A stretch of DNA of 64,000 nucleotides, from positions 8,375,001-8,439,000 of the forward strand of contig OY997596.1 of the NCBI GenBank assembly GCA_963921825.1, in the 5' to 3' direction. Below, piece after piece: positions 1 through 64,000 of this stretch. This DNA comes from Erodium maritimum. Lineage: Eukaryota > Streptophyta > Magnoliopsida > Geraniales > Geraniaceae. The translations under genes were made by a program, and so were the position numbers. Within the stretch, counting starts at the first letter, position 1; every line of letters starts with the position of its first letter. The notes beneath the pieces were generated by a model. The model had not been told where the DNA came from. It did not search any database and saw only the letters and a program-made list of their open reading frames with translations.

Positions 1-2628
1 AGGTAATCCTATTTATTCAGGGGTCATTAATGACAGGGCCTTTGATCTGGATCTTAACGATACCTCGATTGACTTTATTCCAAAGAAACTGGCACAAAGG
101 TTATTATTGATTTACGACCTATTACTCTTTGCAATGTTATATTTCAGATCTTATCCAAGGTACTGACAAATCGACTCTGACCCCTCCTCCAAAAGGTCAT
201 TTCAAAAACTCAAGGCGCTTTTAACCCCGGTCGATGCATTCAAGATAACATGTTAATATCCCTTGAGATTATCCATTTTCTGAAACGGAATACGCAGGGA
301 AATGGGGTTCATGTCTTTAAAGCTGGATATGAGTAAGGCCTATGATAGGGTCGAATGAAGCTAGTTGCAGGAAATCATGGACAAACTAGGTTTCTCTGAT
401 GAATGGATTGAATTAATGGCCTCTTGTATGCACACTGTGATATATTACATTATGCTAGGGGGACGGGAAACACCGAAGCTTACCCCAAGTAGGGGGATCT
501 ATCAAGGTGATCCATTATCTCCTTACTTATTCCTCCTCTACATGGAAGGTTTGTCTCATCTGCTAATTAGAGATCAAGTGACATGTTTCATTCATGGGGT
601 CAAGGTTGCACGGTGGCACCAGACATATCGCATATGTTCTTTTCTGATGACTGCTACATTTTCTGTAGGGCCACCCCGAAGATACCACCACATTCATGCT
701 ATTTTGACTATATTTGGCAATCTTTCTGGTCATGTTCTCAATCTTAATAAATCTTCAATTATGTTCAACACGAATACCTTCCGGAGGAGCACCGATCTTG
801 CCGTGATATACTCTCCATAACCGAAACAGCCACAACCTCAATGTATCTTGGATTCCCAAACATGATTGGCAAGAATCGTAATGCGGCTATGACGTATCTT
901 GGTGACCAAGTGTTAGCTCGGATTGGGTCTTGGGAAGGGAAACTATTACCCACGGTTGGTGGGGAGGTTATGATTCACTTGGTTCTTACCTCGCTTCCGG
1001 TCTATATCATGTTAGTATTCAGAGTCCCTCAGATGATAGTATCTCGAATTCACGTGGCCCTGGTGGGGAGGAAAGTCAGCTCGCTCTATAATTTGACAAG
1101 AATGGGGGTATGGATTTCAAACACTTGCAAGATGTTAACATTGCACTACTGGGCAAACAAACATGTGGCCTCATTCATCGACGACATTCCTTGGTTTCCC
1201 GTGTCCTCAAGGCTAGGTATTTCCCTACAACAGATTTCCTACAAGCGCAACTAGATGGTAGTCCAAGCTTTACTTGGTCCAGTATCCACTCGACACAGGA
1301 TCTACTACAGAATGGCGTGCGCATCGCCATTGAAGATGGGTGTGACACGTTGATCTAGGGCACACCGTGTCTAATCGGACCAACACCCACTATTGAGTCC
1401 GCAGGTGATACCCTAGTTCGGGCCTCGTTGCGGGCCTAATGGTAACAGAGACACGACACTGGGATATGGATCTCCTATATCAACTTTTTGATGAACCAGA
1501 CAGGATCAATATCGTATAGGTGCCACTATCGGAGAATCAGGATAAGGACGAATGGTACCGGGCTACGGACAAACAAGATCTCTACACAACAAAGGACAAC
1601 TCCAATATTTTAGCAAGAGATCGTCATCAACAACGTCAGAATACTACAACAGTGATTTGGGCTGCGATATGGGGAATTCATGTCCCGCCGAGACTCCGAA
1701 TCTTTTTGTTGAGATGCCTCACTGACACCCTCCAGGTAGAGACCAACTTAGATCGTCGGTATGTCCTTATATCTAATACTTTCTCCATCTACGGCAGGGG
1801 GGATGAAACGGTAGGCCATCTCCTTCTCACATATGGTTTCGCAAAAACATGCTAGAGACAACTAGGAGGTATTCCCCCACCTTCTATGTGCCCCCACCTT
1901 ATATGGTGGGAAGTTATCTCAACAGCCCCTACCAAAGCTAGAGAGGCGGAGATCCTAAGCGTTTTATGGAGAATTTGGAAAACTGGGAACACTCTAACTT
2001 AGAATGGGACAACCCCAACGACTCTAGGAGTTTTCTCAGATGTGCGGACCCATATCCTAGCTTGGACGGAAGCTAACGCCATAGTAAGTTCCCCCATTCA
2101 ACCTCCGGTTAGATGTCCATCCAAATTTGTCCCTCTCCCAATTGGAACATGGGTAATCAACGTGGATTATGCAACTTTTCAAGACACAGACCAATCCGCA
2201 TGAGGCTTGATAACCCGATCTAGAGATGGGTGGGCATGACTCACGACAAATGGGATCATCCTGGAATGCAGTCTGGTAATACTAATAGAGGCATATGCTA
2301 TCGCTACAGCACTCCGCAATACCACCTCTCTAGGGACGCCCCCATAGTCATCCGCTTTGATGCTCAGATTTTGATTAACATGATTGAAAAGGGGGACCCT
2401 CCAGCTTCCCCGATCGGCATCGTCATTAGGGACATACGTCTTATGTTGGCTCAAAACGAGAGAATAAATCTTCAAATTGTAAAAAGAACTGTCAATAAGG
2501 CAGCTCACTAGTTAGCCAGAGAACCCCAATCTATGTCAGTCCTTCAGTGGTTAGGAGGTATTCTTGATGCACTAACCTATATTCTTACTAGTGATATTTA
2601 ATAAAATTAGTACCTTTATCACAAAAAA
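1..2628 (+). mobile_element. LINE (L1-type) ORF2 3' part: RT, zf-RVT, RNase H; decayed
   Basis: Runs in from the window's left edge. Translated pieces give a LINE reverse transcriptase: an ISLCNV-like block near 110-150, DMSKAYDRVEW at about 327-357, YQGDPLSPYLF at about 500-535, and a catalytic FFSDD at 637-651 in a frame beside the main one. Downstream are the SWEGKLLP-type palm/thumb block (about 920-950), a zf-RVT-like region at about 1640-1855, and an RNase H domain at about 2150-2520 (VDYATF, EAYAIATAL, IRFDAQ, KAAH). Frames shift several times and in-frame stops occur, so it cannot encode one ORF2 protein. The 3' end is an AT-rich leader followed by TTTATCACAAAAAA at about 2616-2627. 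The 5' half (endonuclease, ORF1) lies outside the window. RNase H after RT fits plant L1 lineages. Class is confident; subfamily is not assigned. Confidence 0.88.
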
Positions 2629-2779
2629 TGTGTTAGAGATCATATGTCGTGTAACTCCTAAACAATAATATCATGGACGTTGTAAATAAGTTTGTTGTTA
2701 TGGTGGTGCAAGGCTATAGAGATAATTTGTAAAACCTCATAATTGGTGTGTTTCTTTTTATATATATTTAGGATCAAAA

Positions 2780-5163
2780 AGCACACCGCTACCTCTGTAC
2801 CAGAGGTTCATTTCTTACCCTAGCTCGGGTCTTCTCGCCGCCCCTTCTCCATACCCCCACATCGCCGTCCAAGCTCTGGCATCGTTGGCTGGCTTCGATC
2901 CCCCCTGCATGCCCCTCTGCCATTTGCTACCGTTGTCATCCGGTCCCGACGTGCTTTCCACGAACTCTAGTGTCCAAACCGTGAGACTCCGACAAAAACA
3001 GCGAGTTTTCTCGCCGTCCCTATCATCGGTCCCAACAGATCCGGCCTCTTCACGCTCCTTTTGCCCGAAAATGGATGCCACCGACCAGATCTGGCCCACC
3101 GCCGACCCTCAGCAGCCGCAACCTCCCTCTCTTGCGTGCATTCTGCCCGAGGTCACGTTCTCGTCGACCCCTACCGACGCCCTCCCTCATCGTCCGTCTG
3201 TACACCGTCAGCCCGCCGACAATCTCACCTCTCTGAAGGATAAGCCGGGCGGGGGGTCGGACGGAACCCTTGCCCTAGTTGTTCCGCAGCCACAGTCGTT
3301 TCCGAGACGGAGTCCATCCGAGGCGGTTGGAGGTCAACAGGAGCCGCCGCCCCTTCCTCGACCACAGTTGACGGCGGCCGTGCCCATGTATCGTTGTTCG
3401 GTAGGCCATGCAGTGAGATCGAGTAGCCGGTCGTCAAGTGGATTCGGATCAAATGCGCGTCAGGGGGAGGCAAGTTCAGTCTGTATTTCCCCGGTTCCGA
3501 ACTGGGAGGATGAAGACGATGAGGTGGTGGTCCCGATGGAAGCGGTCACGGTGATCAACAAGGGGACTTATCAATTCTCCCTGGCAGCCCTGGTTGCAGG
3601 GGATCAGACTCACTACCAGAATGCTGTATGCGCAATGATGCTGCAAAAATGGAAGGTGGATGACATTCAGGTTGAGTACATGTCTTCGGAGGTTACGGGA
3701 TATCATTTCCCGTCTGCTGCGACGATGGAGAATATCCGTCATCGGGGGCCATGGATCTTCAAGAGCTTCCCAGTGCTTTTGGAACCCCTCAGGCCCTATG
3801 TCTAGGCAAATAAGATTGAGTTCAATCACATCGAGCTTGGAGTCCGAGCAATGAACGTCCCGATAGGGGATAGGACTCCGCAAGTTCGTGGCCTTATTGT
3901 TGCCATCATTGGTACCCAGGTGGTGTCGGCCCCAATACCCTATGTCCGGCGGGACAAAATGTTTTTATGGATGCGGGTGCGGATGGAGTTGAACCAGCCT
4001 CTTCGGAGACGGCTCCGCCTCAGGTTCCTAGGCACCGCCACCTCTTCGCTGATTGAGCTACAATATGAGAGGCTCACGGACCTCTGTCGCAGGTGTGGGA
4101 TGATGACACACTGGATTATGGGGTGTACGGCTCATTTTCCGGGTATAGGTCGGGAGGAGGTCTGATACGTCACCATTATTCTGGTACCGAGGCAATTGGA
4201 TGTGGATCGGTTGCTGAAGACGGTCTGGCATACACCGCCTTCCCTGGAACATTCATATGTTGATGTTCTCGTGCATGGGCTCTCTCTGAACCCTATGATC
4301 CGTTCCAAGGAGTTCGTCATGGGGGATGGATTCTCTACTGCAGACGTTTCTTCGAAATCTAGCAATCTGGCTAGGACTACCTCAGGAGGGGCAGTCAATG
4401 TTTTGCAGGATGGAGTGAGATGAGCCTGTGGAGGGCCACCGGGATTTACATAGTCTGACAATCTGGCTAACATCCACCCTGCTGGAAACCTTCATGTCCC
4501 TGTCGAGTCCGCATACATGTTAAGGATTCGGGCAGGGAAGGAGAAAGACCTCAAGGAAGCTTTGGGGAAAGCTGGCCCTATTCGGCGAAGGGCCAAGAAG
4601 TCAACCCTGAAGACAAGGAGCGGGTCATTGTATGATCGATCGTCGGGGTCAAAGAAGTCACTGGATCACCCGACCCTCCCACCAGACCTCAACAGCCGGC
4701 CAAAACTGAGGGGGACCAAGAGAAGCAGGCGGAGGCACGACAGTCTCCTATGAAGGGATGAACCGACCCGACAAGGTGGGTGGAGTCGGTGTCGGACTAT
4801 ACCTACAGACCCGGGACATCCAGTGCTGGGAGGTCCCGGGCAGCCTGCAACAACAACTCAGTTCTTTTATATATCTTTTCTCGTTATCTGCATTATTTCT
4901 GGAACAATTTATTCCTTGCTTTGATTAGGACTTTTCATTTCATGTCTCGCTGTTTTGAGACGTTGGTAAAGAGATGTCCTGATTTTTTGCCTACGATGTC
5001 AAGTAGGCTATTGTTATGGGTCCATGAGCGGTGGGCTTGCTACGGTCGGCCCGGACATACATCTGGAACCCTGGGCGGTTACGCCCTACCTTGTTTGATT
5101 ACCTTTGGGTATTAATGCAATTCTCCGGTTACCCGTTTCAAATATATATATATATATATATAT
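2780..5163 (+). mobile_element. LINE derivative with ORF1 and 3' tail but no ORF2
   Basis: Contains a LINE ORF1 (separate entry) followed directly by a lysine/arginine-rich C-terminal stretch (4517-4753), a 3' UTR-like stretch (4780-5115), and the tail CCCGTTTCAAATATATA ending in a (TA)n run at 5141-5163. No reverse transcriptase or endonuclease motif lies between ORF1 and the tail, so ORF2 is absent, presumably by internal deletion. A related tail, CCCGTTTCAAAAAAAA, occurs on the minus strand at 46413. The left boundary near 2780 is approximate and no target duplication was found. Confidence 0.7.
2885..4165 (+). pseudogene. LINE ORF1 protein (DUF4283 + CCHC zinc knuckle), one in-frame stop
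   Basis: A 306-aa reading frame (2885-3805) continues in the same frame, after one TAG codon, to 4165, so about 427 codons are readable. Residues 1-210 are a Pro/Ser-rich disordered region. Residues about 220-305 match the DUF4283 pattern of plant LINE ORF1 proteins, ending in RGPWIFKSFPVLLEPLRP. A basic segment follows, then a knuckle CRRCGMMTHWIMGC (C-x2-C-x4-H-x4-C) near 4087-4128. In intact LINEs this protein binds element RNA; that role is family knowledge. A Met start at 2885 was taken, but the true start is uncertain. A single stop in a long otherwise open frame suggests modest age compared with the LINE at 1-2628. Confidence 0.78.
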
Positions 5164-6160
5164 TTAGCTTCAGTTTTTATTTCTGTTATAATTTTTTATT
5201 TACGTAATTGGTATGAACATTCGATATTGATCATTAAAGATTTGAAAATCGATCACAAACAATCGAGAAAAAGATAGTATTGTGGAACTTAAATGATTTA
5301 CATTTGATTCTCGAAGTTTAACTTGAAAAAATAATTAACTTATTCTTGTTGTTGTATATACAAAGTAATTCAACCAATTTATCGTGTAAAAAGTTATGAG
5401 CTAGAGCTCTCTTGACTGCCGACCCTAATTTTTTATGGTAAAATCGTCGTTCTCATTTATATGTGTTGTCTCGATTATCTCCCACTACTCCATCAATATC
5501 ACCACCATTTCCTCCTCCATCTACTTCAATGTCTCTGCTCCGGGATGGTAGGAGGAATAGATCAAAGGCGTTCTGTTCTCCCATCACTACTTGCAATCGA
5601 ACACCACCTCCTCCTTTTTCTCCTCCAGCAATCAATAGGCCGCTACCAACGCCCCGCCTCTAACGCGAGGCTGTGCATTTGCTGAGTCCCAAGAGGATTC
5701 CATCAGCACCGTCGCCTCCGCCTCTTTTTCCACCACCAGCGTCGTCGCCCTCCCATCATCCGAGCTCATCGGAGGACTGACCCAGGTTCTGGCATTAACA
5801 TTGTGGCGCACCTGATCAGTCGGGGTCTCCGTACATGGATATCCCAGAGGCAAAGTCGTCTTGACCCAAAGCCTCCCCTTTTTCCTGATGTTCTTTCTGG
5901 ATGCACGATATTTCCCTTGTTACCTCGAAAAGGTCTCCGTCGAGAGACCAGTGAGTTTTTCAGACACCGCAGACATTTTCAGGTCGAGTTAAAAAAAAGA
6001 GGAAAGTGAGCTACGATAATGTGCTCATCATCAAGAGGTTCTACCTCCTCAGTTTTTCCTATAATAGTCGAACATGTTAGTCATATAGCTCACGTCTTAA
6101 ACTTGTTGTTCGAGACTATGTCTCGTCTTTTTTTTTCTTTTCTTTTTATCATTTCTATTA
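5164..6160. other. Unassigned AT-rich and Pro/Ser-rich sequence
   Basis: 5164-5430 is AT-rich with no motif I can name. 5440-5990 is C-rich on the plus strand with short overlapping Pro/Ser/His-rich frames (such as 5463-5663), which resemble the disordered leaders of LINE ORF1 elements, but no domain follows. A pyrimidine run lies near 6121-6150. I see no gene. Confidence 0.4.
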
Positions 6161-6549
6161 TTATCTTGTGTGAAAATTACGTTGACATACCCTGTTCTAT
6201 ACACGTTTAACGGATAAATACCCCAAACTTATTTCGTAACGAAAAAAATATTCTGAACTAACACTTAGTAACAACATCCCCTATTTCATTCATTTTTCCG
6301 TCCATTGTTAATTTTTTCAAATATTCCGAAACTATCCGTAGTATTACAATTCTAAAACCAACTTCAACCCTAAATCCAACCCTAAATCACTCTCCAAATC
6401 TAAATCTAACCCTAAAAATGGATGGAAGGGGATATTTTTACGAAGTGTTAGTTCGGTTCGAAGTATTTTTTTTATAAATAATATTGAAATATTTTTCCGT
6501 TAAACACGTATAATACGAGAAAGGTTATCATAATTTACCCTTATTTTGT
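6161..6549. mobile_element. Mutator-like MITE (member A) with 9-bp target duplication
   Basis: About 370 bp (6170-6540) whose ends are long imperfect inverted repeats: the left arm GTGAAAATTACG...CACGTTTAACGG pairs with the reverse complement of the right arm ...CCGTTAAACACGT...CATAATTTACCC. Flanks are TTATCTTGT (6161-6169) and TTATTTTGT (6541-6549), 8 of 9 identical, the duplication size of Mutator elements. The centre holds several AACCCTAAA-like (telo-box) repeats at 6363-6415 and no ORF. Arms also share AACTAACACTT with its inverse. Confidence 0.72.
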
Positions 6550-7640
6550 TTCACGTTATCTTTCATATCCATAAATATCCATTTCTATACACATAAAGAA
6601 AAAACATTGTATCCTGTAATTTTGAACATTGAAAAGATTGAACCCAAACAATGTCATTTCAATTATTGGGCTCAAAGTAGAGACACAAAAGGAAATGTCA
6701 GGCGACCAAACTTTCACTATTAAGATTCTTTTTACTGTTGATTTGGTGGGGTCTAACCCATAATGAAAATATAATACCATTTGTACAATCGTTCTCAAAA
6801 TAGCTCTCCTTATAAATAAATATGTTATGCTAATTAATCAAACAAAAGAAAAACTCACCTCAAAATGATGATTTGTATTACAAGAACGAAATTCCATCAA
6901 CACGGTCAACATGTCGTATAGAGCCATGCGGGATGGCGGTTTGTAATGCGATAAACATTGTTTTTTTTTTCCATTTCAAAATCATGAACATATTTTTCCT
7001 TGTAGAAATATGAAGAAAATGTCATTTGGGTTATGCTCCCATGACAGCTACAGCCTACAGATAGAAGAATGGGTATTTCCCGTTAAATCGCGCATGGGGG
7101 TTCAGATAATAAATGATGAATATAAATTTGATCTATTTAATTTGGTTATTTTTTTATATATATTTTTATCTTGTTGTACATTTTTTTTTATATTTTTAAT
7201 ATTTATTAATAATTTTTTGAAGTTTCGTTCATTATCGATATTTTTCAAATATTCCAAAAATATCGAATATTAGTTTTTTTTATAGGCCTCGAGAAAATAA
7301 AAATATCGGTGCAAAAATGAGATTGATCAGCGCACAAACGGAACGCAAATGAGTGCAAGAAGCATAAAATTGAAAAGTGAAAAAAACTGCTCAAAAAAAG
7401 ACATGTGGCACGCTTTGAGTAGGCCATATGGCAAGCCTATCTTTAGTCTGTTCCAGTGTGTCACATAGCACGACTGCCCATGCATCTGTAAACCAGGGTT
7501 GCACATCAGGCTGACTATCGCGTTGACCCGATCAACATCGCTGACCTGTGCGAGTTGCTTGATCCCATCCATAAATCTGCCAGGTTGCACCTTACTCCCA
7601 TGCAAGCGCTAGTATCAAACCACATCCCCTAGCATCTACT
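6550..7640. other. AT-rich intergenic sequence, nothing recognised
   Basis: Contains T-rich runs near 6960 and 7140-7270 and short spurious frames. 7390-7620 is less AT-rich but shows no domain or repeat end that I can name. Confidence 0.4.
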
Positions 7641-8830
7641 CCTCCCTTATCCGTCCAACTCGCGTGAATAGTATATAAGAACTCAAGTTTTCTAACACTA
7701 TAAGAAAAACATTATTTGACTTTACACATCGAACAAAATAGAAACCATGTCCCTTTTTCTCTCTAAACCTTCAACCGATCCAACCCATCCCCTCTTCCTC
7801 CTACCGTCGGTGGCGGTTGCCATGGCCATCTCTGGCCAGGTGGTCGTCGGTGGAACCCTAAACCCTCTTCCTTTTACCAGCTTCTTCTTCCTGATCCTTC
7901 TCCCTTCCTTAATCTTCTCTTGTTCGTCACTGGTAAGGTTTGGTTGACATGGTTTTTTCGTCGTCGGATTGTTGATTCAACTGAGCTCTCGTGGTTGGAT
8001 GAAGGTCATGAGTGTGGTGGACTGAAGCTCTGGTTGATTACACCTCTCCAACTGTGGTTGACTTCTCCAGCGTATTGTTGACATGCTGCTCTCGGGGATG
8101 TTCTTGTCTCCAACGCGTGGCTGGCGTGCAACTCCTCATGGGTTGAAGTCGTCATGTTCCCAAATTCAGATCTTAAGAATTTTTTTCTCCCTCTGGTTGC
8201 TTGGAGACACCCCGACCATCTCTCTGGCGGTGTCTCGAGCATGTGGGTTGTCTCCCCGAACGGATTTGGTGGTGGGTGATGCTTACTCTGTCCAGCGTTC
8301 CTTTTGTTGTGGTTAGCTCCAACGGTTAGATTACAACAGTTCCTCGCCCCGTTCCTGTTGTGTCGGTCTCCTACGATGTGGCTACATCCGTCGGCTCCGA
8401 CTAATCATTCCAGATCCGGAGTGGGGCACGCTTCTTCAACTTTCAGATTTTAGATCGTAGTGGATTTAGTTTATTTCTTCTGTTCGCGTTAGTGGTGCTC
8501 GGGTCCTTAGTTGTCACCAGCAACTCGTCTCAGATCCAGAGTGGGACGCGTTTCTTTACCCTCAAGTCGTAGATCATCGTGGATTTGGTCGCTTTTGTGG
8601 TGCTCGTGATTCGTTTTCTAGGGAATTCTTTAAACTTCCTTCGCTTATTTTGTCGCTTGTGGACACTCCGCTCTTTCCTTAACTTTAGACTCATTTCGAT
8701 ATCTTGTGTTCCCCTCCATTTTTTGGTGGGGGTTTGTCGATCTTTTTAGGTGTTGGCCTTCGATGGGTAGTTTTGGCTGTTAGGCCTTTGTTGGAAGTTG
8801 AGATTGAAATTCTAACTAGGTGCAACTTTT
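7641..8830 (+). repeat. Probable ORF-less retroposon, plus orientation, sharing the TAGGTGTTGGCC block
   Basis: The 5' half is GC-richer and genic-leader-like (pyrimidine runs, CCCTAAACCC at 7856-7866, Ser/Leu-rich frame 7747-7947); the 3' half is T-rich. A block TAGGTGTTGGCCTTCGATGGG at about 8747-8767 recurs near 10479-10500 (minus), at 31722-31735 (minus) and, slightly changed, at 40603-40624 (plus). An internal direct duplication of about 90 bp occurs: 8410-8500 and 8528-8620, both starting CAGATCC-GAGTGGG-C-CG. About 150 bp before and after the block align with 40515-40660. No poly(A) tail or target duplication was found, so the ends are approximate. Confidence 0.45.
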
Positions 8831-9422
8831 AGATGAGATGTCAATCAGGATGCTATGATATAAGAACTGACATCTTTACTTTTGCATCTAAATATGGAAA
8901 ACAATAAACATAAACAATCACATGAAGACACACGATTAGTTACCCAGTTCGGTACAACATACCTACATCTAGAGGCACTTTTCCAGTGGATTATCAAATC
9001 AATTGATATTTCTCGGTGATTGGTATGTCATCTCACCATTGTTCGTCACAATGTCATCCCTACCTCCTTCTTTGGTCAAAATCTTCCTAAATCCCAACTA
9101 GAAATGGTATGGAGGAACCCTATATCTATGTTTGGTCGAAGGAAGTATATCATGGGATTGTGGAGCACGAACGCGTATGAGAATGCTCAATATGTGAAAT
9201 GTTAAACCCACCAACACATAAATATTGATTCGTTTAGCTCGGAGTCCGAACCTGGATTTGGTGTCAACAAAACCATCGAAGAAGGCGCGACCAATTGCAA
9301 CAGATGAAGATTGACACATGTACAGTCGCACCATAATTCTAGTGGCCTTTTCACCAGCAACTCTCTAGAACCACGACGTTGTACCCTATGCATATAGTTA
9401 ATGAAGTTCGATGAGCAATTTA
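8831..9422. other. Unassigned intergenic sequence
   Basis: No coding domain seen. 8935-8980 (TTACCCAGTTCGGTACAACA...) resembles sequence found in some plant LTR elements, but no LTR ends, primer site or second copy were found here. Confidence 0.3.
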
Positions 9423-11840
9423 TTTTGTTTAGGAAAAATTACATATTTTTTTTGATCAGCAATTTTTTGTTTTATAAAAGACCATGATTTCAAAAGTGAA
9501 AGACATGACCGAGGATATTACCCCTCAAGTACAACAACAAACAGGGCTTTTAAAGCCAGCCAAACAAACCAAACATGGGTCTAACACAAACCTACACCCA
9601 GATATAAAAAATGAAGTACTAAAACTGAAGGGCCAAGCCCAAACTAACAGTACAACAACAGGCCCAACATGGGCAAAACGGGCCAAACGAGCCCAAACTA
9701 AGTAAAACCTAATCAGCAACAAGAGAAGAGGGAGGCCTCGAGCCCCGAGCCGCCGAAGAGAAACACCCCAACCGTCGGAAACGCACCTCAGAGAAGAAGC
9801 ACCTACGACCAACCTCGGCCGGCAAACAAATAACAACAAACCGGTCCAAGCACCGAGAAGAGAGGTGAGATCCCAAGCGACGAGAAGCCAACCCCAACCG
9901 CGACGGGGCCTACCCCCCACAGAACCACAAAGCAAACCAATACCACAAACCTCATCTTCCCCCTCAAACCGCAAGGATCCAACAAAGTGCAAAGAAGGAG
10001 CCCCGACGCCGGGAAAAACCCATCGTCGACCCAAAACTAAGATGCTCCCGTGGATCTAAACCCTCCACCACATCCAAAGTGAAACCCCACCAAACTCAAC
10101 CCCCACAACTTCAACAGAGCCAAAGGCTGAACAACCCACGCCGGTAACCGCCGGTCGTGAGCCCCGAACCACACCACCATGGTCGGGAAAGGAAGTATGA
10201 AGAGGGGAGGGTTTGGGAAGCAACCCAAAGGATAGGGGAAGATTAGACCAAAGAGAAAACAACCAAGTAAACCCAGATCCCATCTCTCCGATCTCCGAGA
10301 AGGAGATCCCGACGGTGGCCAGCACCAACCGGTCGGCCAAAAATAGGGAAGAGACAACAACCAGAGCCTCAAAAATGAGGCGGTGGCGTCAGGAAAACCG
10401 GGGGGCGCAAGTAAAAAGGAAAGTGAGTACCTGAACACAGATCTGAACTCCCCTTCTCAGATCTCGAAGTTTCCAAGACCCATCGGTGGCCAACACCTAC
10501 CGGATGACCTTCACGGCGAGAAGACACTCTGAATAGGGCGCCGAGGAGTATATCTGAGCATCCAAGAGCGAAGAGGCAAAGGAAGACCGAGTAGCCTGAA
10601 GGAGGAAGGAGGATAGAGGTATGGAAAAGAAGGTAAATGATGAAGATAGAAGGAGAAGGGGACCGCCGGCGACAGCCCCGGGAGGCCGCCACCGACGGTC
10701 AAGGACGGAAGGAGAAGAAGGGTGAACTGGCTTAGGGTTTGGAAGGGTTGAAGCTTCTCTCTCTAACCTCCCTTACAATTGACTTATTTTCAGATACCCC
10801 TTAACTATTTTTTTTTTCATAAAACCCCCTTAATTATACATAGTTTTCACTTTAGTCTGTTTTCGTCTAAAAACAGACAGAACCGTGAACATGTGCCAAT
10901 CACATGACCAAATTTTTATTTCAATGACGAAATTACCCTATTGATGTTCACCCTCATTCCCCTCTTTGTTCTTGTTGTTCACTACAGCCCCCACCTCCAC
11001 GGCTCGAAATTGTCGAAGATAGAGCACAACAACCACCACACGAACTCACCTGCCGCACGCCAAGCTCGAGATCGTGGAGTCTCCACCAACACCACCTCCA
11101 CTGCCACTGGATTTGCTCCATCTCCGACCAATCACAGAGCAGCCAGATCTGGAGAAGAGCCATCGTCCTTCTTCCTTATTTCTCATCTTTCTCAACAGTT
11201 TCAAATCAATACTTATGAACCGTTGAGGGTTTAATTGAGTTTTGGTAGAACATTGAAGATCGAACAACCAAATTTTAATCTTCTCATTTTTTGTTGTTTT
11301 AATTTCGAAAAAGGGATATTTTGCAACCAAACTTTCATCTGTTTTGCTGAAATTTATCAGATTTCATTGTCACTGGTTGTAGAGACATTAGGGGTTTCGA
11401 GACTATATGAGTTGTTGCGGAGAAGGAGCCATGGAAATGGGCGAGGAAGGTGTAAAAAAACTATTGTGAAATTGTCCAAGTCATCTACATGTTTACCTGA
11501 CATTTGACATCTAGAAAGGATGAGTGAAAATTGTTGCCGAGGAAGTGGATGGGAGATTAATATTTAAGAAATAAATATTAAACAATAAATAATATATTAA
11601 ATATAGAAATAATATTTTAAGGTTTACAGAACAATGGCATTGATTTGAAAATTTGATGGTTAGTGAGGGATAGTTTTGTCTTTTTACATATTTTTGGATG
11701 GAAAGTTAACGGTGTTGGACCAAAGTGAAAACAATATTTAGTTAAGGGGGTTTTATGAAGAAAAAAAAAATAGTTTAAGTAGGGTATCTGAAAATAAGCC
11801 AATTCTAAGGGAGGTTATGTGTAATTTTCTCTTTTGTTTA
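9423..11840. mobile_element. Mutator-like element (member B), perfect 9-bp target duplication, interrupted
   Basis: Flanked by identical TTTTGTTTA at 9423-9431 and 11832-11840. The left end GGAAAAATTACAT (9432) matches the inverted right end GAGAAAATTACACATAACC (11831 leftward). After a retroposon insertion (about 9444-10763) the left arm resumes as TAACCTCCCTT...TTATTTTCAGATACCCC, matching the right arm around 11772-11817. The element itself is therefore about 1.1 kb. Inside are a hairpin (10854-10880), the paired block ACATGTGCCAATCACATGACC (10890-10909) shared with members C and D, then a genic-looking segment (10935-11240) with a 97-codon frame. No transposase is present. Confidence 0.85.
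9444..10763 (-). mobile_element. ORF-poor retroposon inside the left arm of Mutator-like member B
   Basis: Minus-strand element: its 3' tail is the T-run and TGATCAGC at 9445-9460 (TGATCA plus poly(A) on its own strand), and its 5' end is the CT-rich and AAACCCTAAGCC leader at 10730-10763. The 5' half is GC-rich with CGCCGGCGG-type runs and the 3' half is pyrimidine-rich. It carries the TAGGTGTTGGCC block at 10479-10500. Overlapping frames of up to 169 codons (9525-10034 minus) are Trp/Leu/Val-rich and match no family I know, so I treat them as non-coding. It splits two parts of the Mutator arm. No clear duplication of its own target was seen. Confidence 0.68.
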
Positions 11841-12915
11841 TTATGATTTTTGCAAACCACATATGACCAGACATTAATTTTTTTTAGATTAAATGTAATA
11901 TCATTTAGGTTCCATTAAATTGAATAAAACTAATTATCATCGTATAACTCACACAGACAAGTAGACAACAAGTAAAATACACTGGTTGTACGAAATATCT
12001 TTTCATTTAAGATTTAAGATTTCAATCAATCAAAATACTCATAATGTAGAAGGAAGTTGTTTCCCTTACCGAAGTGTCCAAATTTGAAATGAATGCTTAG
12101 GAATTGACTTGAGACAACAAAGAAGTGTAGCGTAGCTCTTTGATTTGTAGCTCAAGCATCAATTGGAGCAACAAGTTTGGCTCTGAGTCACGTCCAAGCT
12201 TTCAACATATATGATTGATGCATAGGTTTTTAAATCAAATCAATTCGATTAATCCTAAAGCATAAATCACTGACATATATGTCGAGAAAAATTGAATAGT
12301 AATGTCCTCAAGAAAAGAATAATGTAACTTATCGAAATAAAACATCAAAATAAAGATCATGATATTTTAAATGTTGTGCTTTTATTAAAAAAGATCCATG
12401 CAAAACAATGTAATAACTTTCATGTCATATGCATGTTATAGTCTAAGCTTTGTTTTGATTGATATTTAACTATTATTATAATTTGAATGTCTATTCTACG
12501 AAAGTGTATGAGATTATCTTTTACGAGTTAGTTTGTTTTATTTAACATCATAAACCAAACAGGATAGATAGTAAATACTGATGCGCAAACCCGAATTATA
12601 TTGGTGATTTAGGTATAGCTATTCGAACTAATATGGTACCTAAGTTGTATAGCCAAGACTAAAATTAGCATATCATCATCAATTAATGGGGTTTGAGCGA
12701 CAGCAATTCAGGTTTGTATTATTAGATCGACGTCATTCCATAGATTGTGACTGCATGGCTTTCAAACATTGACCATTTCATATATACAAGTAATCTCATA
12801 TCCTTGTTTGTTCCAACGTTTTATATTTATAAATAAGGAAAATGTATAGTCAGTTAATACAAAGATATCTCATGTTCCACACAAACGGGAAAGCAAAAAT
12901 AGAAAACCAAAACAT
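11841..12915. other. AT-rich intergenic sequence, nothing recognised
   Basis: No ORF of note, no terminal repeats and no motif I can support across this kilobase. Confidence 0.4.
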
Positions 12916-13647
12916 CAAGCAATCAGAGGCGGATCTAGAAAGTTAATTTAGGGTATGCCACCGATGATGATTAAATATATAGAACAAATCAAATTCGGTT
13001 TAAGAAGTGTTAGAGTTTGATCGGTTTTCTAAATGACATGATTTTCTCATACGAGTTTCGATTTGGGCCCGTAACATGTCAAATCGAATGAAATTCAAAT
13101 ATATATAATTTTCATACAGGAATTTCAGCTTGAAAATACAATACATGAACCCATACAAGTCGTGCAAGTCAAACAGTCAACCATACATTCTTTGGTCCGC
13201 CATGGGCAGCAAACTCTGAGAAAAACATATAATCAGTCATACGATGTATATGAGAACGTAAATGATATAACATAAGACATGATTTCTTTTGAAGACGAAT
13301 CAAAACGATTTCATTGTTAATGACTATAAATACTTATAAATGTATATTACTGAAATGTTATGTCTTACATCTAACATTTTCAAATACAGCGTAATAAAAA
13401 CTGTGCATAAGATTTTTAGAACGTGTAATAGGCATTTGGAGTGTAAAAAGAGCATTTTCAAGTAAAATGAGGTTATACACGCAGCAGATTTTCAAATGAC
13501 CATAACGTTTTCATACGAACTCCGATTTAGGCCCGTAAAATATCAAATCGAAGATAATTGAAAGCTCTACAATTATATACAACTTTCTCGGGGCAGGGTA
13601 TGCCGTGGCATACCATAAACCCCCCTAAATCCGCCTCTACAAGCAAT
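12916..13647. mobile_element. Non-autonomous hAT element with perfect 8-bp target duplication
   Basis: Element 12924-13639 (716 bp). Ends are CAGAGGCGGATCTAG and the inverted CTAAATCCGCCTCTA (TAGAGGCGGATTTAG on the other strand), a hAT-type terminal inverted repeat common in plants. Flanks are identical CAAGCAAT at 12916-12923 and 13640-13647. There is no transposase. A direct duplication of about 75 bp lies inside (13040-13115 and 13500-13575; shared TCGATTTGGGCCCGTAA-like core). The identical duplication suggests a fairly recent insertion. Confidence 0.9.
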
Positions 13648-13990
13648 ACAGATTAAGCTAAAGGGTCGGTAGTAGGTGTGGTTCAAAACTTCGACTCACT
13701 TTCGATAACACTAGATTACGTCCCCATGATAACTAAGTGGCGTTCATGAATTTTGCAAAACCTGCTACAGACTGAGTGATGCACGCCTCGTTCCAGGGAT
13801 CGTCCAAAGAAGATGCAAACCCTTACACTTATAACGGAGTTACCCATGTGCCTCACTTTTTTTATAAGCGAAATTTTATTTAGCACATGTCCTCCATCCC
13901 CTCACTTCTTGATTTTAATTTTTTTTACTTATCTAATTTTAATTAGTATGACAAAAAGCAGTGTTCTATATGTCATTGTCAATTAGAGTT
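13648..13990. other. Short intergenic stretch, nothing recognised
   Basis: Lies between the hAT element and the LINE fragment. A T-run followed by ATAAGCGAAATTTTATTTAG at 13859-13882 may be a remnant of a minus-strand retroposon tail; nothing else is visible. Confidence 0.35.
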
Positions 13991-14413
13991 AGAAACATAC
14001 CGAGTCTCTTCTAAAACCCTCGCCAGCTAAGGGTCGATGGAACGCTACGTATACGACTTCTGGTACGGTGATTTACACCTCCAGACCTACAACTCGTTCT
14101 ATTAGTCGACAACGTGCCCGCGAAGCTGCACCTTCTGCTGCTGGCGTTTGGAAGCATGGGGCTACCAAGGCCTATAAGGATCACAGTCGTGCGGTTGGTA
14201 AGAAGAAGACATCCAGTGGAGGATGATTTTTAACCCTTTGCATTGTGTTAGGTCTTGTTGTTAAAAGGTTATGCCTTTTAGCTCCACTTAGGAGTTCTTA
14301 TGTAATCGTTGTTTTTGGTCTTCTGACCTGTAGACGATTTCCATCCTGGAAAGTTTGTCTCTTCTTAATAAAAACATGCGTTGATCAAAAAAAGAAGAAG
14401 AAACATACCGAGT
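13991..14413 (+). mobile_element. 5'-truncated LINE copy with perfect 15-bp target duplication
   Basis: Insert 14006-14398 flanked by identical AGAAACATACCGAGT at 13991-14005 and 14399-14413. The first part has an open frame of about 52 codons ending at a TGA near 14226, basic and Ser-rich (RSISRQRAREAAPSAAG; GKKKTSSGG at the end), probably the C-terminus of an element protein. A T-rich 3' UTR follows, then AATAAAAACATGCGTTGATCAAAAAAAG. Severe 5' truncation, an A-tail and a long perfect duplication are hallmarks of target-primed reverse transcription and indicate a young insertion. Confidence 0.85.
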
Positions 14414-14599
14414 TTTAGCGAGTCGATTTGTTAAATATACGAGTTTGTTTTAAAAACTGGTTGCGTCAATGCCTGACATAGTACCCGAAAGTATTATAGG
14501 AGCCATAGAAGAACTTCCAATACTCCTCCCCATAAGAACAACAAACGGAACTACAACCCAATCCAAATCTTAGTCTCGGGAGATCTGTAGCATGATACC
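14414..14599. other. Short spacer, nothing recognised
   Basis: No motif or ORF of note. Confidence 0.3.
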
Positions 14600-15345
14600 T
14601 TGTTTGTTCTTGTATTTTTTTTTTATAAGCTCAAAAATTTTATTAAGAAAAAACCACTTCAAAGTAGGGAGAGGCAAGAAAACAACGATAACAAATGAGC
14701 TCTTGAATAGAGCTAACTCACAGCTTGCTAAAGTCGAGATTGACCTTTGCCGGGCAAGTGCTACAAGCAACACATTCCCATTAATAGTATACCCGTTCAA
14801 TCCCTCAACAGCTGAGGAAGATTCAATTTTGGATTTGAAACGCACAAAGCCAAAATACCGACCAAGTTGATTTGGTTGCTTCGAAACAGAGACATGAACG
14901 ATCTCACCATAGGCTTGAAAAAAATTTGTTACCCAAACCTCCGTTGACTCAGACAGTAGATTACATATAAATATTTCATCTTCACCCAACCCCGGACGAA
15001 CAGAATCAACAGAAATTGGATTTTGATGTGGGCTTGGGCTCAACCAGCCCACAACAGCCAGCCCAGATTCACCCATAGCAACAGCTGGACTGGACTGACC
15101 AGGCCCAAACCGACGCCCAGACAGATCCAGTCCAATACTACTGAGATTCTCACGTGATTCGCGTGCCAACACTGCGCCTTCAACCTCCGTAGCCTGTGGT
15201 ATCCCAACCGAATCCCCTACCTTCGAATCTAACGCGATCAATTCGCGATCCCTCAAATCAAACTGATTTGAATTCATTGCAATCGGGATCCTGGACGACG
15301 AGGATGCCCCACCAACCAAAGCAAACGGAGAATCGCCGGAGATTC
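14600..15345 (-). mobile_element. LINE ORF1-type retroposon encoding an RRM domain
   Basis: Minus-strand frame of 249 codons (15319-14570). The N-terminal ~115 residues are low-complexity. From about residue 117 is a full RNA-recognition motif: RNP2-like IFICNL, and RNP1 GRYFGFVRF about 40 residues later, followed by AVEGLNGYTINGNVLLV. The frame then runs into the 3' tail, where TTCTTAATAAAATTTTTGAG precedes A-rich sequence (plus-strand T-run at about 14620-14631). Plant LINEs with RRM-type ORF1 are known; no ORF2 is present here. A similar element (17655-21261) lies on the other side of the HLS1-like gene. Alternative: a processed copy of a cellular RRM gene, less likely given the LINE-like tail. 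Confidence 0.68.
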
Positions 15346-15894
15346 TATTTTGATAACTAAATAGAATACCACATTTGACGTACGAGTCGCCAGTAATTGA
15401 TCAAGAACATTACATCCGTAACAAATTAAGCAAAGGAGAAGAGGAGATGTGAATTAGAGGCAAAAGAGATGGACCACAATAACATACATGAATGGTTGAT
15501 TGATAGGTCGGAATCAAGAAAGGAGCAAAAGCACAAAGTGGAGTCGAGAACAAAGGACAATGAAAGTGGCACCTAATTTAGGAAATCTTTTCAGATTTCA
15601 TGTCTCGAGCGATGTGAAAGGAACAAGTGAACAAACCCCACCACACATCTCCACTATATCTCCCCACCAATTACCAAACCATACCCGACGAAACGTCCTT
15701 TATGATCGATCAACCACACTACAACAACGCACTACACTACCAAAACCTCAACCCCGAACAATACATATGCCTTATTTCTTTTGTTTTAACCTTACCCCAA
15801 ACACCCAAACCGTCCCTTATCATTGCTCCGCGCCTATTTATGTTGCCTCTCCGAAAAATGTGCTTCTGTCCGTCCGCGTCCTTTCCGACAATCT
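15346..15894 (-). other. 3' flank / probable 3' UTR of the HLS1-like gene
   Basis: Downstream of the stop codon at 15895 on the minus strand. Composition stays near the gene's for about 150 bp, then becomes AT-rich. Long plus-strand frames here (15500-16103) are shadows. I did not identify a firm poly(A) signal. Confidence 0.4.
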
Positions 15895-17015
15895 TCATAC
15901 CTCTCTCGGGTCTACAAAAAGACCGCCTGCCCTCCTCGTCAGTTTCCCGACGCTCTTTCTGTTCTCCTTCAACCCTTTTATGCACCACAAGTCCTCGGGG
16001 CACGATAGTAATTTCCAATGCGGGATGTGAAACCTCAGCCCGTCCTCCCCCGACACCTCCGTCACCACCGCCTTGCAGTCCTCGTGCCCTAGGGTGCTAC
16101 TAGCCATGTTGTGCACGAACCCGCATAGGTTCCGCACCATCTTCCCGGACTCCGCGCCCTCCCGGTAGACTCCGTACACGAAGTAGAACCCGAACGGCCT
16201 GAAAAAGTCCGGTAGGATAGGGACATTTAGGCACGGCACGAGGCTCTCGACGATCCTCGAGCTCTTGGTGTAGACCGAGCACGATAGCGGCGCTTTCCCG
16301 AGCCGCAGCTTGAACAGCTCTCCGCTGTTCCAAACACTCACCGCGGCCCAGCTGCTCGGCGGCGGACCGCCGCCCGGCGTCCACCTCTCGCCGCGTGGGC
16401 ACGCCACCCACGTGCCCAGGCTCGACCGGTTCCTCAATACGCTGTCGATGTCGTGCGGGAAGAACTCGGCCGACCCCATGTGTTTCCGGTACAGCGACTC
16501 GGCCTCGCCGGGGTCGAGTTTGGTGATCTCGACGGCCCGCGATATGCGGACCGGGCGGTGGCTGACCGGGTTGACGAGGATAGCGGGAGTGCGGAACTTG
16601 ACGAAGCCGTGCTTCTCCACGAAGAGCTTGACGGACGCTTCGTTGTCCTTCTCGGTGGCCATGTAAGCGTAGTCGGCGTCGTTGGCCACGAACCACTCTT
16701 CTAGGCGCCGGACGAGGCTCGACCCGATTCCTCTCCGGCGGTGCGGTGGCGCCACCCTCAGCCCGAGAGTGTAGCCCACCTTGGCCAACTCGTCCGCCAC
16801 CGTCACCACCTTTATAGAGCCTTGAATCACTCCCACCAATTCCTTCTCCTTCTCAGTCTCCGCCAACTGGAAATGACAAACAAATATATTATTAATTATA
16901 TATATATGGTACGCGGTGCATATGTATATATGTATCACTACCTTGGAATAATTCCGGTGTTCATCCGATCTTTGTAATTAATGACTTGTATTGGTTCTAC
17001 GTTCTGATCCGAAAT

Positions 17016-17072
<57 letters not shown>

Positions 17073-17278
17073 CGTACCAGCATGGTGTATATGGGACTGT
17101 TTCGGATTCGGCAAATGGGGTCACCAAGAGTGTCCGTGAAGAGGAAGACCCGCTCGGCCGGGCCTACCTCACATCTCCGCTCGAGATCTTCAAGCCTAGC
17201 TCTGTCGGTCTCGCCATTGTAGCTTCTTATTCTGATACTCTCGTAACGGTTCAATTTGCATGCACCACTTATCTTCAT
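15895..17278 (-). CDS. HLS1-like: HOOKLESS1-like GNAT N-acetyltransferase, two exons, 390 aa
   Basis: Exon 1 is 17278-17078 (67 codons) and exon 2 is 16866-15895 (323 codons plus TGA), joined in phase 0: the donor CTG|GTACGC and acceptor TTTCCAG|TTGGCG give ...IYTMLLAETEKEKELVG..., which matches the HLS1 family across the junction. Exon 1 carries LEDLERRCEVGP and LFTDTLGDPICRIR, both diagnostic of this family. Exon 2 has the acetyl-CoA-binding loop LGLRVAPPHRRRGIG (R-x-x-G-x-G), then VEKHGFVKFRTPAILVNPV, the plant-specific C-terminal half (FFPHDIDSVL, SWAAVSVWNSGE, RPFGFYFVYG), HIPHWKLLSC and the terminal FVDPREV. Arabidopsis HLS1 (about 400 aa) is a nuclear putative acetyltransferase needed for apical-hook bending and acts between ethylene and auxin responses. 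The ATG at 17278 is the nearest in-frame start before the conserved IRIRSYNGE; codons further upstream look non-coding. The gene looks intact and is GC-rich against AT-rich flanks. Whether it is HLS1 itself or a paralogue cannot be told by eye. Confidence 0.93.
17021..17068. repeat. (AT)24 microsatellite in the HLS1-like intron
   Basis: An uninterrupted AT dinucleotide run, beginning about 9 bases inside the donor site on the gene's strand. The intron is only 211 bp (16867-17077), so the run makes up nearly a quarter of it. A second shorter TA run lies upstream of the gene at about 17391-17406. Confidence 0.95.
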
Positions 17279-17654
17279 GACACAAGAAGCTAGCCGGACC
17301 ATGCAGCTATAGCGGGGAAAAAAATGTAGTATATATAAATGCAATAGAGCTGAGTAGCTACCACTACTTCTGCTTCTTGAGAGGCTTATGTATATATATA
17401 TATATAGGTAGATAACTATACATGGTAAGCTCTGAAATTGATGATGATTTAGAGTGTGGCTAGGGGTACGGAGGAGGAGAGAGTGCGTGGCAGTGTTTCC
17501 TCAACATCAACCTATAGCTTTTTCAAACAACAATATTAATAATGCATTGTGTTTTTTGTCTCTAGTTTTTGCCTTATTCCTACTTTTACTTCTGTTATAT
17601 TTAAACCAATCTATTTTTAACTTCACATTGTACTTCTCACCTGGAATTATAATT
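17279..17654 (-). promoter_or_regulatory. Presumed promoter region of the HLS1-like gene
   Basis: Only about 375 bp separate the ATG from the target duplication of the next LINE. On the minus strand a TTTATATATAC sequence (about 17328-17338) lies 50-60 bp before the ATG and could be a TATA box, which would imply a short 5' UTR. A TA run follows further upstream. Assignment is by position and motif only. Confidence 0.35.
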
Positions 17655-19374
17655 AAATACATCTATTATCTTTTGTTTGCATCAGCTCAAAAATTTATTA
17701 ATACAACCAAGAGGTGTGGAATGACCTGATGATGTAAAAAGAATTAAGTCAAAAGAACAACGATTACAAGTAAGATCTTGAGCGGAGCTAAGGGCTAAAG
17801 CTCGGAAAAATGAGAGGACTACGTCCAAACCCCCACACGAAGAAGAATAAAACAAAATTAACCCTCATCGGTAACCAAGTTTTCACCATCCAAGAGTTCA
17901 GCGGAAGCCTTCGTTTGGAGCAGTTTTAGCACTTTGAGTGTTTTGAGGTTGCGCGACCTGCATCCACACCTCAACAGGATGAACAAGTCTTTCCCGATTC
18001 AAAGAACGTCCTCTTGGTTTAGATGTAGTCGTATATTAATTTGAGAAATGCTTAGGGGGCGACTCTAACGCTTCCGAAGTCTGAGAAGGACATCCATCCA
18101 CGGACTATTGAACTCCTTCGAGGAAACATCTTGTGCAGACGTCTCCTTCATACCCACAGTTTGTATCCCGCTAGGTTGATAACCAATTGATATTTCAGTT
18201 GGTTTTTCACTTAGCGGACGTACCGAAGACGTTTTCAACATGGTTACTAGGATGGAAACAATTGGGTCACGAATCTGGACTACACTAGGAACAGACCCAA
18301 CCACTTGTTCCAACGGCCCATTTTAAACCACAGGCCCACCTTGTTCCAACGATTCACGCACAATGATTGCGTCTTCCCCACTCAAATCACAATTAGCAAG
18401 ATCTGAATCAAATCGCCTTAGAATCAAGCACGGGATCAGACCGAGAATAAATCAAATTCAAAGAATTCGAAATCACATAATGGAGATGTAAGAATCGCCC
18501 CGGTCGATCCCGGTCGAACCGGTGATTTTTGGCGAAGTTTGACCTTCGGCCGGAAAAGTCTACCGATGACTCCGGGAGTCATTCGGAACCTTTCCGGGAC
18601 CCAAAAATCTTAGCCGTCGTTACGGTTAACTTTGTTGGGTCGTTTCCTTTCAAATGACTGTCCTTGTAAAAAAGTCAATTTTCGGTCAAACAGAGACTAA
18701 TTATCGACTAAATCTAATTAAGTTAGAGATGCTGGAACTAATTAAGGACAGAGTGGTCCCTATATGGACACTTGTCCATGTTAGCTTGAAGGGGAAGAAA
18801 GAAGGCTAAAAGGACCATTTTAACCCTCATAAGTTGGCCTTGAGTGGATAAGAGCTAAGGGGCTTTTTGGACTTTACAACTTTTAGGTTTTAAAGCATTT
18901 TGGGAGCAAAAATTCAGTCATTTACTTGTGCTAGCCGAAATTTAGAGAGATAAAGAAGGAGAGGAGAAACCATGGAGACTTGAAGAAGAAGAAAGAGAGA
19001 AAGGAGCAAGCTTTGGTTTAGTTCTTCATCCGATCTTCTCAAAAACCCCAAAATCCTCTTCATCTATCCATTCCCAAGGTAAGTAAACTCTAATTTTCCA
19101 TTTTCGATTCATTTCAAGTTATGGGTTTCCATAGAAATGCATGAACTAGCTTGGTCTTTGAGTATTGGTTGTTAGATGATGTTTTTAGAGAAGTAGATGA
19201 TTGATTTAAGTAGAAATCAATTGGGGTTTGGTTGTTTTGATGAAACCCATTGTGGGTATTGGAGTTTTGATGTTTATGGTACTATTTTTGGAGCTTTTAG
19301 AGGTTAAAAAAATGGAGTTTTGGATGTTGATTTCGTGGAAAGGAGGCTGGAGGAAGAAGAAGGACGAAACAGGT

Positions 19375-19505
19375 CTGGGCCGTCACGGATCCGTGACGGG
19401 AGACGTCACAGCTCCGTGAGGGAGACCGTGACGGCACACGTCACGGGTCCGTGACGTCATCCATGACGGGTAGCCTCACGGCTCCGTGACCCTCGCCGTG
19501 GCAGA
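19375..19505. repeat. Array of CACGGnTCCGTGA palindromes in solo LTR 1
   Basis: About seven imperfect palindromes such as TCACGGATCCGTGACGG and CGTCACGGGTCCGTGACG, dense in TGACG, which is the core bound by plant TGA-type bZIP factors. A matching array lies in solo LTR 2. Function is not shown by the sequence. Confidence 0.7.
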
Positions 19506-20234
19506 CCAGTTTTGGTCCTTTTGAGTCCTTTTTAGGTGTTTTTCGTTTATTTTGAAAGGTTATCTTGAATCGAATGTTTGGGGGTCTTAACCTAGATGTT
19601 TGCCTCTTAAACCACCCTTGGTTAGTCTTTAATTCTAGTATTTAATTGTGATCCAAGACCTTGGACCCGAGCTTGACGGAGGAGGAGACGTTTGGACCTC
19701 GTGAAGCGACAAGGAGGAAGCTAGTCAAGTCGTCCGTTGCTAGGTTGGATTGCTTTTGAGGTAGGGAAGAGTAGTAAATTTCCTCTTTTAAATTAAGGAA
19801 TGCTAATAGTATGCATGTAGGATAATAATAACCGGAAGAGTCTTAGTCTGCATATAGGATGTGATTCACTAGAATAATCGCTTTCAATTATAGGAAGTTG
19901 CCGTGCTGGTAGAATGACCATGTCGAGCCTTAGGATTGCGTGTTGGATGTGGTTGATGATGGTTGTCCGTCCTTAAATGTCGATGCATGATACACTCTTA
20001 GTTAAGTTTAGAATCGTATTATACCGTGTGACTTATGATGAATGCAATATGAATTGTTGTTTCGTGATATGATTGGTTGAATGAATGAGATGAATGTGGT
20101 ATGATTATTGTCTTGTAATATGATCGGGTGAATGATAGACCGATACGGTGTTCTTGGTAAGTTGTGAGGATAAGCTTCGTTGGTACGATAAGTTTGGTAA
20201 CGTGGTTGTGTGGCCTTGTGTGTTGTGACTTGTA

Positions 20235-20632
20235 CCCCGAGTGACGGGAAGATACCCGATCGAGGGGTGTGCCGGTCCGGTATGTGTGCATTGAGATTTG
20301 CCCCGATGTGTGTTCCGGGAAGACATCTAGGCCGAGGGATGTTCCGGTATGATGTATGTTGTTTTACCCCGATGTTGTGTGTCCGGGAAGACATCGAGAC
20401 CGATGGACATTCCAGTATGATGTAATGTTTCACCCCGATGTTGTTTGTCCGGAAAGACATCTAGACCGATGGGTATTCCGGTACGATGTATTTGCTTCAC
20501 CCCGATGTTGTGTGTCCGGGAAGACATCTAGACCGATGGGTATTCTGGTACGATGTACTTGCTTCACCCCGATGCTGTGTGTCCGGGAAGACATCTAGAC
20601 CGAGGGTATATGCCGGTATGATGTATTGATTG
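20235..20632. repeat. Six tandem 66-67 bp units in solo LTR 1
   Basis: Units start CCCCGATG at about 20235 (diverged), 20300, 20366, 20432, 20499 and 20566. Typical content is GTGTCCGGGAAGACATC, TAGACCGATGG and GGTA-GATGTA. Units 4 and 5 are nearly identical. This is a minisatellite within the LTR; units touch each other, so it is not a CRISPR. Confidence 0.88.
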
Positions 20633-22181
20633 AGTTGTGCGTGATGATCGGATTCCTGAGTACTTGTCTATTGTTATGTGGTGTTGAGTCTAAGTAACGT
20701 CCGTAGTGTCCTTAGTAGTACATGTCCTGTTACTCGCTTGTTATTTAATTTGGTGCTATTATTGAGATCATGTGTTCTCTTTGGTTTTTATTTGCGTTCT
20801 TAGTTTTAGTAATTGTTGACCAAGTATTTCTGACACGGAGCGGGGGTCCTTTCACTTTACTACTTTTTCCTACTGAGCGTAAGCTCATCCCCTCTGTTTA
20901 TACTGTTTTACAGGTTTCGTTGGTGAGTAGGCTTTTAGGACATCTCAGGGATCAGGAGCTCCTCGAGGGTTCGGGTGATTACTGTAGTAGAGACGTTTTT
21001 TTCCATTCCTGCACTAAACTGTATTAGACTTTGTCTTACTTGGTTATATTTTGAGCTTTTGACTCGTCGGCTCGGATTTATGTTTTACTCGGAGTTTTAC
21101 TTTATTAAATTTTTTTTATTATTAATTATTATTATTTTAGTTCACGTCTCGAGTCTGGTCAAAACCGGATTTGGGGCGTGACATGAGACCTTGCAATGGT
21201 AACCAGAGAATGATCCTCCGCCAGCCAACACCGGAGAAAGATCGAGAAATACATCTGTTATTGAATTGAAGTTCAATGTTGAGTTAAATATCTGTTAGTC
21301 TTAGTGCTCGTAGTTCAATCATAAATATCCAAATGTATATATCATCATTAACGATAAAAGTAAAACGATTTTGTATTACTTATGTGTTGGAAGTAATATA
21401 TTGATATGTGTTCCGATCTATGTCCTCCATGCGAATAGAACCATAGATAGAGATAGATCACACTCGATGGGTCCCTAATGGGAAAAGATTCACTAGAAGC
21501 GACTAGTATGAGAGATGACTCTTTTTGGCTTAGGTTCTATTAGTCATTGGAATGAGATTATGGAGTCTGGTCATAGATACCATGTGGGACATGATATTGG
21601 ACGACCCGACCTGAATATGTTCCATATAACCAGTCATGAACATATTCAGTGTCGTAGCTTGTCATGTATCCTTAGACCAAAGAGTCTTAGTGATCGCTAT
21701 GCGGAAAACAACTGAGTTTGACATAAGCTCAATGTTGCATGTAACAAGGCTTCCATAATGGCCAAGATTGGCTTGGGGCCGGACTGCATTAGTGATACCA
21801 AAGACGACTAAGGGATTTATCCCTCATACTACGGTATAGGAAAGATGTCGGTTCTCGACCACTTGATCGAGAGTGACTAAAAGAATAGAATGACCATGCA
21901 CATGATACTAGGTATCAAAGATTCAGTCATCTCACATATCAAGGAACAATGATTGAGAATAATAAGGATGTCGATTATATGCCTTATCTCACTCAGGATA
22001 TCTAGAGATAAGAGGATAGTGACATAGACGATATAATGGTTAGAATCGACAGGGTCAATTCATTATGCAGTGTCAGACAATAATAAAGTCTCGTTAGTTT
22101 CCACTTATATATGAGTAAGTAAAATGAGATATTACGTTGATCTATCGACATGCATAAACCTAAGGGTCGCATCGGAGGATG

Positions 22182-24801
22182 TGTAAGACCCGCTCCCGGT
22201 CAAACCGGCGGCTTTTCAAGCAAGTTTGACTTGCCACCGGAAAGTCAACCGATGACTCAGGAAGTTACTCGGGACTTTTCCGGAACCCAAACGAATTAGC
22301 CATCATCACGGTTGGCTTAAGGGGAGAAATTCCTTTCGTTTGAGTATAATGTTGGAGAAAGTCAATTTTGGTCAAAACGAGACTTTTAATCGACTAAAAG
22401 CATTATTTTATTGTGCTGGAAATTATTTTGGAAAAGTAAATAACCTATTTGGACACTTGTCCCTATTTGATTGAAAGAGAGAAAAAGGAGTAGTCTTAGA
22501 CCCTTTTACCCTTCCAAAAGCTTCTACAAGGGATTCTAGCTCAAGGGCTTTTGGTCATTTGACACATCTAGGTATTATATGAGTTTGGAAAAGCAAAATC
22601 AACTCATTTATTTTGGTGTAGCCGAAATTTGGAGGAGGAGCAAGGGAGAAGAGCTCTCATGGAGCTTTGAAGGAAAATCAAGGAAGAAGAGGCCACTTGA
22701 AGTCTTCCTCTAGCCATCCCTCCTCAAAATCACTACCATCTTCTTCATCTCAACAATCTAGAGGTAATGGAACTCTCTAATCCTCATTTCTCTTCATCTC
22801 TTTTCATGGGTTTTGGGTGAAATTGCTAGTTGTTGTTGGGTTTGAGTAGAAATGGTGGGAGATGTTGTTGATGAGAAGCTTTGTTGGGTTTTTGTTGAGA
22901 AATCATTAGTTTGTTGAAGCTTTTGAGTTGGGTTTGATTTGATGAATCATTGGAAACTTGTTTGTGTGTTGATTCCTACCATGGGTAGAGGAGTATTGAA
23001 GGATTTGGACTGTTTTGGGAGTTGGAAGGGGTAAAATTTGGGGTTTGAAGGTGGTTTTTCGGAGAAAAGGAGCTGGAGGTTAAAGAAGGGCGAAACTGCC
23101 CTGGTGCGCCACGGATCCGTGACGGATCCCGTGACGGGCGACATCACGGCTCCGTGAGGGAGTCCGTGACGGCACTCGTCAGGGCTCCGTGATGGTAACC
23201 GTGATGGTTGGCCTCACGGATCCGTGACCAGGTCCGTGGCAGACCAGGGTGGGGGTTTCTTTGAGGGTTTTTCGCCTTGGTTGATCTTGGTTTTGAGCTG
23301 AACTTTGGAGGGGCTTTGGGGGTTTTGCTTGCTGTTTAAGTGGAGTCTAATTAACGTTTCTTTGTGTCCAAGACTTTGGGGATCGAGCTAGAGGAGCAAA
23401 GATCACGCCGGGACCCGAGTGAAGAACGGAGTGGTGACCACCGGGCTTCATCAAAGTGTTGAGAGGAAGACCTTGAGGTAGGGAAAGCCTTAACCCCTCG
23501 TTTATGATGCTTAGTATGCATGTTAGGCTAATAAAATCGGAAAGATCCTAGTAATGCCTATAGGATGCGAATAACTAGCATAATTGTCTTTCAATTATTA
23601 ATAACCGGAAGTGTCTAGTGGTGAATGAATAGGATGCCAATCACTAGTGTAACTCGCTTTCAATACTTGGGAATTGCTTGTCTGGTAGAGGAGCCTTGGC
23701 AAAGCCCTCGGATTAGTTGCGTGTTAGGATCACATGCTTGGTTGTTGGTTGTTAGTGGATAGGCTAAAGGGTCGAACGGAACTAGTTGAATTGCATGTGT
23801 GAATGTTCGTTTGAAGGTTTATGATTGGTTGACTAAACTCCCTCATGACTATTGAATGTCTATGATTGATTACTTGATTTACTTAAATGGTTTCTTGGAG
23901 CATCGAGTATGACTGGTTGTACCGAGCGGTGCAATCAGGTGATCGATGCCCCGTTGGTTCGAGACTGGTAAGTGAACGGCAAGTGGGGATTGTATGATTG
24001 GTGTGCTATATTTATGTGATTCGTGTACAGTGTGTTGTGGTGAATTGGTGATGTGTGAGCTATGTGTGGTAATAAATTGGTGGTTGTTGGGATTGGATTA
24101 TTTCGTGTTTCGGTTGAGTGTTTTATTCAATTATTAACTGATTATTATTGAATTGTCCAAGTGTATGCTTCCTATGGGAGTAATACCTTGGTTCCCGAGG
24201 ACATAAAATCCTTTGGAGACGTTTCTGAGAATCCCGATGTTAAGCGCCCCGAAGGGTTGTTTCCGGTCGCCTCAATGTTATGCGTCTCCTCTGGATTTGA
24301 GGGAAAATCCGAGAGGACACATCATATGTGGATCGAAGGGTGGAGACTTCATGTGCCACGGCATTGGCTGGTTTACCTTTTTCCCGTATTTGTTATGAGA
24401 CATCTTGTTGACTTTGCTGTTGAATTATGGATCTTGTTGACTTTGCTGTTGATTTATGGAGTTTAAGGTTCACCTTGTTACGTGTTTTCCCTACTGAGCG
24501 CAAGCTCACCCCTATGAGTTTATTGTTGTGTTTACAGGCTTGATTGAGGAGTAGAGGCTCGGGAGCTTCTCGGTGTGGGTGTCTATAGAGACTTCGATTT
24601 TACTTTTATTTCTGTTGGAACAGATTTTGTGGAGAATTATTATTACACCCCTGGAGGGTTATTTATGTTTTAAACTGGATTTTGTGGATTTGAGTTCTTA
24701 TTAGAGATTTTCCGGAACTAAATGTTGAATTATTGTCTTTTTAATCTTTTATTACTAGTCATGCCTCGGGTCCGGGCAAGAACCCGATTTGGGGCGTGAC
24801 A
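22182..24801 (+). mobile_element. Solo LTR 2 (same family as solo LTR 1), perfect 5-bp duplication
   Basis: 2,620 bp from TGTAAGACCCGC to TTGGGGCGTGACA. Flanks are identical GGATG at 22177-22181 and 24802-24806. It is related to solo LTR 1 in the 5' block (ACCGATGACTC...TTTTCCGG), the palindrome block (23105-23250) and the core CCTACTGAGCGCAAGCTCA (24492-24510), but lacks the 66-bp array. No internal region remains. The intact duplication and clean ends suggest it is younger than R1, into which it inserted. Confidence 0.88.
23105..23250. repeat. Array of CACGGnTCCGTGA palindromes in solo LTR 2
   Basis: Equivalent of the array at 19375-19505: repeated CACGGATCCGTGA / TCCGTGACGG units with TGACG cores, here partly decayed to TGATGG. 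It lies at the same relative place in the LTR. Confidence 0.7.
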
Positions 24802-25285
24802 GGATGAAACTCATTAAAACACTTATAAAGAACGACCTAGAGGGAAGTTGACCCGAGACATAATCAAAACTGGGTTTTGGGTCATGTGCTCGTAAGTAAT
24901 TATGACTTTACGGATCGAGACAAGACTTGGAGTCTTGGGATTGATCGCATTGGATAATGTTGGACATATCCAAGATGGAAGGCGTGGAGGCGCTGGGCGT
25001 GTCACGGGACCTCGTCATCAATGCAATAAGCCATCACCCGCGAGGCCCATGGGCGGCCCATGCCACCAAAGGCCCATGGAACTAACTAGTTAAGTCTTAA
25101 CTAAATGGTTCTAACTAAATAGTTAGATTAGGTAGTTGGTGATTCAATCCACCAACTCACTACCAACTTCTGTTTACTTTGTATCATCCTTGTGCTAATA
25201 TAATAATTGTTTATATGTTAATGGGATTACTTGATATAAGTTCCATCTTTACCAATATAAGATATAGGAAAAAAAAACACCAACA

Positions 25286-26000
25286 CTTCCCCTCTCCCCG
25301 GCCCATGCCACCTAGTTTAGTCAAGCAGGCAGAAATGAGGGGGATGCGGTCCCGATTTAGGAGGTACCGGCCCAACCCTAACGCCTCCGCAACCGTTCTT
25401 GGAAGGTCCGCCATGTGGGCCTTCCCCTTTGCCGGGTCTCGTATCAACGGTGGGGGTGATGGTACCATGGGGGCCAAAGCAACAACCTCAGGGATCCGAC
25501 CACCATCTCTTAGTGGTGCAACAACAGGAGTTGGTGGGGAAACAAGACCCAGAACCGGAACCCTAACGATCAACCCACTCTGGGCTGGTGGCGACGTATC
25601 AGGACCTAGATCCTCCTCTCGAGTGTTTGGTGGTGGGAGGGCTAGAATTGGCGCAAGAGGCGGCGGGATAGGGTTGCTTGGAGGAGAAGCAATCGCACAC
25701 CTAGTCGGACGCCCTCTCCGTGGTTTTGCAGCCGACAAGGGAGAGTGAGTGCCCATTGAGAATATGACCAGATCAGACGGGAGGTCGGTGGGAGGACCAG
25801 GCTGCCTAAGGCTGATGGCCGAGGAAAGAGTCGTAGAGAGTGGTTTCGGCCTCCTCCTTTGTCGCGTCTTATCCCCCACACCGGGCGCGGTCTGCGGGGA
25901 TTAGATGGGACATGCGAGCACGTGGGCGGCAGGATCGACATCCGCAGCAACAATATCATTATCAGGTGTCGGCACTGCAGACGGTAGAGCAGCGGTCGTA
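25286..26000 (-). other. Pro-rich open frame, possible LINE ORF1 fragment
   Basis: Minus-strand frame of 222 codons (25879-25211), very rich in Pro, Ser, Arg and Leu, with a KPRRGRPTR patch and MGRGEGK near its end. It resembles the disordered linkers of LINE ORF1 proteins elsewhere in the window, but has no DUF4283 or knuckle motif and runs into the R1 repeat. I do not regard it as a host gene. Confidence 0.35.
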
Positions 26001-26732
26001 GCAGAGGGGAGCATTATAGCGATAAACAACTAGGACCAGAAAAAGGTTATCAAGTATCGAAAGAGAGTTTTTTTTATCCCTGCATGTTAATTTTGTATCT
26101 GATCCACGTACCGTTATATGTTGTTGGCCTAACCTAATTTGCTAACCAAACAATTAACCAAATATTAATTGATGAATCACCAGATGCATAAATTCTTCTA
26201 TCATACATGTATAATATGAATCCATAGTACACGTACTACAACCCCAAGCAATCCCATTGATTCGTATCATAAATTTGGTAGCACTAATATCTCATCGAAT
26301 CAAAAGATCATATGCTAGTATTAGTTTAGTTACTAGTAACAAGATATTTGTAGACTTGATCGCTTGATCGGCGGTGGGTCTAAGTACGTGTATTCCGTAT
26401 AATGCAAGATTAATTTGCAGGATTAAAATGTAATCAGGGTTTAGTGATAGGAGGGGACGTCCCTTTCCGTAAACTCTAGATTATAAATATAACTTTTTCC
26501 CGGTAACGCACTATTTTATTAACGATTTGTTCTGCGTGTGTTGGTGTGTGCCTTTTGAGTGGTTCCTTTTTCCAGAGACTTGGATTCGACAGGGAGAGTT
26601 AAAGACAAACCCCACTGTATGTATGCATCCAACCCCAACTCTTGCTTTATATTCTTCTAATTCATTATTTAATCACCTTCTTTTTCTAAGATAATGGCAT
26701 TACCATTAATCTCATATCCCTTCATAGTTATT
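26001..26732. other. Intergenic sequence, nothing recognised
   Basis: AT-rich with no ORF of note. A TATAAATAT sequence at 26472-26480 has no gene after it. Confidence 0.35.
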
Positions 26733-27773
26733 TTTTTTATGAGCAATTGATTTATTAATAACGATGTATGATGCGAAATTACTCAACATAAAACAGAGCA
26801 TCCCGAAAGAAATAATGTTCGGAACAAAGAACAACCTACATGAAATCAAACTAAAACAAAACCAAAACACTCGAATCAACCCCAGTGAACCACATATCTA
26901 TACAAGTCAGCGGGTAACACTTCCATACCTCACAGACATTTAAACATGCATATCAGACGAGTTACTCGTGATGAGACAACCACTAGGACTCGCCAGCCAA
27001 TCTTTGTTTCGACCTTCAGACGCCCCACCAACTATGGTAGGCTCAGAGAATACTCTTGGATCCCTCTCACCACCGTATCCACTGAATCAAGTCTCGCTTC
27101 GTAAGTAACATTATTACGCTGCACCACAACGCCCAAAATGTCACATACCCAACTACCACCCAGCCCTTCCACCACTGCTTGGAACCCAAACCCCTCTAAA
27201 CCTCCAAACACATACCAACCTCGCTTGGAGAAACCCATAGAATGCCCACTAGCTAAAGATTCTCCCTCACAAGCACCCGACATAATCACAGTGTAAGAAC
27301 AAATGGTCATGATCCTCAAAATAGCTTTTGCACCAGTAACAGAACATTGCGTTGAGAGAAATTGTACACCCCCTCGCTTTAAAAAAAGGACAGAGTCGAA
27401 ACCAGATTGTGGAGAAGAAGCCACATAAAAGTACAATACTTTGGGGGTACTCCTGTCACCCGCACAAAAAAACTAGCCTGGGAGGTAAGCTAGAGGGCGA
27501 AACTGTAAGCAATGAGTAAGTGTACGATATCGAGGGACCCTTCAAAAATTTAGACCTAATTACCCTATCTCAAAGCCCTGACCTTACCCTCACCGATCCG
27601 AGCAACTCAAGCAAATCATTTGCCTTACCATCCTTCACAGGCCACATCTCCCTCCTGTAATCCACCTTCCAACCCGTATTAAAAAGACATTGCTCTAACT
27701 TGATATGCTGGTTTGAAGACGTCGTAAACAAATCCGAGAACTCTAAGCTCAACGGAATACTACACAACCAATG
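26733..27773 (-). mobile_element. 5'-truncated LINE, zf-RVT end of ORF2 and 3' tail
   Basis: Minus strand. The 3' end is TAATAAATCAATTGCTCAT followed by A-rich sequence (plus-strand T-run at about 26731-26738). Upstream, broken frames show the zf-RVT zinc-finger pattern (FCYWCKSYFEDHDHLFLHCDY), the RT-distal region of LINE ORF2, with DYRREMWPVKDG a little before it. Several stops and shifts are present. The left coding boundary abuts repeat R1 copy 2 at 27774. Confidence 0.68.
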
Positions 27774-28145
27774 TGTTAGTCTTAGTGCTCGTAGTTCAAT
27801 CGTAAATCTTCAAATGTACATATCATCGTTTGCAATAAAAGTAAAGCAGCTTAATATTACTTATGTGTCGGAGTAATATATCGAAGTGTGTTCTGATATA
27901 TGTCTACCATGCAAAGTAGAACCATAGATTGAGAGGAATTACACTTGATGGGTCCCTAGTCAATAAAGCTTCACTAGAAGCGGATAATATGAAATATAAC
28001 TCTTTATGACTCACGTTCTACCAGTCATTGAAATGGGATTCTAGAGTCTGATTATAGATATCATGTGAGACATGATATTGGACAACCCAGCATGAACTTG
28101 TGCCAGAGCAAGTCATGAACATATTCAATGTCGTAGCTTGTCATC
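27774..28145 (+). repeat. Second, truncated copy of repeat R1
   Basis: 372 bp beginning TGTTAGTCTTAGTGCTCG and aligning along its length with 21293-21664, ending near GTCGTAGCTTGTCAT. Beyond this point the two copies diverge, and a minus-strand LINE tail begins about 20 bp later. Confidence 0.78.
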
Positions 28146-29810
28146 CCAAGTATTTTAGATCAAATTTTTATATTTTTTAACGTGGAAACAATTTATAATA
28201 ATTAAAACTTCATAGATTAAAAAGTCTCGGGGAAGAACACCTTCGAAAGATGCCAAAGTAATAACTCAAGCCAGAAAAAAAACACATGCAAACATAAAAT
28301 GGATTAAGGACAAACTTCATGGGGCGAACAACGAAATAAAACCCTTCTCGAAAGACATTACAGATTGGTGTGCTCCAGTACCTCCAAAGTATAGTTGGTG
28401 TAGATCATCAAAGCGGATGCTGGTGACGATAAGTCGGTCCGAAGCCAACAAGGTACTGGAATTAGGGTGGCTCCCAATCGAATTAAAACGTCCCTCTAAG
28501 ATCCAACATGCGCCGTCCCCCCTTTAATAGATACTGAGTGGCCCAAAATGCTAAGATGTTGAAACTAGAAAAGATTAAGGATGCTCCTTCTAGACTTGTT
28601 GGATCCTCTGCCACCTACAAACTTGTGAGGATGTGGTGTTAGATGTCCCCTTATTGGTCCCAATCGTACCCATAGTGGGTACATGCAGAGGTGTTTATCA
28701 CCCCCTACTTGTATCCTAGAAGTCGCATCAGAATCCTTCAAATTCATTGCCTCTAATCTAAGGAGATCCACAACTGGTCGTTTCCCCAATCACGTGGGAT
28801 GGATCTCATGGCCTATAGTAGTAGATCCTGGCTTCGATCACCACTCCCTCAAACAAGGTATGTATGGGGAGGACCACGAGAGAGAGTGGCCTTTGAGAGG
28901 GAAGTCCTCCTACTCTAGCTGCCTCATCCACCTGAACTGGAAGGGATCCTTGTGACGGGATGTGACCCTCCTTGTTAGGTGGAATGAGTAGTAGCATATG
29001 GGTGCCTGACAGGATGTGAATCTCTTATTTTGATGGATCCTCCTTAAAACTCTGCACCATCTTACCCATAACTTTTGATCAATTGAAACATGAGGGAGCA
29101 TGGGTCTACTTCTTGGAAACGCTCGAAGGCAATATAGGATCTCCTAGAGCCTGATGAATCCTGGACGGGGCTTTTTAGTTTCCCCTGCTTGGGCCCGAAC
29201 GATCCATATGGTCCTCCTTGACATCCAACTACCCCGAAGTTCCACTACGACCCTCATGAAAAGCATCAGACCCTAAAAATCATGGGACATACACTAACCA
29301 TGTGACCTATAAAATCAAAGTCCAAACAATAATCTGGAAAGAACTCATACTAATGTTAAGTAAAGATTGTATCTCTAAGCTTTTTTGCCGAAACCAAATA
29401 TGTCTTTGCAGAGGTAGATGAGTATCTATCCAAACTCGAACCCGCATATAATATCTCCAGCACATTCCATCCACATCATCGTCATCGGTCAGGTAGATTC
29501 CCAACTCTCTAGCGATCTAGATGCCTACTCCCCTCGCGGAACGAACCTCTTCTTCTTCTTTGACATCCATCATCGCACCCCACTGCTCCACACCCCCAAC
29601 AACTACGAACGAAATAAGAGCCTAATGCATGGCTCCTGAACAGTATGAGGCCACCCTGGGTATCCAATCTATCGTCGTCTGTCAGATCTCGTAGTGGTAA
29701 GCCCACTATAGACACTCTCATCGTTAATTGCGCCTCACTTCGAAGTTGAGGACCTAGCCCGGGTGTCATGCACCGCACAAGACTGTGTGGCCAACTGACT
29801 AGCTTGTTCT
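28146..29810 (-). mobile_element. LINE derivative with ORF1 and 3' tail but no ORF2
   Basis: Minus strand. ORF1 traces: Arg/Gly-rich N-terminal part (29778-29509), a YMRVRVWIDTHLPLQRHIW block (the RVxID-PL pattern of DUF4283-linked proteins) near 29440, and a degenerate knuckle YCLDFDFIGHMVSVCP near 29310. A C-terminal stretch follows (28789-28565), then directly a 3' end with GAAGTTTTAATTATTATAAA and a short A-tail (plus-strand T-run near 28170). No RT is present. Frames are repeatedly broken. The 5' boundary is approximate. Confidence 0.62.
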
Positions 29811-31072
29811 AATCACCACCTCTCACCAAAAGAGAGACAATGTTGCTATTTCATCGAAAGAAAGGTCTTTGTTACCGTTGCCATCGTTATATGGTTCTCT
29901 AACATAACTCTTTTTTAAGGTTTCTGAAATGGAAAAGGGGCTTCTCCATGAAATACCAGTTCTTTGACTATGGTTTTCACAGACTAACGTGTTAGTTGAA
30001 CTTTTTTCAGAATAGAACGGAAGACTAACGAAAACTGTCACATAATACCTGTAATTGTGTATCATTTTGTAGACATCAACGGTAAAAAAACGTCAATTTA
30101 CCGTTGCTTTTTAAAAAAATTACCGTTATTCTCTGCAAAAAAAAAAAACAATTATGGGGATGCAAAGTGACAATTATAAAGCTAACAGTTATGATGTGAT
30201 AATGAAAGTCAAAAAACCGGTGTGTAGCAGAGTTTCCCCAATGAAAAATATAGTAAGAGAGGAACATAAAATTATTAGATCTAAGTTTTATGGAAAAACT
30301 CCAAGAACATACGGTCATTTAACTATTGAAATAAAAACTATCTATAGACAAATTTGATTAGCAAATTCATGCGGTATACTTAACGTAATTACGCAAACTA
30401 ACATTTTTCATTAAAAATGACGGAAAACGTTAAAAAAACCCCCAAAAAACTAGCAACTCTACAGTTAGTTTTTTGAGTTAAAATAGTCATATGACAATTA
30501 GTTCTTGGAGATTTTTCTAATGTTTCCTGTCATTTCTAACAAAAATGTTACTTTCTAACAATTACAAGTGTATTGTGTTAATTTGATCGACTAACTAGTT
30601 TATAGTTAGTTTTTGAACCGTACATTCTTACAATAGTCAATTCTTGGTGTTACCCCAAGTTTTATTATGCCTTTATGTGAACCCTTGATATGATAATACT
30701 CAAATTATTAACCAACTAATCATACCAATTTTAATGTATATCTTGATATATATTTTATTTTATCTCATATCATATCTAATTAATAATATTTATTTTATTA
30801 TATTTTAAATCTAAAATATACTAAAAATTAATAATATTTTTTTAAGATTACAAATAATATTACAAATTTAATTTAATAATTTCATAAGTAAATAATAAAT
30901 AGTTACTGTAATAATCTATTAAATATTATACTTATAATTATATATTAAATATTATACTTATAATATATTTAAAATTATTTTATGAATACTTCTTGTGAGC
31001 ATAGTAGTGTAGTTTTATTAATCGTGGAAATCAGATAAAGGAAAACATCGGGATGATAAAATAGAAAAAGGG
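29811..31072. other. AT-rich intergenic sequence
   Basis: No gene. 30700-30990 is more than 80% A+T and includes a direct duplication of about 27 bp (TTAAATATTATACTTATAAT at about 30918-30937 and again near 30945-30965). Short frames such as 30154-30357 lack any recognisable motif. Confidence 0.45.
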
Positions 31073-32431
31073 CGAGACATAATTTTTTTTTTGATCAGCA
31101 AAGCATTATATAAAACTTACTCTTCGAAATGAAGAGTAAGGGTGAAGTACAATGAAAGAGGGATCCTCACTAATCGGATCCTCAAGAACACATCCTCTTA
31201 ACACAAAGGGAATACAATGAAGATGACAAACCACAACAGATTACAACAATGAATGACTAAAGAAAATGAAACAGGTCTAAAACCTCAATAAGACCAACAT
31301 GAAGCCCAACAAAGAAAACAAAGGTCTAAACACCCGAATCTAATCAACAAAAAGCTCAAGAAGAAGAACATTCGGCTGCCAAAACCAACCAAGCAGGAAC
31401 CCTCAGAGCCTCAATCTAAGAAGGAGTAATCTACTCCCATCTCAAAGCTGTCGGCGGCCAGCACCGCAACAGCAGAGACAGGTCCTTTACCTCCAAACCA
31501 AATCAGTAGCTTCAGAGGCGGACAGAGCTGTCCAATGATCTCGCCGGGAAACACCATCCGGCGAGCTCAAACCCGAAGGCTCGAGATGAGATGAAGCAAA
31601 ACTGAAAAGGGAAAAGGTAAAGGACAGGAGAATCGAAGACTCAACCAGAAAGGGGCAAAGAGAGAACCTACGACTCAAACAACCCCTTGTCCAGAATCGT
31701 ACCCACTGCTCCTTACGATTCAGGCCAACACCTAGAAACGCTGGTAGGAGAGAAAGGGTATTTCTACCCTGTATGATCTAGGAAAGCAGAGTTGAGTGAG
31801 CTTACCTCCAAGCACAGTAGCGCGTCCAGAAGAGCAGGGCCTGCGGGCGGCGGCGGAGCACAGATCCACGGAGAAGATCTGAAGGGACCAAATCCGAAGG
31901 CGAGGACACGAATCTGAGCCTTCAAACCACACGAGCAGAGCGTCCCACCCAGACCGCACAGATCCACGGCCAAGCGTCCGGGGAAAAGCGTCCCACACCG
32001 GATCTGAAGAGGAGCGGCTGACGGAGGAGAAGGTTCAGAGCCGATAACCACCCGAGGGGGACAAAGCGGTCCAGAGCGACGGGAGAGAAAAGGAAAAGGG
32101 CCGAGAGAGAGGCTAGAACCGCACCAATCCAAGGAGGAAAGAGCTGCCACGCTAGATCTAGGGTTCTCGAAAGAGGGAGGAAGCAGCTGAACGGCAGATC
32201 TGAGATCTGTCGAAAAAGCCAAAGGGAGAGGAAGAGACGGGAAGAGATGGTAGAGAAGGAGGTGGGGAAGGCGAAGGATGAGAGGAGGAACCGCCAGCGA
32301 CCTCCATGGAAGGAGATCGCCGGCGGTGGAAACTGGGCGGCGGCGACGAGAGGTTGAAGAAGGAAGATGTAGGGTTTCTAGAGAGAGGCTAGAGACTCTC
32401 TCTCTAGAAACTTATTATCCGAGACATAATT
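31073..32431 (-). mobile_element. ORF-poor retroposon with perfect 12-bp target duplication
   Basis: Insert 31085-32419 flanked by identical CGAGACATAATT at 31073-31084 and 32420-32431. On the minus strand it starts with CTCTCTCTAGAAACCCTAC leader sequence, has a GC-rich first half with CGCCGGCGATC and CAGATCT motifs, the TAGGTGTTGGCC block at 31722-31735, a T-rich second half, and a tail ATGCTTTGCTGATCAAAAAAAAAA. Its largest frame (32222-31764 minus, 152 codons) is Ser/Leu/Pro-rich with no domain. The exact duplication and A-tail show L1-style integration of a probably non-autonomous element. Confidence 0.85.
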
Positions 32432-34790
32432 CTAACCCGTAGGTATCGAACACTAACCCTATTACAAAATGCTCGGCTATAAAAGGGAAAGTAGTTGGGA
32501 GACGACCTTCATGCTTGTGATTGTGGATGAGAACTCGTCGAGGATAATCATTTCCTAACTCAAGGGTACTTGAAGGTTTAACGAGAATCCAAGGAGAACA
32601 CTAGAAAATGGGGGAAACACGTTGTCATACTTTCACCGACCTTGTCAAGGAGAGGTGTGCGTCCTCACACACACTAAGTTACTGGTGGGGTCGCTCATTG
32701 ACCATGGCGAGGCTTCTTGGCAGACATTGCCTCGATGATTTCCAAGGCAGTTATATCATCGGCCAGGAGTGGTGTGTCCAAGGCCATGGGGGTGGAGGGA
32801 ACTGGTCACTCTCGCATTCGGGAGGCATAATTTTATGTTCCCCTTCCGGGACTGTGGGTGTGTCAATTGAGGCATGCATATTCCTCGTGCCAACTAGAAG
32901 TGGGCCCTAATTGGGTAGCATGTTCCGTATCATGAGCACCTCGCTTGGTCCTACGACCCGAGCTCTAGGGGAGGACGAATTGGTAAAAGTAGACATAAGT
33001 TGCCGACTCCATGTTTGTATCGACACTTTGGGCATAATGTTTTGTACCGAGATTGAGGTTAGGAGGGTCAATGGGGCGAGACTTGGTGTGACGACAAGTC
33101 TCGGTATTGAGGATCATGAGTGAGGGCCTCAATCCTCGGTATGGACCCTTGTCGGTGCATTCGTGAGGTTAAGCTGGGTTCCAACTAGTCCCGTCGGATC
33201 CCTGCCTTGATATTGGGTCACTCCGGCGCCATGAGGAATTCAAAGAATTGCATTATTTGGGGATTTATAGGCTCCATCCGCCGACACTATTTCCCTTGGG
33301 GGGATATGCACCCACAATGATATCAAAAGTCCGGGAGTCTAACCTATCGGAGCCGAAAATGAGTTGGTGTGTGGTGTCCCTCGATCATTATCTGGGCCAT
33401 CCTTCAGAGGGGGGTGGCGAGGTCCTTCTAGAATCGGACGTTAAGAGTACCTCCCCATTCCATTCCAACCTTGTCGGTACGGCATCCACAAATCCTCTCA
33501 GGGCTTCTCCTACCTATAAGTCTTTTTCCGTCGTAAGGCCATCCCATTGTAAGTCGGAGACTACCGTCCACATTTGGATCCTTGAGAATGGAAACATTGC
33601 CCGATTGATCCCAGGTCGGAGGCCCTCCAAGACCAGCGGTTCTCCTTTAAATGACCATGGCCCGCCTCATCGGATTCTCCTTCTCTGTATGAGATGTGAA
33701 ATAAAATCAAGAAATTCCCCATCCGAGGTCCTTGATGACAAGGCCGTCATGGTGCTACACCTTGTCATGACTCCTTCCATCGAGTCTCAGTCGCATTATC
33801 GGGTTGTAAAAAGCCTTCCTATTAGGTCGAAAGTCGTATGACCTGAATACTATCTGCCATCAGGTACTTTGGGATGCAGTTGACTTGGTCCTCCTCCTCC
33901 TCCATCTAAAGGCCGTCAAATCCCTCTTGGAGGGCCAGTAGAGCCTCCATTGGAGGTTGTTGTGGATCTATGACATTCTCATCATTTTGGAGGACGGATC
34001 AGGTGAGATCTACAGTAGGGATGGGTTGGGTCCTTCTCTGGGAGTCGGTGCGTTCCATCCAGGGCCATGGTGGCATCGAAGAGGGACCGCCACAGTTGGT
34101 CGCAAAGACACCGTCCAATAGCAGATCCACTTGGACAGAGACCATGATGTCCTTGGGAGAGGTTACAGGTTTCGTTCTATTACATGGGAGAGACGTGAGT
34201 GGGGCCATCGTTATGGCCCCCAATCGAACGACTGTTGATGGCACAATGATTCCCATAGAGGATAATAACGCCTTAGGGATCGGGAGTGGTAGGAGTAGGG
34301 TTCTCGGTGTGACCCAAGGTGGACCACTATCGAATATAATGAGGCTTAGGGAGGACATCAACGCCCAAAAAATGGTGTCCAGACCGTGATCCTTAAGATC
34401 GAGCTCTTTAGTAAGCGATCGGCCTTGACAGAGATCATGAGGGGTGGTAGTTGTGTACAAAGAAGTGGCCGAAAAGGGAGATGAGTTGATCGTTCCATCT
34501 TCTTCTGGTAGCATGCAAGCTTTATATGCTCCTGACTCGGCGCTAGAGGCATAAACCGAGGTAGGTCCATGATTAGAGTCATGGGGGGACAACATCGGGG
34601 TTGACGTCGGGGGCCACATGGGTTGGAGGTGGCGTGGTAGACATCTCAGAACGAGAAGATAGTCTAGGGGCCGTAGGAGCAGTCGACAGACGCGGATTGG
34701 TAGATGAGACGACACTAATTTAGATGAGGGGGAGGCAGAGTACGGAGGAGCAATACAAAAAAAAAACAAAGGATTGAAGAAAAACCTAAA
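32432..34790 (-). mobile_element. LINE ORF1 remnant (DUF4283), minus strand
   Basis: Minus-strand translation gives a long N-terminal low-complexity frame (34769-33999, 256 codons), then near 33850-33600 the DUF4283 signature: FDLIGRLFTTR, GEFLDFISHL, RRRIR-GGPWSFKGEPLVLEGL and MFPFSRIQMW. A WNGEVLLTSDSRR block follows where RVxID-PL would be expected. Frames are interrupted by stops and shifts. The retroposon at 31085-32419 inserted at its left edge. No ORF2 was seen. Plus-strand frames here (33248-33841, 33970-34389) are shadows. Confidence 0.6.
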
Positions 34791-36079
34791 AACAAAAGGA
34801 AGCTATATCTCACATAGCCAATATAAAATATGAATAAAATGTTGAATATACTTTCATAAAAATTTTGATATAATTTTTAAAATGATTAAGTTAATCACCA
34901 TTTTACATTAAAAATTATATCATTTTAAATAATAACGTACAATTCAATGTAAACGATTAAAAGATGTTCTATTAACAAACTTCATAAAAAAATATTTCTC
35001 TGGAAATATTAAGAGCTGCAACAGTTGCGTGCTTTCTCCCTCATTCTACAAAATGGTAGTCGGTCCTACACTCTTTTTCTTTATTGTTCTGGTCCGATCA
35101 CCTTCTCTTCTCCTTATTCACCTCTTGTTCTCGTCATTACCGCTCTCACCTTCAGTGTCTTCACCACTATCCTCACTGTCTCCTCCGCTTCGTCCTTTAG
35201 ATTCACAGTCTTTGTTCGTATCTCCACCATCTTCCACGGTTTCCACATATCTCCCCCGCCTAAATACACCCAGCAACATCAGACCCTCCAACGTAATGAC
35301 CGATCACGACCCACCTGCTGCCTTCCACACGACCTCACTCCCCAGGACGTATCGCCCCGTAAGGCCTCCACCAGCGCTCCTGCCCCTGCCTCTTGATCCA
35401 CCACCTCCAGAAGCGCCTTTGTCACCACTATCGCCTCCGCCACGAGCCCGTCTACTACATGTGTCGCCTCCACCTCCCATGGTTCCTTCGCCATGAGCTT
35501 GCCTACTATCTCGTTGGTATTCGCCTCCTCTTCGTACGCTACATCCTCCGTCGCTTCCACCACTCTGTGTAAGGATGCTCATCCCCATTCGTTTGATCGA
35601 GACCCTTTCATCGGTGCAAACTCGGTGCACCCACCCTACTGGTGGATTAGGATTTTGACACCTCCGAGGGACGCACACCTCGCAATATCGAGGTCGGTGT
35701 AAACCCGACATTCTGGTTCTCAGTTTACTTGTGTTCTCTCTAGATACTCGCTATCGCTTCAACCGCCCCATATCATATATCTCGAGCATTTTCTCATCGA
35801 GGTGGGAAGCAAACCTCGTGGAACTCACGTCTGTCACTGTTACCGAATACACTAGACTCCCACCAATTATTCATGGCATAGTCTGGTATTTTGTTAAAAA
35901 GATTAGCGTTTGATATCTACGGAGTAAAACTAGGATTCCGTCTTTTTCATTCCAGTTTTATCTATCTATCTATATAATATTTAAGTTTTCCGTTTAATAA
36001 AAATTCTCCTATATGTTTAAAAAATGCTATATCAACAACTACGTAGTAATCTTGGCGAAGAACAATAAGGCATATTGCT
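34791..36079. other. AT-rich spacer and Pro/Ser-rich leader-like segment
   Basis: 34791-35010 is AT-rich. 35025-35710 has overlapping Pro/Ser/Leu-rich plus-strand frames (up to 155 codons, 35029-35496), resembling LINE 5' leader or ORF1 N-terminus but with no domain. 35730-35913 holds a 60-codon frame of unknown nature. A short (TCTA)n run lies at about 35960-35975. Confidence 0.35.
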
Positions 36080-36925
36080 ATGCTAAGGGTTGCACCTTTG
36101 ATGGAGGACAAACCTAGATTTTCAGCCCATCCCCGCCGCATCTCACTTCGGCGCTGCCTGCACCTCTCCCAACGTAGTTTCGGTCTCTCCTCTCTGCCGC
36201 CATGGCGTTCTCGGCCCTGGGTTAAGTCCACCCCAAGCAACGACCCTGTCCCTCTCCCTCCGAACCCCAGATCGTCGAGTTCCCAAGATTATCACGACCT
36301 TGCTCTGGTTCCTGTTTTGGGCGGCGTGTTGCCTAGGGTTGCGCATTCACCTGGGCCTTCGAGGTATCGGGTTATCTCTCCTGATCAGCCCCCGTCGCCG
36401 CTGAAGCCACTGGCGCGTCCTTTTCCCTGGCCTCTGCCGCCGTCGCCGCCTCTGAAGGCGTCACCGTCGTCCCTGAAACCGCCTCCTCCCTGGCCTCCAC
36501 CACCGCTCCTTCCTCGACCCCTCTCTCGATTATGGATCTGGCTAATCGGGTGGGTCTTTGTTATTTTTTTTCTGACTTCGTCTTTGCAGGGTCAATGACG
36601 ACAAGAATCCAGTGCTCTAGGGACTGGAACTAGGAGTAGTCCCTAGACGATACGTTGCCTCCCACCATCACCATTACTACTGAGGTCCCTCAGGATCTCC
36701 GGTACCCCGCTCCTCCTCACCGTCTTTTCTCTTTGGCCAAGAGGCATCACTTGCCCTTGGGGCATCAAAATATCGTCTGTGACAGTTCTGATATGAAAAG
36801 GCTCGGTGAACCATTGTTCATTCATACTGACCTTACATTCGTGGCCGAGGAGCATGTTTCTCGATGCACAACAATATAATCGATTTATATAAATTATAAT
36901 ATTGCACCTTTCGTTAAAAAAAAAC
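36080..36925 (+). mobile_element. Possible retroposon, plus strand, with A-tail
   Basis: A Pro-rich frame (36080-36598, 172 codons) is followed by a second frame (36655-36879), then AATTATAATATTGCACCTTTCGTT and an A9 tail at about 36916-36925. The overall shape (GC-rich leader, AT-rich end, A-tail) fits a LINE-derived retroposon. No catalytic or binding motif and no target duplication were found. Confidence 0.4.
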
Positions 36926-37302
36926 TATGCAATTATGTCTAATATGAATATGAAATTTTATTGGTATTCCATAAGAGACAAATTAAGGAAAGAGAAAACG
37001 GAAATCTGGACAATGGAGGTGATGATGTGGCGAATGAGAGGCGAAACGGTCACGGAACCTTAGAAGTGTCGCTGTTGTTATAGTGTTAATTAATAATTAT
37101 TGAGTTTGGAGCAACATTCCTTTTGCTGTCATTAACCAACTTAATTCCAACTAACTCGCTTTTCTTCCTTCTCTAATCATCAGTTCTCCGTTATTACAGG
37201 GCTATATCATGACACGTAACCCATCTAAAGCGGGACCCACCACTACCCAACTTATCTACTTTAGTTCAATATCCTTTGCCAACCAAATCGATCTTAATCT
37301 TT
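36926..37302. other. Intergenic sequence, nothing recognised
   Basis: No ORF or repeat that I can support. Confidence 0.35.
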
Positions 37303-38240
37303 TTTTTTTAATAGAAATAGAGATATTATTAAACTTTAAGGTGTTCGCAAATCGTTAGCACCTGAAAACCAAAGTAAATTATATTAGAATTGAAAATCAA
37401 TAACTGAAATGTAAATTTTGCTCTTAGACATAGGGGCGGTCGGAGGGGAGAACTATAGTAGCATTTATAGACACCGATACAGCATAATCCAACCAAAAGG
37501 CACTGATCGAGCAGACCAAGTGTAGATTTTGCAGTGGTGGACCGATACCTCCCCCGACAAGTCAGTGTGCGTCGTCATCCCTTGACTGATACTGGTAGGG
37601 CTCCTAAACGAGAGTGTGCTGACCCCGAACTGGTAGGGGAGAATATTGTCGACTGTTGGCGGAACCGTTGCCACCATACGTCCAAAGAGGCATTGCAGCC
37701 GACCGACCCCTCCCTGGACCCTAGAGACTCATTCCTGGAGGTGGGGGTGCTTGTGGCTCCCTGCCGCTGCTGTGTATGACGCCTCATCGGATGCCGTCGA
37801 ACCCTCTGATTCCTCAGGCTCCCTTTCCCTCTCCAGCCGTTTCTTTCCAGAGACCGATGTGTTAGGCTTCCTAGGAAGCCATCCAACTGGGATATCCGCG
37901 TGATGCTCCTCCTGAGCTATGTGCCCCCATTTTCCTGGCTCATCCGTGGTGTCACTGGGCTAAAAGTCCGAGTTGCCACTCCAGAAGCCCCTCCCAGATA
38001 TGCCCAGTTCGTCCCTAGGATAGCCTTCCCATGTTTAGCCTTTTCCGAGGCTGTTCTTGGGTCCGTCGAGGACCTCAGCGATGGTCCTCTAACACCCCCC
38101 GAAATCGGGCATGCCGGAAAGAGATGTCTCGCACATCTACAACCAAAACAGTTATCGGGGAGATGCTCATACGACATATGGAGGAGTGTACGTACCTTTG
38201 ATTTTGAGAGACGGAACCAAAGTTGGCTCCGTATGCTTTT
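37303..38240 (-). mobile_element. LINE derivative with ORF1 C-terminus and 3' tail, no ORF2
   Basis: Minus-strand frame 38177-37917 begins YEHLPDNCFGCRCARHLFPACP, a CCHC-like knuckle of LINE ORF1 with a degenerate spacing. Arg/Ser-rich frames follow (37886-37575). A 3' end AAAGTTTAATAATATCTCTA with an A-tail (plus-strand T-run at about 37301-37309) follows within about 250 bp, leaving no room for ORF2. The 5' part of ORF1 is missing or unreadable. Confidence 0.58.
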
Positions 38241-38816
38241 CTCATTAAAATATTATTATGTAATACATTTTTGCCCCTTCAAAATAAAATAATTGAGGTT
38301 CTTGGAATTTTAATAGCCTTATTGATTTGAATCCCCTCGTATTTTCATTATCTTGTAAAATGCGACATAAATATAAAGCTCTAAGCTTGATTAGATACAT
38401 CAGACTCATGAAAAAATATTGAGAAAAAAAACCCACAAATCAATATAGACATATCAAATTAGTTAGAATGAGTAGAGCTTTTAATGGTTAATCTAAGAGG
38501 TCGGTCGGTGCTCTCCATTTTCTTTAAGGTTAGGGTTTGTAGTGGTTTGGAAATGACAATTAATAAGGGTGTGTTTGTATAGGGATGGAGGAGACCGCCA
38601 TGACAGAGAACGTTGGTCGGATGAGATCGTCCGGAGATAGGTGAAAAGGACAAGGCATCGGACCACATATGGTCGGCCCAATTAGTTGAACACTTAGACA
38701 GTAACATGCCACCTTCAAGAGAAGTCCCCAATTAGAAAACAAAAATGAAGAGAAAAACACCTACACTCTCTTCCTCTCTATAATTTCAGTCAAGGCTTCT
38801 CCCAATCTACATTTTG
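38241..38816. other. Intergenic sequence, nothing recognised
   Basis: Short minus-strand frames (38459-38760) match no family I know. Part of this stretch may belong to the LTR whose end lies at 39057. Confidence 0.3.
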
Positions 38817-40489
38817 TGTTATTAAGTCCTCTAAACTTAGAATACACTTTGATTCTTTGGAGGATACGTAGGTGTCTTGGAGACTCAAGTCAAATCATTA
38901 TTTACCCAGTGTTCTTGTTTTGGTAAGAAATTGTGCTGAATTTTTGTCTTGTGATTCTAATCTTTGGTAGTTGTTTCATGACTTACATGGTATCTTAGTT
39001 TCAATTGTTATTCCGTTGTGAGTTGGTTCATCACCTACCCTTCCTCGATACCCAACAGTGGTATCAGAGTTGTGCTACCTCTGGGATTCATAAAGTTTGC
39101 TTGTAGTTTCAGTTTTGATTGAATTTTCCATATTGTTTGATAACTTGATTTAAATTCTTTCTTATGGGTTTGTTTCCATGAAAAATGTAATTTTTAAATT
39201 TTATTCAAATCTATAATTTTTGATAAAAAAATTTGATTTTTTGGGTCTCGGGAGCGGGACTAGGGGAGCCGAACTCGGTACCGAACGGGGCTCCGTTGGA
39301 CGGAGCTAGGCCGAGCATGATCATTAGATGGTCGAAATGTCGGGTCAAACCGTTTAGTTAGTCATGACGAGTTTTGAACCGTCTTGATGAACTCAAAAAT
39401 CAAATGTTCAAAAGTTTCAATTTTGAACGGTTTTGATAAACCGAGCATTAATTTTTTTCGAAACTTGCCGATAAACCGAAACTGGAAAATCACATGTTGT
39501 GTAATACTTTCTTTAATGATAACATCTTGTGTGATGTGATGTTGACATGATGCTTTGAGTAGCCCCGAGCTCGTTTTAATTATTTATCGGTTTTACATAT
39601 TCTACGAACCATTAGCAATAGCGTGTAATTAATTTTTTAGAGGTGTTGTTGTCGTACCACTTATTTGTAATATTCATTATCTCCCGACCTGCGATTCGTG
39701 TATTCAATTGTAACCTTTTTCTCAAGGCGAAGAAAGGGTGATAAATATCCATTGGTGGCTTTTCGGGTTTTGGCATCGGTTTGGAGTCGATGAAGCTCAA
39801 GAATCGAGTGAGAGTTAGTTTAGGGGGCTATTATGTGCACATTTATCGCTTTATGTTTGGTTTAGTTTTTGCATGAGTAATTCTAAGTGTATTATTAGAA
39901 TTGCATGCTTAACTTTATTTACCGAGAATATCACCTCACATACAACGATAAAATTAGAATTTTAATTCTTGTTTGTGATCCCTTAGAACCGTCTTTGCAT
40001 AGTTGACGGGTTCGAAGGAAGAATTGCATTGGATGTAATTGGAGGCATCATTACATTTTGAATGTAGTTGATGCGCCCATCGCATCAAGGATGTGCCTAA
40101 AGTTTTAAACACAACCAGACAAGTAAAAACGGATCATGTCAGATACCTCCCAATTATCAACACCTTACTACATACCAATCCTATGGTTGTCGTGTGCCTT
40201 AGCGAAGCATCCATGGGAAAGTGGGGTAGTAGGCTTGGACGACATATGTAGGTGTTGGTGCCTTAGCAAAGCACTTACATAGTGTCAAACCATAGTTGAA
40301 AATTGGAGGACACGGCTAGGATTCTCAGCCAGGGTATCAGATAGGTTAAGTCGCGTACTTAAGTACATACCCTAGCCAAGACTCACATTGGATGTGATTG
40401 GATGGGGGTCTACCTACATAGCTCGATCGAGTGTTGAGCCTTCGTTCAACTTAGGCTGGTAAGGTTCTTGTCTCACCTTATTCTTTATA
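38817..40489 (+). mobile_element. LTR-retroelement 5' fragment with primer-binding site
   Basis: An LTR-like end ...CCCAACA at 39057 is followed by TGGTATCAGAG at 39059-39069, complementary to the 3' end of initiator methionine tRNA, the usual plant LTR-element primer. The LTR start is not fixed; TGTTATTAAG at 38817 is one candidate. Sequence from 39070 to about 40490 would be untranslated internal region and has no coding domain. No matching 3' LTR was found in the window. Fossil; broken. Confidence 0.5.
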
Positions 40490-41051
40490 TGTAGCTTGTT
40501 GGAAATCTGCTCATCCTTACATTTAGGCTCATTGTGATTTCCTTTATATCCCTACCCTTTAGGGGGGGGGGGGGGGGGGGGGGGGGGTCAATCATTTAGG
40601 TGTTGTCCTTTGATGGGTTATATTTGGTCTTTAGGCTTTGGAAATCGAGGAGTCCTATTTTTTTGGATTTTGAGTTTCGGTGATTATACACCAGATTATC
40701 TCTATCGATAAGCGATGTTGGTCGTCGCCGTGTCGGTGCCCTATAACTCTCTGAGTTTAGGTGCCGATGAGATACAATATTCTCCTCAAACTCGGGTAAG
40801 GTTATGGGTGTTTTCAGTGGTGGGCGCCTACCTTGTTTGAGCTTTATGGTTAACAAATCTGGGTATTAGACCTCTTTTTCTTTGTGCTTCATGGTTGCTA
40901 AATTTGGGTTCTAGACTCATTTTTTATCTGTTTTGTCTTGTGCTTATATGACTATGATATCAGGTTTTGAGACCTTTGTCCTCCCTTGTTGGGGTTGTCA
41001 TGAGGTTGAACTGTCTTTCTAACGCTCGAATATGTTGTTGGTTTCATCTTC
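40490..41051 (+). repeat. Retroposon-like segment sharing the TAGGTGTTG block, with a G26 run
   Basis: Aligns with 8663-8810 over about 150 bp, including TTAGGTGTTGTCCTTTGATGGG at 40602-40623. A homopolymer of 26 G lies at 40562-40587, where the other copy has only GGTGGGGG. The T-rich body continues to the next element. Ends are not defined. Confidence 0.5.
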
Positions 41052-42955
41052 AGGTTTGTAGTTTTTTTTTATCAGCGAAAGTAAATTGAAATTATCTTCT
41101 GAGGTAAAAGATACAAAGCAATAAATCCCAACCCAGCTACAGATTAAGAAGAATTTCCCGAAAGGAAACAACAAATAAACTACCCATCCCCAAAATCAAA
41201 GAACAATGAAGGACAACATGTGTTAATGCAGCCGAATTATGAAGCCTTGAGAACATGCAACCCTGAGAATTGTGAGAAAAGATCCAAGTGCAAGATGTGC
41301 ATGCTTCATGCAGTAGAAGCAAGTGATGTGAGTGAGCCAAATTGTGTAGCCTAGAGAAAAATACATCCCTGTGAATGTGAGTAAAAAAAACCAAGCGCAA
41401 GCTTCATAAACCAGAAGCCAATGCTGATAGTGAGGGTGGGAGAGAGCTTGAGTTGTTATCCAATCCCAAAAGAGTTTAAGGCACAACGAAACACATGAAA
41501 AGATGGAAGCATCTGCAACCTGATGACCCGAGCTTTGGCCAACACCCCAGTAGCCCTAGAAAGGCGCGACTCAAACGAAACCAACGATCTACAGATTGAA
41601 ACCGAAAATACGCGTCTCACCTATTCTGAAACCAAGTTGCCGAAGAAAAGGAAGAAGACCAGAAAGGACCTGCGAAGAAGCCAAGAAACCGCCCAAGAAA
41701 AAAGGGCCGAACCTAAACCGCTCCACAACCCGAACCCGAGGAAGACCCGATCTAGCACGACCCGATCCACCCACGACCCGAAGACGACCGCAAACCGGTC
41801 CCTTCAAAGTCGACCCAGCTCAACAAGCCCTACCCAGCCCAAGCCCGTTCCAGCCCAAGCCCGAAGCAGCACACCTCAGAGAAGTAGACTCTTCCCTCTG
41901 TCATCCAAAGCGATGAGCTCACGCTCAATCCCCCTCACGCATCCGACCTCCACCGAGAAACGCTACAACAGAGAGGACCCAATATTTCTTCTGAGCTTCA
42001 GCCAGCATATTGGAGCTGTAGAGATCGGAGTCCACACAATTGATCCCGCCCAAAACAGCCACCGAGCTTGAAAAAAAACAACCTTTACCAATCCGATTCC
42101 AACAAGTCCGAGCTGTAGCCAACACCACCAGCCACCACAAGGAGAGTTTGAACCTCAACCCCACTATCTCAACTAAGCTGAGAAGAACGCCCCACAACAG
42201 GTAGAGGAGCAAACACCGAAACTCACCTGAGAGGAGAGGACTCAGAAGAGAAAGGAACCCCGACCCAGTCAGTAACCCGACTCGGCCCAGAGTCAAATCC
42301 GGCCCGAAAACCAGATCTGACCTTGATCGTCTGGGAACCAAGCTCCGGCCACTGATCATGCCAAGAAGAGCGGAGAAGGGAGGAGAGCCCCAAGGCTGCA
42401 GAACCAACACGAGGGTAGCAAGACCAGATCGGACACCTCACCTCCACACGGCCAAGACGCACCCACGCCGAGGTCAGGCACCACCACAGGGACGACCAGA
42501 CGGCCGAACGCCACCACGTCGAGGACAGGCACGCCACGGACCTCAAAAGGTCACCGGAGCAGCCACGATGCACTACCAAGAGACCCCAATGAGCAGCACC
42601 ACCAAGCCGACGACTTCACGGCTGGAAAATAGAGCAGGTCCAGAAGAGGGGGCGGGTCCGAGAGAGAGCTCAGGAAAGGAGGAAGAAGGAAGGATAAGAG
42701 AAGAAGAAGAAGAAGAAGAAGAAGAAGAAGAAGAAGAAGAAGAAGAAGAAGAAGAAGAAGAAGAAGAAGAAGAAGAAGAAGAAGGGCAGGGGGGATCCTC
42801 GCCGGCAGCGACCAAGGCCGGAGGCCGAAGCCGTCCGCGGAAAGGACAAGGAGAAGGACGGTGACGACGAGGTAGCAGAGAAGGATGAAGGCTGGGTTTT
42901 CTTTTAGGGTTTTTTCCTAAAACTAAAGTTTTGACTACTCTTAAGGTTTATAGTT
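41052..42955 (-). mobile_element. ORF-poor retroposon with 12-bp target duplication
   Basis: Insert 41064-42943. Flanks are AGGTTTGTAGTT (41052-41063) and AGGTTTATAGTT (42944-42955), 11 of 12 identical. On the minus strand it begins with AACCCTAAAAG leader sequence, has a GC-rich first half that includes a (GAA)n run (42699-42785), and ends in TTCGCTGATAAAAAAAAAC. Plus-strand frames (41523-42071, 42358-42864) and minus-strand frames are basic or low-complexity with no domain. It resembles the element at 31085-32419 in layout and tail, though the TAGGTGTTGGCC block is only loosely present (GGTGTTGGC near 42112-42122). Confidence 0.75.
42699..42785. repeat. (GAA)n microsatellite, about 28 units
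   Basis: Uninterrupted AGA/GAA trinucleotide run inside the retroposon at 41064-42943. It produces an apparent poly-Glu frame on one strand and poly-Ser on the other; neither is a gene. Confidence 0.95.
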
Positions 42956-43154
42956 AGACCATCTTTATGTATTCCATTTCATTCTTCTTTTTTCAACATT
43001 CAAAAATTGAGAGATTTATATATTTTTTCATTGATAAAAAAACATGAAGATATTAAAAGACATTCAACCCTTCTTTCCTGTAAAAATAAAAAAGTCTATC
43101 TTGTCACAACCCTGGAACTTACACTCGCTAGTTCCTCCGTTGTCATAAATAAAA

Positions 43155-43236
43155 TACAATTGTTTTTATTGATCAAGCTAATATGAGTGGGCGATACAAT
43201 ATTTTTTATTGATCAAGCTAATATGACCGGGCGACC
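43155..43236. repeat. Tandem duplication of a 40-bp unit
   Basis: Two adjacent copies of ACAAT..TTTTATTGATCAAGCTAATATGA..GGGCGA. The unit contains TTGATCAA. Confidence 0.85.
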
Positions 43237-43240
43237 TTCT

Positions 43241-44640
43241 TTTAATTAACGGATAATTCCACATCAGTACCCTAAAAGTTTCATTTTTCATTTAGAGTAC
43301 CCTAACTGTTTTTTGTGCCACCTCAGTACCCTAACTCTTCATTTATTCTAGTTTAGTGCCCGCCGTTAACTTTCCATCCATTTCTGGATGGAAAATTGTC
43401 ATGTTCTTAGCACATGACCCTATCTTTTAAGTAAATACCAAAACTACCCTTGAATACTTTAAAACCTTAATTTCCTCTTTACCATCTCATTTCAGATCTA
43501 TCTCTCTCTACAATTTCTCTCTTTTCACCCACTCTCTCCCTCACGCCTCCTATTCTTCACAAATCGGAATCACTTGTCTCTGTGGACCATCTTCTCCAAC
43601 CGTGCAAGGAGGAGGGCCAGATCGTCACCGGAGCTCCATCCTCGCCGATCGTCGCCGGAGATGGAAGGCTTGGACTAGATGGAGCATTTCTTCACCTTCA
43701 ACTTGAGTTCCTTCGGCGTGCGAACAGAGCCTGTACGACGGTGAAAGTGGTTCTAAGACTTCGCGATGCTCCGACACAGATCTACAACTCTGTTCTTCGT
43801 CCTCCGGCCTCGTCTCCGATGACTACCTCTCTCCCATCCTTGCTGTTATTTTTCTGAAAATCATTGGATGAACCGGTAACATGTTTGGGGTTTTTGCTAC
43901 AATTGAAAGCTTTTGTAATGGATGGTTGTGTTCCAAGTCTTGATTTTTATTTTGCTGTAATTTAAAACATGTTGTTATAGATGGTTGCATGTAATGGATG
44001 ATTTATATTTTTATGCTTGTTGTGGACATGTTTCAGATTTGGTTTGGGGGTTTTGCTTGCTGTGCCTCGCCCACGAAGAAGAGGAACAAAAATAATTTTT
44101 TTTAACAAAAGATAAACTAATTTTTGTAAGAAAAATAAAACTATTAAATAGAAACTGAATTTTAAATAAAATAAAATCAAATAGAATATCATTTTTTTGT
44201 TAAAGTAAAGCTAATTTTTGTAAGAAAAATAAAAACTGATTTTTAAATAAAATTTGATTTTTGTTAAAATAAAATTAGTTTTAAAATAAAAATTGTTTTT
44301 TTAAATAAAAAAAATGAATTTTTAAATAAAAACTGAATTTTTTAAAAAATAAGTGATTTTTTAAAATTAAAATATGGTTTTTATTAAAAAGCTGATTTTT
44401 GTAAAATAAAAATAATTTTTGAAAAGCAATGGCATAAGTTTGAAAATTTAATTGTTAATAAGGGGTATTATGGTCATTTTACCTGTTTTAGATGGAAAAT
44501 CAGATGAAAAGTTAACGGCGGGTACTAAACTGGAATAAAAGTAGAGTTAGGGTACTGATGTGACACAAAATACAGTTAGGGTACTCTAAATGAAAAATGA
44601 AACTTTTAGGGTACTGATGTGGAATTTTCCCTTTAATTAA
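43241..44640. mobile_element. Mutator-like element (member C), perfect 9-bp target duplication
   Basis: Element 43250-44631 flanked by identical TTTAATTAA (43241-43249; 44632-44640). Long terminal inverted repeats (about 170 bp) start CGGATAATTCCACATCAGTACCC / GGGAAAATTCCACATCAGTACCC and contain repeated GTACCCTAA units and GCCGTTAACTTTCCATC. Inside the left arm are a perfect hairpin TTTCCATCCA-TGGATGGAAA (43371-43394) and the block CATGTTCTTAGCACATGACC (43400-43419). The interior has a CT-rich leader and a 91-codon frame (43582-43857) of exon-like composition, then A/T-rich TTTTTAAATAAAA repeats (44090-44420). No transposase. It may be a Pack-MULE; the cargo is unidentified. Confidence 0.9.
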
Positions 44641-45632
44641 TCTCTGTTAACTTGAGTAATGAACTGAAAAGATATCTGATTGTCCATCAGATATGAAACA
44701 ACATCGCTTAATCTATAACCATTATATTTCTTAAGTTCCGTCGATTTCTTATAGAAAAAAGCACCACGATTCTATGTATATGTCACAATATACACGTCAA
44801 GAAATCAGCCAAATAATTATAATTACAAATGACCACCAACAGAAAGACTAGGAAAAGATTATGGATTGGATCGGCCACAAGGTCTTATAGGATTGGGATT
44901 CAAGGAAGTGGAGGAGCTCATGAGTGAGTGGTGATCTTTTTAGGACATATGTATTATTGAGAGATGATATGACATATTTGGGATGGAATTAAGGCATTAA
45001 TGTTTTAGTGATCATCACCAACTAATTTTGTGTGTGTGTTTAATGTGATTTCCACTAATGAAAGTGGGCAAATTTGGTACTCACTATCAACCCTAATTAT
45101 TTTAATATTAGTTTACATAAAGTTATGAGTTGAGCTTTGAAGAAAATAAATAAAATGAATGTTTTGGCGCAAATGATGGAGTTATCGAAAACAAAAACTT
45201 GCTAAACTTAGAAAATATAAAGAGCATGAGGATGATTAATAATGTTGTCCGAATCGAAGAAAGGAAAAGCTATCTAAAGAGGAATCTTTTTCTGCCCTTA
45301 CAACTATGTTGAGAGATACTACAAAAAGCATGATTATAATTTCTTAATTTTTATGTATGAGTTCATTCAAAATATGAACCTGTTTCCCACTCATAAACCC
45401 ACTATCACTTCATTACACTAAGTATATAGGTTAGGCATTTGATCAAATCTTTTTTATTTTGTTTTTATGATTAAGTCTTGATTTATTTAAGATGAATTCC
45501 ATTAAATAGGCTTGAAATTAGTTAGACCTACATGAATTCTACAAGGCTCAAATTGTGGTAGAACTTTTGATTATTGAATGTGCTTGCAAACAATGGTTAT
45601 TGACTTTTATGCTTTGATGGTAAGCATGTCAT
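44641..45632. other. AT-rich intergenic sequence, nothing recognised
   Basis: No ORF, terminal repeat or regulatory motif that I can support. Confidence 0.4.
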
Positions 45633-46085
45633 ATCACTGTTGTAGGATGTCTCTCGGCCGATAAATGTGCCGTCGGCCAAACAATGTAAATCGGCCGTCT
45701 AGTTTCGACGGTTTTGTTTCGTCTAATTTTCAATTGATTGACGATATTTAGTCGTGTCAGTCGTGAAGGTCATTTTTCTGACGAAACAATACTTTCGTCC
45801 AACGAAGTCACTTGTCCAACGAATAGAATTCGTCGGTCAAGTTGTACACTCAACTAACGAATTTAATTAGTCCCCCAAGTATAACTTGATCAACGAATAC
45901 TAATCGTTGGTCAAATATTTTGGATGGACATAACCGACAGATAAATTTCAACACCCAAGGAAAATTGACCGAAGAATACTTAGTGTCGGCCAAGTATTAT
46001 GGAGGGGACCTAGACGACTGATACATTTCGTCGCCCAAGAATCACTTGGTCCACGAACACCTAAATTGTCGGTCAAGTGAAGTAA
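45633..46085. repeat. CACTA-like subterminal array: four hairpin-forming ~80-bp units
   Basis: Begins near CACTGTTGTAGGATG (45636), similar to CACTA-superfamily ends. Degenerate units follow with spacings of 84, 69 and 80 bp; each holds an imperfect palindrome of the form CTTGnCCAACGAAT..ATTCGTCGGTCAAG (unit starts near 45811, 45895, 45964, 46044). CGTCGG/CCGACG-rich repeats of this sort are typical of CACTA subterminal regions. No opposite end or transposase lies in the window. Confidence 0.5.
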
Positions 46086-46412
46086 CGGATTCGAAAAATA
46101 ATTACTATAAACCGTGCACCCAAACTTGCATTACCTGCAAATAGATCGCACAACTACTCCATACAATTATTTGACAAGAAAACTAGAATTCGTAAATTCA
46201 AACAAAATTGTTCGACAAAACATTCGAAAGTTACTTTTAAATATCCGTAAATTAACGTCAAGCTACTTGTTTAGCCTAGGAAATACTATTACCATTACAT
46301 AGCTAGACTTAACATCTTGGCTTAAGCAAAGGTAGAAACTGAAAAATGAGCTAAGAAATATTGATGAACAATGTAATCAATTTAATTAATATTATAGAAT
46401 AATTAATTTTAA
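46086..46412. other. AT-rich sequence, nothing recognised
   Basis: A 62-codon frame (46114-46302) has no recognisable motif. Confidence 0.35.
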
Positions 46413-47160
46413 AGATTTTTTTTGAAACGGGAAAGAAGTAGTATTACGATAAAATCGTGCTTACAATGAGGGACCTAACAGTCCCGGACACCAGTTTTTG
46501 TCCCAACCAGCCGTAGCCCGTCGGGCACATATGGTTCCATACATGTAGTCCGCTTTGATTCACGGATCCGAACTTAGGATTTCTTCGATCCAACGTTACA
46601 AAAAAATAGTAAACCAAATTCCTAAACTTATTGAGCCACATGATTATTCGAACTAAAACAGTGAAACCTACTGGGGAATTTGTCTTTAGTGCAGAATTCC
46701 TGAGATCTCCCTGCTGTAAAAACTCGGTCGGGGTTGAAAATCCCGAAGTTGGGTGCCTGTGAAGTAGGTCCCGAACTCCCGTTCTTCCTCCCGGATCCCA
46801 GATCCATCTAGGAAGCAGGCCCACCCCGGCGAGGGGTGACCCTATGACGGTAGACCGCAGCGGATGGGATACGGTGCGTGGAGCCCGTAATCCGGTGAAT
46901 GGCGGGGGGGCCACGGTGGCTACTGGCTCGAAGGCGGGGCCGGTCCGGCGATGCAGGAACGGTAGCGCGAGTCGAGGGAGAGACCGTGGAGCAGCTTGAA
47001 CGATGGGCAGCGACCTGTGGGGATAGACCGACTTCAAAACAAGACAAAAACAAAAAAATAAAACCCATAAATGGGTAGAATGGAACCATAAATGGTTGTG
47101 TGGAGCGCCTTCAAGGGATTCCATGGTTGAGCAAAGGAGGTAGAGGCTTTAATGGTGGAG
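46413..47160 (-). mobile_element. Possible LINE-derived retroposon, minus strand
   Basis: The 3' end on the minus strand is ...CTTTCCCGTTTCAAAAAAAATC (plus-strand T-run at about 46418-46425), related to the CCCGTTTCAAA tail of the LINE at 2780-5163. A 226-codon frame (47124-46444) covers most of it; it is Pro/Arg/Leu-rich in its first half and matches no family that I know. No target duplication was found. Confidence 0.45.
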
Positions 47161-48466
47161 AGGAAGGGGAAGGGGGGAGGAGGGAAAGAAAATTTATTTA
47201 TCTGAACTTTCATCATCATAAACAAACTTTAAAGGTGAATGGTCTGAATAACACACTATCACATTTTTCATAAATACAAAAATCCAAGCTATAAATAATT
47301 TGGACAAAAAATTCACACATTATGTCACGTAACCTCACATTTAAAAAAAATACATAGACTAACCCTTACAATACCATTAAACCCTTACTCTCATTCTCAT
47401 TCGAAACTAGCCCTCACAAATTGTTACTCACCGAGACCCCCACCTTGGTTGCTCACGAGGCGAACCTTGTCAGATGAGGTGTTACCCATCGAAACCCTAT
47501 AGTTCGAAAATATCGATCAACAAGGAAAAAGATAGTGTTGGTGGGAGAATAAGACAGATCCTCGAGCACAAGTCCAATAGGGAGGAAGAAGGAAAATTAA
47601 AGAAGAACGCTGAAACCCTCACCCATCATCCTGCATAATCGTGTGTTACGTGAGCTCAATCTGGGAGGAAGAAGAAGACCGACCCGAAAGCTTGAGTCCT
47701 TATCCTTTGGGAGGAAGAAGATTGATCCGCGAACAAGCTTACAAATTTTAGAAGAAGTCTCCCTTCGACAAGATCGAAAACTAGTCCGATGAGGATTGAC
47801 GCAGGGTCATTGACGACTTCGAAGAAAGAAGACAAATATGAAATTCAAAGAGGTGTGATAGTATTTGAAAATTAGATGAATAAGGATAGTAAAATAAACA
47901 TTTTATCTCCAAAATTTACAGAATCATGATTTTTTTTATCTATGAAAAAGGAAACAATGTCTTACTTAAAGGCGGTGTTTGAAAATCAAAGGTCTGTGAG
48001 AATGTGCAAGAAAATTTATCCCTTAATTTTATCTCATGGTGTCTGTCCATGATAGACCTTTGGATCAAGTCACCAACAAAAATTTGTTCCTCAAATTTCA
48101 CAGCAGCAGTTTGTTCCTCAAACTTTACAACATCAGACTTTGTATCTTCTCATCCATTGCTTACATTTGGTTACCAATGCCCCAATATCTACACACGGAA
48201 CGAGGGCATGAAAAGTGCACCGATTGTCAAGTAGTAATCAGATGATAAGTCTGAATATCGTACCCAAAAGAGAAAATACACATGCACTCTTTATCATGTT
48301 CGTCATTTGGTTCGAGATAAATACAGTTGATGATTACGAAGTAAAAAAGTAAGAAACTAAAGATACGAATATGAAAGTAGAGAGTTTGTAATTCAAATAG
48401 GTAACCTACCAAGGATCATAGTTTCGTAATGGTACCGTACATAGCATTGAATAACCGTGAGCGCAT
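47161..48466. other. Intergenic sequence, nothing recognised
   Basis: Mixed AT-rich sequence with no frame over about 80 codons and no repeat ends seen. Confidence 0.35.
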
Positions 48467-48545
48467 AGCATTAGGATTATTGTAAGAATAATGACATAGT
48501 TATCTTGTATAGGTGGAATGTATATCTTGTTAGTTAACTTTGTAT

Positions 48546-51112
48546 TTTCGACGTCTATCAATTTTACAGAAACAGTCTTTGGAGGTTCAGTTTACCATGC
48601 CGGAAGTTGAACAGGCTGTAGCAAATTGTGGAGGTTCAAAATCACATGGCCCAACGGTTTCTCTCTAATGTTCTATAAAGAGTGTTGGGATGTTATAGGC
48701 CAAGATGTTTTTAATTCTTTGACAGAATTTCATAAGTCGGGTGGAATGGGGGGGCTTAAACGCTACATTTCATACCTGGATTCTAAATGTATCAAATCTA
48801 GAATCTTGGAACGAACTTCGGTCCATCAACTTGGTTTCATCTCCATACAAGATCCTGCCAAAGATTCTTGCATCAAGGTTCAAAATGGTGCTCACTGGTC
48901 TTATTAATGACGTCCAAAGTGATTTCACAAACAATCGATAATTGGTCGATGGATTTTTAATTGCTTTAGAGATAATACAATACATATGGTTAAAAGGGTG
49001 AAGTTGGAATGTATAATTCTGCAACTGGATTTTGAAAAGGTTTATGACAAATTATGTTGGGACTACTTCGATGATGTTATGGATTTCATGGGTTTTAGTT
49101 GTCTTTGGATATTTTAGATGAAGAGATGCTTCCAAGTTTCTATCTCAGTTTTGATTAACAATGCCCCAAGTTCTGATTTTCTTCTTGCTAATGGTTTACG
49201 GTAGGGCTTTCCTCTCTCTCTCCATTTGTTTTTTTATTAGTTGTTGAGGGTCTCTATCAAATTCTTGAGGATGGATTTAAATCGAGAGATTTTGGAGGGA
49301 TCTTTATTGGGAAGGGTAACTTCATTGTATTGCACTTACAATTCGGAGACGATACCTTGTTGTTCTTTTCTGGTACAGGAGAAGATTTCACGCGATTAAA
49401 GAACACATTGGATTTGTTCCAAAGATGTAGGGGTTAAAGATCAATCATTCTAAATCCAATAGTGTTCTTTTCAACCCAATTGTGTTTTTAGAGGAGATCG
49501 TTTCCTCGGTTTCTTTTTATGTGAAATTAGTGGCCTTCCCATTAATTAGCTCGGCTTCCCTCTTGGCTTTAATCCCTACAAGAGAGGTACTTGGGCTCCC
49601 ATAATCCTGAATTTCAAGAAGGCTTTATCTCAGTGGGCAGTAAAGAACCTGAACATGCCTGGTAGACTAGTTTTAATAAAGTTTACACTAGCGTCTTTAC
49701 ATGTGTTATATATGTCGCTCTTTTAGGAACCTAAGATGGTTATTCTGGAATTAGAACATTTTTAGATGCAGTTTTTATGGAGTGGTAAGGGAAGAGGTCG
49801 AGTTCTTTGTGAAGTCCCTTGGCACATTGTATGCAAGACTAAATCAGAAGGTGGTTTGGGTGTCAGACGTTTTGACAAGGTCAACGAAAGTCTTCTTGGC
49901 AAATGGTTTTGGAGGTTTGTTAAAGAAACATATTCATTATGGAAGCGATTTACGTGTGAAAATTTTGGATGGAACTATGAGGATTGGAATTTGACTAATG
50001 TTGAGAAACCCAATTATGCTTCTATTTTTAAACACATCCTATCCTTAGCTTCTGATCGTACTTTTGCTGGTTTATTTAGGAGGCAGAGCATCCATTGGAA
50101 GGTCGGGGAAAATGCACAGGATTTATTTTGGGAGGATGTGTGGCTTGGGGGTAGACCATCAAGCACTCGTTTTCCTAGCTTATATAGTATAACAAAAACG
50201 AAACATATGAAGATAGATGCATTCTAGAGGGATGGTTTGTTGGTAGTAAATTTTCGCAGGACTCGTTTTGTATATGAGGAATGAAAGGCTACCCAGTTGT
50301 TGTCTTTGTTGAGCTCGGTTAGGCTTGATCGTCCAGGTGTATTTGATTGTGTTATATGGACCATAGCTTCGAGTTTCTCCTCACATAAACTACATAATTT
50401 TTTGATTGCTCATGGTTCAATTTCTCTGGTCTGGAGGCAGATCCTCTGGCTTAAACATTGGCCTCCCAAATATGGTTTATTGATTTGTCTTATACTTCGT
50501 AAAACGATACCTTCTGAAGTGTTTTTGGAATCAAAGGGGTGTCGAATTCTGCTAGCTGATATGTTATGCAGCACTTTCCAAATTGTTTTTGAAGACTGAA
50601 CATATCCTTGTTCATTGCTTCTTTTCTTGGAAAATCTAGATGAGATGTCATTCTTGGTGGAACCTTGTCATTGTGGTTCCTGGGTCTTTTATAGAGTTGG
50701 TATTGATTTGGAGGGGTATTAAGTCAAAGAGAATGTGGTCTCGCTGGGTTAAGCTGGCTTAATTACCAACTTAGTGTCTCTGGTTGAGGAGGAACGATTT
50801 GGTTTTATAACCAAACTAATCGATCCTCAGAGGAAGTGCTTTTACAGATTCAAAAACATTATTTTAACCTCTTTCGATATTCCGGTTTGCTTCAATCGGA
50901 TTCTTCTTTCACTTGCTGGCAGATTTCCCCTTGTATTTGCTTTATATAACATTCAGTTCATTATGTGAACTTATTTCTTAGTTTTGGTGAGGTTTCCTGC
51001 TGTGCGAGTAACCATAGTTTGTATTCTTATTTTTGTTGTGTAGTTGATTTATAAATCTACCCCTTCATTGTACTTAAGTATTTTGAATTAATAAACTCGT
51101 TTATCAAAAAAA
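48546..51112 (+). mobile_element. 5'-truncated LINE (RT + zf-RVT) inside the Copia 5' LTR
   Basis: Begins just after ...GTTAACTTTG of the LTR and ends with ATAAACTCGTTTATCAAAAAAAA at about 51090-51110, after which the LTR resumes (GCTTAGCC). It carries ORF2 pieces: SGGMGGLKRYISYL-like and YKILAKILASRFK blocks (48740-48900), a broken RT core with LQLDFEKVYDKLCWD (49020-49065), palm/thumb blocks (49610-49700), a 153-codon frame (49766-50227) with MQFLWSGKGRGR and GGLGVRRFDKVNESLLGKW, and a zf-RVT-like region to about 50600. Endonuclease and ORF1 are missing. Frames are shifted and stopped several times. Unlike the LINE at 1-2628, no RNase H was seen. Confidence 0.85.
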
Positions 51113-51470
51113 ATCTAGCTTAGCCTTGAAGTCTTATGTGAGTATATATATAGGCAGTAGTCACACAATATATCACAACAAACACAAGAGAGAATTCGTC
51201 CCAATTCTCCACTATAATGGGTGATATTGACACTACTAAGGGAGTTTCCAATTAAACTAATAAGGGTGTGGAGTCTTCTTCTCCATATTATTTACATCCT
51301 TCCTCAAACACAGATCGGATTATCTCCTCGGTGGTGCTTTGTGGGAATAACTACAAACAATGGGCCCATTTGGTCTGTAATGCTTTCAAAGTAAACAACA
51401 AAGTTAGGTTTATTAATGGATCGATTCAGCCTCCCTAGTCAACAAAATCGACGACGTATTATCCATGGGT

Positions 51471-54400
51471 ACAAGTGTCACGCCCCAAATACGGTAATGA
51501 CCGGACTCGAGACGTGAACTAAATTAATAAATAATTAAAGTGATTTAAAAGAAATAAACTCTGATATAATAATCCGAAAGTAATAAATATGATACCATGA
51601 GTCAACAGCTCATAAAGCCAACAATAAACGTTCAGTTCAAAACGAGGGTACGTCTCTAGACCAGACTAGCCTAAGATCCTCACTAGCTCCCTAGCTCCGA
51701 GAATCCCGCTAGACCACAACCCGCTCAACCTGTAAAAAAAATAAAGTAAGGGGGTGAGCTTGACGCTCAGTAGGGAAAACCATGAAAGACCTCCTTATAT
51801 CGGATTTGCCAAACACTTTTCCACAATTTAAAAAAATTAAGAGGTTTGATACTCGATACGACTCTTAAGCCAATTAACAGTCAACACCACTCGTTAAACT
51901 CTGACACTCATAGCCCGACTGCACCCACATCAACTCAACACCAATCCTTTGACTAAGGTCCATACGAAGGTGACAAGGAATCATGTAACCCAAATAAATC
52001 AACTCCCACTTTACTCAACCACAAACTATTCCGAAAATCCTCGTCCAAACCCTTTCACGACCGACTCACGGATGGCCACAAAGACGACGCTTTAACTTAC
52101 ACACCAAGGAAAAACCAACACTCAATTTCCACAGTACATAGTCAACGGCACTCACAGGCACAATCACCAACAATCAAAGCAAGGCATTCTCAGCCACACA
52201 CAACTCGTAACAAGGAAAACCCCCATAGTCACAACACAGTAACACGCAATCGAATTCAAGTAACACTCCATCAAATCAAGGCATTCTCAAACACACAACT
52301 TGTAACCAATGCACGGTCTCGGGAGCAACACGCTCGACCCGGCGTAGCCGTGTGCAACTTTCCCCTAACCCACAGTCAGGAGAGGCGGTCGACCTCATCG
52401 CGGAACATATCTCTTCGCGAACACATCGCGAAACACAACATTTTACCAACACATGGAAGGCAGGGAAATCGCCTCTTCGCGCAACACATCGTGGACACAG
52501 CGTTTTACCGATACACGGAAGGCAGGGAAATCGCCTCTTCGCGCAACACATCGCGGACACAGCGTTTTACCGAGTGCTAGTCGGAAGGTAGGGAAACCAC
52601 CTCTTCGCCGGACACAGCGTTTTACCGAATCACGGTCGGAAGGTAGGGAAACCACCTTTCTCGGGTAACCATAGTACACAATCACAGTCACAAGAACACT
52701 CACATGGAACCACAGTACCACAACCACAATCACGATCATACTCACACATGGCACACTTGCCCACAACATAGCAACACATGCTTCACCGAATATCACGTAT
52801 CATACTTCTCAAATTACCAAACATAGCAACACATGCTTCACCGAATATCACATATCATGCTTCTCAATTTACCAGACGTAGCAACACATGTTTCACCAAA
52901 TATCACATATCATGTCACGTCAGTCTATCACTCACCCGACCATATCACAGACAATGATTCACATCATACAATCACGGCACACTTGCCCACACCGAATGTA
53001 ATATGCTTTGACCCTTAGTTACACTCACAACTGTTCCACACTTACCATCACTTACTGACACCACACTCCACGTGGTAACCCCACCGGCTTACCGGTATTC
53101 GATCCCCAACCTTCCCACGGTTCAACAAATCACATGACAGGAAATAATCACTCAAATCACAATATGCATCATCAAGTTCAACTCTACTTGTTTTCATGTT
53201 CGTTATTTATTAACCGTTCAAACAGCACAACGTACACAATCCACACAATCAACAATCAATCCTACGGGCACGACATGACCCGATTCTACCAGCACGGTAA
53301 TTCCCAAGATGATAATCGTAAATGTTCGCAGTTTATATATCTAGCTAGTTATTCACATCCTATATGCGTACTATTTAGTTATCCGGTTATTACGTTTCCC
53401 TATATGCATTTCTAGTGCATCCGTAATAAGACGAGTTTCGAGGTAATCCCTACCTCTTGACGAACCGACAGCTGCGTCTCCTAGCTGCTGACGTCCTGGC
53501 CAACTCCGGTCTTCTCCGTGCTCGGGGTAATGGCCTGGTTTTAACACACAAAGGGACCGTCATCAGTCCCGGTCCAAGTTGTAACGGTTCTCTAATTATC
53601 AATTTAGTCCAAAAGTCTGTTTGTCCAAACGTCCTTTAAATTGTCCGACAATCCAGGTATTTATCTGATTTTAAATCCGAATTATTAATTACTTGTTTAA
53701 TTAATTGGTTTGACCCGGATCCGACCCGGTCCAGCTTCAGACCCGGACCTGACCCGAGCCCGACCCAGACCCGGTCCAGACCCGAGTCCAGACCCGAACT
53801 CAGACCCGGTCCAGGCCCGAAGCCCAAACCAGGTCCAGGCCCGAGGTCTGGCTCGAGTCCAGACCCGAGTCTTGGATCTGGCCCAAGCCTTGCCCAGGCC
53901 CAGACTTGTCCATGGCCCAAGGCCCGTCCTCGACCAGCCCAAGCCCAAAGCCTCGGTCAGAGACGAGCTATGGTTTTGGGTCTCGTCTGGCTTTACTCTA
54001 GCGACGGTGGCAGAGCTAGAGGAGCGGTTCTTCGACGGCGGTGTGTGGCGTCAGGGCACGGAGGAGGAGGGTTTGGGTCGACAGAACGCGTTCTCAAACT
54101 CCTCCATGCCAGATCTGACGGTCTGGTTGCTTTGCCGGTAAAACGACTCAGATCTGGGATGCGAGCTTCAGGCGAGCCTCTCAGGCCGAGCTCCGTCCCA
54201 ACCGAGCTCGTGGGTGAGCGATTTCAGAAGAAAGCAACACGCGGAAGGTGGATTTGAACGGAAAATGAGCTTACCGTTACAGGCTCGCTCGATTCCGGCA
54301 CGACGAGGATCAAAACTACGGCGGCGGCCCTGATTTTTCGTCGAATCGAAGAGAAAAGGGAAGAGGAGAAGAAGGGAAGGGAATTTCTGGTGTGGTGAGG

Positions 54401-54821
54401 GTTGTGGGTGGAAGGGAGGAGTAAATGGTGATGGTGAGAGCTCGGAGCTCCGGTGGAGGCAGCTCTGGAACTCCCGCGAGACTCGGTTGAGCGAGAGGAC
54501 GTCGGCGGGAGCTCGAGCGAGAGAGAAGAGAGGCGACCTCGGGAAGTGTGCTTCAGAAGTGAGAAGCGAAGGGTCGCTTCTAGGGTTAGCAAAAGGGGCT
54601 TGGGTCTCGAGCGAGATGGTCCTAGCGCGCGTGCGGTTGGGCCTGGTCTGGCTCGGCTCAAAACTGAGCTGGTCCAGCCCAATCCCCCTTTCTTTTCTTT
54701 TTTTTATTTCTTTTCTTTTCCTTTTTGTTTCTCACTCGATCCAATTGTTCGATCTGTTTTCCAACCCCGTTGCTTTAAAACCGTAAATTAAACTACTAAT
54801 TTGTCGGGTATTTACAACAAG
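51471..54821 (-). mobile_element. Solo LTR 3 (about 3.3 kb, minus strand) inside Copia gag, perfect 5-bp duplication
   Basis: 51476-54816, reading TGTCACGCCCC...TTTACA on the plus strand, hence TGTAAA...GGGGCGTGACA on its own strand. Flanks are identical ACAAG at 51471-51475 and 54817-54821. It shares the 3' portion (CTCGAGTCCGGTCA..., GGGGCGTGACA) and the CCTACTGAGCG-AAGCTCA core (about 51755-51775) with solo LTRs 1 and 2, but its 5' start differs, so it is a sister subfamily. It contains about 60-66 bp tandem units (52380-52650), three 54-bp units (52768-52915) and a CCCGGACC/GACCCG-rich tract (53710-53935). No coding capacity; long frames over these repeats are artefacts. Confidence 0.87.
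52380..52915. repeat. Two minisatellite blocks in solo LTR 3
   Basis: 52380-52650: four to five units of about 60-66 bp with GGAAGGCAGGGAAATCGCC and ACACAGCGTTTTACCGA; the middle units are nearly identical. 52768-52915: three units of about 54 bp with AGCAACACATGCTTCACC and AATATCACATATCATG. Confidence 0.85.
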
Positions 54822-57800
54822 TGAGTTATATTCTCGGGGCTTGGTTACACAACACCCTTGATGCATCCATCTGTTCTATTGTCCTTATTACTGATAATGG
54901 TAGGGCTATGTGAGAAGATATTCTGGAGCATTTCTCAGTTGGAAATGGACCTCGAATCCATGAATTAACGAGTCAATTGGCTCGTCGTGAACAAGGTGGC
55001 GACTCGGTGATCGAATAGTACGGCAAGTTCCGAATGATTTGGGATGAATTATCTTGTTATTCAACCCCTATATGTACATGTAGCTGCAAGTTTGGTGCGA
55101 AGGGTGCGTTGGTGAAGGTCATGGAAGATCAGAAGGTTCATCAAGTTTTAATTGGTCTTGACTCATTCATACATAGTACGGTCCATTCTCATATTTTGAT
55201 GCAAGAACCCCTTCCCCCCATTGAACACGGTATTTTTTGAGGTATTAACTAAGGAACGCCACCATTCAGTTATTCGTCAAGGTGACAAGAAAGCTAAGGT
55301 CATGGGGTTCGCGGTGCAAGGCGGTGCTCGTTGGCGTGTTTCAATGCCTACCATAGAGGGTAACAAGATGCTCTTTTTGGAACAAAGCTGGGCACCACAA
55401 AGACAACTACTTCCAGCATCTAGGCTTTCCTAATTGGTGGAATTCTGAAAATAGGGCAGCGGCTAAAGGTGGTGGCAAGTACACTCGTGGTTACAGGAGC
55501 AATGGTTGTGGTCGTGGGAATGTGGCCACTGTTGTTGATCAATCTTCAAGCAGCACCTCAGGCCAACCCATTGGCGCACCTAATCATAATGGGGTGCAAC
55601 TATCGGAAGCAGAATGACATCAGTTGTTGGGTATGTTCAAACCCTCTCAACTCAATGATGCTACTCCTACGTATGATGGTAAGTATAAGACACGTCAATG
55701 AGTAATTGACACTGGTTGTTCGAACCATATGACCAGAAGTATTTCTTTGTTCCAAATTTTGTACGCTGTTTCTCCATCATCGGTTGGGTTACCAAATGGC
55801 ATCAAAACGACGGCAGTTAAGGAATTAACGATCGTCTTGAGTGACGATTTGATTTTGAACGACGTGTTATATATTCCTGATCTGAACGTTAATCTCATTT
55901 CTGTTTCATAATTACCTTCTACCGTGAAGTACTTTATCACAATAACTGGTAAGCTATATATCATACAAGACCGTAATTCGAAGACTCTGATTGAATAAGA
56001 TGAACAATGTGACGGAATATATTGGTTTAAGCCCATGAGGCGGTTTCAAGCTAATAAAATTGTTGTGGTTGGACAACATGAATTATGGCATCGTCGACTT
56101 GGTCATCCTTCGCAAAAAGTGGTGCATCTTTTACCTTTTATTTCTTGTGATAAAGCTTATAGTAGGAATAGTGAATTATGTGACTCTAAGGAAGCTTGCG
56201 GTATTTATTTAATTTCTCTTCAAACTAGAAGTGCTTTTTCGATTAGTGAAAATAAAAATGTTGATTTGTTTGAGATGATTCACTGTGATATTTAGGGTGG
56301 TTACCAAGTTCCTTCTAGTTGTGGTGCTTACTACTTGCTCACAATTTTTGATGCTTTTTCGAGAGCGGGTTGGGTATATTTAACGAGTGCTAAGAGGAAG
56401 GTTGGACAAATTATTAAGGATTTTTGTTCTATGGTGCACACTTAGTTCCGTAAACAGGTTAAAATTTTAAGAAGTGACAATGGTCATGAATTTACCTGTT
56501 TACGACATTTTTATGCTGATAATGAAATGTTACATCAAACATCGCGTGTTGATACATCTCAATAAACCGGTAGGGTAGAACGTAAGTATCGACATTTTCT
56601 TAATGTGGCCCGGTCTTCACGTTTTCAGGCTAACCTACCTTTGAGTTTTAGGGAAGAATGTATCTTGACAGCTGCTTATGTGATCAATAGGAATCCTCCT
56701 TATGTGTTAAATAACAAATCTCAGTATGAGGTATTGTTTGGAAAATCCCCGAATTACTGTCTTATCCGCATTTTTGGTAGCTTGTGTTATGCTAATTATC
56801 GTCCTCGAGTAAAGGATAAGTTTGGTCATCGCTCTGGTAAATGTATATTTTTTGGATATTCTTTTGATCAAAAGGGGTGGAGACTTTATGACTTAGGAAG
56901 GAAGGCTTATTTCGTATCTTAAGATGTTATTTTTATTGAAAATAGTTTTCTTTTCAACGACATGGATGCCCCAATAACAATTAATGGATATGTTAGCAAC
57001 GAATTGTTTCATCGTCAACCACAAGGTGTTTTTGATGAGAATTATTGAACAAATGGAGAAAGGGGGAGTTGTGAGAGACGTGGGGTTGGAGCGGGCAACC
57101 ATAGTCCTACTTCTATTGCCCAACAGTCATCTCAACCAGTTGAAGAGTATGTTATGCTCATGTTACAACAACCACATATTACTCTACCACTTTATACTGA
57201 GGAATCCCTTGGTAAAAAGAATCGTGTACGAATTCCATCTACCCGACTAAAAGGCTACATCACCAACACAATTCAAACAAATACTCTTGTCACTAGTTCA
57301 TCTTTTTCACAATGTTCCTCGGGTAGGTCGTTTCTCATAGCTTATTTTGTTAATTGCGAAAAAAATTCTGTGCAACATAGGATTTTTTTTGCGCTACTGA
57401 CCAATTGGATTGAACCTAAATCCTACTCTGAAGAAGCCAACCACCCGGGATGGCGTAATGCCATGAAAGACGAGCTTGACGCTCTCGAACAACAAGGCAC
57501 GTGGACATTGCAATCCTTACCTCTGGGAAAAGTCGCATTTGGCAGTATGTGGGTTTACAAGGCTAAGCTCAAGCAGGACGAGACTCTGGAACGACTAAAG
57601 GGACGCATTGTTGTCTTTGGAAATAGACAATTGCCTGGTATTGACTTTCATGAAACATTTTCACTAGTCGCAAAGATGGTGACTATCATATTATATTTAA
57701 CCGTTGCGATCGCTCGGAATTTTGAGCTTCATCAAATGGACGTGCACAATGCATTTGTTCATGGAGACTTGGTAAAGGAGTTGTATATGAAGCTTCCCCC

Positions 57801-59208
57801 TAGCTATGCACCATCAGGTTCGATGGGTAAGGTTTTCATCTCCGAAAAGTTGTGTACGGTCTTCGTCAAGCTCTTCGGTAATGGTTTTCTAAATTATCAT
57901 CCGCTCCGAAGTCTTTTGGTTTTCAACCGTCAACCGCAGATTACTCATTGTTTTTTTCTATACTACGGGGATGACTCTTTATATGTTCTTGTATATGTGG
58001 ATGATCTCCCTATTGCAGGTTCAGGTGCACAAACTTAAAACCTACTTGCGTGATTGTTTTCATATGAATGATCTTGGGGTCCTTAAGTACTGCTTGAAAT
58101 TGAGGTGGCACGGGGTCCTGATGGCTTTTTTTAGTCAAAGAAAGTACGTCTTGGATATCATTAGTGAGGTCGGCTTATCGGGGTCGAAGCCTATTTCTAC
58201 TCCAATGGATCAAAATCATCAATCAGCTTGTGTTGAGGGGGAGTTATTTTCAGAACCAGAAAAGTATAGGCGGCTTGTAGGGCGGTTGGTTTACTTGACG
58301 ATTACTCGACCTGAGCTCTCCTATTCAGTTCATATGTTGCCTCAATTTAAGTCTTCTCCTATGATCGCTCAGCGTCCTTAGATACCTAAAAAGGTTCCCT
58401 GGCCAAGGAATTTTGTTGAATCGTCGATGCTATTTGAAGTTATATGGATTTTGTGATAGTGATTAGGAAAGTTTTTCTGCTACACATCGATCTTTAACTA
58501 GTTATTTTGTGCTTCTTGGTAATTCTCCGGTATCTTGGAAAACAAAGAAACAACTCATAATTTCACGCTCTTTCGCCGAGGCATAATATCGTTCTATGGC
58601 TACGACTATTTGCGAATTCAAATGGTTGAAGTTTATTTTATTTTGTCTTGGTGGACGACATGATCGACATATGCGCTTGTATTGTGATAATTAAACGGCT
58701 TTACATATTGCGGCAAATCCAGTCTTCCATGAACGTAGGAAACATATTGAGATGGATTGTCATTTTGTTCGAAATGACTTAAGGCTGGTAATATTGCTAC
58801 ATCATACATACAAACGGGTGATCAATTGGATGATATCTTTACAAAGGCTCTCGGAAAATCATATTTTTTTTATACTTCTTCACATGTTAGGCATTCGAGA
58901 TCTTCATGCTTGAACTTGGGGGGGTTAATAGGATTATTATTAGAATAACGACATAGTTATCTTGTACACGTGGAATGTGTATCTTGTTATTTAACTTTGG
59001 GAGGGGGGGGGGGGGGGGGGGGTGTGTTAATAGGATTATTATTAGAATAACGACATAGTTATCTTGTACACGTGGAATGTGTATCTTGTTATTTAACTTT
59101 GCTTAGCTTCCAAGTCTTGTATGAGTATATATATGGGCAATAGTCACACAATAAATCACAACAAACACAAAAAATAATATCTCTCAAGTATTACTCTTAA
59201 ATCTAGTA

Positions 59209-59559
59209 TGTTGAACTATAAGTCTCACATAGAAAGTGTATGGACAAATTGAACAACTGATAAGCATATTAGCACCTCAACCTATCAATTCGAGCTTTTG
59301 GGTTGAATTGGGCTTTAACATGGTATCATAACTGGTTCAACTTGTGGCCCGTTTGTCACCTCCACCCTGTGGTCTCCGGTCCATATACAGATGTCCACTC
59401 ATGTTATGGCTCACGTGTAAATGTGTAGTCCTACAAGGGAGGGGGAGTGTTGAAGTATAAGTCTCACATTGAAAATGTATGAACGAATTGAACACTTGAT
59501 AAGAATATTAGTGCCTCCACCCTTCAGTTCGAGCTTTTGGGTTGGATTGGTCTTTAACG
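59209..59559 (+). mobile_element. TRIM: complete miniature LTR retroelement, 351 bp
   Basis: Two direct repeats of 112 bp (59209-59320 and 59448-59559), both starting TGTTGAA-TATAAGTCTCACAT and ending with TTTAAC(A/G), about 85% identical by hand count. Immediately inside the first is TGGTATCATAACTGG (59321-59335), a primer-binding site resembling initiator Met tRNA; immediately before the second is AAGGGAGGGGGAG, a polypurine tract (59435-59447). The 127-bp interior has no coding capacity. This is the textbook TRIM layout. Repeat divergence suggests an old insertion; no target duplication is apparent. Confidence 0.92.
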
Positions 59560-60683
59560 TTTCTACAAGACTCCCTCATGTAATGACCATAGAAAGTTGC
59601 TTGAGGTCCAAACGGTATGTACCGTCCTCATAGTAGTGTTTCCCTAAGTCTAAATCACTACACAATTGATCTTGCATGCGTTTTCCCACACGACACACAT
59701 AATATTCATTCACAAGGTATGACTGAACACAAATTACTAAATACAATCCGACATTCAGGCACTTTAGTTACACATGTTCATCTTATATGCAAATAAAATG
59801 GTTGTCAGACAATTCATACACATAAAGAAACAAAATAATGAAACTAAAGTTCCAGAAAGATATAAATACTTCTTGAGTTGCAGCAATAATGTCTTACACT
59901 CTAAGCTTAATGCTCTAAATCTCCTTACAATTTGCCTCCTCCTACACGAAACTAAAGAGAGTACTTGTATAGAATATTCGAGCTTAAATCAACTGAAAAT
60001 AGCTTCACCACTTCCGTCCATCGTCCTCCCACCTTTTGGAAAGTCGAGACACGATTATTAGCAGTTGTAACCGTTATCTGACCGTTGTACGCGACGGATG
60101 GTCGTTCGGTTACGTACTCGACGGATGACTTGTCGAGTATTATCGTATCTAGTGCTCCTATCCGTCGGGTACTGGGTACTTCTTGCTCTTTTTTGTTCCT
60201 CCGTTCTAAATTCTTAACAAAAAAAGCAAGGGCAAAATACCAGAGGAAAAGGAAAATTTTATTAGAGCAAAGTGAAAGTAATACAAAATATGAACTAAAA
60301 CACTTTAAAAAGAATGTGAAATGCATACACATCAGTAAGCTGGAATGAAAAAGGCTTGAGGGTACAACTCAAATTATCAAGAAAATTTACCATTCATAAT
60401 TTCTTTCCACTTATCATTCACTGTTGTTTTACCAAAAAATAAAATAGATTATAGATGCTGACTTACTACAGTTCTTGCAGACTAATGATCCAGTACAATT
60501 TCTGGTACTTCAATTCCATATATACTATCCTATTACAGAACAAATCAACTAGGACAAGTAACAACTAATGAAGGATCCTGGGAAAGTAACGACACATGAA
60601 AATGAGTCATCAGCCAGAGATAGAGCCTGGGTTGTGATCGCTTTATAACTTGAAGTCAGTCAGTTGCCTGCACATAAGTTTGT
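59560..60683. other. Intergenic region including the 3' flank of SGF11
   Basis: No gene recognised. A minus-strand frame of 126 codons (60332-59952) matches no known domain; part of it (about 60080-60190) has repeated CGACGGATG/TCGAGTA motifs, suggesting a transposon edge. The last 200-300 bp before 60684 presumably hold the SGF11 3' UTR. Confidence 0.4.
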
Positions 60684-62032
60684 TCAATGCCCTTCAAATG
60701 TCCCATTAGAATACTCTTCACCATGGGTTCCATTTGATAATCTGTTAGTACCTGCGGAATTTGAGTAAGGGGAGTATCCAGAGACAGGGCTTCCCCGTGA
60801 GTACCGACTCTGCGCTGCTGTTGTACTTCTAGTTGCCTTCAGACGTGCCTTTCTACCCTACATTACAAAAGAATTGACTATTGAAAAATTTAGGGAGAAT
60901 TTCATTTTGCTACACCCAGAATGGACAGTTTTTTTTTCATGATACCCCATATTCACTTTACACTGGATTTTCCCCATTCCGTTAAAAAAATGATTTTTTT
61001 GCTGTTAAATTTGAAAACTAATGAAGAGCATTTTAGTCATTTCACAGTGCCTTCAACATAAATGGGGTATCTTAAAAAGAAATTTCAGTTCAGGGAACAG
61101 GAAAGTGACATATTCCCAAAAATATTATCCATGTAACTTATTGTAAGCAAGACAAGAATGCATATAATCTTGTCCGGGAAGATCACCTTTCCCATGCATT
61201 TCTCTAGATGAGGAGCAAATCTTCCGGCCATAATTGATCGTCCACAGTTCATGCACTCAAAGATCTCACTGGCAACAGGAGGATGAGTTTGTCCAAATAT
61301 GTCAACCACATATTTGCTATTTGCTTCACCATTATTACTAGGATCCGCTACCCTTACACGGGCTTGTGCTGACAGCTTTAATTCTTCTTCTTCCTCTTCT
61401 AGATTGCGGTCAAGGCCCAACCTTGCTATTCGGTGACACTCCGAAGCAACATCAACAATTATGGAGTCAAGGAGATCTCCGAAACATTGAGATGAAAGCT
61501 GCAAGCACATCCCCAGATAAAAAAATGGATTGTGTCACATATCTAATAGAATATATTAAGACAAGGACAAGAAATCTTGATAACACGTGAAGAAAGACAA
61601 ATTAGCATAGAATTATTAGAAGAAGAAAAACAGACATACAGTTAGAGCAACAAAAAATAAAGCATTCCAGGCACATCATTATACATATCTGTCCCTCTCT
61701 TTGAAGACTATCTCATTGAGCTAAGGCATACTATGTTTCCTTTCAAACAGAGATGAGAGGAGAAGACAAACACCTTTAGGTTTGATACACATATACTAAC
61801 ATAATACAGAACATAGAATATTCCGAAATTGTGGAAACAGTAGTTGATGCAATTTATTTAATAAATTTAAGCACTGAAGTTTTAACCTTTTTTCAGAATA
61901 GATAATTTTATGATTATGGAGAAGGTGCAATACGAAATCTGGAAGTAGAAAAGAGATTATAAAGCTCAGGGAGCTTCCATTAACTGATACCTGAGCATGA
62001 GCAGATGTATCGTCATCATTAAGCCCAGCCAT
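60684..62032 (-). CDS. SGF11: SGF11-like SAGA deubiquitination-module zinc-finger protein, 175 aa
   Basis: Three coding exons joined in phase 0: 62032-61991 (MAGLNDDDTSAHAQ), 61498-61187 (104 codons), and 60857-60684 (57 codons plus TGA). Splice sites are CTCAG|GTATCA with TTGCAG|CTTTCA, and GGAAAG|GTGATC with AATGTAG|GGTAGA. Exon 2 has the N-terminal helix LLDSIIVDVASECHRIARLG, an acidic EEEEEELKLSAQARVR segment, VDIFGQTHP, and the zinc finger FECMNCGRSIMAGRFAPHLEKCMG (Cys, Cys, His, Cys ligands all present). Exon 3 starts GRKARLKATRSTT and ends in a Ser/Tyr/Gly-rich tail. SGF11 works with a Ubp8/UBP22-type protease and ENY2 to remove ubiquitin from histone H2B; its zinc finger contacts the nucleosome. 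Length is close to the Arabidopsis homologue (about 180 aa). The start codon is the first ATG after the 5' UTR splice. The gene looks intact. Confidence 0.92.
60895..61095. mobile_element. Small inverted-repeat element in the second coding intron of SGF11
   Basis: Ends GAGAATTTCATTTTGCTACACCC / TGATACCCC and, inverted, GAAATTTCTTTTTAAGATACCCC pair imperfectly over about 60 bp. The middle has CCGTTAA and TTTTAGTCATTTCA, which recall the subterminal sequence of the Mutator-like members B-D. It fills most of the 329-bp intron (60858-61186). No target duplication was resolved. Confidence 0.5.
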
Positions 62033-62056
62033 GATTCTTTGAACAGATAAGATAGG
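62033..62056 (-). other. 5' UTR part of SGF11 exon 2
   Basis: The acceptor TTATTTTAG|CCTATC at 62057-62058 would start this exon 24 bases before the ATG. It pairs with the donor at 62818, giving a 5' UTR intron of about 760 bp. Confidence 0.55.
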
Positions 62057-62817
62057 CTAAAATAAGGGATTCCAATGCAACCGACAATTAAACCAAGAAA
62101 AGCCCCATGACCTTGCATATAGAACTCAACATCAACCTAGAGGAAATTCAGGAAATCAACTCTTGGCAATGGTTGTCAAATGAATTATACAAATGTGAAT
62201 AATGACAGAAGCTGTTGAGATATATAAACCCACATCGAATAGAAGTAAGATAAAAATGCTACCTATAAAGGCTATAGCCAAACCCAACAAAAAAATAGAC
62301 TTTTTAGTCGTGGAAACCAGAACAGATATAAGTGGCTCGTTTTAAATAAAATTTGAAGCAACAACAAAAACTCAGATGTGGTAGTTCTCTGGAATAGGTA
62401 CATGAATCTCAACAATACCTGAAGGGGAGCATTTGAAAGACAAAGTATGAACCCTAGATATATCAGAACCCATTTATTTCTTTTCCATTCAAAACTCAAC
62501 ATCCATTATAAGGATCATCTGTACACTACGTATACAAAGTAAAAGGCGTGTTATTACCCAATTAGTACAATTTATGGAACAAACACAACTCAAGCCAATA
62601 GGTAGATCAGCAGTGTTCGTTAAATCATGACCTAAATTATAGAATAACTAAGAATCAAGGAAATTCCATTTCATGATTCAGCTCAAAATCGGACAAAACC
62701 TCCTCACAGAAACAATCAATATTCAAGGTTACGATCTAATTTCATGCGGCGACGATAAAATTAACACCACTGACAGAACCAACGTGAAGCTTTCGACAGA
62801 GAGAAAAAAAAACTTAC

Positions 62818-62950
62818 CGCCAAATCGATGGAGAGAGTAATCAGGAGTGCCTCGATTCTGAACCGAGAGAGGGAAGAAGAAGAAGCAGCAGGTTACTCTT
62901 CTCTTCGTCTGGTGTAACCAATAATCAGCTGCAACGCGCTACACAACAAG
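62818..62950 (-). other. Probable non-coding first exon of SGF11
   Basis: On the minus strand a CT- and GAAG-rich leader (ending ...CGATTTGGCG) meets a consensus donor GTAAGT at 62817-62812, followed by a T-run. The 5' boundary near 62950 is a guess from composition. Confidence 0.55.
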
Positions 62951-62989
62951 ATACCACAGACAGCCCAATCATGTTCGCCGGTTCATACT

Positions 62990-63100
62990 TACAAAACGAC
63001 GTCAGATCCTACCGCATTGGCCGTTCGGTCCCATATAAAGCCCATGGTGTAAAGGATTGGCTTGGGCCCTTATTGGGCATGTGAAATCGTGAGCCCATCA
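62990..63100 (-). promoter_or_regulatory. SGF11 promoter with site II (TGGGC) and ACGT motifs
   Basis: Contains four TGGGC/GCCCA elements (63040-63044, 63062-63069 as TTGGGCCC, 63074-63078, 63093-63097) and a GACGTC palindrome (62998-63003). Clusters of TGGGCY are typical of plant housekeeping promoters bound by TCP factors; ACGT cores bind bZIPs. The cluster sits 40-150 bp upstream of the presumed first exon. Confidence 0.5.
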
Positions 63101-63103
63101 TCG

Positions 63104-63259
63104 AATCTCACTATCGTATATCACTCCTAAACAAGGTTAATAAAAAGACCCGAGATGATTGGTCCGGACGGATAAGACTTTGAGAAACGTAATTGGATTT
63201 GTACTTTTCATTATATTGTCTTTTTTGGTCAAATAAATGGCGTATATTATATAAAATAA
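63104..63259. other. Spacer between the SGF11 promoter and Mutator-like member D
   Basis: AT-rich with nothing recognised. Confidence 0.3.
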
Positions 63260-64000
63260 GGGTTATTATCATCGAGTACCTTCAAAATACTTGGTTTTCA
63301 TTCGAGTACCTTAAAAATATTTTGTGACAGATAAGTATCCAAACGAAACATTGTGTTTTAAATCAGTACCCACCATTAGGTTTCCATCCATTTAGGATGG
63401 AAAAGGTTCATGTCATGTGTCTGGCACATGAACCATTTTTTTTAAATGACAGAACCACCCTTGACACATTTAAACCCTAAATACTACCTCTCTACATCTA
63501 AACCCTAAACCCTAAACCTTATTTTCTCCACCACTCATCTCTCCCTCTCTCTCTCATATTATTTCTGTTTATTCTCTCCACCACTCAACTCTCTCTCTCA
63601 TCATCACCGGCCACTCCTCTGCAAACCCTAAAACCGCTGTCACTCCTTCTCCATCTCCTTTGTTCGATGGCTCGTGGGTCTCGGCTTCCCGAGACAAGGA
63701 AGAGTGCTGCAGGTCTGGGCGCCGCTCCTACCTGTCCACACCAAATCGACGTCGACGTGAAGGGTTTGAGCTCGCCTCCGTCGTGCCAATCACCGAGCAG
63801 ACGAGTACATGGCGGAGGAGAGCAACGGCGGCGAGGCAGAGCATGGGGCGGGCGAGCTCTGGCTTACCGATCCTCACCACGAGCTCCGACCGGCGAAGGT
63901 TCAGATCTGAACCAGTCACAGCCTCTTCGTCTCCAAATCTTCATGCTCTTGGATCTGAAAATTTAGTTCAGATTTGATTTTTGGATTTAGGTTTTTTTTT
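63260..64000. mobile_element. Left part of Mutator-like element (member D), runs off the window
   Basis: The left arm starts near GGGTTATTATCATCGAGTACC and has repeated GAGTACCTT units, the hairpin TTTCCATCC-GGATGGAAA (63381-63403), and the block TCATGTGTCTGGCACATGAACC (63413-63434), all as in member C. A telo-box run (CTAAACCCTAAACCCTAAACC, about 63498-63518) and a CT-rich leader follow, then an open exon-like segment (63667-63966, 99 codons) that is Arg/Ser/Gly-rich and unidentified. The right arm and target duplication lie beyond the window. Confidence 0.72.

Follow-up and report, generated by a model that had tools for sequence, protein, structure and literature searches.

Our analysis of a 64,000-nucleotide stretch of Erodium maritimum DNA, here referred to as the window, revealed five segments of long retroposons and a short sequence block, TAGGTGTTGGCC-NN-CGATGGG, that recurs among them. 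The segments and their landmarks are as follows.

8340..8804, +: segment 8, a piece of a further family with its 3′ half missing (partial genome copies)
8747-8767, +: exact block TAGGTGTTGGCCTTCGATGGG in segment 8, the starting finding
9446..10763, −: segment A, a retroposon of ~1.3 kb (genome copies)
9446-9462, −: tail of segment A, TTGCTGATCAAAAAAAA (sequence)
9450..9531, −: 3′-terminal module of segment A (LINE-only 3′-end profile, E = 1.5e-8)
10479-10499, −: exact block TAGGTGTTGGCCACCGATGGG in segment A
10750..10765, −: 5′ hairpin remnant of segment A, left arm only, right arm missing (compare L013, L025, L027)
31073..31084, −: target duplication AATTATGTCTCG of segment 31, 3′ side, exact 12 bp
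31085..32419, −: segment 31, a retroposon of ~1.33 kb (genome copies, target duplication)
31085-31101, −: tail of segment 31 (sequence)
31089..31141, −: 3′ module of segment 31 (LINE profile, E = 5e-4)
31723-31734, −: partial block in segment 31, the first 12 bases TAGGTGTTGGCC only, without CGATGGG
32370..32377, −: AAACCCTA motif of segment 31 (sequence)
32375..32410, −: 5′-terminal hairpin of segment 31, TTTCTAGAGAGAG...CTCTCTCTAGAAA (z = −6.7, first 75 nt against mononucleotide shuffles)
32420..32431, −: target duplication AATTATGTCTCG of segment 31, 5′ side, exact 12 bp
40588..41063, +: segment 40, first part, its 5′ end lost at the G run 40562-40587
40597-40617, +: block with two mismatches in segment 40
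41048..41063, +: target duplication of segment 42, left copy CTTCAGGTTTGTAGTT, 14/16 bases
41062-41080, −: tail of segment 42 (sequence)
41064..42939, −: segment 42, a retroposon nested within segment 40 (genome copies, target duplication)
42940..42955, +: target duplication of segment 42, right copy CTTAAGGTTTATAGTT, 14/16 bases
42956..43043, +: 3′ end of segment 40 beyond the nested insertion, with the tail TTCATTGATAAAAAAAC at 43027-43043 (sequence reading)

A block shared by unrelated segments

The full block was matched three times in the window (two exact matches and one with two mismatches) against 0.02 matches expected from shuffling, and the 12-mer TAGGTGTTGGCC four times at up to one mismatch against 0.24 expected. 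Across the whole 763-Mb assembly, 31 exact blocks were found and none for the reversed pattern. The rbcL of this assembly marks it as a plant; its best-scoring chain is 1rlc (tobacco), with 1wdd (rice) 11 bits behind, which hints weakly at a eudicot. These searches bear out the positions that an earlier note had given for the first two blocks, move the one in segment 40 from 40602-40623 to 40597-40617, and reduce the one in segment 31 to a partial match. A weaker trace reported near 42115 (−) was found at neither search threshold, that of the full block or that of the 12-mer, and is not significant.

The same note had tied all five segments together by the block. The block does recur in four of them, in segment 31 only in part, but as one family they do not hold: a BLAST comparison of the five with each other returned a single match, of 65 bp between segments 40 and 8 (75%, E = 4e-5), and self-comparison of the window at E = 1e-5 gave no match among them. 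The A-tails noted earlier in three segments are present in four of the five, in the form TGnTGAT, CGCTGAT or ATTGAT followed by A(n), and the two target duplications claimed were confirmed in segments 31 and 42; none was found for segment A. Of 40 scored genome candidates each, the query itself counted, 25 covered the full length of segment A (76-100% identity) and 16 that of segment 31, whose best other copies stand at 97% and 95%. Positions 1-645 and 683-1877 of the segment 42 query match different genome copies, and the partial copies of segment 8 (70-79%) in some cases start from 8310. The block therefore does not define one family but sits inside several.

Other repeats were observed beside these segments. 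A different repeat of ~190 bp adjoins segment 8 (window 8803-8994; at least 16 copies, 82-91%). At the 5′ end of segment A, window 10764-11817 carries a pair of ~95-bp inverted repeats (87%), is ~1.05 kb long overall and apparently TA-flanked, and looks like a DNA transposon interrupting the 5′ hairpin of segment A. At 14381 (+), a tail, CGTTGATCAAAAAAA, lies beyond a T-rich stretch with a hairpin and may belong to a further member. There were no Rfam gathering matches and no tRNA genes within the window, in agreement with the earlier claim that a tRNA-like head is absent.

Families, anatomy and 5′ hairpin

Twenty of the 31 exact block loci were fetched for study. Four (L013, L017, L025 and L027) group with segment A in one family, 13 constitute a longer family B with internal repeats ~240 bp apart (L022 being more distant), and the remaining three (L009, L010 and L015) fit neither family in full; segments 31 and 42 have genome copies of their own and segment 8 has partial ones. 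The block thus marks several long, non-coding, A-poor, non-autonomous retroposon families. The large non-autonomous retroposon family proposed earlier is large and non-autonomous as described, but it resolves into several unrelated bodies that have the block, the composition, the 5′ style and the tail in common.

Where both ends are known, the retroposons measure 1342-2475 bp between their target duplications. Their general build comprises a pyrimidine-rich leader, a tail of the form TTGnTGAT-A(n) and, in the better copies, target duplications of 12-17 bp; a pyrimidine run of at least 9 near the start is found in most but not all bodies. Exact duplications of 13-17 bp were found at 10 of the 20 block loci, two further loci with 9-mers only being left out of this count. 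Judged by these, family A extends from ~300 bp upstream of the block to ~1050 bp downstream of it, and family B from ~1200-1400 bp upstream to 940-1160 bp downstream. The base preceding the duplication is T in seven cases and C in three, and nine of the ten duplications start with A, although some such A may be tail. At L018, an eleventh case, a family B copy interrupts a LINE frame and is flanked by a duplication of 15 bp (at 3883 and 6166). None of the 28 sequences over 1.2 kb shows terminal direct repeats within the element, a feature of TRIM/LARD.

Bodies that do not align nevertheless share an A-poor, T-rich sense strand. Whereas the window as a whole has 29% A, 21 bodies have 11-16% and segment 40, which is truncated, has 17.5%; AATAAA occurs once among these 22. 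In eight tail fragments, where some flanking DNA may be included, the A content is 13-26% and AATAAA occurs five times. The low A content may reflect avoidance of early polyadenylation. In family B the core is conserved and the outer parts diverge more; this pattern and the two-part matches of segment 42 are such as template switching would produce. A retroposon of ~0.95 kb was also observed at L028 (6874-7823, −), with a 5′ hairpin, two GGGTGTTGGCC-like blocks, the tail TTTGCTGATC-A9 and a homologue (84%) in L019.

Several of these elements start with a hairpin. The pattern TCTAGAGAGAG-N-CTCTCTCTAGA was found at 334 genome loci against one for the reversed pattern, and the spacing between the arms is exactly 10 bases in 38 of the 50 loci listed of these 334. 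This pattern or a close variant starts family A (L013, L025, L027), segment 31 and the ~0.95-kb element of L028. Where the duplication is known (four copies), the distance from it inwards to the start of the stem is 8-28 nt, and AACCCT comes next; the AAACCCTA motif of segment 31 is presumably a telo-box. A strong hairpin is common but not universal, being present in 5 of 13 retroposon heads. Among 19 hairpins in the first 54.65 Mb of C1, three have an exact tail 1.3-2.1 kb downstream, against a random expectation of 0.11 and a single wrong-way tail (search up to 3.5 kb). A polypyrimidine/GAGA promoter hypothesis appears in the part of the literature on the Arabidopsis Sadhu elements used here (PMC2848041), and by analogy the 5′ hairpin may act as a promoter.

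The 3′-terminal module and its LINE lineage

The 3′-terminal ~75 bp of some families, above all that of segment A, consists of hairpins and tail and recurs in a lineage of LINEs whose ORF1 contains an RRM and which also have a reverse transcriptase (RT) and a zf-RVT domain; we take this lineage to be the plant L1-clade LINE class with RRM in ORF1. A LINE-only profile built from seven LINE 3′ ends matched through to the tail in L042 (E = 2e-14), L040, L038, L039, L017, L025, L027, L013 (4e-9) and segment A (1.5e-8); the matches of segment 31 (5e-4) and L044 (7e-4) are weaker, that of L037 (0.035) is not significant, and L012 also matches, but by construction. The best match of the reversed control had an E value of 1.4. 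Ends of family B scored 0.41 or worse where listed, which is not significant, and L041, L043, L010 and the 3′ ends of segments 40 and 42 gave no match at E = 10. Many ends without a profile match, including those of family B, carry a hairpin of the type CCTCTT..AAGAGG instead. A LINE-homologous 3′ end together with a conserved hairpin was thus found only in the families that we call type I, namely segment A and its kin, L038-L040, L042 and, more weakly, segment 31. A driver LINE of family B, segments 40 and 42 and the others was not found.

The type I hairpin is conserved as a structure. Its GGCC-stem-loop-GGT pattern, with the inside left free, has 52 genome matches against none reversed, and the mean energy of 39 distinct hairpins is −7.2 kcal/mol, compared with −4.95 when the 3′ halves are reassigned. 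None of 1000 such permutations was as low, which is not a strict probability since the rows are related; with the pairing register fixed, 49 of 20000 permutations did as well, or 343 of 20000 when each family was represented by a single row. RNAalifold kept eight pairs, two with double changes, on a MAFFT alignment (A1) that misplaces the hairpin arms.

A genome-wide count of the tail TTGCYGATC-A8 gave 1727 occurrences, compared with 276 of the reversed sequence. The first eight exact tails on C1 stand at T-rich ends, none of which matches LINE proteins, and LINEs bearing the tail were reached only via L012. This locus holds a decayed LINE with a similar ending, and 4 of its 40 scored genome matches have a separate match to its last ~100 bp; L045, one of these four, carries RT and zf-RVT (Pfam). 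The top-scoring zf-RVT LINEs (L029-L036) were set aside as partners because the 3′ ends seen for five of the eight (L029, L033-L036) are short, finish in TTTATCTC or TTTCTCTC plus A(n) and lack the module. Neither a usable 5′ end nor a target duplication was obtained from the LINE copies L046, L048 and L050. The full-length 5′ end of the tail-sharing LINE is known from one copy only, L054 (C1:131618758), which combines a type I 3′ end with a 15-bp target duplication and a 1239-aa frame that stays open across its RT. Its RRM is recognized by Pfam (E = 1.7e-5), its endonuclease only below threshold (E = 0.0011; none in L045). The leader of L054 measures 162 bp up to the first ATG of the ORF1 frame, and this frame is broken further downstream.

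Two other LINE remnants were observed in the window. A relic of an RNase H-type LINE ORF2 (136-2595) is followed at ~2780-3805 by a small hairpin, an ACCCTAG motif and a GC-rich leader similar in style to those of the retroposons; this region, with a sub-threshold DUF4283 match (E = 0.0017), is the probable 5′ end of a second LINE type. A decayed LINE of another lineage, ending in CGTTTATCAAAAAAA, occupies 48519-51200.

Among the alternatives to trans-mobilisation, the one that survives best, though we consider it unlikely, is that the retroposons are internally deleted LINEs, in which the 5′ UTR of some lineage became joined to a LINE 3′ UTR, ORF1/ORF2 were lost and the product was amplified. 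The profile matches do make the 3′ module LINE-like, the leader may still have come from some LINE given the style of the second-type 5′ end, and the sole full-length 5′ end seen belongs to a copy with its ORF1 split over two frames. However, the ~160-bp leader of L054 lacks the GAGA hairpin sequence, the long leader and the block, even though a separate, weaker hairpin forms in its first 75 nt (z = −2.4), so the retroposons are not simple deletions of that LINE. For this lineage, and on this one copy, the check set by the earlier note speaks against ordinary deleted LINEs. Only three weak matches to the bodies came from LINE 3′ UTRs: two span 30 bp (E = 0.095), and the third, of 55 bp (E = 0.006), lies within the terminal module itself. 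Furthermore, LINE ORF1, endonuclease-region, RT and zf-RVT proteins matched none of the 30 retroposon sequences (tblastn, E = 0.1), nor did the ORF2 of the second LINE type, while the same proteins do pick up remnants of LINEs in L009, L012 and L018 as well as in the window. This accords with the earlier report that RT is absent, and continuation into ORF1/ORF2 of the tail-sharing lineage, the earlier mark of ordinary truncated or deleted LINEs, was seen in 0 of 30.

We regard it as quite improbable that host long non-coding or messenger RNAs gave rise to the elements as retrocopies (processed pseudogenes) through relaxed poly(A) recognition. Gene-like leaders, A-tails and target duplications would fit such an origin, and plant L1s are thought to make processed pseudogenes, according to the part of one study drawn on here (PMC3747384). 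Against it stand the 25 and 16 full-length copies among 40 scored in the families of segments A and 31, the recurrence of the same 3′ hairpin and tail in several families, and the LINE-profile matches at E values of 1e-8 to 1e-14, which are not expected of a gene 3′ end. Least credible of all is that the bodies encode protein: the frame of 181-202 codons open across the block in 8 of 13 family B copies might be taken for a real small protein, but it was ruled out as coding, as changes in the family B core are spread evenly over codon positions (80, 101 and 90, of ~2330 letters each) and the frame has no Pfam match, and it is probably still open because the copies are recent.

Proposed mobilisation and comparison with known systems

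Collectively, these results make it probable that we are dealing with Sadhu-like non-autonomous retroposons which, in the type I families, are mobilised in trans by a LINE through the 3′ hairpin. RNA polymerase II would transcribe them from the pyrimidine-rich start, often with the GAGA hairpin and AAACCCTA, and the transcript would then be polyadenylated. A type I transcript would end in the structured 3′ module of the RRM/RT/zf-RVT LINE lineage, whose protein, acting in trans, would recognize the 3′ hairpin together with UUGCUGAUC-poly(A). After nicking the DNA at a (T or C)/A site, this protein would insert a copy of the RNA by target-primed reverse transcription, and target duplications of 12-17 bp would result. 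The other families may use a similar device with another LINE. The insertions, target duplications, tails, non-coding state and structurally conserved type I 3′ module that enter this scheme are observed directly, within the sequence of one genome.

A broader reading is possible but doubtful, namely that a flowering-plant L1-type LINE with stringent 3′ hairpin recognition supports a guild of long non-coding Pol II retroposons that evolve as interchangeable modules. These would be a portable 5′ hairpin/promoter (two inverted GAGA tracts, mostly 10 bp apart), A-poor bodies that can be exchanged and a 3′ hairpin that imitates that of a LINE. It was debated in 2013 whether plant L1 LINEs recognize a particular 3′ structure or poly(A) alone, at a time when only three tail-sharing SINE/LINE pairs were known in flowering plants, as stated in the part of that study considered here (PMC3747384). 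A genome with an open-ORF2 LINE and several long non-coding families bearing the same hairpin allows a direct test of this debate, and the 5′ hairpin offers a candidate portable promoter for testing.

Among known systems, the literature searched named no further plant family of such kind. The tail-sharing LINE itself has the 3′-terminal module and the target duplication in common with the retroposons, which differ in their other 5′ end and in lacking an ORF1/ORF2 match. The sections of the 2010 Sadhu paper used here (PMC2848041) describe non-coding Arabidopsis elements of ~900 bp with no tRNA/5S similarity, a poly(A) tract, 7-16 bp target duplications, a polypyrimidine region near the 5′ end, divergent subfamilies and a LINE-like nick site; they favour LINE mobilisation and call the source of the machinery unclear. 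As far as these sections go, every one of these features except the length recurs here. The retroposons differ from Sadhu in being 1.3-2.5 kb long, in having more loci (judged by the tail counts above) and in that a LINE with the same 3′ end as some families has been identified. The Sadhu 5′ motif CAATCGTTSC was found in none of the 30 sequences (at most one mismatch, first 250 nt), eight of which are tail fragments without a known 5′ end. In maize, ZmSINE2/3 and LINE1-1_ZM share a 3′ end of ~50 nt with a hairpin supported by compensatory changes, according to the part of PMC3747384 drawn on here; a 3′ end and hairpin common to a LINE likewise characterize the type I families. The SINEs of such pairs are listed there as tRNA-headed, whereas the retroposons described here are long and lack a tRNA head, the absence of Rfam matches and tRNA genes in the window speaking also against 5S- and 7SL-derived heads. 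Although they depart from Sadhu in motif and length and from SINEs in the head, the retroposons work like Sadhu and like the tail-sharing SINE/LINE pairs.
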